A stretch of 64,000 nucleotides of DNA, taken from an uncultured Solirubrobacteraceae bacterium (GTDB taxonomy: Bacteria > Actinomycetota > Thermoleophilia > Solirubrobacterales > Solirubrobacteraceae). The notes beneath the pieces were generated by a model. The model saw only the letters and a list, made by a program, of their open reading frames with translations. It did no database searches and had not been told where the DNA came from. The stretch covers positions 1 to 64,000 of the forward strand of contig CADCVQ010000081.1 of the NCBI GenBank assembly GCA_902806175.1, given 5' to 3'. Every line of letters begins with the position of its first letter. The first letter of the stretch is position 1. The position numbers and the translations under genes were made by a program. This document shows, piece by piece, positions 1-64,000 of this stretch.

Positions 1-2
1 CG

Positions 3-491
3 GCGCTGCGCGCCTTCTCGCAGGGCCTCGCGCACACCGTGCTCGCCGTCCCGATCGCGCAGGAGCGGGCGACGATGCACCTCGACACCATCTGCACGAT
101 GGTCGACCGCGACGCCGTCGTGATGTTCCCGGCGGTCGCCGACACCCTCTCGGCCTGCACCGTCCTGCCGGCCGATGACGGCGGCCTGCGGGTGTCCGAG
201 CCGGCCCCGTTCCTCGAGGCGGCTGCCGCCGCGATGGGGCTGGACCGGCTGCGGACCATCGACACCGGTCTGGACCCCGTGACGGCCCAGCGCGAGCAGT
301 GGGACGACGGCAACAACCTCGTCTGCCTCGAGCCCGGCGTCGTGGTGGCCTACGAACGCAACGTCGACACCAACACGCGGCTGCGCAAGGAGGGCATCGA
401 GGTCATCACCATCGAGGGCTTCGAGCTGGGCCGCGGCCGCGGCGGCTCGCACTGCATGACCTGCCCGATCGAGCGCGACCCGGCCTACTAG
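3..491 (+). CDS. arcA: Arginine deiminase, C-terminal part (5' end outside window)
   Basis: Arginine deiminase converts arginine to citrulline and ammonia, the first step of the cytosolic arginine deiminase pathway. Only the last 162 residues are visible; the reading frame is open from the window edge. Seen: the substrate-site stretch HLDT near the start, the late GNN segment, and a C-terminal GGSHCMTCP loop carrying the catalytic cysteine of the guanidino-modifying enzyme family. The next gene, ornithine carbamoyltransferase, starts 9 nt after this stop, which is the usual arcA-arcB order and implies one transcript. The family call is secure; the N-terminal half, with the other catalytic residues, cannot be checked here. 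Confidence 0.93.
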
Positions 492-499
492 GAAAACCG

Positions 500-1504
500 A
501 TGTACAACCTGCGCAACCGCAGCTTCCTCAAGGAGACCGACTTCTCGACCCAGGAGCTCGAGCACCTGCTCGAGCTCGCGCGGACACTCAAGCTGGCCAA
601 GTACGCCGGCACCGAGACGCCGTCCCTGCGCGGCAAGGAGATCGCGCTCATCTTCGAGAAGACCTCGACGCGCACGCGCGCGGCGTTCGAGGTCGCAGCC
701 TTCGACCAGGGCGCCCACGTGACCTACCTCGACCCCGCGGGCTCGCAGATCGGCCACAAGGAGTCGATCGCCGACACGGCGCGCGTGCTCGGCCGGCTCT
801 TCGACGCCATCGAGTTCCGCGGCGCGGCGCACGCCACGATCGAGGAGCTGGCCGCTCATGCCGGCGTCCCGGTCTACAACGGCCTCACCGACGAGTGGCA
901 CCCCACCCAGATGCTGGCCGACTTCCTGACCATGCACGAGGCCGGCCGCAAGCCCTACCAGGAGCTCGCCTACTGCTACATGGGCGACGCCCGCAGCAAC
1001 ATGGGCCGCTCGCTGCTGGTGATGGGCGCGATCATGGGCAGCGACGTGCGCATCTGCGCGCCCGCGGCGCTGCACCCACCGGCGGACGTGGTGGCGGTCG
1101 CGCGCGAGCGCGCCACGCAAAGCGGGGCTCGAGTCACGCTGACCGAGGACCCCGACGAAGCGCTGCCCGGCGCCGACTTCGTGCACACCGACGTCTGGGT
1201 CTCGCTGGGCGAGAGCAAGGACGTCTGGCGCGAGCGCGTCGAGCTGCTCTCGCCCTACCAGGTCAACCGCGCCGCGCTGCAAAGAACCCGCAACCCCCAG
1301 GTCCGCTTCATGCACTGCCTGCCCGCCTTTCACGACACGAACACGGTGGTCGGGCGCGAGGTGATCGAGCAGACCGGCATGTCCGACGGGCTCGAGGTCA
1401 CCAACGAAGTATTCGAATCCCCCGCCAGCATCGTCTTCGACCAAGCCGAGAACCGCCTGCACACCATCAAGGCCGTGCTCGTCGCCACGATCGGAGGCGG
1501 GTGA
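500..1504 (+). CDS. arcB: Ornithine carbamoyltransferase, catabolic type by context
   Basis: The enzyme interconverts citrulline plus phosphate and ornithine plus carbamoyl phosphate. The 334-residue length is normal for the family. Seen: the carbamoyl-phosphate motif STRTR at residues 56-60, HPTQ in the middle, and the ornithine/catalytic motif HCLP at about residue 272 followed by AFHD. I chose the ATG at 500 because the alignable N-terminus ([10 protein letters not shown]) begins there; the frame is open further upstream but overlaps arcA. Position directly behind arcA suggests a catabolic role giving carbamoyl phosphate for ATP. No carbamate kinase gene (arcC) follows; a tRNA gene on the other strand comes next. 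An anabolic argF role cannot be excluded from sequence alone. Confidence 0.95.
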
Positions 1505-1655
1505 GCCGCTGATGAGCGCTCGGGCGTGGCTCACGAGCGAGTGCGCGCCCAGGGCGAGGGCGTCGTCGCGTGTTGTCGAGCAAGGCGTCTTGACCAGAGG
1601 CCATGGGTCCGAGCGCACCGCAACCGTCAGATCCCGCTGCAGGGACTCCCCAAAG

Positions 1656-1729
<74 letters not shown>

Positions 1730-1780
1730 AGGACGGGTGGCCAGTATAGGAACACGCCGCGCGATGCGGGGCGGGCGCCG

Positions 1781-1786
1781 TAGATT
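1781..1786 (+). promoter_or_regulatory. -10 element TAGATT for a leaderless start
   Basis: TAGATT ends 7 nt before the GTG at 1794. That spacing fits transcription starting at or next to the start codon, and it supports this GTG over the in-frame codons at 1737 and 1764. Confidence 0.5.
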
Positions 1787-1793
1787 GCAGCCG

Positions 1794-2675
1794 GTGAGGC
1801 GCCCTTCGGTTGATGTCGTGCTGCCGTTTCGGGGGTCAGATGAGCAGCTCGGGCGGGTGGCGGAGCGGCTGGCGACGCTGCGACTTCTCCCCGGCGACAC
1901 GGTCACGATCGCGGACAACCGGCGCGACGCGCGCGACGGCGCGCACGACCACATACGCATCGTGGGCGCCGGCGAGCTGCAGACCTCCTACCACGCGCGA
2001 AACCGCGCGGCCGCCACCGGCAGCGCTCCCTGGATCGTCTTCCTCGACGGCGACGTCCTCCCACCGCCGGACCTGCTCGAGCGCTACTTCGCCGCGGCGC
2101 CGCAGGCAGACACGGGCGTCCTCGCGGGCGCTGTGACCGACGAGGAGCCCCCGCCGACAGCGCCGCCCGCCGCCCGCTACGCCTGGCTGAAGTCCTCCAC
2201 GAGCCAGGAGATCACCCTCTCCCACGACGGCTGGGCCTTCGCGCAGACCGCGAACGCCGCGATCCGACGCGACGCCTTCACGCAAGTAGGCGGCTTCGAA
2301 CCGCGCATCCGCTCCGGCGGCGACGCCGACCTCTGCTTTCGGATCCGCGCCGCCGGCTGGAAGCTCGAACGCCGGCCGCAAGCAGCGGCAATCCACCACA
2401 ACCGCCAGACGATCGCGCGCATGCTCGCCCAGCGCGCCCGCCACGGCGCGGGCGCGAACTGGCTCGCGCGGCGCTGGCCCGGCGCCCTACCCAGACGACG
2501 CTGGCCGGGCCTCGCGCTGTGGAGCCTCAAGCGCGCGGCGCACGGCGCAACAGCTGCCGCCAGAAGGGAGCGCGACGAAGCGCTGCTCGGCCTGCTGGAC
2601 GGTCCCGCCGTCTGGGCGTTCGAGCTCGGGCGCCTGATCCCCAACCGGCCTCGGCCGCGCCTCGTGCGCCGTTAG
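1794..2675 (+). CDS. Family 2 glycosyltransferase (GT-A fold)
   Basis: A 293-residue nucleotide-sugar-dependent glycosyltransferase, probably acting on the cytosolic face of the membrane in cell-surface glycan synthesis. Seen: an N-terminal beta-strand VDVVLPFRG, ARNRAAATG, the metal-binding DGD at residues 85-87, and a later GGFEPRIRSGGDADLCFRIR stretch typical of GT2 acceptor-side motifs (ED-like acidic residues). There is no clear membrane anchor. Start: GTG 1794 follows a TAGATT element, so leaderless translation is likely; upstream alternatives would overlap the tRNA-Asp promoter region. The substrate is unknown. It stands alone between a tRNA and a repeat-rich leader, so context gives no pathway. 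Confidence 0.85.
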   Translation: MRRPSVDVVLPFRGSDEQLGRVAERLATLRLLPGDTVTIADNRRDARDGAHDHIRIVGAGELQTSYHARNRAAATGSAPWIVFLDGDVLPPPDLLERYFAAAPQADTGVLAGAVTDEEPPPTAPPAARYAWLKSSTSQEITLSHDGWAFAQTANAAIRRDAFTQVGGFEPRIRSGGDADLCFRIRAAGWKLERRPQAAAIHHNRQTIARMLAQRARHGAGANWLARRWPGALPRRRWPGLALWSLKRAAHGATAAARRERDEALLGLLDGPAVWAFELGRLIPNRPRPRLVRR

Positions 2676-2691
2676 CGCTCACCCGAACCGG

Positions 2692-2733
2692 GGCTGGGTC
2701 GACTCAAGCATGTCGGGCATCAACACCACGACC
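2692..2733 (+). repeat. 42-nt repeat, copy 1
   Basis: The first 21 nt match copy 2 at 2764-2784 in 18 of 21 positions (GGCTGGGTCGA then GCATG), and both copies end in CGACC exactly 42 nt after their first base. The copies are 72 nt apart, in the untranslated region before the peptidoglycan hydrolase. Function unknown; it could be a regulator site or structured leader RNA. Confidence 0.5.
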
Positions 2734-2763
2734 GCGCCGGACGAACCGCGGGCCGACACGGTG

Positions 2764-2805
2764 GGCTGGGTCGAGTTACGCATGGGGGACAGCGACAACT
2801 CGACC
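2764..2805 (+). repeat. 42-nt repeat, copy 2, containing a hairpin
   Basis: This second copy contains a perfect 10-bp inverted repeat, GGGTCGAGTT (2768-2777) and AACTCGACCC (2797-2806), extendable to 12 pairs with one G-T. A second hairpin follows at once: GGCCCGC (2807-2813) and GCGGGCC (2819-2825) with a 5-nt loop. The tandem hairpins lie about 75 nt before the start codon at 2900. Confidence 0.55.
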
Positions 2806-2899
2806 CGGCCCGCCGGAAGCGGGCCGAATCATGCACCGGGTATGACGACCATCCCGCCCGGAAGGCCTACCGACGAAGACGTAGAAGGGCCACCACCGG

Positions 2900-4396
2900 G
2901 TGGAGGCGTCTACACGGGATCGTCTGCGGCCGGCTCACGGGCTGGTGCGCAAAGTGCTGCTGCCTCCGCTGCTTGCGGGGACGGCGCTCCTGTGCCTGCT
3001 GCTCGCCGTGGCGATCTCCCTCGGCCCGCAGCGCACGAAGGCCGACAACCCGCTCGCCCGGCCGAGCAGCACCCCCGACGCGACCGCACAGCAGCTCAGC
3101 GCGCACGTCGAGGGCGTGCCCACGCCCGCGGACATCCGCCGCGCGCAGAAGCCGCTCAGCGAGCGCCGCCGCCTGCTGCACGCCCACCCGTACTACTCGC
3201 TCTACACGATCGCCAAGCAGCGCTTCGGCGTCTCCTCGTACCTCGTCGCCGCGGTCCACTACCAGGAGACCGGGTTCGGGGAGGCTCGCAACACGCTCGC
3301 CAAGAAAGGCCACTGGCTGCGCCACCGCGACGCGACCGAGAACATCCTGCGGCCGACGAACTACCCCAATCGCACCAAGCGCCACCCGTCGGTCAAGGAC
3401 GACTTCGACGTCGTCATGGCGATCGCCGCGAGCCTCGAGGCCCACGGCGCCAGGAACCTCGGCGACGACGCCAGCAAAGCGCTCGCCGCCCGCTACGGCA
3501 GCGCCGCAACAGGCCGCCTCGCCACCGCGATGGTCATCGAGCGCGCCCGCGCGTGGCGCCTGCTCGGCACCCTCCCGCTGCCCGGCGGCGGCGAGCTCGC
3601 GACACCCACCAAGGGCGTCGTCGGCGGCTGTGGCTACTTCGGCTGCCCGCGCCCCGGACACCTGCACAACGGCGTCGACTTCCTCGCGCCGACCGGCACG
3701 CCGATCCATGCGGCCGACGGCGGCGTCGTCGCGAGCGTCGAGTCACCCGGCGAGTCCGGCGGCTACGGAAACTTCGTCTGCATCCAGCACCGCCCCCACC
3801 TCGCCACCTGCTACGCCCACATGAGCGCGTTCGCCGCCGCGGTCCGCGCGGGCGCGCGCGTGAAGCGCGGTCAGGTGATCGGCCTCGTCGGCTCGACGGG
3901 CTCGAGCTCTGCGCCGCACCTGCACTTCGAGGTCCGCCGCGGCGCCGCGGCGTGCTCGGCATGCTCCGTCGACCCGCTGCCGATGCTCTCCGGCGACGTG
4001 CCCGACCGCGCGCTGCCGCAGCTGGCCGCAAGCGCCGCGGTCGTGACGGCGGCGGCGAGCAGCAGCGGCCCGGACGACGCCCCCGCGCCCGAGCCGCCGG
4101 CCGCGGTCATCCAATCGCAGAGCGATGGCGCGAACCCCGAGCAGGAGGACGGCGCCGCCGTGCCCCGGGAACGCAACCGCTCCACCGCGGGCGGCAGCCC
4201 CACCGCGCCAACGCCGCCGCGCAGCACACCGACCGCCCCTGCGCCCGCAGCAACCCCGCCCGCGGCACAAGAGCCGCCACGACCCCCGGCCGCGCCGGCG
4301 ACCGCGCCGGCCACCGGTGGCGCCGTGCCCGCGATCTCGCCGCCGCCACCCTCGCCGCCCTCCGAGTCGGCCGGGCCGACCAACCCGCCCGGCTGA
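2900..4396 (+). CDS. Membrane-anchored peptidoglycan hydrolase: lytic-transglycosylase-like domain plus M23 peptidase
   Basis: A 498-residue envelope protein likely to cut both glycan strands and peptide cross-links. Seen in order: a membrane segment at about residues 19-41 (signal anchor); a helical region at about 90-230 with YQETGFG, where the Glu resembles the catalytic residue of transglycosylase folds; then an M23/LytM domain at about 235-350. The M23 domain holds the zinc ligands HNGVDF, a YAHM strand and HLHFEV. The last 130 residues are Pro/Ala/Thr-rich, as in wall-spanning linkers. The start is the GTG at 2900, just before the membrane segment. The long leader with repeats and hairpins suggests regulated expression. 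The M23 assignment is firm; the transglycosylase assignment is inference from one motif. Confidence 0.85.
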   Translation: MEASTRDRLRPAHGLVRKVLLPPLLAGTALLCLLLAVAISLGPQRTKADNPLARPSSTPDATAQQLSAHVEGVPTPADIRRAQKPLSERRRLLHAHPYYSLYTIAKQRFGVSSYLVAAVHYQETGFGEARNTLAKKGHWLRHRDATENILRPTNYPNRTKRHPSVKDDFDVVMAIAASLEAHGARNLGDDASKALAARYGSAATGRLATAMVIERARAWRLLGTLPLPGGGELATPTKGVVGGCGYFGCPRPGHLHNGVDFLAPTGTPIHAADGGVVASVESPGESGGYGNFVCIQHRPHLATCYAHMSAFAAAVRAGARVKRGQVIGLVGSTGSSSAPHLHFEVRRGAAACSACSVDPLPMLSGDVPDRALPQLAASAAVVTAAASSSGPDDAPAPEPPAAVIQSQSDGANPEQEDGAAVPRERNRSTAGGSPTAPTPPRSTPTAPAPAATPPAAQEPPRPPAAPATAPATGGAVPAISPPPPSPPSESAGPTNPPG

Positions 4397-4475
4397 GCCC
4401 CGGCCCCGAGCCACCACCTGACAAACCGCGGCTCCTCTGGCAATCCGGCCCCTCGTTTGCCTCTATCGTGCGCCC

Positions 4476-6173
4476 ATGAAGAAGAGCCAACTCGTGCTGC
4501 TCGCCGTGGCCGTCGTCGCGGTCGCGCTGATCGCCGTCATCGGCTCGGGCGGCGGCGACGACCCGCAGGATCCCGCCGCCTCCGGCAGCAGGACCGCTCC
4601 GGCGACCGCGCCCGCCGGCGCGGTCACCGTGAGCTTCGCCTACTCGCCCGAGAAGGAGAAGCTGCTCGTCCCGCTCGTCAACACGTTCAACGCCTCCGGC
4701 GCCGAGGTCGACGGCAAGAAGGTCTTCGTCAAGGCCTCCAACGTCTCCTCCGGCGACGCGCAGACGAAGATCGCAAGCGGGCGGCTGAAGCTCACCGCAT
4801 GGTCGCCGGCGAGCTCGCTGTGGGGCCGGCTGCTGAACTTCGACGCAGACCAGCCCTACGCCGCCGACACGAACCCCTCGATCGTGCGCACGCCGCTCGT
4901 CATCGCGATGTGGGAGCCGATGGCGCGCGCGCTGGGCTACCCCAAGCGCAAGCTCGGCTTCGCCGACATCCTCAAGCTCGCGCGCTCCAAGCAGGGCTGG
5001 GGCGCCTACGGCAAGCCCGAGTTCGGCCAGTTCAAGCTCGTGCACACGAACCCCGACTTCTCGACCTCCGGGCTGTCGGCGGTCGTCGCGGAGTACTACG
5101 CCGCGACCGGCAAGAAGGAGGGCCTGCGCACCGCCGACATCACGAAGGGCCGCGCGCAGGTCAAGGACATCGAGCGCTCGATCGTGCACTACGGCGACAC
5201 GACGCTGTTCATCTCCGACCAGCTGCGCAAGAACGGCCTCGGCTACGCGTCGGCGGTCGCGATGGAGGAGGCGACGCTCGTCGACTTCAACCAGCGCCGC
5301 GGCAACCGCGACAAGCTCGTCGCGATCTATCCGGCCGAGGGCACGTTCTACTCCGACAACCCGTACATCACGCTGAACGCGCCGTGGGTGAGCGAGCCCC
5401 AGCGCCAGGGCGCGAAGGCCTTCGGCGAGTACCTCGCGAAGAACATCGACGGCGAGACCGCCGCCCGCTACGGCTTCCGCTCGCCGGACCTCAAGGAGAA
5501 GCCGTCGGCCCCGCTGACCGCCGCCAACGGCGTCGACCCCGCGCAGCCCAGGCGCGTCCTCGGCCTGCCCGAGCCGCGCGTGCTCGACGCGATCAAGAAG
5601 GCCTGGCGCGCCGACCGCAAGCCCGCCAACGTGCTGCTCGTCGTGGACACGTCGGGCTCGATGGTCGAGGCCGCCCGCCTGCCGAACGCCAAGAACGGCC
5701 TGCAGACCTTCCTGCGCGAGGTCGCGCCGCAGGATCGCGTTGGCCTGATGGCCTTCAACGACCGCGTGACGCCCCTGCTGCCGATCGCGCCCGTGCGCAA
5801 GAACCGCGCCGAGCTGCGCGATCGCGTCGCCGGGCTGATCGCCGACGGCGGGACGGCGATCTACGACGCCACCGGCGACGCCGTCGCGCAGGTCGGAAAG
5901 CTCGCGGACACGGCGCGGATCAACGCCGTCGTGCTGCTGACCGACGGCGAGGACACCGACTCGACGAAAACCATCGACGCCGTCGTTCGCGAGCTCGAGG
6001 CGCAGGGCGATTCGGCGCGCCGCGTGCGCGTGTTCACGATCGCCTACTCGGCCGGCGCGGCGGGCGCCGCCGAGAACCTCGCGCGGATCGCCGAAGCGTC
6101 GGGCGGCAAGTCCTACACCGGCGACGAAGACGACATCGAGACGGTCTACCGCAGCATCAGCTCGTTCTTCTAA
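4476..6173 (+). CDS. Extracellular substrate-binding-like and VWA domain fusion protein
   Basis: A 565-residue exported protein with two domains. A membrane segment at residues 5-22 is followed by a Gly-rich spacer with no lipobox cysteine, so it is probably anchored by an uncleaved helix. Residues 45-340 resemble a periplasmic solute-binding fold (start VTVSFAYSPEK). Residues about 380-560 are a von Willebrand A domain with the MIDAS motif DTSGS near residue 391, and later a TDGEDTDS loop. VWA domains bind metal and protein ligands, so this may sense or gather a ligand and pass it on. The next gene starts 13 nt downstream and encodes a coiled-coil membrane protein, so the two probably work as a pair. 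The true ligand is unknown. Confidence 0.82.
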   Translation: MKKSQLVLLAVAVVAVALIAVIGSGGGDDPQDPAASGSRTAPATAPAGAVTVSFAYSPEKEKLLVPLVNTFNASGAEVDGKKVFVKASNVSSGDAQTKIASGRLKLTAWSPASSLWGRLLNFDADQPYAADTNPSIVRTPLVIAMWEPMARALGYPKRKLGFADILKLARSKQGWGAYGKPEFGQFKLVHTNPDFSTSGLSAVVAEYYAATGKKEGLRTADITKGRAQVKDIERSIVHYGDTTLFISDQLRKNGLGYASAVAMEEATLVDFNQRRGNRDKLVAIYPAEGTFYSDNPYITLNAPWVSEPQRQGAKAFGEYLAKNIDGETAARYGFRSPDLKEKPSAPLTAANGVDPAQPRRVLGLPEPRVLDAIKKAWRADRKPANVLLVVDTSGSMVEAARLPNAKNGLQTFLREVAPQDRVGLMAFNDRVTPLLPIAPVRKNRAELRDRVAGLIADGGTAIYDATGDAVAQVGKLADTARINAVVLLTDGEDTDSTKTIDAVVRELEAQGDSARRVRVFTIAYSAGAAGAAENLARIAEASGGKSYTGDEDDIETVYRSISSFF

Positions 6174-6186
6174 GAGGCGCCGCGAC

Positions 6187-6969
6187 ATGAGCAACCTGCC
6201 CGCGAAACAGCCCTACAGCCGCGGCGAGTTCGCGGGCGCGCTGATCGCCAACGCCACCGCCAAGCCGTTCAACATCGCGCTGCTCGTCGGCACGATGGGC
6301 GCGGGCGTCGCGTTCGGGCCGAGCGTGCTGCTGGCGCTGCTCGCGGCGCTCGTCGTCTACGCGATCGCCGTCGGCTGGACCTTCTTCGATCACGCCGAAG
6401 CGGACGCGGTGCTCGCGCGCGTGCGCGCCGAGCGCCGCGAGCAGCTCAGCGCCGGCACGACGCGCCTGGACCCGCGCACGCTCGCCCCCGAGGTGCGCGA
6501 GCACCTGCTCGCGGCGCGCGCGATCGAGCAGCGCATCCGCGACGCGATCGATCGCGCGCAGCTGCCCTACGAGGAGGTCTCGACCGAGGCCGACGCGCTC
6601 GTGACGCTCATGGAGCTGTCGGCCTCGCGCGCGCAGCTGCTCCACGAGGCGCTCGAGGAGTCGCCGCCGTCGCGCGTCGAGGGGCGGCTGCGCGAGCTCG
6701 AGGGCTCGGGCAAGGCGGAGCTGATCGCGGCGCTCGAGCACCAGCTCACCGTGCAGCGCAAGATGCAGGCCCAGCTCGAGTCCTTCTATGACCAGATGGA
6801 GCGCGTCGTCGTCGAGCTCGACACGATCCGCGGCTCGCTGCTGAGCGTCTCGGCGTCGACCGACGTCGCAAATCAGCAACGCCTGGCGGGCGACGTGCGC
6901 GCGCTGCGCGACGAGCTCGGCTCGCTGGCCGAGGGCATGAGCGAGGCGTTCGAGGAACGTGCCGCCTGA
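6187..6969 (+). CDS. Membrane protein with long coiled-coil tail; partner of the VWA protein
   Basis: A 260-residue protein I do not recognise by name. Two adjoining hydrophobic stretches at about residues 30-63 likely form a membrane hairpin. The rest is charged, Ala/Glu/Arg-rich and strongly heptad-like (residues 70-255), consistent with a long cytoplasmic coiled coil. It is separated by only 13 nt from the VWA gene and shares its strand, so co-expression is very likely. By analogy with VWA and coiled-coil pairs elsewhere, it may relay an outside signal or scaffold an envelope complex; that role is inference. Confidence 0.75.
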   Translation: MSNLPAKQPYSRGEFAGALIANATAKPFNIALLVGTMGAGVAFGPSVLLALLAALVVYAIAVGWTFFDHAEADAVLARVRAERREQLSAGTTRLDPRTLAPEVREHLLAARAIEQRIRDAIDRAQLPYEEVSTEADALVTLMELSASRAQLLHEALEESPPSRVEGRLRELEGSGKAELIAALEHQLTVQRKMQAQLESFYDQMERVVVELDTIRGSLLSVSASTDVANQQRLAGDVRALRDELGSLAEGMSEAFEERAA

Positions 6970-7106
6970 GGCGCGATAGCCTCAGGGTCACGGGCGTCTC
7001 ACGAAAGGGTCCTTCGATGGCCCAAGCCTGCTGCCCGACCATTGACGTGCGCGCCCTGCGCGCCCCGCAGTACTTCCGCAAGAGCCGTATAGGAGGAGGT
7101 CGTCTC

Positions 7107-7289
7107 ATGGCCGCTGACAAGCCGCTGCAGCCGCCCGGTCCGGGCAGGTCGACGTCGAAGGCAGCCTTCGACCAGCTGACGAAGAAGATCGCCGAGCGCA
7201 ACGAGCTGGCCCACAAGGCCGCCAAGAAGCTGCGCGAGAAGAAGGACTCGAAGACGCTCGCCGCCAAGCGGCGGCGCGATCTGTCGTAG
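7107..7289 (+). CDS. Small basic Lys/Ala-rich protein, function unknown
   Basis: A 60-residue protein, rich in Lys, Arg and Ala, with a helical middle (residues 20-45) and a basic tail ending RRRDLS. It may bind nucleic acid, but no family is recognised. I chose the ATG at 7107 because an exceptionally strong ribosome site, GGAGGAGG, stands 8 nt before it. An in-frame ATG at 7017, preceded by AAAGGG, would add 30 residues rich in Cys and Arg; that longer form cannot be ruled out. A TAGCCT element at 6977-6982 could be its -10, leaving a leader of roughly 100 nt. Confidence 0.7.
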   Translation: MAADKPLQPPGPGRSTSKAAFDQLTKKIAERNELAHKAAKKLREKKDSKTLAAKRRRDLS

Positions 7290-7312
7290 TTCGCGCCGAC
7301 AGCGCGCCTGAT

Positions 7313-8305
7313 CTACCCCCGCCGGGCGACGACCGCGCGCGCCAGCGCGGCGCCCCCGGCGGCCGCCGAGAGCGCAGCGATCGGAGCGCGCCGCCTGGTC
7401 AGCCACCACGCGTACGAGCGCGACACCGCCTGCGCGTCGAAGATCCCGTGCGACCCGCGGTCGCCCGGCAACGGGTGGTGCAGGTAGTCGGGCCGGTCGC
7501 CCTCGATCGGGATGTCGGTCTGCTGTCCCGCGACGGCGGTGCGGGCGAGGTAGCGATCGGCGATCCGTGGCGCCAGGCGGTTGCCGACGATCGTCGCGAC
7601 CGTCGAGCCGCCCACGAAGAACTCGCGCCGCGGATGCTCGCTCGCACGGACGATCGCCTGCGCGGCGAGCTCGGGCTGGTAGATCGGCGCGACCGGCTGC
7701 GGATGGCGCCGTAGGGTCGTCTTGACCCAGCCGAACTGCGGCGTGTTCAGGCCGGGGAGGTGGACCGACGTGATCCGCACGCCGCTGCCCTCGTGCATGA
7801 GCTCGCAGCGCAGCGCGTCGGTGAACCCGCGCGTGGCGTGCTTGGCGGCGCAGTAGCTCGCCTGCAGCGGGATGGCACGATAGGCGAGCGCCGAGCCGAC
7901 CATGACGATCACCCCGCGATCGCGCGGGCGCATCCGTTTCAGCGCGGCGAGGGCGCCGTGGACCTGGCCGAGGTGCGTCACCTCGATGACGCGGCGGTAG
8001 TCCTCGGCGTCCGTCTCGTGCACGAACGCGAGCGTCGCGGACATCGCGTTGTTGACCCAGACGTCGATCGGGCCGAGCTGCGCCTCGATCTGCGTCGCCG
8101 CGTCGCCGACTGCGCGCGCGTCGGCGACGTCGAGCGCGATCGCGATCGCCTGCCGCGCGCCACCGGCCTCGGCCTCGGCGCGAGCCGACTCGAGGCGGCC
8201 GGGCTCCCGCGCGATGAGCGCGAGCGCGTCGCCGCGGCGCGCGAAGGCGCGCGCCACCTCGCGCCCGACGCCGGCGCTCGCGCCCGTTATGACGACGACG
8301 CTCAC
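7313..8305 (-). CDS. Short-chain dehydrogenase/reductase
   Basis: An NAD(P)-dependent oxidoreductase of 330 residues, longer than the usual 250. Seen: the glycine-rich cofactor loop TGASAGVG near residue 8, NNA in the middle, catalytic Ser in MVGSALAY and the active-site pair YCAAK. The extra 80 C-terminal residues include a hydrophobic Ala-rich end that might touch the membrane. Start: GTG 8305, right before the first beta-strand. Its first codon overlaps the stop of the upstream glucanase gene (GTGA), so the two are translationally coupled. The substrate is unknown. Confidence 0.88.
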   Translation of the reverse strand: MSVVVITGASAGVGREVARAFARRGDALALIAREPGRLESARAEAEAGGARQAIAIALDVADARAVGDAATQIEAQLGPIDVWVNNAMSATLAFVHETDAEDYRRVIEVTHLGQVHGALAALKRMRPRDRGVIVMVGSALAYRAIPLQASYCAAKHATRGFTDALRCELMHEGSGVRITSVHLPGLNTPQFGWVKTTLRRHPQPVAPIYQPELAAQAIVRASEHPRREFFVGGSTVATIVGNRLAPRIADRYLARTAVAGQQTDIPIEGDRPDYLHHPLPGDRGSHGIFDAQAVSRSYAWWLTRRRAPIAALSAAAGGAALARAVVARRG

Positions 8306-10104
8306 GCCGCCGCTGCGCCCTGCCTCGAATCCGCTTCGGTCAGCGCCACTGCGGCGTTGACGAGCCCGACGTGCGAGATCGCCTGGGGGAAGTTGCCCAG
8401 GGGCGCGCCGCTCGCCGGATCGACCTCCTCGGCCAGCAGGCCCAGGTCGTTGGCCGCGCCCGCAGCCTGCTCGAAGACCTCGTGCGCGCGGTCGGTGCGT
8501 CCTGCGCGCGCATGACACTCGGCCAGCCAGAACGAGGCCGTCAGGAACGCGCCGTCCTCGGCGCCTGCCCAGCGGCGCAGAAGCCCGCCGTCGCCGAGCT
8601 CGTCCTCGAGCACGGCGATCGTGCTCGTCATGCGCGGGTCATCGCCGTCGACGAAGCCCAGCAGCGGCAGCAGCAGCACGCCGGCGTCGAGGTGGTCCGA
8701 GCCGAACGCGCCGGTGAACGCGCCGCGGCGCTCGTCGAACCCCTCGCGCAGGACCGTGCGGCGCAGCTCGTCGCGCGCTGCCGCCCACCGCGCCTGCCGG
8801 TCGCGCGCGCCGAGCCGGTCGGCGAGGCGCACTGCGCGATCGAGCGCCACCCAGCAGCCGACCTTCGAGACGACGTAGTGGCGCTCGCCCTCGCGACCCT
8901 CCCAGATGCTCGAATCCTGCTCGCGCCACTGCTCGGCCGCGCGATCGGCGAGCTGGCACAGAAAGCCTGCGGTGAACTCGTCGGGCGTGCCGAGCTCGTC
9001 GCCGAGGACCCAGGCGCTGTCGAGGACGTGCCCGAGGACGTCGAGCTGCTTCTGGCGCCAGGCGGCGTTGCCGACGCGCACGGGCCGCGAGTCGAGATGG
9101 CCGGCGAGATGCTCGAGGCGGTGCTCGCTGAGGTCGCGCTCGCCTTCGACGCCGAAGACGATCTGCACCTGCTCCTCGGCGCGGCAGGTGACGGCCGCGC
9201 GCACCATCCAGTCGAAGTAGCGCAGCGACTCGTCGCTGCATGCCGACACCGACAGCGCACGGACGGTCATCGCGGCGTCGCGCAGCCAGACGTAGCGGTA
9301 GTCCCAGTTGGAGTCGCCGCCCGCGACCTCGGGCAGCGAGGTCGTGGGGGCCGCCACGAGCGCGCCTGTCGGCTGGTAGGTCAGCCCCTGGAAGACGAGG
9401 CTTGCGAAACGGACGCGGTCACCGTGCAGGCCGTCGTAGCCGCGGTGCTCCTGCGACCACGACTGCCAAGCGGCGGCCGTGTCCTGGAGCGTCTCGCGCG
9501 CGCCGAGCGGCGGCGGCGGCGGCGCATAGCTGCCGGCGGCGCGGTGCAGGACCCAGCCGGCGTGCTGCCCGGCGCCAAGCCGCACGCGCGAGCATGCGCT
9601 CGCGCCGTCGAGTTCGATCTCGGCGCCGTCGCCGCGCAGAAACAGGCGCTCCGGGCCGCCGATCGTGGCGACGCCGCCGGCCTCGCGCGTGAAGCTCGGC
9701 ACCGCGAGCCCGTACTCGAGCCTGGGCGAGCAGCGCATGCAGATCGTGAGCTCGCCCTCGAGCACCTCCACGTGGCGGGCGAGCGCGTGCGGCGCTCTGT
9801 GACCGATGTCGTGGCCGCGCGCCCCCGCGCTCAGGGCGAGCGCCTCGGTGAGGCGCAGCGTGCCCGAGGCCGCGCGCATCGTGGTCTCGAGCACGAGCGT
9901 GCCCGGCCGGTAGCGCCAGGTCGACGCGAAGGGCTCGTCGGGCGCGATCGTCCAGTGCCCGGCGCTGTCGTCGAGCAGGGCGCTGAACGCGCTCGTGGAG
10001 TCAAAGCGCGGTGCGGGCCACCAGTCGATCGTCCCGGTCGGCGTCGCAAGCGCCGCCGACTGGCAATCCGACAGCAGCGCGTGGTCGCGGATCGCGGCCG
10101 GCAT
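8302..10104 (-). CDS. Glycoside hydrolase family 15 (glucoamylase/trehalase-like)
   Basis: A 600-residue cytosolic glucan or trehalose hydrolase. Seen: the N-terminal opening IRDHALLSD and TGTIDWWPAPRFD typical of bacterial GH15; the (alpha/alpha)6 barrel motifs WDYRYVWLRDAA; WEGREGERHYVVSK, which carries the likely general acid; and near the end LLAEEVDPASGAPLGNFPQA, which carries the likely base. There is no signal peptide. The ATG at 10104 begins the conserved N-terminus; the open frame runs further upstream into the next gene. It overlaps the SDR gene by 4 nt and probably shares a transcript with it and with the DUF1360 gene 50 nt upstream. The exact substrate cannot be told from sequence. 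Confidence 0.92.
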   Translation of the reverse strand: MPAAIRDHALLSDCQSAALATPTGTIDWWPAPRFDSTSAFSALLDDSAGHWTIAPDEPFASTWRYRPGTLVLETTMRAASGTLRLTEALALSAGARGHDIGHRAPHALARHVEVLEGELTICMRCSPRLEYGLAVPSFTREAGGVATIGGPERLFLRGDGAEIELDGASACSRVRLGAGQHAGWVLHRAAGSYAPPPPPLGARETLQDTAAAWQSWSQEHRGYDGLHGDRVRFASLVFQGLTYQPTGALVAAPTTSLPEVAGGDSNWDYRYVWLRDAAMTVRALSVSACSDESLRYFDWMVRAAVTCRAEEQVQIVFGVEGERDLSEHRLEHLAGHLDSRPVRVGNAAWRQKQLDVLGHVLDSAWVLGDELGTPDEFTAGFLCQLADRAAEQWREQDSSIWEGREGERHYVVSKVGCWVALDRAVRLADRLGARDRQARWAAARDELRRTVLREGFDERRGAFTGAFGSDHLDAGVLLLPLLGFVDGDDPRMTSTIAVLEDELGDGGLLRRWAGAEDGAFLTASFWLAECHARAGRTDRAHEVFEQAAGAANDLGLLAEEVDPASGAPLGNFPQAISHVGLVNAAVALTEADSRQGAAAA

Positions 10105-10154
10105 CAGAGCCTGGGCCGAGGCCCCGGAAGCCACGTCTGCCGCGGACTCACCGA

Positions 10155-10664
10155 TCAGGCCCGGTCTTCGGCTGCCTTGTAGGCGAGTTGCAGCACGTCT
10201 GACAGCGTCTCGGCGACGTAGATCCCCGCGATGAAGCGGGTTGCCCGCGGCGCTGCCACCAGACCCACGGCGAAGGTGGCGGCGATCCACTGCGCCAGGC
10301 AGTACGGGCAGACGAGCAGCTCGCCGATCGCCAGCCGGACGCCCGTGCCGCGCGGCTGCTCCTCGAGCTCGCCGTGCCCGGCGGGCTCCTGGTAGCGCGT
10401 GAACGGGGCGCGGACGAAGCTCGTCACGCGGTCCTTCGCGAGCAGGCGGCTGACCTTGTGCGTCGCGATCCCCGCGAGCACGAGATCGCCCGCGCGGGGT
10501 CGCGCGGCCAGCTCGCGGCCGCTTGCGCGCAGCGCCGCGAGCGCGCCGGCGAGCGTGATCCCGAACGCTGCCATGAGCCCGCCGTAGGCTGCAAGTGGCC
10601 GGTCCTCGCCTGGCGGGGCGTAGCCGGCGACGAGCTTATCCGGAGGAGTGGCGGTTGACGTCAT
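10155..10664 (-). CDS. DUF1360 family membrane protein
   Basis: A 169-residue protein matching the DUF1360 pattern: a segment DLVLAGIATHKVSRLLAKD, then a CPYCLAQW motif and a last hydrophobic helix. About three membrane segments are visible (near residues 27-45, 110-128 and 135-150). In the family it appears in spore and membrane-stress settings, but no biochemical role is established. It lies first in a minus-strand run with GH15 and SDR genes and is divergent from the PRC-barrel/YihY gene. Confidence 0.85.
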   Translation of the reverse strand: MTSTATPPDKLVAGYAPPGEDRPLAAYGGLMAAFGITLAGALAALRASGRELAARPRAGDLVLAGIATHKVSRLLAKDRVTSFVRAPFTRYQEPAGHGELEEQPRGTGVRLAIGELLVCPYCLAQWIAATFAVGLVAAPRATRFIAGIYVAETLSDVLQLAYKAAEDRA

Positions 10665-10854
10665 GGGCCGTTCCTACCCTCGAGCCTCGCCGCCGCAACG
10701 GACGTGGCGCCGCCGGGTTCGGGCTGGCACCATCCGCGAGCTGAGCGGCGGGTGGCTCTCGACGGTGGCCATCGCGCCCGCGTTGAGCCCCGCGCCGCCC
10801 GCACGCGCAGGAAGTGGTTTGCCGCCGCGCGACGGCCGGGTAGAGAGGCGAGTC

Positions 10855-12234
10855 ATGACTCCTGCATCCAGCGCCGATTGGGAAGGGCAGACGATGCTCG
10901 ACCGTGCCGGCGAGAAGATCGGCACGATCGAGGAGATCTATCTCGTGGAGGAGACGGGCGAGCCGGAGTGGGCGCTTGTGAAGATGGGCCGGACCGGCCG
11001 TCGCGCAACGCTCGTGCCGATCACCGGCGCAAGGCCGACGGCGGACGGCGTCCGCGCCGGCTACGAGAAGTCCGTCGTGGCCGACGCACCCGCGGTCGAC
11101 GCCAAGGAGGAGCCGTCGGAGGAGCTCGTCAACGCCATCTACCGCCACTACGGCATCGCCGCAGAGCCGGCGACGACTGCCACCTCAGCGCGCGACGGCG
11201 CCAATGGGTCGCCGGCGGACGGCGGCACTGGCTCGCGCGTCCAGACCCCAGCCGGCCCGCCGGCCGCCCCCGGCGCACAAGCGCATGCGCCCGCGCAGCG
11301 CCACGAGCAGCCCGCCGCGCGCAGCACCGCCACGTTGCGGTCGAGCAAGACGCAGGCATCAGCAGGATCGGCGCTCAAGCGCACGGTCAAGGAGTTCTCT
11401 GCCGACAACCTCACGCACTGGGCCGCCGCGCTGACGTACTACGGAGTTCTCTCGATCTTCCCCGCCCTGCTCGCCACTGTCTCGATCCTCGGCCTGATCG
11501 GCAGCTCCGCGATCCAGCCGCTGATCGACAACCTGTCGGCTGTCGCTCCCGGCCCGGCGAAGGAGATCCTGACCGGCGCCCTGACCGGCCTGCAGCAGGG
11601 CGGCGGCGCGCCGCTGCTGTTCATCATCTCGCTGGCCGGCGCGATCTGGGCGGCGTCGGGCTACATCAGCGCGTTCATGGACGCGTCCAACGCGATCTAC
11701 GATGTCGAAGAGGGCCGCTCGATCTGGAAGAAGCTGCCGCTGCGGATTGGCGTGACCGTGCTGATGATGGTCCTGCTCGCCGCCGGCGCCCTCGCGGTCG
11801 TGCTGACGGGCCCGATCGCCGAGCAGGCCGGCAGCCTGTTCGGTGTCGGCGACAGCGCGCTGGCCCTGTGGGACATCGTCAAGTGGCCGGTCCTCGTCCT
11901 GATCGTGTCCTTCATGTTCGCGGTGCTCTACTACACGACGCCGAACGTCAAGCAGCCGGGGCTCGGCTCCGTGCTGCCAGGCGGCGTCCTCGCCGTGGTG
12001 CTGTGGATCGTCGTCTCCGCGCTGTTTGCGTTCTACGTCGCGAACTTCGGCTCCTACAACAAGACCTACGGCACGCTCGGCGGCGTGATCGTGTTCCTCG
12101 TCTGGTTGTGGCTGACGAACCTGGCGATCCTGCTCGGCGCCGAGTTCAACGCCGAGCGCGCCCGCGGGCGCAACATCGCCAAGGGGCATCCGGCGAGCGA
12201 AGAGCCGTACCTGCCCACGCGCGCGCAGCCCTAG
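10855..12234 (+). CDS. PRC-barrel domain fused to YihY/BrkB-type membrane protein
   Basis: A 459-residue inner-membrane protein. Residues 1-80 form a PRC-barrel-like domain (GQTMLDRAGEKIGTIEEIYL, then EWALVKMG). Residues 85-165 are a low-complexity Ala/Pro/Gln linker. Residues 175-440 are a YihY/UPF0761 (BrkB) domain with about six membrane helices, opening FSADNLTHWAAALTYYGVLS. The ATG at 10855 is chosen because the PRC domain begins there and a purine-rich TAGAGAGGCGAG precedes it. PRC-barrels often bind small ligands or ribosomal/photosynthetic partners; joined to a YihY channel-like domain they may gate it, which is inference. The molecular role of YihY proteins remains unsettled. Confidence 0.85.
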   Translation: MTPASSADWEGQTMLDRAGEKIGTIEEIYLVEETGEPEWALVKMGRTGRRATLVPITGARPTADGVRAGYEKSVVADAPAVDAKEEPSEELVNAIYRHYGIAAEPATTATSARDGANGSPADGGTGSRVQTPAGPPAAPGAQAHAPAQRHEQPAARSTATLRSSKTQASAGSALKRTVKEFSADNLTHWAAALTYYGVLSIFPALLATVSILGLIGSSAIQPLIDNLSAVAPGPAKEILTGALTGLQQGGGAPLLFIISLAGAIWAASGYISAFMDASNAIYDVEEGRSIWKKLPLRIGVTVLMMVLLAAGALAVVLTGPIAEQAGSLFGVGDSALALWDIVKWPVLVLIVSFMFAVLYYTTPNVKQPGLGSVLPGGVLAVVLWIVVSALFAFYVANFGSYNKTYGTLGGVIVFLVWLWLTNLAILLGAEFNAERARGRNIAKGHPASEEPYLPTRAQP

Positions 12235-12278
12235 TGGGCCGCCCACAAGCGTTGCACCCAAACCCCGGGCGCCGATCA

Positions 12279-12348
12279 CCGCCAGGCGGCGTCCTCGGAT
12301 CTCGATGTGGCAGGGCCACACCTTCGATCCTGCGTCCTTGCCTGGCGG
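12279..12348. terminator. 70-nt nested palindrome between convergent genes
   Basis: Three paired blocks share one centre near 12313. The outer pair is CCGCCAGGC (12279-12287) and GCCTGGCGG (12340-12348). The middle pair is GGATC (12297-12301) and GATCC (12326-12330). The inner pair is TGTGGC (12306-12311) and GCCACA (12315-12320). The outer unpaired 9-mers match in direct rather than inverted orientation (GCGTCCT in both). It lies 44 nt after the YihY stop and 45 nt before the stop of the convergent giant gene. A two-way terminator is likely, without a U-tract; a REP-like element is the alternative. Confidence 0.55.
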
Positions 12349-12393
12349 CGCCGGCATCCCGGGATTACGGGCACAACGTTCCTGGGCGACCCA

Positions 12394-15300
12394 CTAAGGT
12401 CGTGGCAGCGGCGTGGCGGCGCCCGCGGGCGAGAGCTGCGCGACGTCCGTCGGCCGGCCGACGTGGTATCCCTGCGCCAGGTCGACGCCGTACTGCGTCA
12501 GTAGCGCCTGGGTGCGTGCATCGCCGACGAACTCGGCGATCGTCCGCTTGCCGAGGCCGCGGGCGATCTGGACCATCGCCTTGACCATCAGCTGGTCGGT
12601 CGCGTTGTCGGCCATGGCCGTGACGAACTCGCCGTCGATCTTCAGGTAGCTGACCGGCAGGTACTTCAGGTAGTAGAAGGAGCCAAAGCCGGTGCCGAAG
12701 TCGTCCAGCGCGAACTGGCAGCCGAGCTGGGTGAGCTTGCGCGCGAACTCGCGCGCGGCATCCATGTTCGCGATTGCCGCGGTCTCGGTCACCTCGAAGA
12801 TGAGGTTCTCAGGATTGATGCCGGTCGCCGCGAGCCCGTCCTCGATGAGCTCGGTGAGCTCGACGTCGCCGATCGAGCGTCCGGAGAGATTGACCTCCAG
12901 GCGCAGCTCGCGGCCGGCGCGCGCGTGCTCGGCGATCAGGTCGATCGCCTCGCTGACGACCCAGCGGTCGATCGCCTGGACGAGGCCTAGCCGCTCGGCA
13001 CTCGGCAGAAACGCGTTGGGCGGGATCAGGACGCCGTCCTCGCCACGCATGCGCAGCAGCAGCTCGTACTGCGCGAGCGCGCCGCTCTTGAGGTCGAGGA
13101 TCGGCTGGACGTGCAAGACGAAGTCGTCGTTCTCGAGCGCGTGGCGGATCCGCTCGACCCATGTGTAACGTCCTTGCAGGCGCGCCTGCTGTGCGCGCTC
13201 GGCCGTGTAGTAGGAGAAGCAGTCGCGGCCGGCTGTCTTTGCCGCGTACATCGCGAGGTCGGCGTCGACGATGAGCTGCGAGCCGTCGGCGTCCATCTCG
13301 CCGAGCAGCGCGACGCCGATCGAGGCCGTGATCGATACGCGCTGACCCTCCACGAACGCGGTGTGGTGGCGGACGAGGTCCAGCAGGTCGGCGGCGACCG
13401 TCTGCGCGTGCTCTGGGCTGGCGCCGGGAAGCAGCACCGCGAACTCGTCGCCGCCGAGGCGGGCGAGGATGTCGGTGTCGCGCAGGCGCCCGCGCAGCAG
13501 GTCCGCGACGCTGCGGATGAGCGCGTCGCCGCCCTTGTGTCCGAGCGTGTCGTTGACGAACTTGAAGTTGTCGATGTCGAGCAGCAGCGCCGCGAGCGTT
13601 CCGCCGTAGCGCCCGACGACCGCCGCCTCGCGCGCGAGATCCTCCTCGAAGCGCCGGCGGCTGACGAGGCCGGTCAGCGCGTCGTGGTCGGCAAGGTGCC
13701 TGAGCTGGCTCTCGAAGCGCTTCTGCTCTGTCATGTCACGAAAGCTCCACACCCGGCCGACGCTCTCGCCGGCAAGCCGGTGCGGCTTGGAGCAGCGCTC
13801 GTAGACACGGCCGTCGAGGAACTCGAGTTCGTCGCAGGTCTCGGCATCGGGCTGCTCATACGTCGCGCGCGTGGTGGCCAGAAATCCCTCGGGATCGCGC
13901 AGCTGTTCGAGCACGAACGCGATTGCGCGCTCGTCGTCGCCTGAGGCGAGGACCTCTGGGGGCATCCGCCAGAGCTCGGCAAAGCGGGCGTTGTGATTGA
14001 CGATCCTGCCCGCGCGGTCGACGACGAGCAGGCCGTCGGCGGTGGCATCCAGCGTCGCCGACAGCACCGACAGCGCGAGCTCGACGTCCTCCACCGATGC
14101 GCGCAGCTCGGCGGTGCGCTGCGCGACGCGCTCCTCCAGCGAGACCGACAGCGCCTGCACCTCCGAGAATCCCTCGGCGTTCTCCAGCGCTGCGCCGGCG
14201 AGCGCGGTGATGAACGCCGCCAAGCGCTCCTCCTCTTCACCGAACAGCGCGCCGACCTCGCCGTGGATGACGTACAGGCATGCCGCCGCGCGCCCGCGGA
14301 CGAAGATCGGTGCGCACAGGGCCGAGCGCACGCGACCGCTCCAGACGCCGTCGGCGCTCTGCGCCTGCAGGTCGTCCTCGCTGAGCACGACGGTCGCGCC
14401 GCGGCTCAGGGCGCGCTCGATGACACATCCCAGCGGGTCGGTGTCGGCGGCGCCCGCGACCACGCCGGCATGCCGCTCGCCGCCGTCGTCGAGTTCGACG
14501 ACGGCGCAGGACTCGCCGCGCAGGAGCGTCTGGGCGGCGGCGACGACGGCCGCGAAGACGGTTTCGTCGGTCAGCGCCGACGTGATCGCACGGCCGGCGT
14601 CGAGCACGGTCGCAAAACGGTCGGCGAGCGAGAGCGTGACGTCGGCCGCCATGAGGTCGTCGCGGGCCGGCGCGGCGGCGGGCGCGATCGGGGGCAGCAA
14701 CTCGTCCTGCGCGCGGCGTCCCTCGCGCAGGTCGTCCTCGCCGCCGTCGCGGTCGCCGAGCGCGGCGCGGATGCTCCCGCGGGCGCCGAGGCTCAGCGCG
14801 GCCTCGTGCGCAGCGCCCTGTTCCGTCGCGACGTCGAGGCTGCGGCCGATCGTACGCAGCGCGCGGCGCCGGCGGCCGGCCATCGCCTGCAGCAACGCCC
14901 GTTCGCGCAGCGCGTGCGGCAGATTGTTGCGATAGCTGCGGGCAAGGCCATGCGCGCGCCGAGCGGCGCGGCGGGCGCGCCGCGCGCGTCTGTGCCGCTG
15001 AGCGGGGGCGAGCGCGCTCGTCTGCTCGAGCTGCATGCGCAGCGCCGTGACCAGCCATGGCCGGACCGGCGCGACGTACTCCTGGCGCAGGCCCGACCGG
15101 CGCGTGTAGGCGTCGGCTTCGGTGAGTACGTCGACGGCCTCGTCGATACGCCCTTCGGCGATCAGTTCCAGCGCCTTTGCCTGCAGGACCTCGACGCGGG
15201 TGTGCACGTCGCCGATCGGATGCTCGAGCTCGGCCTGCACCAGCGACGGGGGGACCGCGCCGCCGGAGGCCTTCGCCCACGCGCCGATGCTGATGCCCGA

Positions 15301-18300
15301 GGACTGGCGGTCGCCAAGCTCGACGGCGGCGCGGTGCACACGCTGGGCGGCGAGCATCGCGTCCTCCATGCGGCCCAGCCGGTACAGCGAGAGTGCGATG
15401 TGCCAGCCCGCGAGGTTGACCTCCCACTGATCGCCGGTGCGCTCGAGGATCTCGACCGCCGCCTGGGCCTTCTCGACGGCCTCTTCGAAGCGACTCGCCG
15501 CGTAGAGCACCGTGCTGTAGAAGCCCAGCGACTGCCCTTCGCCCCATGTGTCGCCCAGCGAACGGCGGATCGCCAGGGATCGTTCTGCGTAGGCGATGCC
15601 GCGCCGGCACCAGGGCACCATCGTCGTCACGGGGGCGTGCTCGGAGTAGGCCTGCGCGAGCTCGGCGGTCGGCGGGTGACGCTCGGCGAGGTTCATGCCG
15701 CGCAGGTGCGTCCAGCCGCAGGCGACCAGTCCGGAGCCGAACCAGTAGGCGTGCGCGAGCTCGGAGTGCAGGCGCATGATCAGGCGCTGCCGCTCGCTGG
15801 CCTCCTGCCGGCGTCCGACGAAGATGCGTGGCGCGATGCTGTGCGCGAACTGCGCGACGACCTGGCAGACGAGTGCGAGGACGAACGCTACGGCGCCGCT
15901 CGGCACGTGCTGGTCGAGCAGGCGAAGCGCCCGCTCGAGCAGCCGGGCGGCGTCACGCACGTCGCCGCGCTTGAACGCCAGCTCGCCGAGCTTGCCGTCG
16001 ATGCCGGCGGCAAGCTCGTCGGAGTCGCACAGCTCGCGCGCGGCGGCGAAGTGCTGGGCGGCATCCTCGTAGCGGCCGCGAAGCATCGCGACGTCGCCCA
16101 GGCCCTCGGCGATCGCGCGCCTCAGGGCGGGCTGCGTCGCGCCGCGCGCGGCGATCTCGTACTGCCGCTGGGCGACGCCGAGCGCATAGCGCGCGCGGGC
16201 GCTGGCCGCCGCCTGCAGCGCGTATGGCAGCGCATCCTCGTGCGCGCCGGCGGCGTCGAAGTGGAAGGCCAGCTCGAAGGCTCCCGCCGCGGCATGCTCT
16301 CTCAAGTGCAGGGCGGCGGCGAGGTGCAGCGCGCGCCGACGCTGCTCGGGCAGCCGATCGAGCAACGCCTCGCGCAGCTTGTCGTGCGCGAACGCGCAGC
16401 GTTCTCCGTCGGCGTCGGACCAGACGATGTGCCGCCGCCGGGCCTCCGCGAGCAGCCCCAGGGTCTCGCGCGGCGACCGGCCGGCGAGCTCGGCGGCGTG
16501 GGCCACGCCGAACTGCTTTCCGAGTACCGCCCCGACGCTCAGCAACTCGAGCAGCTCGTCGGGCGCGCTGTGCAGCCGGCGGCTGAAGACCGCGGCGAAC
16601 CGGCTGGACGCCTGCACGTCGGCGAGCATGTGGTCGACGACGCGCCAGCCGTCGTCGCTCGCGACGAGGGCACCCGTCTCGACGAGCCCGCGGAGGATCT
16701 CGACCGCCATCAACGGGCTGCCGTGCGCGAGGCCTGCAACGAGCTCAGCCGCCTGCGGCGGGATCGCGCCCGCCATCGACTCGACGAGCTCCGCGACGCC
16801 CTCGCCGTCGAGCGGGTCGAGCGCCACGTGGCGGATCGCCGGCAGCGCGCGCAGCGGATCTCCCGGTGCGACCTCCTCGGAGCGAAACGCGACCACGACC
16901 AGCGCGTGCGCGGGCGCATCGCGCTCGCCGTCCTGCGCGCGGCACCAGTGCGCGAGCAGCTTGAGCGTCTGCTCGTCGGCCCACTGGCAATCGTCGAGCA
17001 TGACGGCCGCGGGGCGCTCCGGCGTGCCGAGCGCGTCGAGCAGATCCGCAAGCGCGCGGATCGTCCGCGTCTCGCCGTGCTGCTCGGCGCCCAGCGGCGC
17101 TGAACCGCGCTCAGCGGCCCTCCCCAGCGCGGGCCCGAGCTCGGGCATCGCGTCCAGCAGCGCGTCCTCGCGTCCGCCGAGGCGGGCGCGCAGCCGTGCG
17201 GCGAAGTCGTCGTCGGACGTGCAGCGCGCGACGACCGCGCGCACGACGCCGTCGAGCACCTGGAAGGGCCGCTGGGCGCCCTGGTCGCGGCCCTGCCCCC
17301 GCAGCACCCACACGTCGCGCTGGACGCTGGATCGCTCGAGCTCGTCGAGCAGCCGGCTCTTGCCTCCGCCCGAAGGCGCCTCCAGCAGGATGAGTCCGGA
17401 CGCGCCGGTGGCGGTTCGTGCCAGCTCGTCCTCCAGCCGCGCGAGCGGCGCGCTGCGGCCGATGAATGCCGGCTCGGTGAGCGCGCGCCGCCGGCGCTCG
17501 TGCAGGCCCAGCACGATCTGAGGATCGTCGACTCCGCGCGCAAGCGCGTCCTGGATCGCGCGCAGGTCGTGCAGCGCGGCCTCCGCGGACTGGTAGCGGT
17601 CGCGCGGGTCCTTGCGCAGCAGCCTTGCGACGAACTCGTCGAGCGCCGCGGGGATCTCGCCGATCAGCGACCGCAGCGACGGCGGCCGGCTCGTCAGATG
17701 CTCGCGCAGCACCTCGCTGACCGAGCCTCCGAGAAACGGTGGCCGGCCTGCCAGGCATTCGAAGAGCAGCGCCCCTGCCGAATACAGATCGGCGCGCTCG
17801 TCGATGTCGCGGTGCAGCAGGCCCGCCTGCTCGGGCGAGACGTAGCGCACGGCGCCGACGCCCGCGTCGCGGCCCGAGGCGTCGACGCGCGTGGTGCGCA
17901 CGAAGCCGATGTCGATCAGCGTGACCTGGGTGCTGCCCACGATGACGTTGGCAGGCTTGATGTCGCGGTGCAGCACCCCGCGCTCGTGCACCACCTGCAA
18001 CGCTGTCATGACGCCGTCGGCGATCTCCAGCGACTCCAGCGGCGACAGGCAGCGCTCCCGCAGGCGCTGCTCGAGCGTCACGCCGCGAACGTACGGCCTG
18101 ACCGCATAGAACACGTCGCCCTCGCGCCCGACCGCGACGAGCGGCGCGACGTACGGGCTGTCGACATCGGCCAGCGCGTCTGCCTGATGTTCCATGCGCA
18201 GTTGCGTCGGCGCCGCGATCTCGCCGATCGCGGTCTTGATGACGACGTCGGCGCCGGTGTGCGTGTCGCTGCCCACGTACGTGCTGATGCCGAGCACGCT

Positions 18301-18366
18301 CTTGAGCAGTCGCGACGGCTCGTAGCGATCGCCAAGGCAGGTCGGGATGACGGGCGAAGTGGCCAT
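12394..18366 (-). CDS. Giant signalling fusion: Ser/Thr kinase, AAA ATPase, helical repeats, GAF, PAS, GGDEF, EAL
   Basis: A 1990-residue cytosolic protein joining phosphorylation and c-di-GMP signalling. Domains: protein kinase at about 15-275 (Lys in VVIKTA, HRDIKPAN near 133-140, metal motif DIG instead of DFG, then SPEQ); AAA_16-type ATPase from about 310 (GGGKS near 335, Walker B MLDD near 455); TPR-like helices to about 1200; GAF about 1245-1395; coiled coil; PAS about 1430-1560; GGDEF with intact GGDEF near 1638 and an RDTD inhibitory site five residues before it. The EAL domain is about 1745-1985, with ELLLR in place of EALLR, DDFGTG, and QGY..GRP. The catalytic residues of both c-di-GMP domains look conserved. 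Start: ATG 18366, 11 codons after the first possible one, giving a conserved kinase N-terminus. It lies 120 nt behind the MMPL gene. Confidence 0.9.
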   Translation of the reverse strand: MATSPVIPTCLGDRYEPSRLLKSVLGISTYVGSDTHTGADVVIKTAIGEIAAPTQLRMEHQADALADVDSPYVAPLVAVGREGDVFYAVRPYVRGVTLEQRLRERCLSPLESLEIADGVMTALQVVHERGVLHRDIKPANVIVGSTQVTLIDIGFVRTTRVDASGRDAGVGAVRYVSPEQAGLLHRDIDERADLYSAGALLFECLAGRPPFLGGSVSEVLREHLTSRPPSLRSLIGEIPAALDEFVARLLRKDPRDRYQSAEAALHDLRAIQDALARGVDDPQIVLGLHERRRRALTEPAFIGRSAPLARLEDELARTATGASGLILLEAPSGGGKSRLLDELERSSVQRDVWVLRGQGRDQGAQRPFQVLDGVVRAVVARCTSDDDFAARLRARLGGREDALLDAMPELGPALGRAAERGSAPLGAEQHGETRTIRALADLLDALGTPERPAAVMLDDCQWADEQTLKLLAHWCRAQDGERDAPAHALVVVAFRSEEVAPGDPLRALPAIRHVALDPLDGEGVAELVESMAGAIPPQAAELVAGLAHGSPLMAVEILRGLVETGALVASDDGWRVVDHMLADVQASSRFAAVFSRRLHSAPDELLELLSVGAVLGKQFGVAHAAELAGRSPRETLGLLAEARRRHIVWSDADGERCAFAHDKLREALLDRLPEQRRRALHLAAALHLREHAAAGAFELAFHFDAAGAHEDALPYALQAAASARARYALGVAQRQYEIAARGATQPALRRAIAEGLGDVAMLRGRYEDAAQHFAAARELCDSDELAAGIDGKLGELAFKRGDVRDAARLLERALRLLDQHVPSGAVAFVLALVCQVVAQFAHSIAPRIFVGRRQEASERQRLIMRLHSELAHAYWFGSGLVACGWTHLRGMNLAERHPPTAELAQAYSEHAPVTTMVPWCRRGIAYAERSLAIRRSLGDTWGEGQSLGFYSTVLYAASRFEEAVEKAQAAVEILERTGDQWEVNLAGWHIALSLYRLGRMEDAMLAAQRVHRAAVELGDRQSSGISIGAWAKASGGAVPPSLVQAELEHPIGDVHTRVEVLQAKALELIAEGRIDEAVDVLTEADAYTRRSGLRQEYVAPVRPWLVTALRMQLEQTSALAPAQRHRRARRARRAARRAHGLARSYRNNLPHALRERALLQAMAGRRRRALRTIGRSLDVATEQGAAHEAALSLGARGSIRAALGDRDGGEDDLREGRRAQDELLPPIAPAAAPARDDLMAADVTLSLADRFATVLDAGRAITSALTDETVFAAVVAAAQTLLRGESCAVVELDDGGERHAGVVAGAADTDPLGCVIERALSRGATVVLSEDDLQAQSADGVWSGRVRSALCAPIFVRGRAAACLYVIHGEVGALFGEEEERLAAFITALAGAALENAEGFSEVQALSVSLEERVAQRTAELRASVEDVELALSVLSATLDATADGLLVVDRAGRIVNHNARFAELWRMPPEVLASGDDERAIAFVLEQLRDPEGFLATTRATYEQPDAETCDELEFLDGRVYERCSKPHRLAGESVGRVWSFRDMTEQKRFESQLRHLADHDALTGLVSRRRFEEDLAREAAVVGRYGGTLAALLLDIDNFKFVNDTLGHKGGDALIRSVADLLRGRLRDTDILARLGGDEFAVLLPGASPEHAQTVAADLLDLVRHHTAFVEGQRVSITASIGVALLGEMDADGSQLIVDADLAMYAAKTAGRDCFSYYTAERAQQARLQGRYTWVERIRHALENDDFVLHVQPILDLKSGALAQYELLLRMRGEDGVLIPPNAFLPSAERLGLVQAIDRWVVSEAIDLIAEHARAGRELRLEVNLSGRSIGDVELTELIEDGLAATGINPENLIFEVTETAAIANMDAAREFARKLTQLGCQFALDDFGTGFGSFYYLKYLPVSYLKIDGEFVTAMADNATDQLMVKAMVQIARGLGKRTIAEFVGDARTQALLTQYGVDLAQGYHVGRPTDVAQLSPAGAATPLPRP

Positions 18367-18486
18367 GTCGTTTGTGGCCGCGCGTGCGAAGCAGGCCACG
18401 TGTGGTCCGTATCGACCGTCGCGCCGCGGAGCATGAGCGCGAGGCGCGCACCGGCGATCGTACGCGGCGCCCGTGGCGGCCCCGAA

Positions 18487-20622
18487 CTACCCCTCGGCGA
18501 AGCGGAAGCGGGCCTGCAGGCGGCGCAGCGGCCGCGGCGCCCACCAGTTCCACTCGCCGAACATGCCCATCAGCGCCGGCACCAGCAGCGCCCGCACGAT
18601 CGTCGTGTCGATGATCACGGCCGCGGCCTCGGCGACGGCGATCTGCTTCATGAAGAAGACCTTGCTCACCGCGAACGCCAGGAAGACGATCGCGATCGCC
18701 GCGGCGGCTGCGGTGATCACGCGTCCGGTGCGGCTGATGCCGACGGCGACCGCCTCCTCGTTGCTCGCGCCGCGGTCGTGCTGCTCCTTGATGCGGGCCA
18801 TCACGAGCACCGCGTAGTCGGTCGCGAGGGCGAACGTCACAGCGAACAGGAACGCGAGGCTCGTCACCTCGATCGCCGCCGGCCCGGTGTAGGCGAACAG
18901 GTCGCTGAGCACGCCCTCTTGGAACGCGAGCACGATCACGCCGAGCGAGGCCCCGAGCGTCAGGGCGTTCATGATCAGCGTCTTGATCGGCAGGATGATC
19001 GAGCCGGTGAGCATGAAGAGCAGCAGCAGCGTCGTCGTCGCGATGATCGCGCCCACGACGGGAAGGTGGTCGATCAGGCTCTCCTTCTCGTCGATGAAGC
19101 GCGCGGTGTTGCCCGACACGAGCAGCTCGCTGGCCCCGGGCGCTTGCAGTGCGCGGATCGCCTGCACCGCGTCCTGGCTGCGCCGGTTCAGCGCGGGCCC
19201 GGCGGGCGTGAAGTTCGCGAACGCGGCGCGCGGGGAGGCGCGCACGAACGGCGTGGCACCGTCGATGCCTTCGATCGCCGCGATCCGCCGTTGCAGCGGT
19301 GCCAGCTGCGCCGCCGTCGCGTTGCCCTGGACGGTGACGGTGATCGCGAACGCGATGCCCTGCGAGTAGTTCTCCTCGATGTACGTGTTGACGGCGTAGG
19401 AGGGCTGGCTGGGCGGCACGGCCTCCGCGCTCGGGCCGGTCAACGTCGTCGACAGCAGCGGCGACGCGAGCGCCAGCAGCAGGACGGTGCAACCGACCGC
19501 GACCGTGATGCGGTGGCGCATCGCCGCCTTCGCGACGCGGTACCAGCCGCTCGAGCGCTCGGAGACCGACGGTCCGCGGCGAATCGCCAGCGCGTTGATG
19601 CGCGTGCCCAGCAGCGCCAGCATCGACGGCACGACGAACACGGCCATTACGGCGGACAGCACGCCGACGGCGGCGCCCGCGGCGCCCACCGAGTACAAGA
19701 AGCGCTGGGGCATGATCACGAGCGCCACCAGCGCGATCGCAACGGTGAAGCCCGAGAACAACACGGTCCGGCCCGCGGTCTGCACCGTGCGCCGGTGCGC
19801 CTCCTCGGTCGCCCCGCCGGCGCGCTCGAGCTCCTCGCGGTAGCGCGAGACCATCAGCAGCCCGTAGTCGACGGCCAGGCCGAGGCTGAGCGCGGTGGCG
19901 ATGTTCAGCGCGAACAGCGACGTGTCGACGACGCCGGCCATCACGCGCAGCATGAGGAACGTGCCGAGCACCGAGATCACGCCGAGCAGCAGCGGGATCG
20001 CGGCAGCGACCGCGCCGCGGAAGACGAGCAGCAGCAGGATCGTGAGGATCGGGAAGGCGATCATCTCGGCGCGGGTGAGGTCTTCGCGCGTCTCGTCGTT
20101 GACCTCGTTGAAGCTCACCGCAAACCCGCCCATGCGCACGTCGAGCGGGCTTGCGCCGATCCGCCGCTGCGCTTCCTCAGCGGCCTCGCCGCCGTCGCTC
20201 TCGACGTCCTGCGTCGACAGGCCCGCCGTGATGACGAGCGACTCGCCATCGCGCTCGAGCAGCGCCGCGCCCTCGCGGCGGTCGCGCAGCGGATTGGTGA
20301 CGTGGCCGACGTAGCGCGTGTCGGTCAGCGCCTGCGCGATGCGGTCGACCTCGCGCCGGACCGCGGGCTGCGCCACGTCGAGCCTGCCGCCGCCGCGGTT
20401 GCGCACGAGCACGACGATCGCCGGGCTCGGGTCGTATCCGAGCTCGCTGCGCAGCAGCTCCGTCGCGCGCTCGCTCTGCGACGCGCTGTCGGTGAAGCCC
20501 GCGGCCTTGAGGTGACGCTCGACATCGTGGCCGAACGCCCCGGCGATGACCACGAACGCGCCGACCAGCGCGAGGACGAGCTTCGGTCGGCGCCAGGTCA
20601 GTGTCGCTACGCGGTCGAGCAT
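18487..20622 (-). CDS. MMPL-family RND transporter (module 1)
   Basis: A 711-residue inner-membrane exporter of the MMPL/RND superfamily, which uses the proton gradient to move lipids or hydrophobic drugs. Seen: a first helix WRRPKLVLALVGAFVVIAG, two large extracytoplasmic loops, and two repeated blocks of about five helices with the family signatures ALSLGLAVDYGLLMVSRYRE and TFALATDYAVLVMARIKE; in each the Asp-Tyr pair is the proton-relay site. The next minus-strand gene upstream is a small cupin, itself divergent from a TetR gene, so TetR control is plausible. The substrate is unknown. A similar set of genes recurs at 49033-52629. Confidence 0.92.
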   Translation of the reverse strand: MLDRVATLTWRRPKLVLALVGAFVVIAGAFGHDVERHLKAAGFTDSASQSERATELLRSELGYDPSPAIVVLVRNRGGGRLDVAQPAVRREVDRIAQALTDTRYVGHVTNPLRDRREGAALLERDGESLVITAGLSTQDVESDGGEAAEEAQRRIGASPLDVRMGGFAVSFNEVNDETREDLTRAEMIAFPILTILLLLVFRGAVAAAIPLLLGVISVLGTFLMLRVMAGVVDTSLFALNIATALSLGLAVDYGLLMVSRYREELERAGGATEEAHRRTVQTAGRTVLFSGFTVAIALVALVIMPQRFLYSVGAAGAAVGVLSAVMAVFVVPSMLALLGTRINALAIRRGPSVSERSSGWYRVAKAAMRHRITVAVGCTVLLLALASPLLSTTLTGPSAEAVPPSQPSYAVNTYIEENYSQGIAFAITVTVQGNATAAQLAPLQRRIAAIEGIDGATPFVRASPRAAFANFTPAGPALNRRSQDAVQAIRALQAPGASELLVSGNTARFIDEKESLIDHLPVVGAIIATTTLLLLFMLTGSIILPIKTLIMNALTLGASLGVIVLAFQEGVLSDLFAYTGPAAIEVTSLAFLFAVTFALATDYAVLVMARIKEQHDRGASNEEAVAVGISRTGRVITAAAAAIAIVFLAFAVSKVFFMKQIAVAEAAAVIIDTTIVRALLVPALMGMFGEWNWWAPRPLRRLQARFRFAEG

Positions 20623-20773
20623 GAGGGTTCGCGCGACCCTACCGCCGGATCAGGGCGCGCGGCGTTTCGTGACGCTGGCTGTCGCGTGGCGGCGTTCGTC
20701 CACGTGACGGCTTTGGAGTCGCGGCTTCGGGCACCGCAGACGGATCGATGCCGCGCACAATGCCCGCGGACGC

Positions 20774-20801
20774 GAGGCGGCCCCGGGGTGAGGGCCGCCT
20801 C
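20774..20801 (-). terminator. Hairpin terminator after the cupin gene
   Basis: A perfect 10-bp inverted repeat, GAGGCGGCCC and GGGCCGCCTC, with an 8-nt loop lies 14 nt past the stop of the minus-strand cupin gene. There is no T-tract on the minus side, as is common for actinobacterial hairpin terminators. It separates the cupin from the MMPL gene downstream. Confidence 0.6.
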
Positions 20802-20815
20802 GGCGCCGCCTCGGC

Positions 20816-21289
20816 TCAACCGCCGAGCAGCTCGTTGCCGTGCCGCCGGAGGATCTCCGCGACGTTCTCGGGCGGGACGACGCTCGGCGGCGGGACGATC
20901 GGCGCCTCGGCCGGCACGCTGACCTCGTCGATGAGGCTCTCGAAGCCGCCCGGCGTGAGCACCCAGATCATGCGGGCCCCGTCCGGCCCGACGGTGAACC
21001 TGTGGGGGACGTCGCGGGGGCCGAACGCGTGCTGGCCGCCAGCCAGCTCGACGGTCTCGTCGCCGACGACGATCGTCACGCTGCCCTCGAGGACGTAGAA
21101 GCCCTCGTCCTCGGTGTAGTGGACGTGCAGCGGGGCCTCGAGCCCGGGGGGTGCGGTGATCTCGACGAGGGTGTATTGGCCGGCGGTGTCCGCGCCCGAG
21201 GCCTTGACCTCGGCCAGCATGCCGAAGAACCAGCGCGGCTGGCCGAGGGCGGTGGGGGACAGGGGAGCGGTTGTCGGCTGGGTCGCCAT
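20816..21289 (-). CDS. Cupin-domain protein (module 1)
   Basis: A 157-residue single-domain cupin. Seen: the first metal motif HVHYTEDEGFYVLEG with His, His and Glu ligands, a Gly-rich turn, and the second motif PHRFTVG. It belongs to the quercetin-dioxygenase-like group of small cupins, but no substrate can be assigned. A strong ribosome site, AGGAGG, precedes the ATG at 21289. It is divergent from a TetR gene with an 83-nt shared promoter region, the arrangement expected for a TetR target. A second cupin with the same layout lies at 49033-49545; both end with a short helical stretch after a FE(S/G) turn. Confidence 0.88.
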   Translation of the reverse strand: MATQPTTAPLSPTALGQPRWFFGMLAEVKASGADTAGQYTLVEITAPPGLEAPLHVHYTEDEGFYVLEGSVTIVVGDETVELAGGQHAFGPRDVPHRFTVGPDGARMIWVLTPGGFESLIDEVSVPAEAPIVPPPSVVPPENVAEILRRHGNELLGG

Positions 21290-21341
21290 GGGATGCCTCC
21301 TGCGGGGCCGGGGATTGGATGTTGCGAACGACGTCGACGAC

Positions 21342-21347
21342 TATAAT
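21342..21347 (+). promoter_or_regulatory. Consensus -10 box TATAAT for the TetR gene
   Basis: A perfect TATAAT in an AT-rich island (about 21338-21372), striking in this GC-rich DNA. TTGCGA at 21322-21327 is a possible -35, though with a short 14-nt spacer. It lies in the cupin-TetR divergent region and is a likely target of TetR itself. Confidence 0.55.
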
Positions 21348-21372
21348 TAGACGGAGAAGATTCATCAAGGAA

Positions 21373-21972
21373 ATGTCTCCGCGAAATTACGACATGAGCA
21401 AGCGGGCCGCGGCCGTCGCGCGGACGCGCAAGCGGATCGTCGACGCGACCCGCGAGCTGCACGGCGAGCAGGGCATCGCGGCTACGAGCTGGGACGACAT
21501 CGCAGCCCGCGCCGGCGTCGGCGTGGGCACCGTCTACCGCCATTTCCCCTCGCTCGACGAGCTCATCCCCGCCTGCGGCGAGATCACCATGCAGGTCGTC
21601 GCGCCACCCGACCCATCGAAAATGCCGGCGCTCTTCGAGCACGCCGGGAAGCCGGACGAGCGCATCGAGCGGCTCGTGCGCGAGATGTTCGCGATCTACG
21701 AGCGCGGCGCCCCGCAGCTGCGCGCGATGCGCCGCGAGGGCGACGTTCACCCGCGCGTCGCCCAGGACCGCGACGCGCTCGAGGCGTCGCTGAGCGCGCT
21801 CGTCGACACCGCGCTCGCGCCGCTCGACGCCGCGCCACAGGATCGCGCGGTGGCGCGCGCGCTGGTCGACCTCAACACATGGGAGGCGCTCCGCGACCAG
21901 GGGCTCGGGCCGGCCGAATCTGTCGCCGAGATCAGCGCCATGCTCGCCAGGCGGCTGACGGCCCGGGGGTGA
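21373..21972 (+). CDS. TetR-family repressor (module 1)
   Basis: A 199-residue helix-turn-helix repressor. The N-terminal DNA-binding region reads RIVDATRELHGEQGIAATSWDDIA then GVGVGTVYRHFPS, a textbook TetR pattern, and an all-helical ligand domain follows. I chose the ATG at 21373 over 21394 because it gives MSPRNYDMSKRA, which lines up with the other TetR in this window (also 199 residues). It is divergent from the cupin gene and close to an MMPL pump; likely it represses one or both and itself until a ligand binds. The ligand is unknown. Confidence 0.88.
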   Translation: MSPRNYDMSKRAAAVARTRKRIVDATRELHGEQGIAATSWDDIAARAGVGVGTVYRHFPSLDELIPACGEITMQVVAPPDPSKMPALFEHAGKPDERIERLVREMFAIYERGAPQLRAMRREGDVHPRVAQDRDALEASLSALVDTALAPLDAAPQDRAVARALVDLNTWEALRDQGLGPAESVAEISAMLARRLTARG

Positions 21973-22084
21973 TCGGGACTACGCCGTACCGAAGTCTTCT
22001 CAGCAAGGGTCCTCGGCGCCGGTCGTGAGGCTGATCGTCCGAGTCGGCGGCTCCGGCCGCCGTCGTGCTCAGGGAATGACCACA

Positions 22085-22158
22085 TGGGCGGTCGCGGGCT
22101 CGAACCGCGGACCTCCTGCTTGTAAGGCAGGCGCTCTGACCAGCTGAGCTAACCGCCC
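22085..22158 (-). tRNA. tRNA-Val (anticodon TAC)
   Basis: A 74-nt cloverleaf on the minus strand. Acceptor GGGCGGT pairs perfectly with ACCGCCC. Anticodon stem CCTGC/GCAGG closes loop CTTACAA, giving TAC. The T arm contains GGTTCGAGCC. Discriminator A, no encoded CCA. Confidence 0.96.
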
Positions 22159-22266
22159 GCCGACAAGAGGTTAGGGCGCGTCAGCCGCCCGCGCCCTTGC
22201 CCGCGAGTTGGTGCCCGCGCGCGGGGCGCCTGCGCACGACCGCGGCGGTAGTCCGCGTCGTGTCCA

Positions 22267-22576
22267 TGGGCCGCCTGGGACTCGAACCCAGAACCTAGGG
22301 ATTAACCTGCCGCACCGGCTCTCACCGGCCGCCGTGGCGTTGCGGTCTGGACCATCTCTTCACCCTCGCCGGTCCGCGTTAGGGTGGGCAGCGTATGGCC
22401 TCTGAGGGCTCTCCCTTGCGGGGTTGCCTGCTGATTGCCCAATCCTGAGGATTGTCACCGCGATGGGTACCTCAGGCTCTCAGGGGGTCCCAGCAAACAG
22501 CTGCCGACAAACCAGCGGTCTCCCGACTGGCGCTCCGTACCGAAGTCCCTTGCTCTACCGATTGAGCTAACGGCCC
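22267..22576 (-). tRNA. tRNA-Lys (anticodon TTT), interrupted by a group I intron
   Basis: Exon 1 is 22576-22543 (34 nt) and exon 2 is 22305-22267 (39 nt), together a 73-nt tRNA. The acceptor GGGCCGT pairs with GCGGCCC (one G-T). The D arm is GCTC/GAGC and the T arm CTGGGTTCGAGTCCCAG. Across the intron, AGGGA pairs with TCCCT and the joined loop is CTTTTAA, anticodon TTT. Discriminator A and the GGGCCGTTAGCTC opening are typical of tRNA-Lys. The break falls between positions 34 and 35. A splice shift by one base would give GTT (Asn), but discriminator and acceptor argue for Lys. Confidence 0.85.
22306..22542 (-). ncRNA. Group I self-splicing intron (237 nt) in tRNA-Lys
   Basis: The intron follows a U and ends in G, as group I introns do. 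Read on the minus strand: a GAG that can pair with the exon end CUU (P1, 22535-22533); a P2 hairpin, CCAG...CTGG, with a GAGA tetraloop; an R-like element CTCAGAGGCCA (22406-22396); an ACCCT/AGGGT stem (P8); and an S-like element AAGAGATGGTCC (22360-22349). GGCCA pairs with TGGTC to form P7. The ACCCTAACG...CGAGGGTGAAGAG segment closely resembles the cyanobacterial tRNA-Leu introns of the IC3 class, as I recall them. It has no internal reading frame of note. Confidence 0.85.
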
Positions 22577-22616
22577 GCACCGACGTAGCTTAGGGCGCGG
22601 CACGCCCGCATCGCGG

Positions 22617-23324
22617 TCAGCCGAGCCAACGCGGCTCGTCGAAACCTGCGTACTCCTGGATCGCGCCGTAGATGTGCTGCAGCACGTGCGTGCTGCCGAG
22701 CCGCAGCGAGCAGACGCCGTAGATCAGGCGGTTCTTCGCCCGTCCGCTGCTCGACGTGGGGGTGTGGTCGATCATGTGCTTGCGCAGGACGGAGCGCGGA
22801 AGCGCGAGCCCGTCGAGCCAGTACGCCTCGATCTCCGCGATCGAGAGGCCGTTGTTCGTGTACACGTTCAGCGCGATGCGCAGGCGCGCGTCCTCGACGC
22901 CGAGGCAGTCGCGTAGGAAGCCGCGGAAGAGGCGCACCATCGGCAAGTCGGAGTTGGCGAAGTCGACGACGTTGCGTCCCTTGCCGCCTTCCGCCCAGTA
23001 GAGCATGCAGCCCTGCAGGTGCAGCGGGTCGCCGCCGGCGCGCGCCCGTGCGCGCCCCTCCTCCTGATAGGCCGCGCGCTTGGCGCGACAAGCCGCCGAC
23101 CAGCTTGCGGCGCGGCGGGCGACGACCGCCGGATTCTGCGGACCGGCCGGTCCGCGCAGGTTGTGCGCGCGCTGCTCGGCGGTCAGCTCGATGTCCCGCG
23201 TCCACGCATGAACGCTGCCTGGCGACACACCGAGGAGCGCGGCGATGCGCTTGTGCGGCCAGCCCTCCTGGCGCAGGGCACGCGCCTGAGCGCGTTCGAC
23301 GGCTTTGACCCGCATCGAACGCAT
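22617..23324 (-). CDS. HTH protein with homing-endonuclease-like C-terminal region
   Basis: A 235-residue protein lying between tRNA-Glu and the intron-bearing tRNA-Lys on the same strand. Residues 8-45 form a helix-turn-helix (ALRQEGWPHKRIAALLGVS). Residues about 105-210 resemble the LAGLIDADG endonuclease fold: GCMLYWAEGGKGR, then FANSDLPMVRLFRGFLRDC, which is the NSD-x-x-M-x-x-x-F pattern common in that superfamily. Only one clear acidic helix is seen, so it may act as a dimer or be a regulator. No ribosome site is obvious and it may be read with the tRNAs. A role in spreading or housing the intron is inference; related HTH proteins near tRNAs are usually listed as hypothetical. Confidence 0.65.
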   Translation of the reverse strand: MRSMRVKAVERAQARALRQEGWPHKRIAALLGVSPGSVHAWTRDIELTAEQRAHNLRGPAGPQNPAVVARRAASWSAACRAKRAAYQEEGRARARAGGDPLHLQGCMLYWAEGGKGRNVVDFANSDLPMVRLFRGFLRDCLGVEDARLRIALNVYTNNGLSIAEIEAYWLDGLALPRSVLRKHMIDHTPTSSSGRAKNRLIYGVCSLRLGSTHVLQHIYGAIQEYAGFDEPRWLG

Positions 23325-23351
23325 GTTCGCGTAGACGCAGGACGGATGAAG

Positions 23352-23423
23352 TACCCCCAGGGAGAATCGAACTCCCGCTTCGGCCGTGAAAGGGCCGCGT
23401 GCTGACCGCTACACCATGGGGGC
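23352..23423 (-). tRNA. tRNA-Glu (anticodon TTC)
   Basis: A 72-nt cloverleaf on the minus strand. Acceptor GCCCCCA pairs with TGGGGGT, leaving a G-T at the first pair. Anticodon stem CGGCC/GGCCG closes loop CTTTCAC, giving TTC. T arm GGGAGTTCGATTCTCCC. No CCA encoded. Confidence 0.94.
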
Positions 23424-23439
23424 GAGGGGTCCGGGCAGT

Positions 23440-25074
23440 CTAGGACGCGCGTTTCGCGCGCCTGCGGCCGATCGCGTCGAGCTTGGCCTGCAGCAGCTCG
23501 ATCGAGCGCTCGAGCTGCTCGATCGTCGCCTCGCGCACGCCGGCCGCGCCGACCTCGCGGTTGAGCCATGTGTTGATCTCGCGGTGCGAGCGGTTCTCGA
23601 ACCCTGCGAGCGTCACGACGAGCCCTTGGCGCTTGTCGCGCAGACGCCGGCGGCGCTGAAACGCCGGCTCCTCAACCGCGCCCGGCGGCGGCGCAGCGGC
23701 GGCCGGCGGTGCCACCACGCGCACGACCGGCGGCGGCGGTCCGCCTCCGAAGAGCGCAAGCTGCGGCGCGACGTCGGCGTTCAGCGGCACGAACGGCTCG
23801 GGCTCGGTCGGCTCGCTGCGCCCGCGCTCGGGCGCGTCGAACTCCGGCGGCTCCTCGGCCGGCGCGCGCAGCACGTGGCAGAGCTCCTGCTCGACCTCCG
23901 CCGCGTGCATCCGCAGCAGCCCGTCGGCGGGCAGAAAGAGGAAGCTGTGCTCGAGCGGGCGGCCCGCGAGCGTGCGCACGAAGCGCCCGACGATCTGGCG
24001 AAAGACGAGCGGCGTCTTCGCCGCGGTCGCATAGACGCCGACCCGCAGGCGCGGGATGTCCACGCCCTCGGAGACCATGTTCACCGCGACGATCCAGCGC
24101 TCGCGCCCCATGCCGAACGCGCGCAGCTTCGCCGCCGCCTGCGCGTCGGTGTGGACGACGACCGTGGGCGAGCGGCCCGTGATCTCCTTCAGCACCGACG
24201 CGACGCGGCGCGCATGTCCGCCGTCGGCGGTGACGACGAGGCCGCCCGCGTCACGGTGCCCGCTCGAGCGCACCGCGCCGAGGCGCTCGTCGGCGGCGCG
24301 CAGGATCCGCGGCAGCCCGTCGCCGAGCTCCGTCGAGATCGCCGTGCGGTAGCGGCGGCTCGCCTCGCGGCCGCTCAGGGCGGCATCGGCGAACGAGGAC
24401 TCGACGACGTCGTCGCCGGACTGCCACGACAGCGTTCCGTCGTAGGGGACGAACACGACCGGCCGGCAGATGCCGTCGCGCACCGCGTCGGCGTAGGAGT
24501 AGCTGACGTCAGGCACCGCCATGCCGTCGTCGTAGCGCACGCCGGCGATCGCGCTGCCGTCGGAGCGAAACGGCGTCCCGGACAGCAGCAGCCAGCGCTG
24601 CGTGGCCGCGAACGCGCGCGCGAAGCCCTCGCCCCAGGCGAGCTCCTCACCGAGATGATGCGCCTCGTCGGCGATGATCAGCGTGCGCTCGCCGCACTGC
24701 GACGACCAGCGCCTGGCCGACAGCGCAGCGCGCGCGTAGGTCACCGCCACGCCGTGGAAGTCACGCGGCGGGACGAGCTCCTCGGCGTCGGGCGCAAGCT
24801 GCACGTCCAGCCGCCCGGCGGCCTCGGCCCACTGGCGCGTCAACGGCGCGGTCGGGCAGACGACGTGCACGCGCGTGATCGTCCCGGCGTCCAGCAGCCG
24901 CCGCGCGAACACGAGGCTCGGGATCGTCTTGCCGGCGCCGGGCGCGGCGGACAGCAGAAACGAGCCCTCCTCCCAGGCCGCCATACGCTCCAGCGCGTGC
25001 CGCTGCCAGGCCCGCAGGGTGATCAAGGGATGACGCTTGCGACGAGCACGAGCGGCGCAGTGTCCGCGACGCAC
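23440..25074 (-). CDS. Superfamily II DEAD/DEAH-type helicase
   Basis: A 544-residue ATP-dependent helicase or translocase. Seen: Q-like entry LRAWQRHAL, Walker A SAAPGAGKT, DEAH box (IIADEAHHLGEE), SGTPFRSD (motif III), and in the second RecA-like domain NMVSEGVDIP and QIVGRFVR (motifs V and VI). A Pro/Ala-rich linker leads to a C-terminal basic region of about 80 residues that predicts helical. The group matches RAD25/UvsW-like DNA helicases, but no specific function is assigned. The GTG at 25074 is the longest form; a TTG at 25026 starting MITLRAW is an equally good candidate. It is the last gene of the run RidA-helicase behind purH. Confidence 0.85.
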   Translation of the reverse strand: MRRGHCAARARRKRHPLITLRAWQRHALERMAAWEEGSFLLSAAPGAGKTIPSLVFARRLLDAGTITRVHVVCPTAPLTRQWAEAAGRLDVQLAPDAEELVPPRDFHGVAVTYARAALSARRWSSQCGERTLIIADEAHHLGEELAWGEGFARAFAATQRWLLLSGTPFRSDGSAIAGVRYDDGMAVPDVSYSYADAVRDGICRPVVFVPYDGTLSWQSGDDVVESSFADAALSGREASRRYRTAISTELGDGLPRILRAADERLGAVRSSGHRDAGGLVVTADGGHARRVASVLKEITGRSPTVVVHTDAQAAAKLRAFGMGRERWIVAVNMVSEGVDIPRLRVGVYATAAKTPLVFRQIVGRFVRTLAGRPLEHSFLFLPADGLLRMHAAEVEQELCHVLRAPAEEPPEFDAPERGRSEPTEPEPFVPLNADVAPQLALFGGGPPPPVVRVVAPPAAAAPPPGAVEEPAFQRRRRLRDKRQGLVVTLAGFENRSHREINTWLNREVGAAGVREATIEQLERSIELLQAKLDAIGRRRAKRAS

Positions 25075-25110
25075 CGGACGGACCCGAAGCGTCCCTGCAA
25101 AGCGCGCACG

Positions 25111-25503
25111 TCAGCTTCCGACGTACGCCATCGCCTCGATCTCGACGAGCATCCGCGGGTCCAGCAGCGCGTCGACGCCGACCATGCTGGAGACCGGCGG
25201 ATGCGCGCCGAAGCGCTCGCCGTGCACGCGCCCGATCTCCTCGGCGCGGCTGACGTCGGTCACGTACATGCGCGTCAGGATGACCTGGTCGAGGCTCGCG
25301 CCCGCCTCTGCCAGCGCCGCCGCGATCCTGTCGAGCACGAACGCGGTCTGCGCCGCGGCGTCGCCGATGCCACGCACGACGCCGTCCTCGTCGATCGCCG
25401 TCGTGCCGGCCACGAGCACGAGGTCGCCGGCGCGGACCGCGCGCGAGTAGCCGAAGCGCTGCTCCCACGGGCCGCCCGAGGCGATGCGCTCGATGCCGGC
25501 CAC
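25111..25503 (-). CDS. RidA/YjgF-family protein
   Basis: A 130-residue cytosolic trimeric protein family that hydrolyses reactive enamine/imine products of PLP enzymes. Seen: the typical opening IASGGPWEQRFGYSRAVRAG, LVAGTTAIDEDG, and the C-terminal signature LTRMYVTDVS then VEIEAMAYV. The key Arg used by the deaminating RidA subgroup would sit in the ILTRMYV strand and is present, but subgroup calls from this motif are uncertain. It starts 19 nt after the purH stop on the same strand, so it is probably in the purine operon. Confidence 0.9.
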   Translation of the reverse strand: MAGIERIASGGPWEQRFGYSRAVRAGDLVLVAGTTAIDEDGVVRGIGDAAAQTAFVLDRIAAALAEAGASLDQVILTRMYVTDVSRAEEIGRVHGERFGAHPPVSSMVGVDALLDPRMLVEIEAMAYVGS

Positions 25504-25522
25504 GCCGCCCGCCGGTCTACTA

Positions 25523-27217
25523 CTAGTGGCGGAAGTGGCGGCGGCTCGTGAAGACCATCGCGATGCCGGCCTCGTCGGCCGCGTCGACGACCTCCGGGTC
25601 GCGCCGCGAGCCGCCCGGCTGGATGATCGCCGTCACGCCGGCGCCGATCGCGATCTCGGGGCCGTCGGAGAAGGGAAAGAACGCATCGGACGCGAGCACG
25701 GCGCCCGCCAGCGACTCCAGGCGCGACTTGTCGATCGCCAGGCGCACCGAGTCGACGCGGCTCATCTGGCCGGCGCCGATGCCCGCGGTGGCCTCGTCCC
25801 TGGCGAGCACGATCGCGTTTGAGCGCACGTGCTTGCAGACCTTCCAGGCGAACATCAGGTCGCGCCACTCGTCGTCGCTCGGCTGGCGCTTGGTGACGAT
25901 CTCCATCTCGGTGCGGTCGCCGAACTCGAGGTCGCGGTCCTGGATCAGCAGGCCGCCCATGACCTGCTTGATCTCCGGCTCGGCCGTGAGCGGCTGACGG
26001 CGCTCGTTGTCCTCGAGGATGCGGATCGACGGCTTGGCGGTGAGGACGTCCAGCGCGCCGTCGTCGTAGCTGGGCGCGAACAGCACCTCGACGAACTGCT
26101 CGGAGAGCTTCTCGGCCGTCGCGACGTCGATCGGTTCGTTGAAGGAGATGACGCCGCCGAAGGCGCTCAGCGGGTCGGTCGCGAAGGCGCGCTCGTAGGC
26201 CTCCAAGGCACTTGAGCCGACGGCGACGCCGCACGGATTGTTGTGCTTGACGATCACGCAGGCGGGCTGGGTGAAGTCGCGGACGAGGTTGCGCGCCGAG
26301 TCGAGGTCGAGCAGGTTGTTGAACGACAGCTGCTTGCCGTGGTGCTGCTGGACCATCGACAACACGTGCATCCGGGCGCCGACCTCGTGGTAGTACGCCG
26401 CGCGCTGGTGCGGGTTCTCGCCGTAGGGCAGGTCGGCGATCTTCTCGTACGCGCGGACGTGCAGCGCCGGGAAGTCCTCGGACTTCTCGGCAAACCAGCG
26501 CGCGACCGCGGTGTCATAGCGCGCCGTGTACGCGAACGCCTCGGCGGCGAGCGACTCGCGCGTGGACATCGACAGCTGCCCGTCGGCACCGCGCAGCTCG
26601 TCGATGACCGCGTCGTAGGACTCCGGGCTCGTGATGACGGCAGCGAAGGCATGGTTCTTCGCGGCGGCGCGGATCATCGTCGGCCCGCCGATGTCGATGT
26701 TCTCGATGATGTCCGCGTGCGGCAGGCGGCGCGCGACGCTGCGCTCGAACGGATAGAGGTTCACGCAGACGAGGTCGACGTACTCGATGTCGTGCTCACT
26801 TGCGGCATCGACGTGGGTCTGGTCGTCGCGGACGGCGAGCAGCCCCGCGTAGAGGCGCGGATGCAGCGTCTTGACGCGCCCGTCCATGATCTCCGGAAAG
26901 CCCGTGAAGCTCTCGATCGAGCGCACGTCGAGGCCGGCGGACTCGAGCTCGGTCGCGGTTCCGCCGGTCGAGACGAGCTCGACGCCCAGCTCGGTCAGCG
27001 CGCGCGCGAAGTCGACGACGCCGCGCTTGTCCGAGACCGACAGCAGCGCGCGACGGATCTTGACTGCTGCTGGTGCGGTCAGCGTCGCGGCGCTCTCGTT
27101 GTCGGGATCGGTGGAGATGGCGCGAGGATATCGGCCGGACGGGCTTCTCGATCGTCTCGCCCGTTCGGCGTGGCCTACGTGTCGCGCCGCGCGCGCGCAC
27201 GCGGCGAGCACCTCCAT
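25523..27217 (-). CDS. purH: Bifunctional AICAR transformylase/IMP cyclohydrolase
   Basis: Catalyses the last two steps of IMP synthesis: formylation of AICAR and ring closure. Seen: the cyclohydrolase opening RRALLSVSDKRGVVDFAR, STGGTA, DGRVKTLHPR and NIDIGGPTM; in the transformylase half KHNNPCGVA, AFGGV, and the end GITAIIQPGGSRRD-type stretch (here VTAIIQPGGSRRD). From the ATG at 27217 the product is 564 residues, about 35 more than usual, with an arginine-rich, poorly conserved lead. No ATG, GTG or TTG lies between there and the conserved domain; an ATC at 27118, six nt after TATCCT, would give a normal 531 residues. Follows purN by 69 nt. Confidence 0.93.
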   Translation of the reverse strand: MEVLAACARAARHVGHAERARRSRSPSGRYPRAISTDPDNESAATLTAPAAVKIRRALLSVSDKRGVVDFARALTELGVELVSTGGTATELESAGLDVRSIESFTGFPEIMDGRVKTLHPRLYAGLLAVRDDQTHVDAASEHDIEYVDLVCVNLYPFERSVARRLPHADIIENIDIGGPTMIRAAAKNHAFAAVITSPESYDAVIDELRGADGQLSMSTRESLAAEAFAYTARYDTAVARWFAEKSEDFPALHVRAYEKIADLPYGENPHQRAAYYHEVGARMHVLSMVQQHHGKQLSFNNLLDLDSARNLVRDFTQPACVIVKHNNPCGVAVGSSALEAYERAFATDPLSAFGGVISFNEPIDVATAEKLSEQFVEVLFAPSYDDGALDVLTAKPSIRILEDNERRQPLTAEPEIKQVMGGLLIQDRDLEFGDRTEMEIVTKRQPSDDEWRDLMFAWKVCKHVRSNAIVLARDEATAGIGAGQMSRVDSVRLAIDKSRLESLAGAVLASDAFFPFSDGPEIAIGAGVTAIIQPGGSRRDPEVVDAADEAGIAMVFTSRRHFRH

Positions 27218-27286
27218 CGGTCACCGATACAGCTCATGCCGGCACCCGCACAACGCCGCCACCACCAACAACCGCGAACGCCGCGC

Positions 27287-27925
27287 CTACTGCGCCACGA
27301 CCACCCGCCGCGGGTTCTGCGGGTCGCGCGACAGCGCGCCGCGGGCGATCAGCCGCACCGCCTCCGGCAGCAGCGCGTGCTCGAGCGGGCGCAGCTGCGC
27401 GTGCACCGTCGCGGGATCGTCCGCGTTTGCCAGTTCGATGCAGCCCTGCAGGATCACCGGGCCGGTGTCGATGCCGCCGTCGTCCTCGACGAAGTGCACG
27501 GTGACGCCGAAGATCTTCACGCCGTAGTCGATCGCCTGCTCGATCGCGCGCACGCCCGGAAACGCCGGCAGCAGCGACGGGTGGATGTTCAGCACCGCGC
27601 CGGGGAAGCGGTGCAGAAACGGGCTTGTCAGCAGCGCCATGTAGCCCGCCAGGACGACGACCTCGACGTCGCGCTCGAGCAGCCATTGCGCGATCGCGCT
27701 GTCTCGCGCGGCGCGGTCGGGATGCTCGCCGAGCGGGAAGACCGCGCTCTCGATGCCGGCGTCGCGGGCGCGCTCCAGCGCGACGGCGCCCGGCTTGTCG
27801 GCGGCGACGCCCACGATCAGCGCCTCCTCGCCGTGGACCGTGTCCAGCAGCGCCTGCAGGTTCGTCCCCGACCCGGAGGCGAGCACACCGACGCGCAGGG
27901 GCTCGCCGGTGCGGTCGGTGCCCAT
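27287..27925 (-). CDS. purN: Phosphoribosylglycinamide formyltransferase
   Basis: Transfers the formyl group from 10-formyl-THF to GAR in purine synthesis. The 212-residue length is standard. Seen: the start VGVLASGSGTNLQALLD, and the family signature LAGYMALLTSPFL, NIHPSLLPAFPG with the catalytic His and Asn, and VHFVEDDGGIDTGPVI with the catalytic Asp. Start: ATG 27925, 5 nt after the recQ stop; the frame is open upstream but non-homologous. It is co-oriented with recQ and purH and is likely in one transcript. Confidence 0.95.
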   Translation of the reverse strand: MGTDRTGEPLRVGVLASGSGTNLQALLDTVHGEEALIVGVAADKPGAVALERARDAGIESAVFPLGEHPDRAARDSAIAQWLLERDVEVVVLAGYMALLTSPFLHRFPGAVLNIHPSLLPAFPGVRAIEQAIDYGVKIFGVTVHFVEDDGGIDTGPVILQGCIELANADDPATVHAQLRPLEHALLPEAVRLIARGALSRDPQNPRRVVVAQ

Positions 27926-27930
27926 CGTGC

Positions 27931-29739
27931 TCAGACGCTCTCGAGCTTGGGGTACATCCCGCCGGTCGAGCGCAGGCGCCCGCTCTGGATGAGCTCGTCG
28001 ACGCGCGCGAGGACCTGCTTGGCGGTCAGGTGATCGAACGTGCCGTAGGCGGGCAGACCGTCCTGCCCGCTCTTCACCAGCGCCTGCGAGCGCCCGCCGC
28101 GCAGGATCTCGACCGTGCGCGTGCGGCCGACCGCGGGTCGCGCGGTCTCGACGACCTCGAGGATCGCCGCGTCGAGATCGCCGGGCGCCACGACGCTCGA
28201 TCCGTTGCGGCCGTTCGCGGCGGCGCGGGAGCGACTGGCGTTCGCGGGTGGGGGCGGCGCCCACGAGGCGTCGCAGACGTCACAGCACGGAACGCCCGGC
28301 TGCGGCGCGGGCGGGCTGGGATCGCCGAAGTGGCGCAGGATCGTCGTGCGGCGGCACTTGTCGCCCTCGACGAACGCCCACACCGCGCGGTACTGGCGCC
28401 AGCGCGCGCGCTGCCCCTCGCCGGCCGACGTGCGGCACGCGGCGCGCGCGCGGCCGTCGAAGGCCGACTCGATGCGCCCGCGCAGGCGGTCCGGTGACGA
28501 CGGCGCGGGGCGCACGACGCCTGCGCGGGCGAGGTGGCCGATGACGGCGCGTACCTGGTCGTCGTTCTCGCCACGCCCGTCGAGCACGGACGCGAGCTCG
28601 TCGGTGCCAAGGTCGTAGCGGCCCTCCTGCGAGCGCATCTGCAGGCGCCGCGCAACGGTTGAGATCGCCTCGTCGCTGACCTCGCTGCGCTGGATGAAGA
28701 ACACGTGCAACCCCTTGTCGCGGCCCTCGGCGAAGAGCAGCGCGCGCGCCGGCCTGCCGTCGCGGCCGGCGCGCCCGGCCTCCTGGTAGTAGGCCTCGAT
28801 CGAGCCCGGCACCGACTCGTGGCAGACGGTGCGCACGTCGGCCTTGTCGATCCCCATCCCGAAGGCGTTCGTCGCGACCACGACATCCAGGCGGCCGTCC
28901 ATGAAGCGCCGCTGGACCTCGGCGCGCTGCTCGCGGCCGAGTCCCGCGTGGTATACGGCGACCGTCCCGTCGAGCGTGCCCGACAGCTTCGTCGCGAGCT
29001 TCTCGGTTCCCGCGCGCGTGCCCGCGTAGACGATCGCCGGCGTCGCGTCGGGCTGTGCCAGTGCGGCGGCGATGTGGCGGTGCTTGGCCTGCGTCGAGGC
29101 ACACGGCAGGACGGCGAACGAGAGGTTCGGACGATCGAAGCCGGTCGCGACGCGGACCGCGTCGCGCAGGCCCAGACGCTGGACGATGTCGTTTGCGACC
29201 TGCGGCGTGGCGGTCGCGGTCGAGGCGATGATCGCCTCGGCCTGCAGCCAGCGCGCGGCGTCGGCGAGGCGGAAGTAGTCAGGCCGGAAGTCGTGGCCCC
29301 ACTGCGAGACGCAGTGCGCCTCGTCGACGACGAACAGCCCGATCTTCGTGTCGCGGATCGCTTGCAGAAACGGCGCTGAGGAGAAGCGCTCCGGCGCGAC
29401 GTAGAGCATCCGCAGCTCGCCGCAGACCGCGCGCGCCAGCGCGTCGCGATTGGTGGCGGCGTCCTGCTGGGCGTTGACGAGCGCGACCTTGCCGGGCGCG
29501 AGCTTCGCCAGTGCGTCGACCTGGTCCTGCATGAGCGAGACGAGCGGCGAGACGACGAGCGTCAGGTCGTCGCGCACGAGCGCGGGAAGCTGGTAGCACA
29601 GCGACTTGCCGGCGCCGGTGGGCATGACGACGAGCACGTCGCGCGCGGGCGGTCCGATCGCCGCCCGGACGGCGTCCTCCTGGCCGGGGCGGAAGGCGTC
29701 GAAGCCGAAGGCCTCGCGCAGGGCGACGAGCGGATCCAT
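27931..29739 (-). CDS. recQ: RecQ-family ATP-dependent DNA helicase
   Basis: A 602-residue 3'-5' DNA helicase for repair and recombination. Seen: motif I MPTGAGKSLCYQLPAL, motif II VVDEAHCVSQWGHDFRP, STATAT (III), motif V ATNAFGMGIDK, and motif VI YYQEAGRAGRDG. A zinc-binding region follows (Cys residues in GDKCRR and CCDVC), preceded by helices. No HRDC domain is present; instead the last 80 residues form a winged-helix-like tail. The ATG at 29739 starts at the conserved domain. It leads the purN-purH-ridA-helicase run, an unusual place for recQ. Confidence 0.93.
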   Translation of the reverse strand: MDPLVALREAFGFDAFRPGQEDAVRAAIGPPARDVLVVMPTGAGKSLCYQLPALVRDDLTLVVSPLVSLMQDQVDALAKLAPGKVALVNAQQDAATNRDALARAVCGELRMLYVAPERFSSAPFLQAIRDTKIGLFVVDEAHCVSQWGHDFRPDYFRLADAARWLQAEAIIASTATATPQVANDIVQRLGLRDAVRVATGFDRPNLSFAVLPCASTQAKHRHIAAALAQPDATPAIVYAGTRAGTEKLATKLSGTLDGTVAVYHAGLGREQRAEVQRRFMDGRLDVVVATNAFGMGIDKADVRTVCHESVPGSIEAYYQEAGRAGRDGRPARALLFAEGRDKGLHVFFIQRSEVSDEAISTVARRLQMRSQEGRYDLGTDELASVLDGRGENDDQVRAVIGHLARAGVVRPAPSSPDRLRGRIESAFDGRARAACRTSAGEGQRARWRQYRAVWAFVEGDKCRRTTILRHFGDPSPPAPQPGVPCCDVCDASWAPPPPANASRSRAAANGRNGSSVVAPGDLDAAILEVVETARPAVGRTRTVEILRGGRSQALVKSGQDGLPAYGTFDHLTAKQVLARVDELIQSGRLRSTGGMYPKLESV

Positions 29740-29894
29740 GGCGAACGATCGACCATAGCGGGCGGTCCGGCGAGCACCCGCGGCGCCCGCGTTCTTGTGC
29801 CGCGCTCTGCGCGATCGCGTGCGCGTGCGCGTGTGTTTGCGGGTAACCGAGGCCGAGGTCGACCTCATAGACCCCGCGTCAGGCTCGAGTACAG

Positions 29895-30236
29895 GTGCCC
29901 ATCAGCTTCATCTTCCGTTGTCAGTACTGCGATGCGCAGCCCGATCCGCTGACGCAGCTGCGACTTCAGGGCGCGATGCGAGAGTTCGTCTGGGGCGCCT
30001 ACCAGAACGCGCTGCCCGGTCGCTGGCTCATCTGGCACGGGCGCGGGCTCTACGGCCCGGCGCGTTACGCCTGCCCCGACCACCGCGGCGACCTCGTCGC
30101 CTATCTGCGCGAGCACTACGGGACGATCGGCTTTCATCCCTGGAAGCGCCCGCCGTACCCAAACAGCCTGGAGTCCTCCGACACCGACCACGCCTGGATC
30201 ACCGCCACGCGGCGCCAGCGCTGGGGCGGGTTCTGA
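29895..30236 (+). CDS. Small CxxC protein, paralogue A, function unknown
   Basis: A 113-residue cytosolic protein. Likely zinc ligands are CQYC near residue 9-12 and CPDH around residue 56-59. Other conserved stretches are PDPLTQ, WLIWHGRGLYGP and HRGDLVAYLREHYGTIG. It is strongly similar to the next gene in tandem (paralogue B), sharing those motifs and spacing. Start is the GTG at 29895, which matches the paralogue's N-terminus residue for residue in length. I recognise no named family. It is convergent with purF through its neighbour and may be a small zinc-binding regulator or metabolic protein. Confidence 0.8.
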   Translation: MPISFIFRCQYCDAQPDPLTQLRLQGAMREFVWGAYQNALPGRWLIWHGRGLYGPARYACPDHRGDLVAYLREHYGTIGFHPWKRPPYPNSLESSDTDHAWITATRRQRWGGF

Positions 30237-30276
30237 GCCCGCGTCAAGCCTGCTGTTGGGAGCCTGCGGCGCGGGG

Positions 30277-30282
30277 TACCCT
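30277..30282 (+). promoter_or_regulatory. -10 element TACCCT for paralogue B
   Basis: TACCCT ends 9 nt before the ATG at 30292 and sits in GGTACCCTCGACG, almost the same as the GGTACCTTCGACG before the gene at 44805. Leaderless transcription is likely. Confidence 0.45.
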
Positions 30283-30291
30283 CGACGGCAG

Positions 30292-30651
30292 ATGTCGGTG
30301 CGGCTCCTCTTTCGCTGCCAGTTCTGCGATGCGCAGCCTGATCCGCTGACGCAGATCAACCTCGAGAAGAGCGTCCCGGAGCTGATGTGGGGGGCCTACG
30401 AGGACGCGATGCCCGAGAAGTGGCTGATCTGGCATGGTCGCGGGCTCTACGGGCCGCCGCGCTACGCCTGCCGCGAGCACCGCGGAGATCTCGTCGCCTT
30501 CCTGCGCGAGCACTACGGGACGATCGGCTGGCATCCCTGGAAGCGCCCGCCGTACCCCACGAGCCTGCGCAATCCCGACAAGGAGCGCGCGATCGCCGTC
30601 GGCGGCCGCTCGGCGATGCCGAAGTGGGGCTACGGCCCGCAGGTCAAGTAG
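30292..30651 (+). CDS. Small CxxC protein, paralogue B, function unknown
   Basis: A 119-residue tandem copy of the preceding gene. Shared features: FRCQFCDAQPDPLTQ, WLIWHGRGLYGPPRYAC, HRGDLVAFLREHYGTIGWHP and WKRPPYP. A pair CQFC and a later CREH could bind zinc. The two copies differ most in residues 18-35 and at their ends, so the duplication is not recent. The ATG at 30292 gives an N-terminus matching copy A; its stop overlaps the end of the convergent purF gene by 8 nt. A short CCCGCGTCA string precedes each copy, suggesting that part of the upstream region was duplicated too. Confidence 0.82.
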   Translation: MSVRLLFRCQFCDAQPDPLTQINLEKSVPELMWGAYEDAMPEKWLIWHGRGLYGPPRYACREHRGDLVAFLREHYGTIGWHPWKRPPYPTSLRNPDKERAIAVGGRSAMPKWGYGPQVK

Positions 30652-32092
30652 GCGACAGGAGCCGCGCGCCGACGAGCGGAAGCTCGAGCGCGTACTTGCC
30701 GTTGGCCTCGTCGGTGCCCTCCAGCGGGTAGCGACCGCTGAAGCACGCGTCGCAGTGGCGGTCGCGATCGCCGCGCACGGCCTCGTAGACGCCGTCGAGC
30801 GAGAGGTAGGCCAGCGAGTCGCAGCCGAGCTCGGCGGCGATCTCGTCGACGCTGCGACCGTGCGCGATCATCTCCGCGCGCGTGGACATGTCGATGCCGT
30901 AGTGGCAGGGGTGCTTGATCGGCGGCGCCGAGATGCGCATGTGGACCTCGCGCGCCCCGGCGGCGCGCAGCATCTGGACGATCTGGCGTGTCGTGTTGCC
31001 GCGCACGATCGAGTCGTCGACGACGACGAGCGACTTGTCGCCGACGATCTCCGGCAGCGGGTTGAACTTCAGCCGCAGCCCGCGCTTGCGCAGCTCCTGG
31101 CCGGGCTCGATGAAGGTGCGCCCGATGTAGCGGTTCTTGATCAGCCCGTCGTCCTGCGGCAGGCCGCTGGCGCGGGCGAAGCCGCGCGCCGCGGGCGCGC
31201 CGGAGTCCGGCACCGGGATGACGAGATCGGCCGCCGGCGCCGGCGCCTCGCGGGCAAGGATCTCGCCCATGCGCCCGCGCGCGGCCTGCATGACCTCGCC
31301 GTTCATGCGCGAGTCGGGGCGCGCGAAGTAGATGTACTCGAAGACGCAGAAGGCCTCGCGCGCGCCCGTCGCGAACTGGCCCGAGTGCAGTCCGCCGTCG
31401 TCGACCCAGATCATCTCGCCGGGATTGACGTCGCGGACGCGCTCGGCGCCGATCGTGTCCAGCGCGCACGACTCGCTGGCGACACACCAGTCCCCGTCGA
31501 GCCGGCCCAGCACGAGCGGGCGCAGCCCAGCCGGGTCGCGGAACGCGACGAGCGTGTCCTTCGTCATGAGGACCGTCGAGAAGGCGCCCTGCAGCCGCGG
31601 CACGACGTCGCTGACGGCATCTTCGATGCGCTCGGCCTCGTGCGCGGCGAGCAGCGCCGCGATGATCTCCGAGTCCGAGGTCGAGCGGAAGCTGACGCCG
31701 AGCTCGCGCAGCTCCGAGTGCAGCTCGACGGCGTTGATGAGGTTGCCGTTGTGGCCGAGGGCGAGCTCGCGGCGGTCGGAGCGATGGACGGGCTGGGCGT
31801 TGTCCCAGCCGCTCGAGCCCGTCGTCGAATAGCGGACGTGGCCGACGGCGAGGTCGCCGCCGAGCGCGCACAGCTTCTGCTCGTCGAAGACCTGATGCAC
31901 GAGCCCGAGCTCGCGCAGGGTCATGATGTGCCCACCGACATCGGCGGCGGCGATGCCGGCCGATTCCTGACCGCGGTGCTGCAGGGCGTAGAGCGCGTGA
32001 TACGCCAGCTTCGAGACGTCGCGGCCGGGCGCGTAGATCCCGAACACGCCGCACTCGTCACGCGGTCCCTCGCGCTCGTCGAGCTTGGTCAC
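30644..32092 (-). CDS. purF: Amidophosphoribosyltransferase
   Basis: Catalyses the first committed step of purine synthesis: PRPP plus glutamine to phosphoribosylamine. The 482-residue length is normal. Seen: the N-terminal nucleophile in DECGVFGIY (a short propeptide of about 13 residues precedes Cys), LQHRGQESAG, GHVRYSTTG, and the PRPP site VVVDDSIVRGNTT. Cysteines for an Fe-S cluster, as in Bacillus-type enzymes, are plausible (HPCHYGIDM and the later CDACFSG). It lies downstream of purL on the same strand, but two small plus-strand genes intervene. Confidence 0.95.
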   Translation of the reverse strand: MTKLDEREGPRDECGVFGIYAPGRDVSKLAYHALYALQHRGQESAGIAAADVGGHIMTLRELGLVHQVFDEQKLCALGGDLAVGHVRYSTTGSSGWDNAQPVHRSDRRELALGHNGNLINAVELHSELRELGVSFRSTSDSEIIAALLAAHEAERIEDAVSDVVPRLQGAFSTVLMTKDTLVAFRDPAGLRPLVLGRLDGDWCVASESCALDTIGAERVRDVNPGEMIWVDDGGLHSGQFATGAREAFCVFEYIYFARPDSRMNGEVMQAARGRMGEILAREAPAPAADLVIPVPDSGAPAARGFARASGLPQDDGLIKNRYIGRTFIEPGQELRKRGLRLKFNPLPEIVGDKSLVVVDDSIVRGNTTRQIVQMLRAAGAREVHMRISAPPIKHPCHYGIDMSTRAEMIAHGRSVDEIAAELGCDSLAYLSLDGVYEAVRGDRDRHCDACFSGRYPLEGTDEANGKYALELPLVGARLLSPT

Positions 32093-32155
32093 GCGGTCAA
32101 GGATAGCCGTGCGTTCGGCGTTGAACCGTTCCGCGACCGCCGGCTGCCCGTCGGC

Positions 32156-32199
32156 CGCGATCGCTCATATCTTCGTCCAGCGCGGGCGCGATCGCTCAT
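32156..32199. repeat. Two 13-bp direct repeats between purF and a small membrane gene
   Basis: CGCGATCGCTCAT occurs at 32156-32168 and again at 32187-32199, exactly 31 bp apart, about three helical turns. They lie 64-107 bp upstream of the purF start and just before the divergent small membrane gene. This spacing suits a dimeric regulator bound to one face of the DNA; the regulator is unknown. Confidence 0.5.
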
Positions 32200-32230
32200 G
32201 CGTTGCGGCGCAGCGGCCGAAAAGTGGTCC

Positions 32231-32449
32231 GTGGCCGTGGAGCTCCTCATCGGGCTGGGCATCTGGGTGGTGGTCTGCCTGCTGGTCGTCGCGCTGTGCA
32301 TGATGGCCGGCCGCGCCGACGCCCGCCGGGGCAAGCCCCCGGGCGCCGGCCGCGCGCCGCTGCAACGCGGCGACTGCGCCGCGCCGAGCGCGTGCGCCGG
32401 TCACGAGCAGCGACGCGTTCGCCGCCGGCCTCCGCGCGCGATCAGGTAG
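32231..32449 (+). CDS. Small single-pass membrane protein, function unknown
   Basis: A 72-residue protein with one clear membrane segment at residues 4-26 (LLIGLGIWVVVCLLVVAL) followed by a basic, Ala/Arg-rich tail with two CA(x)n cysteines. Start is the GTG at 32231. No family is recognised and the tail has little conservation signal, so it may be shorter than drawn. It is divergent from purF across the direct-repeat region. Confidence 0.5.
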   Translation: MAVELLIGLGIWVVVCLLVVALCMMAGRADARRGKPPGAGRAPLQRGDCAAPSACAGHEQRRVRRRPPRAIR

Positions 32450-32488
32450 CCACGTTTGCCCGGCGGCGCTGCGTGGAACACGCGCGTC

Positions 32489-32626
32489 GTGCAAACCGAG
32501 TCACAACAATACGACCCTGAAGAGGATCCCGACACGGGAACCGCCACGACGCCCGAGGAGGTCGAGCGCGACGCCGATCGCGACCAGGCCGAGGGTGGCC
32601 AGGAAACCGAAGAAACCGCCGAGTAG
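32489..32626 (+). CDS. Small acidic protein, function unknown
   Basis: A 45-residue, strongly acidic protein (Glu and Asp make up about 40 percent) with no Leu, Ile, Phe or Met after the start, so it is probably disordered. The frame runs from GTG 32489 to TAG 32626 with third-position G/C use like real genes. It ends 27 nt before the convergent purL stop. It could be an acidic tail-type regulator or a ubiquitin-like tag substrate; both are guesses. Confidence 0.5.
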   Translation: MQTESQQYDPEEDPDTGTATTPEEVERDADRDQAEGGQETEETAE

Positions 32627-32653
32627 GCCTACGCGGGCCAGCGGACGGGTCCA

Positions 32654-34840
32654 CTACGGAAAGAGCTGTCCCAGCGAGCTGTGCGCCGCACGCAGCTCAT
32701 CGAGCCCGATGTCGATCCGCAGCCCGCCGCACGTCACGTCGAGCGACGCGCCGCCGACGGTGCCGAGCAGCGCCAGCGCCACCCGCTCGCCCAGCGCGCG
32801 CAGCGCCTCCGACGAGCCCGACAGCACGAACCCGCTGCCCGGCGACTCGCCGAACAGCGCCCGCAGCACGTCCTCGTCGCTGCCCAGCTCGAGCTTCGCG
32901 CCGACGGCGCCGCCCAGGCAGGACTCCGCCACCGCCACGAGCACACCGCCCTCGGCGACATCGTGCGCGCTGGACAGCGCGCCGCCCCGCACCGCATCGC
33001 GAATCGCCTCCTGCGCCGCGCGCACCGCGCTGACGTCGATCTCGGGCAGGCCCACCGGCAGCTCGTCGCCGCGCAGCTTGGCGAGCTCCGAGCCCGGCAG
33101 CGCCGGCCGAAACGGGCCCGCCAGCGCGACGCTGTCTCCCGCGCGCGCGAAGCCCGAGCGCCCGGCGCGCGCGACGTCGGGCAGTTCGCCGACCATCCCG
33201 ACGACCGGCGTCGGATAGATCGGGCCGTCGCCGCTCTCGTTGTACAGCGAGACGTTGCCGCCGACGACCGGCACGTCGAACGCGCGGCAGGCGTCGCCCA
33301 GCCCGCGGATCGCCTCGGTCAGCTGCCAGGCGATGTGCGGCTTCTCCGGGTTGCCGAAGTTCAGGCAGTTCGTCAGTCCCAGCGGCTCGGCGCCCGCGCA
33401 GGCGAGGTTCGCGGTGCACTCGAGCACCGCCTCGATCGCGCCGGTGTACGGGTCGCAGGCCACGCGGCGGCCGCTGCCGTCGATCGAGATCGCGATCCCG
33501 CGCGGCGACTGCGGCAGCGCGAGCACCGCGGCGTCGGCCTGTTCGGGGCGGCGCACGGTGCGCGACTGCACAAGCCAGTCGTACTGCTGAAAGAGCGCCA
33601 GGCGCGAGGCGATGTTCGGTGACGCCAGGAGCGCCAGCAGCGTCACCCCCGGATCGCTCACGTCGTGTTCGAGCATCCGCGCGGGCGCCGGGTAGAGCCC
33701 CGCCGCCGGCGCCTGCACCACGAGGTCATACAGCGGGCAGTCGTCGACCAGGGCGGGCACCGGCATGTCAGCGACGAGCTCGTCGCCGACGAAGACGCGC
33801 AGCGCGCGCGTGTCCGTCACCGAGCCGATCGCGTCGCCGTTGACCTCCCACTTCTCGCAGATCGCCAAGACCTCGTCGAGCTGCGACGGCTCGACGACGC
33901 AGAGCATCCGCTCCTGCGACTCGGAGACCATGATCTCCCACGGCTCCATCCCCGCCTCGCGGAGCGCAACGAGGCCGACGTCGATGTCCAGGCCGACCTC
34001 GCCCTTGGACGCCATCTCCGCCGAGGACGACGACAGCCCCGCAGCGCCGAGGTCCTGCAACGCGACCAGCAGCCCGCGCTCGAGCAGTTCGAGCGAGCAC
34101 TCCATGACCTTCTTCTCGGCGAACGGATCGCCGACCTGCACCGTCGGGCGCTTGTCCGCGTCGGCCGCACCGAGCTCCGCCGACGCCAGCACGGAGGCGC
34201 CGCCGATCCCGTCGCGCCCCGTCGAAGCGCCGAACAGCACGAGCACGTTGCCGATGCCGGTCGCCGCGCTGCGCATCAGCGCTTCGCCGCGCGCGAGGCC
34301 GAGAGCCATCGCGTTGACCAGGCAGTTCTGCTCGTAGGGGCCCTCGAAATAGACCTCGCCGCCGATCGTCGGCACGCCGATCGAGTTTCCGTAGTGGCCG
34401 ATCCCGCCGACGGCATGCTCGAGCAGGTAGCGCGAACGCGGGGAGGAGGGCTCGCCGAAGCGCAGCGAGTCCAGCACGGCGATCGGTCGCGCGCCGATTG
34501 CGAAGATGTCGCGCAGGATCCCGCCGACGCCGGTCGCCGCGCCCTGAAACGGCTCGACCGCCGACGGGTGGTTGTGCGACTCGACCTTGAAGGCGATCAC
34601 CCAGCCGTCGCCGACATCGACCGCGCCGGCGTTCTCACCGGGCCCCAGTGCCAGCCGCGGCCCCTCGGTGGGCAACGCGCGCAGCAGCTTCTTGGAGTGC
34701 TTGTAGGCGCAGTGCTCGCTCCACATGAGCGAGAACACCGCCAGCTCGACGCCGTTGGGCTCGCGCCCGATCTTCTCGACGATCAGCCCGAACTCGTCCG
34801 CCGTCAGCCCGAGGGCGACGGCCTGGTCAACCGTGGGCAT
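32654..34840 (-). CDS. purL: Phosphoribosylformylglycinamidine synthase, large subunit
   Basis: The ATP-using synthetase subunit of the three-part FGAM synthase that acts with PurQ and PurS. At 728 residues it is the small, single-chain PurL type. Seen: the N-terminal [56 protein letters not shown], and in the second half [11 protein letters not shown] and [10 protein letters not shown]. The ATG at 34840 overlaps the end of purQ by 14 nt, so the two are coupled. Confidence 0.96.
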
Positions 34841-35495
34841 GGGCCATCGAGGTGAAGATCTTCAGCCCGTCCTCCGAGCCGGTCAACGGATCGACGGCGT
34901 GTTCGGGATGTGGCATGAGGCCGAAGACGTTGCCGGCCTCGTTGCAGACGCCGGCGATGTCGTTGCTCGACCCGTTCGGGTTGCCGTCGTGGGCGTACTT
35001 CATGACGATCTGGCCGCCGGCCTGCATCGACGTGAGCTGCTCGGGCGGCGCGTAGTAGCGCCCGCTCGTGTGCTTGACGGGGATCGACAGGATCTCGCCG
35101 TCGGCCATGTCGGCGGTGAACGGCATGGTCGCGCGGGCTATCTCGACGTTCACCTGCCGGCACACGAAGCGCAAGCCGACGTTCGGAAGCAGCGCGCCCG
35201 GCAGCAGCCCCGCCTCGCACAGCACCTGAAAGCCGTTGCAGATCCCGAGCACGAGCCCGCCCTCCTTCGAGAAGCGGATGACCGACTCCATCACCGGTGA
35301 GAAGCGCGCGATCGCGCCGACGCGCAGGTAGTCGCCGTAGGAGAAGCCGCCCGGGACGACGACGGCCTCGACGCCGTGCAGGTCGCGGTCGCCGTGCCAC
35401 AACAGCTGCGCCGAGGCGCCGGGCACGCGCTCGCAGGCCAGCAGCGCGTCGACCTCGTCGCAGGAGCCGGGAAAGCGGACGACGCCGAACCTCAT
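34827..35495 (-). CDS. purQ: Phosphoribosylformylglycinamidine synthase, glutaminase subunit
   Basis: Class I glutamine amidotransferase that supplies ammonia to PurL. The 222-residue length is usual. Seen: [24 protein letters not shown], nucleophile Cys in [10 protein letters not shown], and the His-Glu pair in MPHPEHA. Its ATG overlaps the stop of the toxin gene upstream (ATGA at 35492-35495), so translation of purQ may depend on that of the toxin. Confidence 0.96.
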
Positions 35496-35938
35496 CCGGA
35501 TGACCGCGGCGACGGCACGACATGTTCGATCGCCGCGAATCGCGCGAAGTCGCGATCGAGCGACACGACCGCGCAGCTGTGTTCGAGGGCGATGGCGGCG
35601 ATGACAGCATCGGGCACGAGGTCGCCCGTCGCGCTGGCGTCCTCGCAGAGCCGACGCAGCAACTGGAGGTGCCGCGGGCCTGGCTCGAGCGCGAGGTGAC
35701 GGGGCTGGGCGCGTATCGCGTCGATGAAGGCGAACGCGTCCACCAGGGGAGTCGGGATCTTGAAGGCGCGCCGGCTCGTCACCAGCCGCAGGAACGACGT
35801 CCAGACGACGGCAGGCACCGAGAATGCCTGGCTCCCGCCGGCGACGTCGTCCAACCATCGTCGCAGCAGAGCGTGATGGGCATGGTCGTCGCGGTGTGCA
35901 CCAAGCACGACGTTGACGTCGAGGACGAGTCCGCTCAC
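35492..35938 (-). CDS. PIN-domain toxin, module 1 (VapC-like)
   Basis: A 148-residue PIN-domain RNase, predicted to cut RNA when freed from its antitoxin. Seen: the first acidic residue in [12 protein letters not shown], the [11 protein letters not shown] segment of a VapC subgroup, [15 protein letters not shown], and SLDRDFARF with the late Asp. It starts with a GTG overlapping the antitoxin stop and ends by overlapping the purQ start, so antitoxin, toxin and purQ form a single translational chain. PIN toxins of this kind usually target tRNA or rRNA; the target here is unknown. Confidence 0.88.
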
Positions 35939-36192
35939 CGCCGCTTGTCGAGCTCGACGCCCTCGTCGAGCAATTCGTAGATCGCCCGGTTGGATGTGAG
36001 ATCGACGCCAGGCTGAAGCCCACTGCCGCTTCTGAAGACCGGGATTGGAACGCGTTGGGCAGGCTCGTCTCTCAGCGCGAGTTCGCGCCGCAGCGCGTCC
36101 TCGACAAGCGCCCCGAGCGTCAATCCGCGCTCGCGCGCGCGCCGCTTCGCGCTCACCAGCAGTTCGTCCTGGATCGAGATCGTGGTGCGCAT
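35935..36192 (-). CDS. Ribbon-helix-helix antitoxin, module 1 (VapB-like)
   Basis: An 85-residue antitoxin. Residues 1-45 form a ribbon-helix-helix DNA-binding region: [19 protein letters not shown], then [16 protein letters not shown]. The C-terminal half, ending [12 protein letters not shown], should wrap the toxin. The ATG at 36192 is 7 nt past a TAGCCT -10 and inside a palindrome, so autoregulation at a leaderless promoter is likely. It lies 27 nt after the purS stop. Confidence 0.88.
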
Positions 36193-36222
36193 GATGCACA
36201 GGCTAACGCATCACGTGCATCA
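36192..36222 (-). promoter_or_regulatory. Promoter and operator of the module 1 antitoxin
   Basis: TGATGCAC (36192-36199) and GTGCATCA (36215-36222) form an 8-bp perfect inverted repeat. Between them lies TAGCCT on the minus strand (36205-36200), 7 nt before the antitoxin ATG. The right arm overlaps the purS stop codon. This is the layout of an autoregulated antitoxin promoter that also can drive purQ and purL. Confidence 0.6.
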
Positions 36223-36453
36223 CGCCTCGTCGGAGACGATCTCGAACTCCTCGATCAACGGGTTCGCGAGCAGCTTCTCGCACATCGCGGGAAGCTGGGT
36301 CGGATCCTCGATGTCGAGCTCGATCAGCCGGCCGACATGGACGTTGGTGACGCCCTCGAAGCCGAGCGCCGGAAGCGCGCGCTGCACCGCGACGCCCTGC
36401 GGGTCCAGGATGCCGGCCTTCGGGCGGACCAAGACGCGCGCGCGCGTACTCAA
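36220..36453 (-). CDS. purS: Phosphoribosylformylglycinamidine synthase, small subunit
   Basis: A 77-residue subunit that helps bind PurQ to PurL. Seen: ARVLVRPKAGILDPQGVAVQ, GFEGVTNVHVGRLIELDI, and the final CEKLLANPLIEEFEI, all typical of PurS. The start is a TTG at 36453 whose last bases overlap the purC stop (TTGA). The longer open frame upstream is antisense-like noise inside purC. Confidence 0.92.
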   Translation of the reverse strand: MSTRARVLVRPKAGILDPQGVAVQRALPALGFEGVTNVHVGRLIELDIEDPTQLPAMCEKLLANPLIEEFEIVSDEA

Positions 36454-37331
36454 GGCGCCACCCGCGCCAGCCAATCGTCGAAGCGCTGGCCGGTGATCTT
36501 CTCGTAGGCCTCGACGTAGCGCTGGCGCGTGCCGGCGACGACGTCGTCGGGGATCGCGGGCGCGGGCGGCTGCTTGTCCCAGCCGGTGCCGGCCGCCCAG
36601 TCGCGCACGTATTGCTTGTCGAAGCTCGGCTGCCCGCGCCCGATCTTGTACTGGTCCTCGGGCCAGAAGCGCGACGAGTCGGGCGTGAGCACCTCGTCGC
36701 CGACGCGGATCACGCCGTCGGCGTCGCGGCCGAACTCGAACTTCGTGTCGGCGAGGATGACGCCGGCGCCGTAGGCGTGCTCGGCGGCAAACGAGTACAG
36801 CGCGATCGAGAGATCGCGCAGCTGCTCCATCACGGCGCGGTCGCCCACGATCTCGGCGGCACGGTCGAAGTCGATCGTCTCGTCGTGGCCGACGTCGGCC
36901 TTCGTCGACGGGGTGAAGATCGGCTCGGGCAGCTGCTGGGACTCGCTCAGCCCCGCCGGCAGCTCGATGCCCGCGACGGCGCCGGTCGCCTGATAGTCCT
37001 TCCAGCCCGAGCCGCTGAGGTAGCCGCGCACGACGCACTCGACGGGCAGCATGTCGAGCTTCATGACGTTCAGCGCGCGGCCGCGCGCCTCCTCGGGCAC
37101 GTCATCGGTCGTCGAGACGAGGTGGTTGGGCACGATCTCGGCGCTCTGCTCAAACCAGAACACCGACAGCGCGGTCAGCACCTTGCCCTTGTCGGGGATC
37201 GGCGTGGGGTGGACGACGTCGTACGTCGAGATCCGGTCGCTTGCGACCATCAGCAGGCGGTCGCCGAGGTCGTACATCTCCCTGACCTTGCCCGAGGCGA
37301 CGAGCGGCAGGTCGGCGAGGGTGGTGGTCAC
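36450..37331 (-). CDS. purC: SAICAR synthase
   Basis: Ligates aspartate to CAIR in purine synthesis. From GTG 37331 the product is 293 residues. Seen: GKVREMYDLG, RISTYDVVHPTPIPDKGKVLTALS, the VRGYLSGSGW loop, ADTKFEFG and LTPDSSRFWP. An ATG at 37406 would add 25 Pro/Ala-rich residues. I prefer the GTG because TAGCCT sits exactly 7 nt upstream, as for other leaderless starts here. It heads the minus-strand purC-purS-toxin module-purQ-purL run. Confidence 0.95.
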   Translation of the reverse strand: MTTTLADLPLVASGKVREMYDLGDRLLMVASDRISTYDVVHPTPIPDKGKVLTALSVFWFEQSAEIVPNHLVSTTDDVPEEARGRALNVMKLDMLPVECVVRGYLSGSGWKDYQATGAVAGIELPAGLSESQQLPEPIFTPSTKADVGHDETIDFDRAAEIVGDRAVMEQLRDLSIALYSFAAEHAYGAGVILADTKFEFGRDADGVIRVGDEVLTPDSSRFWPEDQYKIGRGQPSFDKQYVRDWAAGTGWDKQPPAPAIPDDVVAGTRQRYVEAYEKITGQRFDDWLARVAP

Positions 37332-37338
37332 GTGGCGC

Positions 37339-37344
37339 AGGCTA
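37339..37344 (-). promoter_or_regulatory. -10 element TAGCCT for purC
   Basis: Minus-strand TAGCCT with 7 nt to the GTG at 37331. The same hexamer serves the module 1 antitoxin at 36205-36200. Confidence 0.5.
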
Positions 37345-37422
37345 GCAACGGGGGCGGCGAGCGCGGGCGTCGACGGCGGCGCGGCCGCGGGCGGCTGCTT
37401 GGCCAATCTTGACCAACGCCGC

Positions 37423-37428
37423 TACCAT
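37423..37428 (+). promoter_or_regulatory. -10 element TACCAT for the Phd-type antitoxin
   Basis: TACCAT is 8 nt before the ATG at 37437. TTGGCC at 37399-37404 would be a -35 with an 18-nt spacer, and TTGGCCAA there is itself a palindrome that the antitoxin might bind. Confidence 0.45.
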
Positions 37429-37436
37429 CCTGACGG

Positions 37437-37685
37437 ATGCGCGTGAACGTGGGGCAGGCGAAGACCGACCTGTCGAAGCTGCTGGCCCGCGTCGAGGCGG
37501 GCGAGGACGTCGAGATCGCCCGCGATGGCGTTCCCGTTGCGCGCCTGGTACGGATCGATCCGTCGCCGGGTCCCGGGGCGCGCTTCCTCGCGGCCCGCGG
37601 ATCGCTCGCCGGGCGGATCTCGATCGCCGAGGACTTCGAGTTCACCGATGCCGAGATCGACGAGCTGCTCGACGAATCCACGTGA
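37437..37685 (+). CDS. Phd/YefM-family antitoxin, module 2
   Basis: An 82-residue antitoxin. Residues 1-50 show the Phd/YefM fold: VNVGQAKTDLSKLLARVEAGEDVEIARDG is the family core (N-terminal half) with VPVARLVRI closing the sheet. The acidic C-terminus (FTDAEIDELLDEST) is the likely toxin-binding arm. It is divergent from purC with 105 bp between start codons, and its stop overlaps the toxin start (GTGA). Confidence 0.9.
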   Translation: MRVNVGQAKTDLSKLLARVEAGEDVEIARDGVPVARLVRIDPSPGPGARFLAARGSLAGRISIAEDFEFTDAEIDELLDEST

Positions 37686-38062
37686 GGCTGCTGCTCGACA
37701 CGCACGTCGTGCTCTGGCAGCTGGAGGGCGCGCAGGCCATGGGCCCGCGAGCGCAGGAAGCGATCCAGCGTGCGACTGAGTTGCTCTTCAGTGTCGTCTC
37801 GTTCGCCGAGATCGGCATCAAGGCAGCAGTCGGGAGGCTCGTGGTGCCCGGCGACCTGCACCAGCAGATCGTGCACAGCGGCGTGCGGATCCTCGGCTTG
37901 GCGCCAGACCACGGACTCGCGGTCGGCGCGCTGCCGATGCACCATCGCGACCCGTTCGACAGGCTGCTGATCTCGCAGGCGCGTGCCGAGGATCTGACGC
38001 TGCTGAGCGCCGATGCGCGCATTCGCAACTACGACGTCGCGCTGATCGACGCGGGCAGCTGA
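37682..38062 (+). CDS. PIN-domain toxin, module 2
   Basis: A 126-residue PIN toxin of the subgroup that pairs with Phd/YefM antitoxins. Seen: LLLDTHVVLWQL with the first Asp, SVVSFAEIGIKAAVGRL with the Glu, and DPFDRLLISQA followed by LLSADARI with the last Asp residues. The GTG at 37682 overlaps the antitoxin stop by 4 nt. All four PIN acidic positions look intact, so it should be an active RNase. Confidence 0.9.
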   Translation: MRLLLDTHVVLWQLEGAQAMGPRAQEAIQRATELLFSVVSFAEIGIKAAVGRLVVPGDLHQQIVHSGVRILGLAPDHGLAVGALPMHHRDPFDRLLISQARAEDLTLLSADARIRNYDVALIDAGS

Positions 38063-38178
38063 CGAGCCAGGCGCGTTGCGATCGTCGGGCAGAGCGCGAG
38101 AGCACGCTGTTGCAGCACGGCCGCGTGAGATCTGCCCGCGGGCTTCCGTCTGCTCGGGCGGCTAGCGTCGGCGAGGCG

Positions 38179-40707
38179 ATGTCGCCTCCAGGACGCAACC
38201 GGCCCTGTCCCTGTGGGAGCGGGGTGAAGTACAAGAAATGCTGCGGTGCAGGTGAGCCTGTCCAACGCGGCGGCGCGCTCAAGCCGCGCTACGTGCCCGG
38301 CGCCGAGCGTGACCCGGACTACTGGCGCGCGCTCAAGGCCACGCGCAACAGGTTCGCCATGCCGCGCGTCGCGTGGGAGGATCCGCGCACGACGGCAGCG
38401 CTGCTCGGCCTGCCGCAGCGCCCTGGCTTCGATGCCCGCCGCGCGCCGGCCGACGAGGACTTCGACGCGCTGATCGCGCAGCTCGAACGCCGTGCGCGCG
38501 CCGGCGCCACCGACGTGTGGCTGCGCGGCGGCGCGGCCGGTGAGGAGCTCGTGTTCGCGTTCCCCGCCGACCAGGAGCTCAACGCCGCGATCAAGCGGCT
38601 GCCGCGCAGGCGCTTTGACTACGCCGACCGGACCTGGGTCGTTCCCGCCGTCCCCTCGTCGGCGGCAGCGCTGGACGCGCTGCTCGAGGACCATCCATGG
38701 CTGACGATCAGCGACGCCGTCGAGGACTGGCTCGACGCGCACGCCGGCGCGTGGGCGGCGCTGGCGACGGTCGTCGAGCACGAGCGCGCCCCGTGGTTCG
38801 TCGTGGACACGCTCTACGGTGAGGCGCCACAGGAACTGCTCGACGGCGCGGCACAGCTCGACCGTGGCGCGCTGCTGCTGCGCGCCGACGCGGTGACCGC
38901 TCGGCTGCTCGACGGGAACGCATCGATCGAATTCGATGCGCCGGCCGCGACGGCGCTGGCCGCGCTCATCGACGGCGGGCGCCCGTTCGGGGCCGCGCTT
39001 GGCGTCGGACACGACGAAGAGGGCGCAGAGCGCTTTGAGCTGCGCACGGACTGGCGGTTCGGCGCGGCGGACGAGTTCGCGCGGCTGCCGGAAGCGGGCG
39101 TCGCGTTCGAGCGTGAGGAGGCGTGCGCATTCACCATCCAGGCAGAGGTGCTCTGCCTGCCGGCCGACGCCGCGCTGGTTGCGCGGCTGCGCAAGCTGCT
39201 CGACGCGCACCCGGACGTCCACGTCGACGAGCACGCGGCCCAGCGACTGGACGCGCTCGAGGCGCAACGGGCACGCGCGGAGGCGACGATCGCCCTGTCG
39301 CTCGCCCACGACGCCGAGCTGCACGTCGACGGACTTGGCGGGGAGCTGCGCCCATTCCAGCGCGCGGCGGTGCGCTACGTGCTGGCGCAGCGGCGCACCT
39401 TCCTCGCCGACGAGCAGGGTCTGGGCAAGACGATCGAGGCGCTCGCCGCGCTGCAGGCCGACACGGCGTTCCCGGCGGTCGTCGTCTGCCCGGCGAGCAT
39501 GAAGCTCGTGTGGCAGCGCGAGTGCGAACGCTGGCTTCCGCGGCGCAGCGTCGCCGTCGTGCACGGTCGCTCGGCGCGCGGCTGGACCGACGGCGGCGCG
39601 AATCGAGCCGACATCGTCCTGTGCAACTACGACATCCTCGAGGCGCACGCGGAGCGCCTGGCGGGGCGCGAACTGCGAGCGGCGGTCTTCGACGAATCGC
39701 ACTACTGCAAGGACATCCGGCGCAAGCGCACGAAGGCGGCGATCGCGCTCGCCGAGCAGGTCGCCGACGACGGTCTGCGGCTCGCGCTGACGGGCACGCC
39801 GATCATCAACCGTCCGAACGACGTCGTGGCGCAGCTGCGGCTCGTCGGCCGCCTGCGGGACTTCGGCAGCGGCGCCGGTCTTGGGCGGCGCTACCGCGGC
39901 GCGCAGGCGCTGGACCGGTTGCACTGGAACCTGCGCGCGCACTGCTACGTGCGCCGCACGAAGGCCGACGTCCTGCCGCAGCTGCCGTCCAAGCGCTTCG
40001 CCAGCGTGCCGATCGAGCTCGACAACGCGGCGGAGTACCGGCTGGCCGAGGCGGACGTGATCGCCTGGCTGCGCACGCAGCCGCTGGATCTGCGCGTGCT
40101 CGAGGCGCGGGTCGCCGCTGCGCTGCGCGCCGAGCAGCTCGCGCGCCTGAACTACCTGCGCCGGCTCGCCGCCCGCGGCAAGCTGCGCGCGGCGATCGCC
40201 TGGATCGAGGACTTCAGCGCGTCGGGCGAGCCGCTGGTCGTGTTCGCCCATCACCGCGAGGTCCAGCGCGCGCTGGTCGAGCACTTCCCCGCCGCAGCGC
40301 ACGTGCTCGGCGACGACGATCTCGCCGCGCGAGCGGCCGCCGTCGACGACTTCCAGCGCCCCGATGGGCCGGCGCTCGTCGTCTGCTCGATGCGGGCCGC
40401 GTCGCAGGGGATCACGCTCGTGCGCGCGTCCAACGTCGCGTTCCTCGAACTCGACTGGACGCCGACGCGTCACGACCAGGCGGAGGATCGCTGCCATCGC
40501 ATCGGTCAGCACGACGCCGTGACCGCCTATTACCTGCTCGCGTCCGAGACGATCGACGAGCAGATGGCGTCCGTGCTGCAGCGCAAGCGGGGCGTGATCG
40601 ACGCCGTCACGGACGGGCGCCGGTCGGCCGATACAAGCGCGCTGGACGCCGTCGTCCAGGCGCTGCGCGAGCGGCCGGGCGAGCCGGCGCTGCGCGCTGC
40701 GGCCTGA
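38179..40707 (+). CDS. SNF2-family helicase with an N-terminal SEC-C zinc motif
   Basis: An 842-residue SMARCAL1/HepA-type DNA translocase. A SEC-C zinc motif lies at residues 7-23 (CPCGSGVKYKKCC). Residues 30-380 are a variable region containing blocks such as RFDYADRTWVVPAVP, which resemble a HARP-like strand-annealing module. The motor follows: GLGKT (about residue 417), DESHYCKD (DEAH-like), ALTGTPIINRP, and in the second half VCSMRAASQGITL and HRIGQ. SEC-C can bind zinc or a partner such as SecB or nucleic acid. The ATG at 38179 lies 10 nt after TAGCGT. It is flanked by pur genes and a toxin module, which gives no functional hint. Confidence 0.85.
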   Translation: MSPPGRNRPCPCGSGVKYKKCCGAGEPVQRGGALKPRYVPGAERDPDYWRALKATRNRFAMPRVAWEDPRTTAALLGLPQRPGFDARRAPADEDFDALIAQLERRARAGATDVWLRGGAAGEELVFAFPADQELNAAIKRLPRRRFDYADRTWVVPAVPSSAAALDALLEDHPWLTISDAVEDWLDAHAGAWAALATVVEHERAPWFVVDTLYGEAPQELLDGAAQLDRGALLLRADAVTARLLDGNASIEFDAPAATALAALIDGGRPFGAALGVGHDEEGAERFELRTDWRFGAADEFARLPEAGVAFEREEACAFTIQAEVLCLPADAALVARLRKLLDAHPDVHVDEHAAQRLDALEAQRARAEATIALSLAHDAELHVDGLGGELRPFQRAAVRYVLAQRRTFLADEQGLGKTIEALAALQADTAFPAVVVCPASMKLVWQRECERWLPRRSVAVVHGRSARGWTDGGANRADIVLCNYDILEAHAERLAGRELRAAVFDESHYCKDIRRKRTKAAIALAEQVADDGLRLALTGTPIINRPNDVVAQLRLVGRLRDFGSGAGLGRRYRGAQALDRLHWNLRAHCYVRRTKADVLPQLPSKRFASVPIELDNAAEYRLAEADVIAWLRTQPLDLRVLEARVAAALRAEQLARLNYLRRLAARGKLRAAIAWIEDFSASGEPLVVFAHHREVQRALVEHFPAAAHVLGDDDLAARAAAVDDFQRPDGPALVVCSMRAASQGITLVRASNVAFLELDWTPTRHDQAEDRCHRIGQHDAVTAYYLLASETIDEQMASVLQRKRGVIDAVTDGRRSADTSALDAVVQALRERPGEPALRAAA

Positions 40708-40746
40708 GCCGGAGCCGATCGATCCGCCGCCGCCGTCAGGGGCCGC

Positions 40747-42018
40747 TCAGCGTCGCTCGAGCCGGCCGACGATCTCGCCGGCATGGCGCGTGTACGCGCC
40801 AAGGTCGAACACCGCAGCGAGGTCCAGGCCGAGCTGCGGCTGTGCCGCGAGCAGCTCGCGCAGCGGCGTCCGCGTATCCCACGCCTGCTGCGCGGCCTCC
40901 TGCACCACTCGGTAGGCCTCGTCGCGCGACATCCCGCTCTCGACGAGCGCCAGCAGCACCCGCTGGGAGTACAGCGCGCCGTACGTCAGCTCGACGTTCT
41001 CGCGCATGCGGTCCTCGTGCACGACCATCCCGCGCGCGACGCGGATCGCGAGCGACTGCAGATAGTCGAGCAGGATCGTCGAGTCGGGCAGGATCACGCG
41101 CTCGCCGCCGGAGTGCGAGATGTCGCGCTCGTGCCACAGCGCGACGTTCTCGACGGCGGCGCTCGCGTTGCCGCGCAGGACTCGCGCGAGCCCGGTGATG
41201 CGCTCGGTCGTGATCGGGTTTCGCTTGTGTGGCATCGCGCTCGAGCCCTTCTGCTTGCCCGCGCGAAAGGGCTCCTCGACCTCGCGGACCTCGGTGCGCT
41301 GCAGATGCCTGATCTCGGTCGCGAAGCGCTCCAGGCCGGCGCCCGCCAGCGCGATCGCCTGCAGCAGCTCGGCGTGGCGGTCGCGCGCGACGACCTGCGT
41401 GGAGACGGGCTCGCGTTGCAGCCCCAGACGCTCCAGCACCCGCAGCTCGAACTGCGGCGACGTCGACGCGTACGTGCCGACGGCGCCGCTGACCGCGCCG
41501 ACCGACGCCTGCGCGAACGCGCGCTGCAGGCGCTCGACGTTGCGCCGCGCCTCCATCGCAAAGCCCGCGAGCTTCACGCCGAACGTCGTCGGCTCGGCGT
41601 GGACGCCGTGCGTGCGCCCGACGCAGACCGTGTCCACGTGCTCGCGCGCGCGCTCGACGAGCGCCTGCTCGAGCTCGCGCGCCCCCCGCAGCACGATCTC
41701 GCCGGCCGACTGGATCTGCAGCGCAAGCGCGGTGTCGAGCACGTCGCTCGAGGTCAGGCCGAAGTGGATCCAGCGCCCGGCGTCACCGGCCGACGCGCTC
41801 AGCACGTCGACGAACGCCGCGACGTCATGGTCGGTGATCGCCTCGCGCTCCTGGACGGCCTCGACCGTGAAGGTGGCCGCGCGGATCGCCTCGAGCTCGG
41901 CCTCGCTGGGGCCGTCCATCGCCTCGCAGGCCGCGACCTCGACGCGCCGCCACGCCTCCATGCGGGCCGCGTCGGTCCAGAGGGCGCCGATCTCGGGGCG
42001 GGTGTAGCGCGCGATCAC
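40747..42018 (-). CDS. purB: Adenylosuccinate lyase
   Basis: Cleaves SAICAR and adenylosuccinate, releasing fumarate. At 423 residues it matches the shorter bacterial type. Seen: LTSSDVLDTALALQ, GRTHGVHAEPTTFG with the catalytic His, and the fumarase/aspartase signature GSSAMPHKRNP. Its ATG overlaps the stop of the upstream toxin gene by 4 nt (42015-42018), linking it to the purE-toxin-purB chain. Confidence 0.96.
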   Translation of the reverse strand: MIARYTRPEIGALWTDAARMEAWRRVEVAACEAMDGPSEAELEAIRAATFTVEAVQEREAITDHDVAAFVDVLSASAGDAGRWIHFGLTSSDVLDTALALQIQSAGEIVLRGARELEQALVERAREHVDTVCVGRTHGVHAEPTTFGVKLAGFAMEARRNVERLQRAFAQASVGAVSGAVGTYASTSPQFELRVLERLGLQREPVSTQVVARDRHAELLQAIALAGAGLERFATEIRHLQRTEVREVEEPFRAGKQKGSSAMPHKRNPITTERITGLARVLRGNASAAVENVALWHERDISHSGGERVILPDSTILLDYLQSLAIRVARGMVVHEDRMRENVELTYGALYSQRVLLALVESGMSRDEAYRVVQEAAQQAWDTRTPLRELLAAQPQLGLDLAAVFDLGAYTRHAGEIVGRLERR

Positions 42019-42428
42019 GCTTGCGCCGCCAGCGCCGCAGCGAGCTGCACGCCGGTGGCGGGAAGCGCTCGGCGCACGCGCAGGTCGAACGACGCGAGGC
42101 TCGCGCCGCGCGCATGCGCGGTCGCGATGGCGAACCCGTCCGCCAGGCTGATGCTGTGCGCGTGGTGGCGCGCAGCATCACGCGCGATCGCCGGGGTGGG
42201 GGCGACGAGGCGGATGCCGAGCGCGTTGAGCGCGTCGAGCGCCGCTCGCATGGTCGGTTCGGTCTCCGCGGGCTTCACGAGCGTCTCGGCGTAGTTGACG
42301 AGCGAGAGCAGGAGCGCGACTTCCTCGTCGATCATCTCCGTGATCGCCGCCGTGGCCTGCGCGTGATGGGCATCGCGGCGATCGAGTGCGGCGATGACGA
42401 CGTCGGTGTCGAGCACGCAGCCCGTCAC
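42015..42428 (-). CDS. PIN-domain toxin, module 3
   Basis: A 137-residue PIN toxin. Seen: CVLDTDVVIAALDRRD with the first acids, LSLVNYAETLVKP with the Glu, and SLADGFAIATAHARGASLASFD carrying the late Asp. It starts within the antitoxin stop (42425-42428) and ends within the purB start, so antitoxin, toxin and purB are coupled just as antitoxin, toxin and purQ are in module 1. Confidence 0.88.
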   Translation of the reverse strand: MTGCVLDTDVVIAALDRRDAHHAQATAAITEMIDEEVALLLSLVNYAETLVKPAETEPTMRAALDALNALGIRLVAPTPAIARDAARHHAHSISLADGFAIATAHARGASLASFDLRVRRALPATGVQLAAALAAQA

Positions 42429-42643
42429 GCGCGCTCTCCGGAGCGCAGGCGTTCGAGGTAGTCCGGCTCGTAGAGGCCGTCAAAGACGCCGAACGCGTCG
42501 GTGGGCGAGGGCGCGACACGCTGCACGACGATCCGGTCCGGGCCGTCGGCCTCGATGACGACCTCGTCACCGGCCTTGAGGCCGGCGCTCTCGAGCGTCT
42601 CGACGGGAAGAGTCACCTGGTGCTTGCTGGAGATCCGCGGCAA
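42425..42643 (-). CDS. AbrB/SpoVT-type antitoxin, module 3
   Basis: A 72-residue swapped-hairpin AbrB antitoxin. Residues 1-45 (ISSKHQVTLPVETLESAGLK then GDEVVIEADG) show the AbrB pattern of strand-turn-strand. The acidic tail (VFDGLYEPDYLERLRSGERA) should fit the toxin. The start is a TTG at 42643 lying 6 nt after TAAAGT, inside a 20-bp palindrome, so a leaderless autoregulated start is likely. It follows purE by 32 nt. Confidence 0.87.
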   Translation of the reverse strand: MPRISSKHQVTLPVETLESAGLKAGDEVVIEADGPDRIVVQRVAPSPTDAFGVFDGLYEPDYLERLRSGERA

Positions 42644-42644
42644 G

Positions 42645-42664
42645 CCTTTACTTTAGCGTAAAGG
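42645..42664 (-). promoter_or_regulatory. Operator and -10 of the module 3 antitoxin
   Basis: CCTTTAC (42645-42651) and GTAAAGG (42658-42664) form a perfect 7-bp inverted repeat with a 6-nt centre. Minus-strand TAAAGT (42655-42650) inside it is a good -10, 6 nt from the start TTG. The island is AT-rich in GC-rich surroundings. An AbrB-type repressor site is the natural reading. Confidence 0.65.
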
Positions 42665-42675
42665 TGCGGTGAGGC

Positions 42676-43146
42676 TCAGGCCCTCAGGATCCGCAACGCC
42701 AGGTTTCCCGCGTTCTTCGCGTTGTCCAGCCCCACGGCCGCCACCGGAACGCCGGGCGGCATCTGCAGCACGCTGAGGATCGCGTCGAGGCCGCCCATCG
42801 CCGACAGGCGGCTGCTCAGCGGCACGCCGATCACCGGCAGGTCCGTGTGCGCCGCCGCGACGCCGGGCAGGGCCGCCGACAGGCCGGCCCCGGCGATGAT
42901 CACCTGAAGCCCGCGCATGCGCGCGTTCTTGCAGTAGTCGGCCACGACCTCCGGCTCGCGGTGGGCGGACATGACGCGGACCTCGTGATGCACGTCGGCC
43001 TCGCGCAGCACCTTCGCGGCGCCGTCCATGACGTCCATGTCGCTCTTGGAGCCCATGATGATCCCGACGCGCGGCGCGTCGACCTCGATCTCCTCGAGTG
43101 CCGCGACGACTTCGGTCTGCGTCACCGGTTCGGCCTGCTCGCTCAT
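42676..43146 (-). CDS. purE: N5-carboxyaminoimidazole ribonucleotide mutase
   Basis: Moves a carboxyl group on the way from AIR to CAIR. The 156 residues include a 25-residue acidic N-terminal lead that most homologues lack. Core motifs: GIIMGSKSDMDVM, VMSAHREPE, and GAGLSAALPGVAAAHT then GVPLSSRLSAMGGLD. These fit class I PurE, which normally needs PurK; no purK is in this window. Its ATG overlaps the purD stop (43143-43146), and a toxin module follows. Confidence 0.95.
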   Translation of the reverse strand: MSEQAEPVTQTEVVAALEEIEVDAPRVGIIMGSKSDMDVMDGAAKVLREADVHHEVRVMSAHREPEVVADYCKNARMRGLQVIIAGAGLSAALPGVAAAHTDLPVIGVPLSSRLSAMGGLDAILSVLQMPPGVPVAAVGLDNAKNAGNLALRILRA

Positions 43147-44417
43147 TCGCTCGTCCTCTCCACGGCGCGTAGGGCGATGTCGCTGCGAAGCTGTCGCCCC
43201 TCGAAGTCGATCTGCTGCGCGGCAGCATAGGCGGCGTCCCGCGCCGACGCCGGCGTCGCGCCGAGCGCGGTGACGTTCAGCACGCGCCCGCCCGCCGTCA
43301 CGATCGCGCCGTCGTCGCCGCGCCGAGTCCCCGCGTGCGTGACCTCGATGCCGTAGCCGACCTCCTCGAGCCCCACGATCACGTCACCCGTCGACGGCGC
43401 CGCAGGGTAGCCGGCGCTCGCCAGCACGAGCGTCACCGCCCAGTCCTCGCCGAACTCCAGATGGGCGCCCTCCAGCCCCCCGGGGCGCGCCGCCGCGAGC
43501 AGCAGCTCATACAGATCCGAGCGCAGCCGCGGCAGCACTGCCTGCGTCTCCGGATCGCCGAAGCGCACGTTGTACTCGAGCACCTTCGGCCCGTCGGCGG
43601 TCAGCATGATGCCTGCGTAGAGCACGCCGTGAAACGGCGTCCCGCGCTTGCGCAGCTCATCGACGATCGGCTGGTGCACGAGCGCGCAGATCTCCGCCAC
43701 GCGCTGCGCGCCGACGCCGGGCACCGGCGAGTAGGACCCCATCCCGCCCGTGTTCGGTCCCTCGTCGCCGTCGAAGATGCGCTTGTAGTCCTGCGCCGGC
43801 GCCATCGGCAGCGCGCGCTCGCCGTCACACAGCGCCAGCAGCGACAGCTCCTCGCCGGCGAGGCACTCCTCGATCACCACGCGCCCCGGCCCGAAGACGC
43901 GCTGCTCGAGAAACGCTTCGAGCGCCGCGCGCGCCTGCGCCTCGCCGGTGGCGATCACGACGCCCTTGCCCGCCGCGAGGCCGTCGAACTTCAGCACCAC
44001 CGGATAGGAGTCGATCGCCGCCAGCCCGCCGTCGACGTCGTCGACCGCCCGCCACGCGGCCGTCGGCACGGCGGCCGCCTGCATGACCTCCTTGGCGTAC
44101 TGCTTGGATCCCTCCAGCCGCGCCGCCGCCTTGCTGGGCCCGAAGACGGTGATCCCGCGCGCCGTCAGCTCGTCGGCGAGGCCCGCCACCAGCGGCACCT
44201 CGGGCCCGATCACGACGAGGTCGACGGCTTGCGCTTGCGCCGCATCGGCCATGCCGGCGACGTCGTCGACGGCGACCGCCAGCAACCGCGCGTCGTCGCC
44301 GATGCCCGGGTTGCCCGGCGCGCACAGCAACTCGGGCGCGGCAGCGGAACGATTGAGCGCGCGCACGAGCGCGTGCTCGCGCCCGCCGGCGCCGACGACG
44401 AGGATCTTCGGAGCCAC
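43143..44417 (-). CDS. purD: Phosphoribosylamine-glycine ligase
   Basis: Joins glycine to phosphoribosylamine using ATP (ATP-grasp enzyme). The 424-residue length is usual. Seen: the N-terminal VVGAGGREHALVRAL, GPSKAAARLEGSK, PVVLKFDGLAAGKGVVIA, EECLAGEELSLLALCDG, and RFGDPETQAVLPRL. It begins 6 nt after the GYD gene and its stop overlaps the purE start, so it is in a tight operon. Confidence 0.96.
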   Translation of the reverse strand: MAPKILVVGAGGREHALVRALNRSAAAPELLCAPGNPGIGDDARLLAVAVDDVAGMADAAQAQAVDLVVIGPEVPLVAGLADELTARGITVFGPSKAAARLEGSKQYAKEVMQAAAVPTAAWRAVDDVDGGLAAIDSYPVVLKFDGLAAGKGVVIATGEAQARAALEAFLEQRVFGPGRVVIEECLAGEELSLLALCDGERALPMAPAQDYKRIFDGDEGPNTGGMGSYSPVPGVGAQRVAEICALVHQPIVDELRKRGTPFHGVLYAGIMLTADGPKVLEYNVRFGDPETQAVLPRLRSDLYELLLAAARPGGLEGAHLEFGEDWAVTLVLASAGYPAAPSTGDVIVGLEEVGYGIEVTHAGTRRGDDGAIVTAGGRVLNVTALGATPASARDAAYAAAQQIDFEGRQLRSDIALRAVERTSE

Positions 44418-44423
44418 GTGGCG

Positions 44424-44705
44424 TTAGATCGACGCGATGAAGTCGTCGATCGGGATCGCCGGCAGCGTCTCGTAGTGCGACGTCCCGCGCGAGCCGAGCT
44501 CGAGCGAGACGCGCGCCATCGTCAGCTCGTCGGGCGCCTCGACGATGCTCACGAAGTCAAAGCGCCCGAGCGTGCTCCACTGGGCCTTGACCGTCGCGCC
44601 CAGTTGCTCGACCTCGCGGTTGACCTCCTTGATGCGCTGCGGGTTGTTCTTGACCGTCTGCACGCCGTCGGGCGTCAAGGTCGCGAGCATGAGGTACGTC
44701 GGCAT
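44424..44705 (-). CDS. GYD-domain protein
   Basis: A 93-residue ferredoxin-like (GYD) protein. Seen: YLMLATLTPDGVQTVKNNPQRI, LGRFDFVSIVEAPDE, and SRGTSHYETLPAIP; the loop that gives the family its name is GRFDFV here rather than G-Y-D. Members are seen in varied metabolic operons, with no established biochemical function. It heads the GYD-purD-purE operon and is divergent from a secreted protein gene, 99 bp away. Confidence 0.85.
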   Translation of the reverse strand: MPTYLMLATLTPDGVQTVKNNPQRIKEVNREVEQLGATVKAQWSTLGRFDFVSIVEAPDELTMARVSLELGSRGTSHYETLPAIPIDDFIASI

Positions 44706-44789
44706 GGCGCCTCCATCGTGGCGAGCGGGGTTGTGGACTGGCGTTGTATCCCATCGCTGCAAGGGGCGCGAACGCGCTGGGCGATCCGG

Positions 44790-44795
44790 TACCTT
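44790..44795 (+). promoter_or_regulatory. -10 element TACCTT for the secreted protein gene
   Basis: TACCTT ends 9 nt before the ATG at 44805, in the same GGTACCnTCGACG context as at 30275-30287. Leaderless start likely. Confidence 0.45.
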
Positions 44796-44804
44796 CGACG
44801 ACGG

Positions 44805-45458
44805 ATGCCGCGCCGATCGATCCTCGCGCTCGTGACCTGCGCCGTGACCGTCGCCGGTGCGTCCGGCGCCGACGCCGCGACGCTTCAGACCGACACGCGC
44901 TGCTATCAGGAGCGCCAGGAGGTCGTCGTCCGCGGCGCCGGGTTCGCACCGCTTGCGACGATCAACGTCGCCCGCAACGGCAGGGTCTTCGCCAGCGCGC
45001 TCGCCGACGCCAACGGCGCGTTCATCGGCAAGTTCGTGACGCCCGTCATGCCCGACGAGGTGCGCGAGCGCCTCTACGACCTCAGCGCCAGCGACACGAT
45101 CAACACGGCCGCCACGCGATACCGCGCGACGAAGATCTTCGCGAACTTCAAGCCCGGCAGCGGCGATCCCGAGACGCTGCGCGTGCGCTTCACGGTCAAC
45201 GGCTTCGGCCTCGTGAAGACCGGCGTTCCCGTCTACGTGCATTACGTCAGCCCGAAGGGCTCGGAACGGCGCACCGTGCGGCTTGGCACCACGACCGGCG
45301 TCTGCGGCCGGATCGTGCGCACGCGCAAGCGCCGCCTGTTTCCCTTCGAGGCCGAGCGCGGTAGGTGGATCCTGCAGTTCGACACCCGCAAGAAGTACGA
45401 GCGCGCGACGAGCAGACGCCGCACGCCCTGGGTTCGCAAGCCGGTCGAGATCTCCTAG
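44805..45458 (+). CDS. Secreted protein with an Ig-like/IPT-type fold, function unknown
   Basis: A 217-residue exported protein. A Sec signal peptide at residues 1-25 (MPRRSILALVTCAVTVAGASG, cleavage likely after ADA) is followed by beta-rich sequence: an Ig-like or IPT-type segment with RGAGFAPLATINVARNGRV, then a second beta domain. Two Cys residues, in TRCYQE and GVCGRIV, may form a disulphide. A very basic tail (KKYERATSRRR) could hold it to the acidic cell wall. I do not recognise a named family. It precedes the AAA/TPR regulator by 30 nt on the same strand. Confidence 0.75.
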   Translation: MPRRSILALVTCAVTVAGASGADAATLQTDTRCYQERQEVVVRGAGFAPLATINVARNGRVFASALADANGAFIGKFVTPVMPDEVRERLYDLSASDTINTAATRYRATKIFANFKPGSGDPETLRVRFTVNGFGLVKTGVPVYVHYVSPKGSERRTVRLGTTTGVCGRIVRTRKRRLFPFEAERGRWILQFDTRKKYERATSRRRTPWVRKPVEIS

Positions 45459-45476
45459 GCGACCCACGAACGCACT

Positions 45477-45482
45477 TACACT
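45477..45482 (+). promoter_or_regulatory. -10 element TACACT for the AAA/TPR regulator
   Basis: TACACT is 6 nt before the GTG at 45489, giving a leaderless start for this very long gene. Confidence 0.45.
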
Positions 45483-45488
45483 TCACCC

Positions 45489-48400
45489 GTGTACGTTGGC
45501 ACGGGGAGCCTGGTCGGTCGCGATCGCGAACTGGCCGAGCTACGCCAAGGCCTCGACAACGCGCTCGGCGGGCGCGGGCGCCTGTTCATGGTCGCCGGCG
45601 ACCCCGGCGTCGGCAAGACCGCGCTCGCCGACGAGATCGGCGCCGAGGCGGCCGCCGCGGGCGCATCCGTGCTGTGGGGACGCGCCTGGGACGGCGGCGG
45701 CGCGCCCTCGTACTGGCCGTGGCTGCGGATCCTGCGCCGGCTCGCCACCACGCGCGACATCGGCGCGGCGCTCGCCGCGCTCGGCCCCGAGGCGACCGGC
45801 CGCCTGACGCGGCTGATGCCCAGCCTCGCGCGCGCGCCCGAGCACCTCGCCGCGGACGTGGCGGGCAGCAAGGACGCCGGCGCTCCCGATCCCGCGGCCG
45901 ACCTCGCCGAGTCCGACGCCGCGCGCTTTCAGCTCTTCGACGCGATCACGTCGCTGCTGCGCGCGGCCGCCGGCCAAGGGCCGATCGTGCTCATCCTCGA
46001 CGACCTGCACGCCGTCGACCATCCGTCATTGCTGCTGCTCGGCTTCCTCGCGGTGCACGTGCGCGACTCGCCGATCCTCGTCATCGGCACCTACCGCGAG
46101 GCCGAGGCGCGCCTGGATCCGCAGCTCGCCGCGACGCTCGGCGACATCATCCGCCACGGCCAGCGGCTGCCGCTGCGCGGCCTGCGCGAGCGCGACGTCG
46201 CCGACGTCGTCGAGCGTGTCGCGGGCCGCCGCCCGCCCGACCGCGTCGTGCGCGCGATCCACGCCGCCACGGAGGGCAACCCGTTCTTCGTCGACGAGGT
46301 CGTGCGGCTGCTGAGCGCCGAGGGCCGGCTCGACGACGTGACGCAGGTCGCCCGCGTGCGGATCCCCGACGGCGTGCGCGAGACGATCCGCCACCGCCTC
46401 GAGCCGCTCCCCGACCGCACGCTGCAGCTGCTCTACACCGCCGCCGTGATCGGCCGCGAGTTTCGGATCGACACCCTGCAGCGCGTCAGCGGCGCCGATG
46501 CGGCCGAACTCGACGCGGCGCTCGGGGCGGCCGTCGACAGCGGCGTGATCGCCGAGCGCCCGTCGGCGCTTGGCGCCTACGCGTTCTCGCACGGCCTGAT
46601 CCGCGAAACGCTCTACGACGACCTCGGGCCCCAGCGGCGCGGTCAGCTTCACCGCGCGACCGGGCTCGTGCTCGAGGAGCTCTACTGCGCCGATCCGGAG
46701 CCGCGCGTCGCCGAGCTCGCGCACCACTTCTTCGTCGCGGCGACGGCGGGCGAGCTGAGCAAGTCGATCGACTACTGCGTCCGCGCGGGGGAGCGCGCGC
46801 TGAAGCTCGTCGCCTACGAGGAGGCCGCCAAGCACTTCGAGCGCGCGCTGCAGGCGTACGGGCTGCAGGAGCGCGTCGACGCCGCGCGCCGCTGTGACCT
46901 GCTGCTCGCCCTTGGCACGGCGCAGTCGCGCGCAGGCGACTCGCGCGCCGCGCGCGCGACGTTCCTACGCGCCGCCGGCGTCGCGCGCACGCTCAGTTCC
47001 CCCGAGCGGCTGGCAAAGGCCGCGCTCGGCTACGGCGCCGGGATGGGCGGCTTCGAGTTCGGCCGCGTCGACGGGGGGCTCGTGGCGCTGTTGAGCGAGG
47101 CGCGCGAGGCGCTCGGCGACGAAGACGGGCCGCTGCTCGCGCGCGTGCTCGGCCGCCAGGCGACCGAGCTGTACTTCTCTGACCGCAGCGAGGAGCGCGG
47201 CGCGCTCGGCGAGCGGGCGGTCGCGATGGCGCGGCGGATCGACGACCGCGCGACGCTGGCGTCGACGCTCTCGGCGCGGTTTCTCACGCTGTGGGGGCCG
47301 GAGAATTCGGTCCAGCGCCTGCAGATCGCGACCGATGTCGTCGCGCTGGGCGAGGAGGCGCGCGATCGCGAGCTCGTCCTGCGCGGCCACGTCTGGCGGA
47401 TCCTGTCGCTGATGGAGCTCGGCGACTGGGTCGGGGCGGACATCGAGCTTGCCGCCCACGCGCGCCTCGCCGAGGAGCTGCGCGACCCGCTGCATCTCTG
47501 GTACGTGCCGCTGTTTCGCGCCGCGCGCGCCTTGCTCGAAGGCCGTCTGGCCGACGCCGAGCGCTTCGCGCAGGAGGCGTTCGCGATCGGCCGCGGCGTG
47601 CAGGCGCAGAACGCGGCGCAGCTCTACGCCACGCAGCTGTTCGCGCTGCGCGCCGAGCAGGGGCGGCTGTCGGAGGTCGAGCAGTCGCTGGAGGAGTTCG
47701 GCCGCCGCTACCCGGCGGCACCGGTTTGGCGCGCCGCGTCGGCGTTTTCGCTGTCGGTGCTCGGACGCACGCAGGACGCGCGGCGAGCGTTTGACGCGAT
47801 GACTGCGGGCCACCTCGCCGAGGTGCCGCGCGACGGCGAGTGGCTGTCGACCGTCGCGCTGCTCGTGTGCACGGGCGCCCGGATCGGCGACGCGCGCCGC
47901 ACGGACGAGCTCGGCGAGCTGCTCGCGCCGTACACCGAGCGCGCCGTGATCGCCGGGCGCGGCGCGATCTGCCTGGGGCCGGTGTCGCGCTTTGCCGGGA
48001 TCGCGGCGGCGGCCGGGGGACACTTCGCGGAGGCGATCGACCTGCTGGAGCACGCTCTGGCGATGGCGCGGCGCTGGGGCGCGGAGCCGATGGTCGCGGG
48101 CATCCGCCTGGAGCTCGCGGAGGTGCTCGAGCGCTCGGGCTCCGGCTCGGCTGACTACGAGAAGCGCGCGCGCGAGCTGCGCGCGGATGGCCTGGACGCG
48201 GCGCGGCGGCTGGAGCTCGTGGGGCTCGAGAACCGCTGGAGCCAGGGGGTCGCGCCCGAGCCGGGCGTGGTGCCGACCGCGCCGGCCGTCGCCGCGGGCG
48301 CCGCGCCATCAGGCTTCGGGCCGCTGGCGTTCTACCGCCGCGGTGACATCTGGACGATCGGCCCGGCCGGCAACCAGATCCAGATGCGCGACGCCAAGGG

Positions 48401-48935
48401 ACTGGCGCACGTCGCGCGCCTACTCGCCGCGCCGCACGTCGAGTTTCACGCGCTCGACCTCGTCGGCGGCGCCTCGCCGGGCGACCGCGGCGCCGGCGTG
48501 GGTGGTGCGGCGGGCGCGGCCGGTGCGGGCATCGAGATCCGTTCGCGCGGCGAGAGCGACGCGGGCCCCGTCCTCGACAACCAGGCCAAGGCCGCCTACC
48601 GCGCGCGCGTCGGCGAGCTTCAGGAGGAGATCGACGAGGCCGAGTCGTTCAACGACCCCGAGCGCGCCGCCCGCGCGCGCGAGGAGCTCGCCTTCCTCGC
48701 GCGCGAGCTGGCGAACGCGGTCGGCCTGCACGGCCGCGACCGCAAGACGGGCTCGGACGCCGAGCGCGCGCGGCTGAACGTCACGCGCTCGATCCGTGCC
48801 GCGCTGAAGCGCCTCTCGGAGCACGACGCGGTGCTCGGGCGGCGGCTCGGGACGGCGATCCGGACTGGCACGTTCTGCGCGTACGAGCCGCCGCCGGGCG
48901 AGGAGCCGGTGTGGGATCTGGTGGGGCCGGCGTGA
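45489..48935 (+). CDS. AAA ATPase and TPR regulator (LuxR-like ATPase without HTH)
   Basis: A 1148-residue cytosolic STAND-type ATPase. Walker A GDPGVGKT is at residues 37-44 and Walker B VLILDDLHAVD near 170; then an RH motif (TEGNPFFVDEV) and winged-helix region, and helical TPR-like repeats from about 420 to 920. The last 180 residues carry FYRRGDIWTIGPAGN, KGLAHVARLL and a helical end NVTRSIRAALKRLSEHDAVL. That tail is a recurring C-terminal domain in actinobacterial ATPase regulators. There is no LuxR HTH at the end, so it may act through the C-terminal domain rather than direct classical DNA binding. Start is GTG 45489, leaderless by position. No partner is obvious. Confidence 0.88.
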   Translation: MYVGTGSLVGRDRELAELRQGLDNALGGRGRLFMVAGDPGVGKTALADEIGAEAAAAGASVLWGRAWDGGGAPSYWPWLRILRRLATTRDIGAALAALGPEATGRLTRLMPSLARAPEHLAADVAGSKDAGAPDPAADLAESDAARFQLFDAITSLLRAAAGQGPIVLILDDLHAVDHPSLLLLGFLAVHVRDSPILVIGTYREAEARLDPQLAATLGDIIRHGQRLPLRGLRERDVADVVERVAGRRPPDRVVRAIHAATEGNPFFVDEVVRLLSAEGRLDDVTQVARVRIPDGVRETIRHRLEPLPDRTLQLLYTAAVIGREFRIDTLQRVSGADAAELDAALGAAVDSGVIAERPSALGAYAFSHGLIRETLYDDLGPQRRGQLHRATGLVLEELYCADPEPRVAELAHHFFVAATAGELSKSIDYCVRAGERALKLVAYEEAAKHFERALQAYGLQERVDAARRCDLLLALGTAQSRAGDSRAARATFLRAAGVARTLSSPERLAKAALGYGAGMGGFEFGRVDGGLVALLSEAREALGDEDGPLLARVLGRQATELYFSDRSEERGALGERAVAMARRIDDRATLASTLSARFLTLWGPENSVQRLQIATDVVALGEEARDRELVLRGHVWRILSLMELGDWVGADIELAAHARLAEELRDPLHLWYVPLFRAARALLEGRLADAERFAQEAFAIGRGVQAQNAAQLYATQLFALRAEQGRLSEVEQSLEEFGRRYPAAPVWRAASAFSLSVLGRTQDARRAFDAMTAGHLAEVPRDGEWLSTVALLVCTGARIGDARRTDELGELLAPYTERAVIAGRGAICLGPVSRFAGIAAAAGGHFAEAIDLLEHALAMARRWGAEPMVAGIRLELAEVLERSGSGSADYEKRARELRADGLDAARRLELVGLENRWSQGVAPEPGVVPTAPAVAAGAAPSGFGPLAFYRRGDIWTIGPAGNQIQMRDAKGLAHVARLLAAPHVEFHALDLVGGASPGDRGAGVGGAAGAAGAGIEIRSRGESDAGPVLDNQAKAAYRARVGELQEEIDEAESFNDPERAARAREELAFLARELANAVGLHGRDRKTGSDAERARLNVTRSIRAALKRLSEHDAVLGRRLGTAIRTGTFCAYEPPPGEEPVWDLVGPA

Positions 48936-49032
48936 TCGGGACATCGTGTCGCGCGAGGTGCGGATAGCCCCCATGGCGCGTCACGATGTGCGCGCTCGTC
49001 GCCCGTCGCACCGCCGCCCGCGCGCGCCGCCC

Positions 49033-49545
49033 CTACGCCCGGCACCCGAGCCCGTGCTCGCCCATCAGCCGCCCCACCGACTCGGGGTCGACGCTCAGCG
49101 CGTAGCGCGCCATCACCGCGCCGAGCGCTGCGAGATCGGGCGGGCCGGCGACGCCGAGGATCGGCTCGACGTCGGCGAAGTACCCCTCGAAGCCGGCGGG
49201 CGTGATGAGCTCGACGAAGCGCAGCGGTTCGGTGCCGGGGTTCCAGAACGCGTGCGGGATCCCGCGCGGCTTGAAGACGGTGTCCCCGGCGGCGGCCTCG
49301 TGCACCGCGCCGTTGATCTCCACGCCGAGCCGGCCCGACACGACGTAGCTGATCTCGTCCTCGCGCTCGTGCGTGTGCACCGGCGCGCCGAGCCCGAACG
49401 GGACGAGTTCGTGCTCGAGGACGGCGAACGCGCCGCCGGTCTGCTCGGCAGCGACGAGGTAGCGCGTCGTCAGGCCCTGGAACTCGACGGTCCGGCGGTC
49501 CCCGGCGGAGAGGCGATGCTGCGCGGAGGCGGTGGCGGAGGTCAT
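49033..49545 (-). CDS. Cupin-domain protein (module 2)
   Basis: A 170-residue cupin. Seen: the first metal motif PVHTHEREDEISYVVSGRLG with two His and one Glu, PRGIPHAFWN with the second His, and a C-terminal FEGYFADVEP stretch. Its layout is the same as that of the cupin at 20816-21289: divergent from a TetR gene, with an MMPL gene close by. The ATG at 49545 follows AAAGGA; the open frame extends further upstream without homology. Substrate unknown; small cupins of this group often act on phenolics or aldehydes. Confidence 0.88.
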   Translation of the reverse strand: MTSATASAQHRLSAGDRRTVEFQGLTTRYLVAAEQTGGAFAVLEHELVPFGLGAPVHTHEREDEISYVVSGRLGVEINGAVHEAAAGDTVFKPRGIPHAFWNPGTEPLRFVELITPAGFEGYFADVEPILGVAGPPDLAALGAVMARYALSVDPESVGRLMGEHGLGCRA

Positions 49546-49658
49546 GGCTGCGGTCCTTTCATTTCGATGAACGCTGTGTATGACGATTGCGATGGAGCGC
49601 AACCTAGCGCCCTCGGCACCCGTTGTCAAATCGCTGTACGCTATGTTTATCTAAAGCG

Positions 49659-50258
49659 ATGAGTCCGCCTCCACGCCGCCACTACGAGCTCAAGCAACGC
49701 GCCCGCCGTCAAGAGGAGACGCGGCAGCGAATCGTCGACGCGACGGTGCAGCTGCACCGCGAGGTCGGCCCTGCGCGCACGACGGTCGCCGAGGTGGCCC
49801 GCCGCGCCGGCGTCGGGCGCGTCACGGTCTACAACCACTTCCCCGACGAGCCGTCGCTGCTCGGCGCATGCTCGGCGCAGTTCGTCGCCGCCAGTCCGCC
49901 GCCTGACCCCGGCCCGTGGACGCAGGTCCAGGACCCGCGGGCGCGCCTGCGCGAGGCGCTTGCGGCCACCTACGCCTACTTCCGCGCCAACGAGCAGATG
50001 ATCGCCAACGTCACGCGCGACGCAGCCACGATGCCGGCGCTCGCCGAGCTCGTCGCCGCCGGCGCGGCCGCCGACTACCAGGAGGCGATGCGCGACATCC
50101 TGCTCGCCGGCCGCGGCTTGCGCGGCGCGCGCCGCCGCCGCGTGCGCGCCGCCATCGGCCTGGCGTTGTCGTTCAACGCGTGGCAGTCACTCACGCGCGA
50201 GGGCTGCAGCGACGGCGAGGCCGTCGAGTTGATGGCCGGCGCGGTCGACGCCGCCTGA
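49659..50258 (+). CDS. TetR-family repressor (module 2)
   Basis: A 199-residue repressor, the same length as the module 1 TetR. The DNA-binding region is RIVDATVQLHREVGPARTTV, then RRAGVGRVTVYNHFP. The ligand-binding part is all helical. The ATG at 49659 lies in a 113-bp divergent region with the cupin gene; TTGTCA at 49623-49628 could be its -35, with TTTATC about 17 nt downstream as a -10. ATCGCT and AGCGAT form a loose inverted repeat overlapping this start. It likely controls the cupin and possibly the downstream MMPL or ABC genes. Confidence 0.88.
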   Translation: MSPPPRRHYELKQRARRQEETRQRIVDATVQLHREVGPARTTVAEVARRAGVGRVTVYNHFPDEPSLLGACSAQFVAASPPPDPGPWTQVQDPRARLREALAATYAYFRANEQMIANVTRDAATMPALAELVAAGAAADYQEAMRDILLAGRGLRGARRRRVRAAIGLALSFNAWQSLTREGCSDGEAVELMAGAVDAA

Positions 50259-50448
50259 GCCGCCGCGGGCGGGGCCGGTCGTAGCGGGCAAACTCCGCAA
50301 GCGCCTGCTCCCTCCGCCGCTGATCGCTCCCGTTCGCTCGCGCCGAACAGCAGCCCCCGCGGCCGCGCCACCACCAGGGCCGAGCGCGCAACGCCGGGGC
50401 GCGTCCAGAACCGCCGCAGGTCCCGGGCGCGCCGCAGGCGAGCTGGAG

Positions 50449-52629
50449 CTACTCCGTCTCGAACGCCGGCTGCGCCGCCACGCGCTCGCGCGGCACGTCG
50501 TCCGCAGCACCCGCGCGGCCGCCGCGCTTCGCCAACGCCGACGGCCACCACACCCGGTCGCCGAGCTCGAGCGTGATCGCGGGCACCAGCAGCGACCGCA
50601 CGATGAACGTGTCGATCAGCACGCCGACCGCGATCGTGAACCCGATCTCCGTCAGGAACACGAGCGGCAGCACTCCGAGCACGGAGAACGTGCCTGCGAG
50701 CACGAGCCCGGCCGACGTGATCACCGCGCCGGTCACGGCGAGTCCCCGGATCGTCCCGTCGCGCGTGCCGTGCGTGAGCGCCTCCTCGCGCACGCGTGCC
50801 ATCAGGAAGATGTTGTAGTCGATGCCCAGCGCCACCAGGAAGATGAACGTGAACAGCGGCAACCCCGGGTCGATGCCCGCGAAGTCGAAGACGTTCTCGA
50901 AGAAGAACGTCCCGATCCCGAGCGCCGCGGCATAGGACAGGATCACGGTCCCGATCAGCACGAGCGGGGCGACGATCGCCCGTAGCAGCGCGATCAGGAT
51001 GAGGAACACGACGATGAGCGCGATCGGCACGATCACGACGTTGTCGCGCGCCGTCGACTCGCGCAGGTCGTACTCCGCGGCCGACGAGCCGCCGACGAGC
51101 GCGTAGTCGCCCGCCACCCGGTGCACCGCCTCGCGGATCCCCGGCACGAGGTCGAAGGCCGCCGTGCTGAGCGGGTCGCGGTCGAGCGTCGCCTCGACGA
51201 GCGTGCCGCTCGGGCCGCGCTCGACGCCGGGGCTGACCTCGGCGACGCCGAGCGCCTCGGCGAGCGCGTCGCGGACCGCGTCGACCTTGGCCTCGTTCGT
51301 GACGACGACCTGCGTCGGCGCGTTCGTGCCGGCGGGGAAGGCCGCCTCGACGAGCTTCTGACCCTGCACCGAGCCGACCTCGCCGCGGAACATGTTGCCG
51401 CTCGTCAGGTCGCCGTTGAGCTGCACGAGCCCGATCGCCAGGACGACGAGCAGTGCGGTCGCCCCGATCCAGACGCGGCGCGGTCCGCGCCCCACCGCGT
51501 CGGCGATCCGCCGCCAGACGCCGTGCGTCTCGTCGGGTCCGGCCGAACCGTAGTGCGGCACGTAGGGCCAGAACGCGCGCCGGCCGCAGAGCGTCAGCAG
51601 CGCCGGCAGCATCGTCAGCATCGCGAGCATCGCCAGGCCGATGCCCATCGCGCCGATCGGGCCGAGGCCGGCGGTGCCGTTGACCTCGGCCAGCGACAGC
51701 GTCAGCAGCGCCGCCATCACCGTCGCCCCCGAGGCGAGGATGACGGGGCTCGTGCGCTGCAGCGTGACGCGGATCGCGTCGTGCTTGTTCTCGTGGCGGC
51801 GCAACTCCTCGCGGTAGCGCGAGACCATCAGCAGCGCGTAGTCGGTACCGGCGCCGAACACGAGCACCGGCAGGATGCCGCCGGACTGCCCGTTGATCGT
51901 CACGCCCGCCTCGGCGAGCAGGTAGCCGAAGCCGCGCGCGCTCGTCTCGGCCAGGAGCACCGCGAAGAACGGGATCGTCCAGAAGATCGGGCTGCGATAG
52001 ATCGCGATCAGCAGCAGCAGCACGAGGCCCGCCGTCGCGAACAGCAGCGTCCCGTTGATGTTGCCGAACACGTCGATCGCGTCGGCCGAGAACCCGGCCG
52101 GCCCCGTCACCTCGGCCTGCAGGCCGCCCGGCAGCGCGCCGAACTGCGCCTTGATGTCGTCGGTCGTGTCGATCATGACCTCGGCCGCCTCGTTGGTGGC
52201 GTCCTCGACGGTGATCGGCGTGACGAGCAGCGCCGTGCTGCCGTCCTTGGAGACGACGGCGCGCCGTGTCGTCCCGACGTCCTTGCGCTGCTTGGCGTTG
52301 ACCGCGACGCGAACCCGCTCCACGGCGGCGCGGTCGGCAGCGGTCAGGCCGCCGTCGCGGGCAAAGACCGTGATCGCGTCGACCTCGTCGCCGGACGGGA
52401 ACTCTTCGAGCGCTTCAAGCGCCTTGACGGACTCGGCGCTGCCGGGCAGGTAGTCGATCGGGTCGTTCTTCTGGACCTCCTCGAACTTGCCCGAAAGCGG
52501 CCCGATCGCCACGGCGATCAGCAGCCAGACGCCGATGACGGCGAACTTCGTGCGCCGGCCGCCCGGCAACTGCGCGAAGCGGCGCGCCGCGCGGACGATC
52601 GGACTGCTGGAGGGAGCGGTGGAGCTCAC
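50449..52629 (-). CDS. MMPL-family RND transporter (module 2)
   Basis: A 726-residue inner-membrane exporter. Seen: first helix TKFAVIGVWLLIAVAIGPL, VLVFGAGTDYALLMVSRYRE and FLVALGIDYNIFLMARVRE (the two repeated Asp-Tyr proton sites), and DTFIVRSLLVPAI. I set the start at GTG 52629 because AGGAGA lies 6 nt before it (52641-52636); the ATG at 52668 would add only 13 Thr/Ser-rich residues. About 40 nt further upstream, CAGTC-GATTG-GACTG (52671-52685) is a possible repressor site. Gene order with the cupin/TetR pair mirrors module 1. The substrate is unknown. Confidence 0.92.
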   Translation of the reverse strand: MSSTAPSSSPIVRAARRFAQLPGGRRTKFAVIGVWLLIAVAIGPLSGKFEEVQKNDPIDYLPGSAESVKALEALEEFPSGDEVDAITVFARDGGLTAADRAAVERVRVAVNAKQRKDVGTTRRAVVSKDGSTALLVTPITVEDATNEAAEVMIDTTDDIKAQFGALPGGLQAEVTGPAGFSADAIDVFGNINGTLLFATAGLVLLLLIAIYRSPIFWTIPFFAVLLAETSARGFGYLLAEAGVTINGQSGGILPVLVFGAGTDYALLMVSRYREELRRHENKHDAIRVTLQRTSPVILASGATVMAALLTLSLAEVNGTAGLGPIGAMGIGLAMLAMLTMLPALLTLCGRRAFWPYVPHYGSAGPDETHGVWRRIADAVGRGPRRVWIGATALLVVLAIGLVQLNGDLTSGNMFRGEVGSVQGQKLVEAAFPAGTNAPTQVVVTNEAKVDAVRDALAEALGVAEVSPGVERGPSGTLVEATLDRDPLSTAAFDLVPGIREAVHRVAGDYALVGGSSAAEYDLRESTARDNVVIVPIALIVVFLILIALLRAIVAPLVLIGTVILSYAAALGIGTFFFENVFDFAGIDPGLPLFTFIFLVALGIDYNIFLMARVREEALTHGTRDGTIRGLAVTGAVITSAGLVLAGTFSVLGVLPLVFLTEIGFTIAVGVLIDTFIVRSLLVPAITLELGDRVWWPSALAKRGGRAGAADDVPRERVAAQPAFETE

Positions 52630-52852
52630 GATGTCATCTCCTGGGGTGGTGGAGGTGTGGGTGGTCACTCAGTCGATTGGACTGCGCGCTGCCACAGAAC
52701 TCATCGCGGTCGTTCCGAAACGTCTTGTGGGCGCAGCGCGCAGGGCGAGCCTACGACCGCTGCGCCCGCGCGACGATGCGGTTGACCGGTCTGTGGAGGT
52801 AGTGCTGGCCGCACCCCGGGCGAGCGGCGGCGGCGCGACTCGCCGCCGCCGC

Positions 52853-53710
52853 TCAGGCGCGCCGGTACAGCCGCGTCGTAAGCGGCGCGAAGATCGCCGT
52901 CAGCGCCGCCGCCGTCGCGAGCACGATGAGGATGTCGCTGGTGTCGGCGTTGCCGTGCATCAGCCCGCGCGACGCCGTCGACAGGATCGAGATCGGGTTG
53001 ACGTCGACGAACGCCTTCAGCCCGGCGGGCAGCGTCTCGGGCTCGACGAAGACGTTGCTGAGGAACGTCAGCGGGAAGATCCCCATGAAGCCTGCGTTCA
53101 TCACGGCACTGGGCGAGCGCAGCAGCAGACCGAGCGTCGTGAAGACCCAGGACAGCCCGAAGGCGAACACGAGCACGAGCGCCATCGCCGCCAGCACGCC
53201 GCCGATGCCGGCATCGGGGCGAAACCCGAGCGCGACGCCGAGCACGACGATCACGGTGCCGGCGATGAGGTAGCGGACCGTGTCGCCGAGCAGCGCGCCG
53301 ACGAGCGGCGCCGGGCGCCAGATCGGCAGCGAGCGGAAGCGGTCGACGACGCCCTTCGTGAGGTCCGTGTTCAGCGCGATGCCGGAGTACACCGTCGTGA
53401 AGAGAATGGACATCACGAGGACGCCCGGCAGGATGTAGTTCAGGTATTCGCCCGTCGAATCGGCGATCGCCCCGCCGAACAGGTAGGTGAACATCAGGAC
53501 GAACATCACCGGCGTGATCGTCACGTCGAGCAGCTGCTCGGGGACGTGCTTGACCTTGAGCATCCCGCGCCAGCCGAACGCCATCGCGGCCTGCCTGGGG
53601 GTTGCGCGCGGCGGGCGCGGCGTCGAGGCGAGCGCCTTGCGCAGCGCCGCCGCCTCCTCGGCGGCTGCAGGCGGCGTCGTCGTCTGCGGGTGCGTCGTCT
53701 GGGTGCTCAT
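52853..53710 (-). CDS. ABC-2-type permease, DrrB-like
   Basis: A 285-residue membrane subunit with six helices (residues about 60-85, 95-120, 145-170, 180-200, 210-230 and 255-275) and the ABC-2 signature [21 protein letters not shown]. It follows the ATPase gene with an ATGA overlap (53707-53710), so the two are coupled. DrrAB-type exporters move lipids, antibiotics or polyketides outward. It is on the same strand as the MMPL gene and both could be under the module 2 TetR. Confidence 0.9.
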
Positions 53711-54702
53711 GCTGCTTGCTCCTCGTGCAGGTCGCCGGCGGGGTCTTCGGTCTGCTCCTCTGCGGTGCGGCCGGTGAGGGCCAGAAAGACCTCGTCGAGG
53801 CTCGGCTGGCCGAGCGAGAAGCCGCCGATGCGAACGCCCGCCCGGGAGAGCTCGGCGACGGCCTCGGCCGCGCGGTCGGCGTCTGAGCACGGCGCCGACA
53901 CGCCTGCCGGGTCGGGTTCGAGGTGCACCGAGCCGAGGTCGCGCTCGAGCAGTTGCGCCGCCGCGGGGCGCTGCTCGGGGTCGAGCAGCCGCACGTGCAG
54001 GGCGCCGGACCCGACCGAGGCCTTCAGCTGCGCCGGCGTACCCTCGGCGATCACCGTGCCGCGATCGATCACCGCGATGCGGTCGGCGAGCTGATCGGCC
54101 TCGTCGAGGTACTGCGTGCACAGCAGGATCGTCGTGCCCTCCGCGACGAGCGTGCGGATGATGTCCCAGACCTGGTTGCGCGACCGCGGGTCGAGGCCCG
54201 TCGTCGGCTCGTCGAGGAACATGAGCTGCGGCGTGACGACGATGCTCGCCGCGATGTCCAGGCGCCGGCGCATGCCGCCGGAGTAGTGCTTGACGAGCTT
54301 GCCGGCCGCCTCGCTGAGCCCGAACGCGGCGAGCAGCTCGCCGGCGCGCGTCTTGGCCGCCGCGCGCCTGAGGCCGAGCAGCAGGCCGAGCAGGACGAGG
54401 TTCTCGTGGCCGGAGAGGTCCTCGTCGACGGAGGCCAGCTGGCCGGTCAGGCTGACGAGCTCGCGGACCGTCTCGGCGTCGCGGACGATGTCGTGCCCGA
54501 GCACGCGGGCAGAGCCTTCGTCGGGACGCAGCAGCGTCGCGAGCATCCGGATGGTCGTCGTCTTGCCGGCGCCGTTGGGGCCGAGCACGCCGTAGACGGT
54601 GCCGCTGCGCACGGCCAGGTCGACGCCGTCGACGGCGCGCGTCTCGCCGAACGACTTGACGAGGCCGGTGGCCTCGATCGCGAGGGGTGGCTGCGTTGTC
54701 AT
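53707..54702 (-). CDS. ABC exporter ATPase, DrrA-like
   Basis: A 331-residue nucleotide-binding subunit. Seen: Walker [11 protein letters not shown] near residue 42, Q-loop [10 protein letters not shown], signature [13 protein letters not shown], Walker [14 protein letters not shown], and H-loop TQYLDEAD. The C-terminal 90 residues match the DrrA-type regulatory extension. The ATG at 54702 follows AGGAA. It forms one exporter with the permease that follows. Confidence 0.92.
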
Positions 54703-55227
54703 CGGGTTCCTCGGCGGTTGCGGATAACGGATGCTGCGGGGATGTAGACCGGCGGGCGCGCCGAAACTCATCGCTCGTCTGGCGCATAGTGGCGCAACGG
54801 TGGTCGTCCGTCATCGGCTTGCGGTGATTTCCGCACGGCGCGGGGACGAGGCCGGGCTCCGCCGGGCGGTTGCTCGAAACTCGCTGCGGTTTCTGCGGGC
54901 GTACTCCGTCGTCCGCAGGCGGGCAGGCCGTGGCCGGCCCGCTCGCGTGCGTGCGCCAGCCTACGGCGCGCCTGCCTCACGTACGGGGAACGGCCTGCGC
55001 GCGCGGCGCCGTCGCCTGCTTCCAGCGGCGACTGTCGGCGTCGTCCGGCAGCCGCGTGTTGTTGCGGCTCATGCCCACGACGCGCGCGCCACATGCCGCT
55101 GACGCCGCTGTGCATAGCACTTGATGGGTCCGACCAAGGCCAAGAGAAGGAGGAACCCAGTGGCGCCGCGATGAGATCTGGGTAACACTCTCATGCGCCC
55201 CGCTGTCCGGCCGGGGCTGCCCGATCG
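54703..55227. other. 525-nt region without a convincing gene
   Basis: Open frames on both strands here are Arg/Pro-rich and lack homology or start signals. TGGCGCA is repeated at 54780 and 54790. Near the right end a strong ribosome site, AAGGAGGA (55147-55154), is followed by GTG 55160 but the frame stops after four codons; it may mark a lost gene or a tiny leader. The rest holds the divergent promoters of the ABC genes and of the Pro-rich gene. Confidence 0.5.
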
Positions 55228-55758
55228 ATGCGAATAGAACGCAACCTCAACATCCTGCTCGCGACTGCTGTGGCCGTCGTAGCGATCTGGCTTGGTGTGG
55301 TGCTACTCGGTGGCGCATCGGACGCCAGTGATGGCGGCGGCGGGCGATCGACGGCCGCTCCGGCGCAGTTCAGGTCAGCTGAAGTGTCCTCTCGTCTGCA
55401 GGAGCAACCGCCCATCACGTTGCCGGAAGATCGCGATGCCCGCGCCACCTCCCGCAAGGCCGCCGATCGTGCCTCCGCGCGCGAGGCCCGCAGCCGCGCC
55501 TACCGCACGGCGCGTGCTCGCATCGAGGCGCGTGCTCGCGCCCGCGACGCCGCGCGGCGTCGACCTGCGCCGGTGGTTGCTCCTGTCCCCCAGCCCGCCC
55601 GGCGGCGCATCGAGCCCGCGCCGCCTGCTCCCGTTGTCTCTCGGCCCCCGGCTCCGCCGCCGCCTCCGCCCGTGGTCGCTCCGCCCCCGCCGCCGCCTCC
55701 GCCCGTGGTCGCTCGCCCGGCGCCTCCTCCTCCACAGGACTTCGACGACTCCGGATAG
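55228..55758 (+). CDS. Membrane-anchored proline-rich protein, function unknown
   Basis: A 176-residue protein. A membrane helix at residues 8-28 (LLATAVAVVAIWLGVVLLG) is followed by a Ser/Gly linker, a long Arg/Ala-rich helix (about 70-110), and a Pro-rich tail with repeated PPPPPP and PVV units. It is likely anchored in the membrane with a wall-spanning extension. No enzymatic motif is seen. It may be a structural or tethering protein; no family is recognised. Confidence 0.65.
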   Translation: MRIERNLNILLATAVAVVAIWLGVVLLGGASDASDGGGGRSTAAPAQFRSAEVSSRLQEQPPITLPEDRDARATSRKAADRASAREARSRAYRTARARIEARARARDAARRRPAPVVAPVPQPARRRIEPAPPAPVVSRPPAPPPPPPVVAPPPPPPPPVVARPAPPPPQDFDDSG

Positions 55759-56074
55759 CCGCCCGGGTACCCAACGCGTGTTGAGCGACCGGGTGGGCGC
55801 CGCAGTTCACGCAATACCGTCGCCTTCCTCGCGCGCTGCGTCGGGCGTTCGGACGATTGTGTTCGCCTTCGGCGTTGCAAACCTGCATCATCCAAGTCGT
55901 TCACGGATCGACATGTACTGGAAAGGACTAAGGCGTGATATCGCAGACGCAAGAGGCCGGGGGTGTGAGCAACTCCTTGAGGAGGGCGTGGCCGCCTAGC
56001 CGGGCTTCCAGAGCGAGCGACGCGGCCCAGCTGCGCATGCCGCGGCCTGTGCACGGCCAGGCGGTCTGCTGAGC
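55759..56074. other. 316-nt region before the oxidoreductase, no gene seen
   Basis: No coding frame is convincing. CTCCTTGAGGAG at 55973-55984 is a small inverted repeat, and GGAGGG at 55981-55986 is followed by GTG-GCC-GCC-TAG, a three-codon frame. AT-rich stretches around 55888-55945 (GTACTGGAAAGGACTAAG) may hold the promoter of the oxidoreductase gene. Confidence 0.4.
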
Positions 56075-57172
56075 ATGGCGCCTGTCAACATCGCGGTCGT
56101 CGGACTCGGATACTGGGGCCCGAACCTCGTACGCAACCTGTGGGAGACCGACCGCGTGCAAGTGGTGGCGGTCTGCGATCCCAACCCGCGTGCGCGCGGG
56201 CCGATCGCCCGACGCTACCCGAGCATCCGCGCGGTCGCGAGCTACGAGGATCTGCTTGCGGACGAGGACGTCGACGCCGTCGCGATCGCGACCCCTGTCC
56301 ACATGCACTTCGCGATGGCCCGGGCAGCGCTGCTCGCCGGCAAGCACGTCTTCGTCGAGAAGCCGATGGCCGGCCGCAGCCAGGATTGCCTCGAGTTGAT
56401 GGCCTTGGCCGACGAGCGTTCGCTGGTGCTGATGCCGGGTCACACGTTCCTGTACTCGCCGCCGGTGCGCAAGATCAAGAAGCTGCTGGATGACGGCGAG
56501 CTGGGCGAGCTGTTCTTCGCCACGTTCAGCCGCGTCAACCTCGGCATCCATCAGAGCGACGTCAGCGTCGTCCGCGACCTTGGGCCGCATGACTTCTCCA
56601 TGCTCCTGTACTGGCTGGGCAAGCCGACCTTCGTCCGCGCGATCGGTCGCGACGCTGTGGGGTCCGGCCAACTCGACGTCGCGTTCGTGGACATGGGATT
56701 GCCCAACGGGGCGCTCGTGCACATGGAGTTCTCATGGCTTGCCCCGACCAAGCTGCGCCGTACGGTGCTCGTCGGCAGCGGCAAGATGGTCGTCTACGAG
56801 GACACGAGCCCTGAGCAGGTCCGCGTGTTCGATCGCGGCGTCGAGATGATCGAGCCCCAGAGCTTCGGCGAGTACCAGCTGTCCTATCGCTCCGGTGACG
56901 TGCTCAGTCCGCGCCTGGATGCCGACGAGCCGCTCAGGCTGGAGATGCAGGACTTCGTCGACTGCGTCGCCAGCGGGGAGACCCCCGTGTCCAGCGCGGC
57001 GCTGGGCTATAGCGTCGTGCAGATGATCGAAGCGACGGAGAACTCGCTGACGTTCAACGGCTCACCATGCAGCCTCGGCGCGGAGCCGGGTGAGCAGCGG
57101 CAGGCCGGCGACCGGCGACGCAGCGACGGCGGCATGCCGGTCGTCGGCCGCCTCGCGGCGCCGGGCGTCTGA
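56075..57172 (+). CDS. Gfo/Idh/MocA-family sugar oxidoreductase
   Basis: A 365-residue NAD(P)-dependent oxidoreductase, probably working on a nucleotide sugar for surface glycan. Seen: the Rossmann start NIAVVGLGYWGPNLVRNL, the EKP motif (Lys near residue 96), and RDLGPHDFSMLLYWLG with the likely catalytic His. It resembles the WlbA/WbpB-type members that act before a DegT-type aminotransferase. Such an aminotransferase is encoded at 59157, with a Wzz/kinase gene on the other strand between, so a 2-keto to amino-sugar route is possible. The last 35 residues are Arg/Gly-rich and not conserved. Confidence 0.9.
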   Translation: MAPVNIAVVGLGYWGPNLVRNLWETDRVQVVAVCDPNPRARGPIARRYPSIRAVASYEDLLADEDVDAVAIATPVHMHFAMARAALLAGKHVFVEKPMAGRSQDCLELMALADERSLVLMPGHTFLYSPPVRKIKKLLDDGELGELFFATFSRVNLGIHQSDVSVVRDLGPHDFSMLLYWLGKPTFVRAIGRDAVGSGQLDVAFVDMGLPNGALVHMEFSWLAPTKLRRTVLVGSGKMVVYEDTSPEQVRVFDRGVEMIEPQSFGEYQLSYRSGDVLSPRLDADEPLRLEMQDFVDCVASGETPVSSAALGYSVVQMIEATENSLTFNGSPCSLGAEPGEQRQAGDRRRSDGGMPVVGRLAAPGV

Positions 57173-57227
57173 TCGGCCCGCGACAACCCCCGCCACCGCC
57201 AGCTCGCAGCCCAACCGGCCCACGAGG

Positions 57228-58787
57228 TCAAGGGCGGGTGGATGCTTCGGTCGGTGTCGCTGCGCGCCGTGAGCCGCCCGGGGTCGCAGCTGCGCCCCGA
57301 GCCGGGACCGGCGCGTAGTACTCATGCCGCGCCCCGCCGCCTGCGTCGGTCACGACGACGCCCAGGGCATTCGCGTCGAGGTTGGCGACTGTCCGCATGG
57401 CCCTCCGGGCCGCGTCTCTGGTTGTCTGGTTGATACGCGCGACGAGCGCGATGGCCTCGACGAGCGGGGCGAGCACAGTCGCATCGTTGACGGTCCCGAG
57501 CGGGGCGCTGTCGATGAGCACGACGTCTGCCATCGACCGCGCAATCTCGATCACCAGGCGCATCCGGGGATCAGACAGCGTTCGCTGAGGGTTGTCCGGC
57601 ACGTCGCCGGCCGGCAGGACGCCGATGGCGCCATCGGTGCCTTCGGACGGGAGCAGCGTGTCGGCGTCGAGCCAGAGCAGTTCGTTTGCGAGCGACCCGC
57701 CGGCCAAGACTCCGGTCACGCCCGCCGAGAACGATACGTCGGTGTAGCGACCGAAGGCGGGGCGGCGCAAGTCGGCCTCGATGACGATGACGCTCAGGCC
57801 GAGGCGAGCGTAGGCGCGCGCTGCTCCGATCGTCACGCTCGTCTTACCGTCAGCTGGGCTGGGCGACGTGATCATGATCACAGAGCTCTCTTTACCGACC
57901 TCCGCGGATCGGAGGTTCGCCGCGAGCAAGCCATAGGCCTCACGCTGGGCAGGATCGTCGAAGGCTGCCGCGCGTCGTAGCGGTCGCGGAATGGCTGCAA
58001 GGATCGGCAGGCCGAAGAACTGCTCGACCTGATGCTCGTCCTTCAAGCGCCGGTCGATGAGGTTCAGGGCGAGCGCGGCGGCGATGCCGAGCAGGAAGCC
58101 GAGGACGATGCCGATGGCCGCGGCCAGCTTCGGGCGCGGCCGCGCGGCGCTGACGGGAATGCTCGCGCGACGGACGACCGTTGCGCCTCCGGTCTGCAGC
58201 CCCGCCGCGATCAGCAGGTCGCGCCGCCGCGCCTGCAGCTCGAGTCCCTCCGGGGTGCGCCGGTCGGGGCCCGAGAGCGCCAGCAGCTGACGCTGGGCCA
58301 GGTCCGCTGCCTCGCGGTAGCGCTCGCGAGCGGACTCGACGCGGAACTGCACGTAGGCATCGGCGAGCGCGTTGGCGATCCGCGCCGCCATCATCGGGTT
58401 CGGGTCGCGGACTTGCAGGTCGACGATGTCCGACGTTGAGCTGGTGGTGACCTCGACCTGTTCGAGGAGCTCGTCGGTCGTGCGGCCGAGGCCTAGTTCG
58501 CGCCGGACGAGGTGCGCCGTCGGCCCGATCTTGATCAGCTGCACCTCCGTGTTGAGCGCCCGCTCCGGATCCCGCGCGCCGGCGCTTCCGCCTGGGTCGA
58601 ACAACGCGTCGGCCGGTTCCTGCCCGCGCAGCAGCAGCTGAGCGGTTGCGTCGTATTGCTTCTCGGAGGAGAGGCTGACGCCCAGCGCCGTGCCGGCGCA
58701 GAGGGCGACCACGAGCAGCACCAGTCGCCACCGTTGGCGTACGGCGCGCAGATAGTCGACTGGTGTGACCGATTGCTGAGGATTCAT
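57228..58787 (-). CDS. Polysaccharide co-polymerase fused to a BY-type tyrosine kinase (Wzz/CpsD-like)
   Basis: A 519-residue regulator of glycan chain length. Residues 1-240 form the Wzz domain with two membrane helices (about 22-40 and 222-245) and an extracytoplasmic part with coiled-coil tendency. Residues 280-490 are a CpsD-type P-loop kinase: Walker A SPADGKTSV near 312-320, A' motif VIVIEADLRRP, and Walker B VVLIDSAPLG. The C-terminus has only one adjacent Tyr pair (HEYYAPVP), so the usual autophosphorylation cluster is small. It is divergent from the DegT gene and sits in the glycan region, so it likely controls that polymer. Confidence 0.9.
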   Translation of the reverse strand: MNPQQSVTPVDYLRAVRQRWRLVLLVVALCAGTALGVSLSSEKQYDATAQLLLRGQEPADALFDPGGSAGARDPERALNTEVQLIKIGPTAHLVRRELGLGRTTDELLEQVEVTTSSTSDIVDLQVRDPNPMMAARIANALADAYVQFRVESARERYREAADLAQRQLLALSGPDRRTPEGLELQARRRDLLIAAGLQTGGATVVRRASIPVSAARPRPKLAAAIGIVLGFLLGIAAALALNLIDRRLKDEHQVEQFFGLPILAAIPRPLRRAAAFDDPAQREAYGLLAANLRSAEVGKESSVIMITSPSPADGKTSVTIGAARAYARLGLSVIVIEADLRRPAFGRYTDVSFSAGVTGVLAGGSLANELLWLDADTLLPSEGTDGAIGVLPAGDVPDNPQRTLSDPRMRLVIEIARSMADVVLIDSAPLGTVNDATVLAPLVEAIALVARINQTTRDAARRAMRTVANLDANALGVVVTDAGGGARHEYYAPVPARGAAATPGGSRRAATPTEASTRP

Positions 58788-59103
58788 GGGAGGTGCCTCA
58801 CGTCTCGGCCGGCATGCAGCGCGCCTTGGAGCAGGACGCTCGGCGTAGACGAAGAGAGGATGTCACGGCACGTTTCGCCGGTGCAGACGGAGATTCACGC
58901 TGGCAGACACGCTTGGTGCGCTCCGCCGATCGCGACTGAGTATGACCGGTTGCGACCGATTCTACTCCGTTGGACGTCGTTGCTGCCCGTGCAAACGCCC
59001 CGACGCGCACCTACGTGCAATACACGAGATCGACCTCCTCGCTGGGCGATCGCGGGCGCCAAGGCCGCGTCGGCGCGATCTCGTGGTCCTAGACTCCCGC
59101 ACC
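58788..59103. other. Divergent promoter region of the glycan genes
   Basis: This 316-nt part of the gap between the Wzz/kinase start and the DegT gene has no credible gene. It holds AT-rich spots (TGAGTATGACC, TTCTACTCC) and a short direct repeat of GACCG. The minus-strand side carries GGAGGTG near the Wzz/kinase start; the plus-strand side leads into a TAGACT promoter at 59090. Confidence 0.4.
59090..59095 (+). promoter_or_regulatory. -10 element TAGACT before the DegT gene
   Basis: TAGACT is 8 nt before an ATG at 59104 that opens an 18-codon frame. The same hexamer precedes the gene at 61331. A leaderless transcript would start with the short frame. Confidence 0.45.
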
Positions 59104-59160
59104 ATGCCTCACGGAGTCTCGATCGAAGCCGCGTGGTGCGTCGGGCCGCGACCGTCGTGA
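59104..59160 (+). CDS. Possible 18-residue leader peptide
   Basis: ATG 59104 to TGA 59160 encodes MPHGVSIEAAWCVGPRPS. Its stop overlaps the GTG of the aminotransferase gene (GTGA at 59157-59160), so it could couple translation. It may also simply be an untranslated leader, with the aminotransferase starting earlier at GTG 59133 or 59136 in its own frame. No other evidence supports it. Confidence 0.3.
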   Translation: MPHGVSIEAAWCVGPRPS

Positions 59161-60275
59161 GCGACGCGCTGCCGCTGTTTGACCTCGCGCGCCGCTGGTC
59201 GCTGGAGCGCGAGGACGCGCTGGCCGCCTTCGAGCGGATCGCGTCGGCCGGGGCGTTCAGCCTGGGCAAGGACCTGGCGGCGTTCGAGGCCGAGTTCGCG
59301 GCGTTCTGCGGCACGGCGCACTGCGTCGGCGTCGCCAACGGCACGGTCGCGCTCGAGCTCGCGCTGCGCGGCTGCGGCGCCGGGCCGGGCAGCGAGGTGG
59401 TCACAGTCGCGCATACCTTCGTGGCCACTGTCGAAGCGATCGCGGCGACAGGAGCGACGCCAGTCCTCGTCGACATCGACGCGGCGACGCGGACGCTCGA
59501 TCCTGCGGCGCTGGAGGCCGCGCTCGGGCCGCGTACGACAGCCGTCGTGCCGGTACACCTCTACGGGCGCCCGGCGGACATGGCCGCGATACGCGCCATC
59601 TGCGCGCCGCGCGGCGTGCCCGTCGTCGAGGATGCCGCCCAGGCCCACGGCGCGCGGCTGGGCGAGCGCCGGGCCGGGGCCCTGGGGACCGCGGGCAGCT
59701 TCTCGTTCTACCCCACGAAGAACCTCGGCGCGATGGGTGACGGCGGGGCCGTGACGACCGATGACGACGAGATCGCGGCGCTCGTCCGTTCGCTGCGTCA
59801 CCACGGCAGCGCGCCAGGCGACGCCAACCGTCACGTGTACGCGGGTGGCACCGAGCGCCTGGACAACCTGCAGGCGGCACTGTTGCGCCTGCGCCTGCGC
59901 CTGCTCGACGACGAGAACGCCCAACGCCGCGCGATCGCCGACCGCTACCGCGCCGGACTGCGCGGCCTGCCGCTCACCCTCCCGCCCGAGGACGCGTCCG
60001 ACATGACGTCGGTGAGCCACCTGTTCGTCATCGAGACCGATCATCGCGATGCGCTGCGCGCGGCGCTCGCCGAGGACGGCATCGCCACCGGGGTGCACTA
60101 CCCGACCCCCGTACACATGCAGCCGGCCTGGCGCCACCTCGGCTACGGCCCCGGTGACCTGCCGACGTCCGAGCGCGCGGCGCGCCGGGTTCTATCGCTG
60201 CCGATCTTCCCGGGCATGGACAACGCCGAGGTCGAACGTGTCTGCGCCGCCGTGCAGCGTGCTTTGACGATCTGA
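59157..60275 (+). CDS. DegT/DnrJ/EryC1-family sugar aminotransferase
   Basis: A 372-residue PLP enzyme that puts an amino group on a keto-sugar nucleotide. Seen: FEAEFAAFCGTAHCVGVANG, the metal- and PLP-contact stretch VVEDAAQAHGA, and the PLP Lys in FYPTKNLGAMGDGG at residue 188. Later motifs HGSAPGDANRHVYAGGTERLDNLQAA and GIATGVHYPTPVH are standard. Start: GTG 59157; two in-frame GTGs lie 21-24 nt upstream. With the Gfo/Idh gene at 56075 it could give an amino-deoxy sugar. Confidence 0.92.
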   Translation: MSDALPLFDLARRWSLEREDALAAFERIASAGAFSLGKDLAAFEAEFAAFCGTAHCVGVANGTVALELALRGCGAGPGSEVVTVAHTFVATVEAIAATGATPVLVDIDAATRTLDPAALEAALGPRTTAVVPVHLYGRPADMAAIRAICAPRGVPVVEDAAQAHGARLGERRAGALGTAGSFSFYPTKNLGAMGDGGAVTTDDDEIAALVRSLRHHGSAPGDANRHVYAGGTERLDNLQAALLRLRLRLLDDENAQRRAIADRYRAGLRGLPLTLPPEDASDMTSVSHLFVIETDHRDALRAALAEDGIATGVHYPTPVHMQPAWRHLGYGPGDLPTSERAARRVLSLPIFPGMDNAEVERVCAAVQRALTI

Positions 60276-60328
60276 CCGACGGATCCTGCTCGACAACGCC
60301 GGTCGCGGCGCCGGCAGCTGGCATTGAG

Positions 60329-60334
60329 TACGAT
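60329..60334 (+). promoter_or_regulatory. -10 element TACGAT before the FkbM gene
   Basis: TACGAT is 6 nt before the ATG at 60341, within the 65-nt gap after the aminotransferase; the spacing suggests a leaderless start. Confidence 0.4.
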
Positions 60335-60340
60335 CGCTTG

Positions 60341-61174
60341 ATGTTGCGGCGACTGTGGCGGGGGCTTCCGCAACCCGCCAGGCGCACCCTATCGCCGCTG
60401 CACGACCTCGCGAAGTCCGCTGTCCACACCTACCGTATCCTGGCCCTCGCTGCGTCGGGTCGCGAGCGCGCGCGACTCGTCGCGATCGGCGCGGCGTTGT
60501 TGCTCAAACGCGTCGGCGGTAGGCGGGGCGGCCATCTGTACCGCGTGAGCATCGCGCGCAGCGGAGAGCAGTTCAGCTTCTGGGTCGGTGAGTGGTCCGA
60601 CCTCCAGGTTGCGAGGGAGGTCTTCTCGGACAGTCAGTACGAGCTTCCGCCGAACACGACCGCCGACGTCATCGTGGACGCTGGGGCGAACATCGGACTT
60701 TCGGTATTGCTGTTCGCTCGCAGGTTTCCCGACGCCACAATCCACGCCATAGAACCGGACCGTACGAGCGTGGGAAAGCTCCTTCGCAATGTCGGTCATC
60801 TTCCGCACGTCACGGTGCATCCGTTCGCCGTCGGGGCAACCGACGGCTGCTCCGTGTTCCGTGAAGCGACGGCTGGCTGGGCATCGTCACTCAGCGACGA
60901 CGGCGAGGGGCGTATCGTTGCCGTGAGGGATCTCGCGCAGTTCGTCCGCGAGGTCGCAGGTGGCCACGCCGATGTCCTGAAGATGGACGTCGAGGGCGCC
61001 GAGTGGGAGATCCTGCGCTGCACGCGCCTGGCCGACTGCGCGCGAATCGTGCTGGGCGAGCTGCACCGCTGGGCGCTGGCCGACGGAGAAGGAGGGACGC
61101 TCAGTCCAGGACTCGACAGGCTGGACGTCACGTTCCTCGATCGGCCCGGGGATGGTCCGTTCATCGCGATCTGA
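60341..61174 (+). CDS. FkbM-family methyltransferase
   Basis: A 277-residue SAM-dependent methyltransferase. Seen: SAM motif I VIVDAGANIGLSVLLFARRF near residue 110, IHAIEPDRTS (motif II, acidic residue for ribose), and the FkbM signature DVLKMDVEGAEWEILRC. The N-terminal 80 residues are basic and helical. FkbM enzymes O-methylate sugars or polyketides; by context a glycan sugar is the likely substrate. The codon third-base GC is slightly lower than neighbours in the first third (more A/T-ending codons), possibly a sign of transfer. Confidence 0.88.
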   Translation: MLRRLWRGLPQPARRTLSPLHDLAKSAVHTYRILALAASGRERARLVAIGAALLLKRVGGRRGGHLYRVSIARSGEQFSFWVGEWSDLQVAREVFSDSQYELPPNTTADVIVDAGANIGLSVLLFARRFPDATIHAIEPDRTSVGKLLRNVGHLPHVTVHPFAVGATDGCSVFREATAGWASSLSDDGEGRIVAVRDLAQFVREVAGGHADVLKMDVEGAEWEILRCTRLADCARIVLGELHRWALADGEGGTLSPGLDRLDVTFLDRPGDGPFIAI

Positions 61175-61315
61175 GCGCCCGATCGTCCGTCGACGCTGAC
61201 AACCGACTCGTTCGGAGGATCCCGGCGGACCGGAATCTGGCGCTTCCGGCAGGCGATCACGTCGGCCGGCGACGGGCCCAGCGTGCAGAAGCCTCGGGAG
61301 AACCGCCACGACCCG

Positions 61316-61321
61316 TAGACT
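61316..61321 (+). promoter_or_regulatory. -10 element TAGACT before the first FemAB-like gene
   Basis: TAGACT is 9 nt before the ATG at 61331 and repeats the hexamer at 59090. It lies in the 156-nt gap after the FkbM gene. Confidence 0.45.
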
Positions 61322-61330
61322 CCGGCAGGT

Positions 61331-62458
61331 ATGTCGCTGGCGCACCGCCCGCTGGACAGCTCCCGCCACCACGGACGGCTGCAGGTGCGCGAAGTGGACC
61401 CGAGCGCGGATGCAAGGTGGGACGCCTACGTCTCCGCGCACGCCGAAGGGCTCGTCTACCACACCTCAGCGTGGCTGCGAGTGCTGCAGCGCGAGTACGG
61501 CCGGCCGGCGATCGGGCTCGCGCTCGAGGACGAGGGCGGGAGTCTGCAGGGCGTCTTGCCACTGATGGCGACCAAGGGCCTGCCGTTGGGCCTGTGGAGC
61601 ACGGTGGGGGGGCCGCGCCTGTCCTCGCTGCCACGAACTCCGGTGGCCGGGCCGATCGCGGACGCGCGCGAGGGGCTGGCGGCGCTCGTGCAGGGGGCGG
61701 TCGAGCGTGTTCCCCCGAGAGCCCGACTCCAGCTCAAGCCCCCCGCGCCCCGACTCGACGGTCTCGTGGAGGGCGTCATCGCCCAGCCCTGGCGGGTCAC
61801 GTGTGTGCTCGACCTCCCCGACGCACCCGAGCAGGTACGTTTCGGTAGGAGACGCAGCAACTCTCGCGTTCGGGCGAGCATCAACTATGCCGTGCGCCAC
61901 GGCGTCGTGGTGCGCAGGGCCGACACCATCGCCGATGTGCGCGCCTGGTACCGGTTGTATCTGCAGACGATGCGTCAACACGCGGTGCCCGCGAGGCCGT
62001 GGCGGTTCTTCGAGGCGATGTGGAACGAGCTACGTCCGGCCGGGATGATGCGACTGCTCCTCGCCGAGCGGCAGCAGGAGCTGCTTGGCGGGTCACTGCT
62101 CCTGATGTTCGGGCCGACCGTGTTCTACGCGTTCAGCGGCGTAGCGTCGCGCGCGCTCTACCTTCGGCCCAACGACCTCCTGCAGTGGCAGGCCATCAGC
62201 GATGCGTGCACGGACGGCTACCGCCGATACGATCTGGGCGAGGTGGCGGACGGGGACGAAGGACTGATGCACTTCAAGACCAAGTGGGGCGCCGAACCGC
62301 GGCCTCTGCAGCGTTACTCCTATCCCACACCGTCGCAATCCGATGATGATGGCAGCGCACGACGCGGTCTGCTGGCAGGGGTGATGGAACGGGCTTGGCG
62401 CGCGGTCCCGCTGAAAGCGACGGCCGCGGCTGGTCGCGTGGTCTACCGCTACCTGTGA
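61331..62458 (+). CDS. FemAB/GNAT-like acyltransferase, copy 1
   Basis: A 375-residue protein of the FemAB-type GNAT superfamily (PF13480-like), which moves amino-acyl or acyl groups onto glycan or lipid precursors. Seen: an N-terminal GNAT half (DARWDAYVSAHAEGLVYHTSAWLRVL), RASINYAVRHGVVV, and the second half LLLAERQQELLGGSLLLMFG, RPNDLLQWQAI, and YRRYDLGEV then FKTKWG. The DLG and FK.KWG ends are common in this family. It is followed 67 nt later by a second such gene; the two differ greatly in sequence, so they are old paralogues. The substrate is unknown. Confidence 0.85.
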   Translation: MSLAHRPLDSSRHHGRLQVREVDPSADARWDAYVSAHAEGLVYHTSAWLRVLQREYGRPAIGLALEDEGGSLQGVLPLMATKGLPLGLWSTVGGPRLSSLPRTPVAGPIADAREGLAALVQGAVERVPPRARLQLKPPAPRLDGLVEGVIAQPWRVTCVLDLPDAPEQVRFGRRRSNSRVRASINYAVRHGVVVRRADTIADVRAWYRLYLQTMRQHAVPARPWRFFEAMWNELRPAGMMRLLLAERQQELLGGSLLLMFGPTVFYAFSGVASRALYLRPNDLLQWQAISDACTDGYRRYDLGEVADGDEGLMHFKTKWGAEPRPLQRYSYPTPSQSDDDGSARRGLLAGVMERAWRAVPLKATAAAGRVVYRYL

Positions 62459-62525
62459 ACGCCACGCGCTGGTTTGTCAGTGCAGCGCAAACCAACGCGC
62501 CGGTCGACACGCTGCCTGTGCGGCC

Positions 62526-63554
62526 ATGCTGACGGGGCTGGTCGATCCGCTGCACGACCCGCGCTGGGCTCGCCTCGTCGATCGCTGCCCGCAGGCGTCG
62601 ATCTTCCACCACCCCGCGTGGCTGGGGCTGCTGGCGGAGCAGTACCGCTATCCGGTGGCCGCGGCAGCGGTGTTCGACGCTGCAGGCGAGCCGGTCGCCG
62701 GACTTCCGCTGGCTCTTGTCGCCAGCCGGCTGACCGGCCGGCGGCTCGTCGCCCTGCCCTTCTCCGATGTCTGCCCCCCGTTGCTCGCTCCCGGGACGCA
62801 CCCCGACGCGTTGCAGCTTCTCGCCCGCGCCGTCGAGGCCGAGCGCCGCAGGCGCGACCTTCCGCTGATCGTGCGCGCGCCGTTTGCGCAACTCGACCGC
62901 CCGGTCGATCGCTTCCACCTGCATGTGGTCGACCTGCGCGGCGGTCTCGCCGAGGCCGAGCGCTGCTACGCCTCCCGCACGCGTCGCCATGTCCGCAAGG
63001 CCCGCCGATTGGGCGTCGAGATCCGCCAGCGGGTGGACCCCGAGGCACTCGAGGAGTTCTACGCCCTGCATCTGCGCACGCGGCGCCGGCTCGGCGTGCC
63101 GACACAGCCCAAGGCGTTTGTTCGCGCACTGGCCGGGCTGTTCGATCGGGGGCTGGGATTCGTCGCCGTCGCGCGTTTTGAGGGCGAACCGATCGCCGCG
63201 TCTGTCTTCCTGCGCACCGGCCGCAACCTCACCTACAAGTACGGTGCGTCGGACGAGCGTTACCTGCACACCCGCCCGAACAACCTGATCTTCGCCGACG
63301 TGATCAGGTCGGCGTGCGACGAGGGCCTGGCGACGCTGGACCTCGGCCGCACGGAGTTGGGACAGGACGGCCTGAGCGCGTTCAAGCGATCGCTGGGAGC
63401 GACGGAGGAACTGCTGGCCTACACCTACCGGGGCAGCGCGCCCGGACCGTCCACGCCGTCACCGGCTCGGCGAGCAGTCGCCGCAGTGATCCGCAAGAGC
63501 CCACCGGTCGTCGGCCGAGCCATCGGCAAGGTCTTCTACAGGCACGCCGGATGA
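62526..63554 (+). CDS. FemAB/GNAT-like acyltransferase, copy 2
   Basis: A 342-residue relative of the preceding gene. Seen: SIFHHPAWLGLLAEQYRYPV, SRTRRHVRKARRLGVEIRQ, VARFEGEPIAASVFL, YGASDERYLHTRPNNLIFADVI, and TLDLGRTELGQDGLSAFKRSLG, which fits the family end motif. The strand and spacing suggest an operon with copy 1. Together they could add two groups to the same precursor, or act on different ones. Confidence 0.85.
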   Translation: MLTGLVDPLHDPRWARLVDRCPQASIFHHPAWLGLLAEQYRYPVAAAAVFDAAGEPVAGLPLALVASRLTGRRLVALPFSDVCPPLLAPGTHPDALQLLARAVEAERRRRDLPLIVRAPFAQLDRPVDRFHLHVVDLRGGLAEAERCYASRTRRHVRKARRLGVEIRQRVDPEALEEFYALHLRTRRRLGVPTQPKAFVRALAGLFDRGLGFVAVARFEGEPIAASVFLRTGRNLTYKYGASDERYLHTRPNNLIFADVIRSACDEGLATLDLGRTELGQDGLSAFKRSLGATEELLAYTYRGSAPGPSTPSPARRAVAAVIRKSPPVVGRAIGKVFYRHAG

Positions 63555-63570
63555 CGCTGGCCGCCCCGCC

Positions 63571-64000
63571 TCAATCCGCCGCGGGCGGCTCGAACGTGAC
63601 CTCACCGGATTGCAGATCACACCGAGCCCAAGCGTGGCCTCCGGCGGGGGAGGCGCCGGCGTCTCGTGCACGCCACCAGGCGGCGACGTCGCGGGGCAGC
63701 GCCTTCCAAAGGCTCTCCCGCTCTGCCATCGAATCCAAGAACTCCTGGTAGATCCCGAAGCGGCGTTCGTTGCCGAGATATCCCGGATCGGGATGCGACA
63801 GGCACTGGGCGAGGCCATGTGCGCGCTCCAGCCGATCGACCTGTCGCAGCCACAGCTCGGGCGAGCGGTGACCCAACAACGTAAAGAGCGTGTGATCCTG
63901 TGGCAACGTGTAGGGCAGCTCCACCAGGTCATCGATCATGTAGGGCCACGGCGAGCAGCAACCGCCGGGTTGTGGCTCATATGGATCGGAGTGCGGGACG
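63571..64000 (-). CDS. Polysaccharide deacetylase-like protein, C-terminal part (5' end outside window)
   Basis: Only the last 142 residues are visible; the frame stays open to the window edge. The segment VPHSDPYEPQPGGCCSPWPYM followed by LVELPYTLPQDHTLFTLLG matches the C-terminal half of a group of polysaccharide deacetylases (NodB fold) in surface-glycan loci. The metal-binding His/Asp motifs would lie upstream, outside the window. It is convergent with the second FemAB-like gene (16 nt between stops). The call rests on remembered family motifs, so the exact subgroup is uncertain. Confidence 0.75.
   Translation of the reverse strand, partial: VPHSDPYEPQPGGCCSPWPYMIDDLVELPYTLPQDHTLFTLLGHRSPELWLRQVDRLERAHGLAQCLSHPDPGYLGNERRFGIYQEFLDSMAERESLWKALPRDVAAWWRARDAGASPAGGHAWARCDLQSGEVTFEPPAAD

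What the first reader, a model, noticed from the sequence alone, without database searches (positions are those of the whole stretch)
22267..22576. Group I intron splitting a tRNA-Lys(UUU) gene
Two exons of 34 and 39 nt join to a perfect tRNA-Lys with loop CTTTTAA, and the 237-nt insert shows group I hallmarks: a terminal G, a U at the 5' splice site, P7 between GGCCA and TGGTC, an ACCCT/AGGGT stem, and an S-like AAGAGATGGTCC. The site, between positions 34 and 35, is the one used by cyanobacterial tRNA-Leu introns. I recall bacterial tRNA introns mainly in Leu, Arg, fMet and Ile tRNAs, so a Lys host looks unusual. Standard bacterial tRNA searches may miss it, making the genome seem to lack tRNA-Lys(UUU).
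Basis: partly seen in the sequence, partly recalled or inferred. Interest (0 to 1): 0.82.

Follow-up and report, generated by a model that had tools for sequence, protein, structure and literature searches.

The report
Group I intron in tRNA-Lys(UUU)
In this soil-type actinobacterium and 12 sampled relatives, the only gene found for the tRNA that reads the lysine codon AAA is interrupted by a probable self-splicing RNA intron, and close relatives of that intron sit in the same tRNA gene on contigs classed as viral, one of them a tRNA-rich phage-like contig, which hints at how such introns spread.

Summary
Confirmed. On the minus strand, tRNA-Lys(UUU) exons 22543-22576 and 22267-22305 flank a 237-nt insert that matches Rfam Intron_gpI (44.2 bits, E 4.9e-10; just under the curated 50-bit cut-off). 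The insert has a U.G-closed P1, P2-P9, a P7 with the guanosine-site G-C pair, and a terminal G. Thirteen homologues support the structure: 98.8% of pairs kept and 13 pairs with changes on both sides, above all 500 shuffles. The order's 232 genomes hold 13 carriers, including cultured Svornostia abyssi. None of the 13 has an intact tRNA-Lys(UUU), against 33 of 35 non-carriers checked with the same loose pattern. The window genome otherwise has a full tRNA set, so AAA decoding should depend on splicing. Carriage is patchy and weakly discordant with the host tree. The closest outside relatives are introns in tRNA-Lys(UUU) on two contigs classed as viral (71% and about 65% identical); they form one clade with the 13 (support 100/99). 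A third viral contig carries a different intron at the same site. I read this as a bona fide group I intron, a new host tRNA and lineage for a known kind, probably mobile between phage and chromosome. Splicing itself is inferred, not shown.

The parts
22543..22576 (-). 5' exon of tRNA-Lys(UUU), tRNA positions 1-34, ends ...GGACUU
22306..22542 (-). group I intron, 237 nt, between tRNA positions 34 and 35; no room for an endonuclease gene
   Evidence: Rfam RF00028; covariation; homologues
22267..22305 (-). 3' exon of tRNA-Lys(UUU), tRNA positions 35-73, starts UUAAUCC
22533..22545 (-). P1: exon CUU + intron CG pair with CGGAG; U34.G wobble at the 5' splice site
   Evidence: invariant in all 13 homologues
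22511..22531 (-). P2 hairpin with GNRA loop (GAGA/GAAA)
22500..22505 (-). P3 5' strand GGCAGC (A-U to G-C double change in 6 of 13 homologues)
22387..22392 (-). P3 3' strand GCUGCC
22396..22400 (-). P7 5' strand GGCCA, carries the G of the guanosine-binding G-C pair
22350..22354 (-). P7 3' strand UGGUC
22362..22385 (-). P8 hairpin ACCCU/AGGGU (A-U, G-U and G-C forms among homologues)
22314..22329 (-). P9 hairpin GCCGGU-GAGA-GCCGGU with GNRA loop
22306..22306 (-). terminal (omega) G of the intron
   Evidence: invariant in the 13 aligned homologues
22085..22158 (-). tRNA-Val(UAC), downstream neighbour
23351..23423 (-). tRNA-Glu(UUC), upstream neighbour; it also lies near the intact tRNA-Lys(UUU) of many non-carriers

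Best explanation
A bacterial group I intron interrupts the sole tRNA-Lys(UUU) gene between anticodon positions 34 and 35. The pre-tRNA folds so that exon CUU pairs with the intron's guide (P1, U34.G). Free guanosine bound in P7 attacks after U34; the freed U34 attacks after the terminal G; the exons join as tRNA-Lys(UUU), which should be needed to read AAA because the other tRNA-Lys has a CUU anticodon. The intron has no endonuclease gene. It persists because the tRNA is needed, and it spreads laterally, probably with phage- or element-borne tRNA-Lys genes, followed by recombination or reverse splicing. Shown by sequence: structure, site, conservation, the sole-copy state, patchiness, sister introns on contigs classed as viral. 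Inferred: self-splicing, guanosine use, the phage route. The confidence given is for the group I intron in tRNA-Lys(UUU) that splices; the lateral, phage-linked route alone I put at about 0.5.
For: Rfam RF00028 E 4.9e-10. Structure counted on 13 homologues: 98.8% of cells paired (shuffled mean 96.0, slid registers 51% or less), 13 pairs and 32 cells with both sides changed, 0 of 500 shuffles as high. P1 with U.G at the splice site invariant. Thirteen carriers in the order; 0 of 13 has an intact tRNA-Lys(UUU), 33 of 35 other genomes tested match the same loose pattern. Own genome has a full tRNA set with Lys(CUU) and Asn(GUU) intact and no other Lys(UUU). Exon sequences still fold as tRNA, with paired double changes in the acceptor, anticodon and T stems, so the product is under selection. 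Sister introns in tRNA-Lys(UUU) on viral-classed contigs L319 (71% identical, on a contig with at least 18 further tRNA genes, RF00028 56.5 bits) and L286 (about 65%), in one clade with the 13 at 100/99.
Against: No RNA evidence. The Rfam score is under the curated cut-off. The lateral route is weak: the intron tree is poorly resolved (no starred branch among the 13), the discordance of the two f2 introns has p 0.03 and rests on MAGs whose bins may be wrong, and no phage infecting Solirubrobacterales is identified. L286 lies beside an integrase and a DUF1501 gene, so that tRNA may be chromosomal rather than viral.
Confidence: 0.93

Rival explanations
1. The host is tRNA-Asn(GUU): the intron starts one nucleotide earlier and leaves its last G as position 34.
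For: ARAGORN in intron mode reports exactly this for the window and for several homologues.
Against: It puts a U-A pair, not U.G, at the splice site; L008 would then end in U, not G; the genome has a separate tRNA-Asn(GUU) and no other tRNA-Lys(UUU); empty-site relatives have tRNA-Lys(UUU) in the same neighbourhood.
Confidence: 0.02
2. The intron is a decayed, non-splicing remnant, and AAA is read some other way.
For: Rfam score below the gathering cut-off; AAA is rare (4 AAA against 80 AAG in nine window ORFs).
Against: Core and pairing are under strong constraint in 13 genomes, with paired double changes; exons are intact; carriers have no other copy; a CUU anticodon is not expected to read AAA (general knowledge).
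Confidence: 0.03
3. On the history only: the family is ancestral in Solirubrobacterales, passed down vertically and lost many times; the viral copies were picked up from hosts.
For: Same site in all 13; close relatives usually share it (6 of 7 in the genus, 3 of 3 in g11); the 13 form one group, though weakly (69/86).
Against: At least 4-5 changes on the RpoB tree; congeners G084 and G088 differ more from each other (84.4%) than G084 does from other-family introns (91%) although RpoB of G084 is the most distant; one-clade test p 0.03.
Confidence: 0.35

Closest known systems
Cyanobacterial and plastid tRNA-Leu(UAA) group I intron
   Same: Group I intron in an anticodon loop; from my own knowledge the same 34/35 site after CUU. 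Viral contigs L268 and L273 found here carry tRNA-Leu(UAA) introns at that site sharing the P8 and J8/7-P7 core.
   Different: Different host tRNA (Lys-UUU), host lineage and intron subfamily; no bacterial chromosomal Leu intron was fetched for direct comparison.
Bacterial tRNA-Ile(CAU), tRNA-Arg and tRNA-fMet group I introns (Azoarcus, Agrobacterium, Synechocystis; tRNAscan-SE 2.0 paper PMC8450103 for Ile2 and fMet)
   Same: Small group I introns in anticodon loops that standard tRNA finders miss (PMC8450103).
   Different: Other tRNAs and sites; an actinobacterial CAU-tRNA intron (L118) is only about 50-56% identical and falls outside the clade.
Reported 'group I intron' in tRNA-Lys(CUU) of Gloeocapsa sp. 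PCC 73106 (PMC5733544)
   Same: Claims a group I intron in a bacterial tRNA-Lys anticodon loop.
   Different: The reported inserts are 22-49 nt, far too short to hold a group I core, and the anticodon is CUU; I do not regard it as a precedent.
Group I introns in tRNA-Lys(UUU) on viral contigs (L319, L286, L280; found here, not from the literature)
   Same: Intron in tRNA-Lys(UUU); L286 and L280 at 34/35, L319 at 35/36; L319 and L286 share diagnostic core blocks with the window.
   Different: About 57-71% identical; on viral-classed contigs rather than an identified bacterial chromosome.

Membership tests
Group I intron | Covariance match to the family (Rfam RF00028) | tested here: met
   44.2 bits, E 4.9e-10, full model 1-253, but under the curated 50-bit cut-off; homologue L319 passes it at 56.5 bits
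Group I intron | P1 with U.G at the 5' splice site | tested here: met
   U34.G invariant in 13 homologues
Group I intron | P3-P7 pseudoknotted core with guanosine-binding G-C in P7 | tested here: met
   P3 6 pairs, one with double changes; P7 5 pairs invariant, G-C present
Group I intron | Terminal (omega) G | tested here: met
   present at 22306 and in the 13 aligned homologues
Group I intron | Self-splicing with exogenous guanosine | not testable with these tools
   needs an in vitro transcript
Bacterial tRNA anticodon-loop group I intron | Exons join to a functional tRNA | tested here: met
   spliced sequence is tRNA-Lys(ttt); double changes in acceptor, anticodon and T stems; function itself not assayed
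Bacterial tRNA anticodon-loop group I intron | Empty site in relatives | tested here: met
   intact tRNA-Lys(UUU) in G055, G006 and others, exon parts 1-34 and 35-73 contiguous in G055
IC3 subgroup | Subgroup-specific core | not tested
   GNRA loops on P2 and P9 are compatible; no subgroup models were available

The most novel reading that the evidence does not exclude
Phage-carried tRNA-Lys(UUU) genes are the reservoir and vehicle of a mobile group I intron lineage that repeatedly replaces the only chromosomal tRNA-Lys(UUU) of soil actinobacteria and other bacteria, making the host's decoding of AAA depend on a phage-derived ribozyme.
Probability: 0.3. Interest if true: 0.75.

Novelty: new member of a known kind. 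Interest (0 to 1): 0.5.

Why it matters
It adds a new tRNA host (Lys-UUU) and a lineage (Thermoleophilia) to bacterial tRNA introns, explains why carrier genomes look as if they lack tRNA-Lys(UUU), shows a tRNA presumed essential resting on a ribozyme in 13 genomes including a cultured strain, and provides sister introns on viral-classed contigs, so that the old question of how tRNA introns spread can be tested directly.

Tried and rejected
An intron-derived match in G006 (C1:46700) lies in unrelated sequence without an intron. The idea that carriers share a special target sequence GGACUU|UUAAUCC was dropped: many non-carriers also have it. A weaker Rfam search found no hidden tRNA intron in 39 other genomes. 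Named phages matched mostly through short tRNA pieces, plasmids not at all. Svornostia annotation could not be read. Viral hits L287-L291 were not recognised as tRNA-Lys introns; L365 shows no intron features and no tRNA. The HTH ORF between tRNA-Glu and tRNA-Lys (22617-23324) was considered as a homing enzyme: only HTH matches, and among the loci compared only G004 has a relative there.

Full report
Observation. The minus strand at 22267-22576 reads as a 34-nt and a 39-nt tRNA half around 237 nt. Joined, the halves are a complete tRNA-Lys with anticodon UUU. Standard runs of ARAGORN and Rfam at gathering thresholds do not list it. At E-value thresholds Rfam's Intron_gpI covers 22335-22553, full length, 44.2 bits, E 4.9e-10; it is the only match to that family in the genome.

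Splice sites. Read as Lys, the intron starts CGGUACGGAG and ends GGCAGG, with P1 formed by exon C32-U33-U34 plus intron CG against CGGAG and a U34.G pair at the cut. ARAGORN's intron mode shifts the cut by one and calls tRNA-Asn. The homologue L008 ends ACUG before UUAAUCC, so the Asn reading would break the terminal G, and the genome already has an intact tRNA-Asn. The Lys reading is the sound one.

Structure. Thirteen homologues were aligned. With a hand-assigned group I structure (P1-P9, P7 as a pseudoknot), 98.8% of cells pair, 13 pairs show changes on both sides, and no shuffle of 500 reaches these values; sliding one strand by 1-3 columns drops pairing to 35-51%. Double changes fall in P2, P3, P5a, P6a and P8 and in the acceptor, anticodon and T stems, so both the ribozyme and the tRNA product look maintained. 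P1, P4, P7 and P9 are invariant and so are not tested by covariation.

Genome context. The order is Solirubrobacterales: carrier G036 matches the record of Svornostia abyssi CP088295.1. The window genome (97% complete) has a full set of tRNA anticodons, with Lys(CUU) and without any other Lys(UUU). Under a loose pattern none of 13 carriers has an intact Lys(UUU), while 33 of 35 other genomes tested match. AAA is rare here (4 against 80 AAG in nine window ORFs), but the tRNA should still be needed.

Distribution. In the order, 13 of 232 genomes carry it; the other group I introns found in the order and class lie in 23S rRNA. Elsewhere in the phylum, tRNA introns seen lie in tRNA-Asn(GUU) between 35 and 36 and in CAU tRNAs (my reading of the exon ends). 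Carriage needs 4-5 changes on an RpoB tree, and the two congeneric carriers G084 and G088 have introns that do not group (p 0.03); G084's intron is 91% like the window's although its RpoB is only 81% like it. MAG binning could mislead here.

Relatives on viral contigs. Scans of IMG/VR gave three contigs with an interrupted tRNA-Lys(UUU). L319 (74 kb, at least 18 further tRNA genes in 6.5 kb, two HNH endonuclease ORFs) has a 249-nt intron between 35 and 36, 71% identical to the window's. L286 (46 kb) has a 299-nt intron at 34/35, 64-65% identical, beside an integrase and a DUF1501 gene, so it may be a chromosomal tRNA used as an integration site. L280 (85 kb) has a 196-nt intron at 34/35 that is about 57% like the window's and about 80% like an intron in the same contig's tRNA-Met. 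The 13, L319 and L286 form a clade at 100/99 apart from L280 and the actinobacterial Asn and CAU introns, though the tree tool warns of long branches. A further viral contig, L364, shows the same core blocks with no tRNA found nearby.

Mechanism and status. Shown: sequence, structure, site, sole-copy state, patchiness, sister introns on viral-classed contigs. Inferred from group I biochemistry: two-step splicing with guanosine. Inferred with less confidence: transfer by phage or element. Literature in the held library did not yield a credible earlier tRNA-Lys group I intron; the one claim (PMC5733544) concerns inserts of 22-49 nt. The library lacks most subscription journals, so priority is not established.

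Noticed in passing
loci L074-L078, L081, L083, L091, L092, L094-L105 (order and class): Group I introns in or beside 23S rRNA genes of Thermoleophilia, some genomes with two or three.
   Followed up: partly
L106-L117, L130 (phylum): Group I introns that read as splitting tRNA-Asn(GUU) between positions 35 and 36; ARAGORN names several of them wrongly.
   Followed up: partly
L118, L123: Group I introns in CAU-anticodon tRNAs between 36 and 37 in the same phylum.
   Followed up: partly
L280: Viral contig with 16 standard tRNA genes plus group I introns in tRNA-Lys(UUU) and tRNA-Met, about 80% alike, suggesting movement between tRNA genes of one phage.
   Followed up: partly
L268, L271, L273, L275: Viral contigs with introns read as lying in tRNA-Leu genes; L268 and L273 (read in full) split Leu(UAA) at 34/35 and carry long, probably coding inserts.
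   Followed up: partly
L364:7207-7225: Core of a related group I intron on a viral contig with no tRNA nearby; host gene not identified.
   Followed up: no
window 22617-23324 minus: 235-aa ORF with an HTH domain between tRNA-Glu and tRNA-Lys; a 47% identical one lies there in G004 only, among the loci compared.
   Followed up: partly
window 427-522 minus: ARAGORN calls a tRNA-Pyl(CUA); probably a false positive, not checked.
   Followed up: no
L072 (CAMCUD010000009.1): Record titled Bifidobacterium breve MAG holds the Solirubrobacterales tRNA-Lys intron; the title looks wrong.
   Followed up: partly
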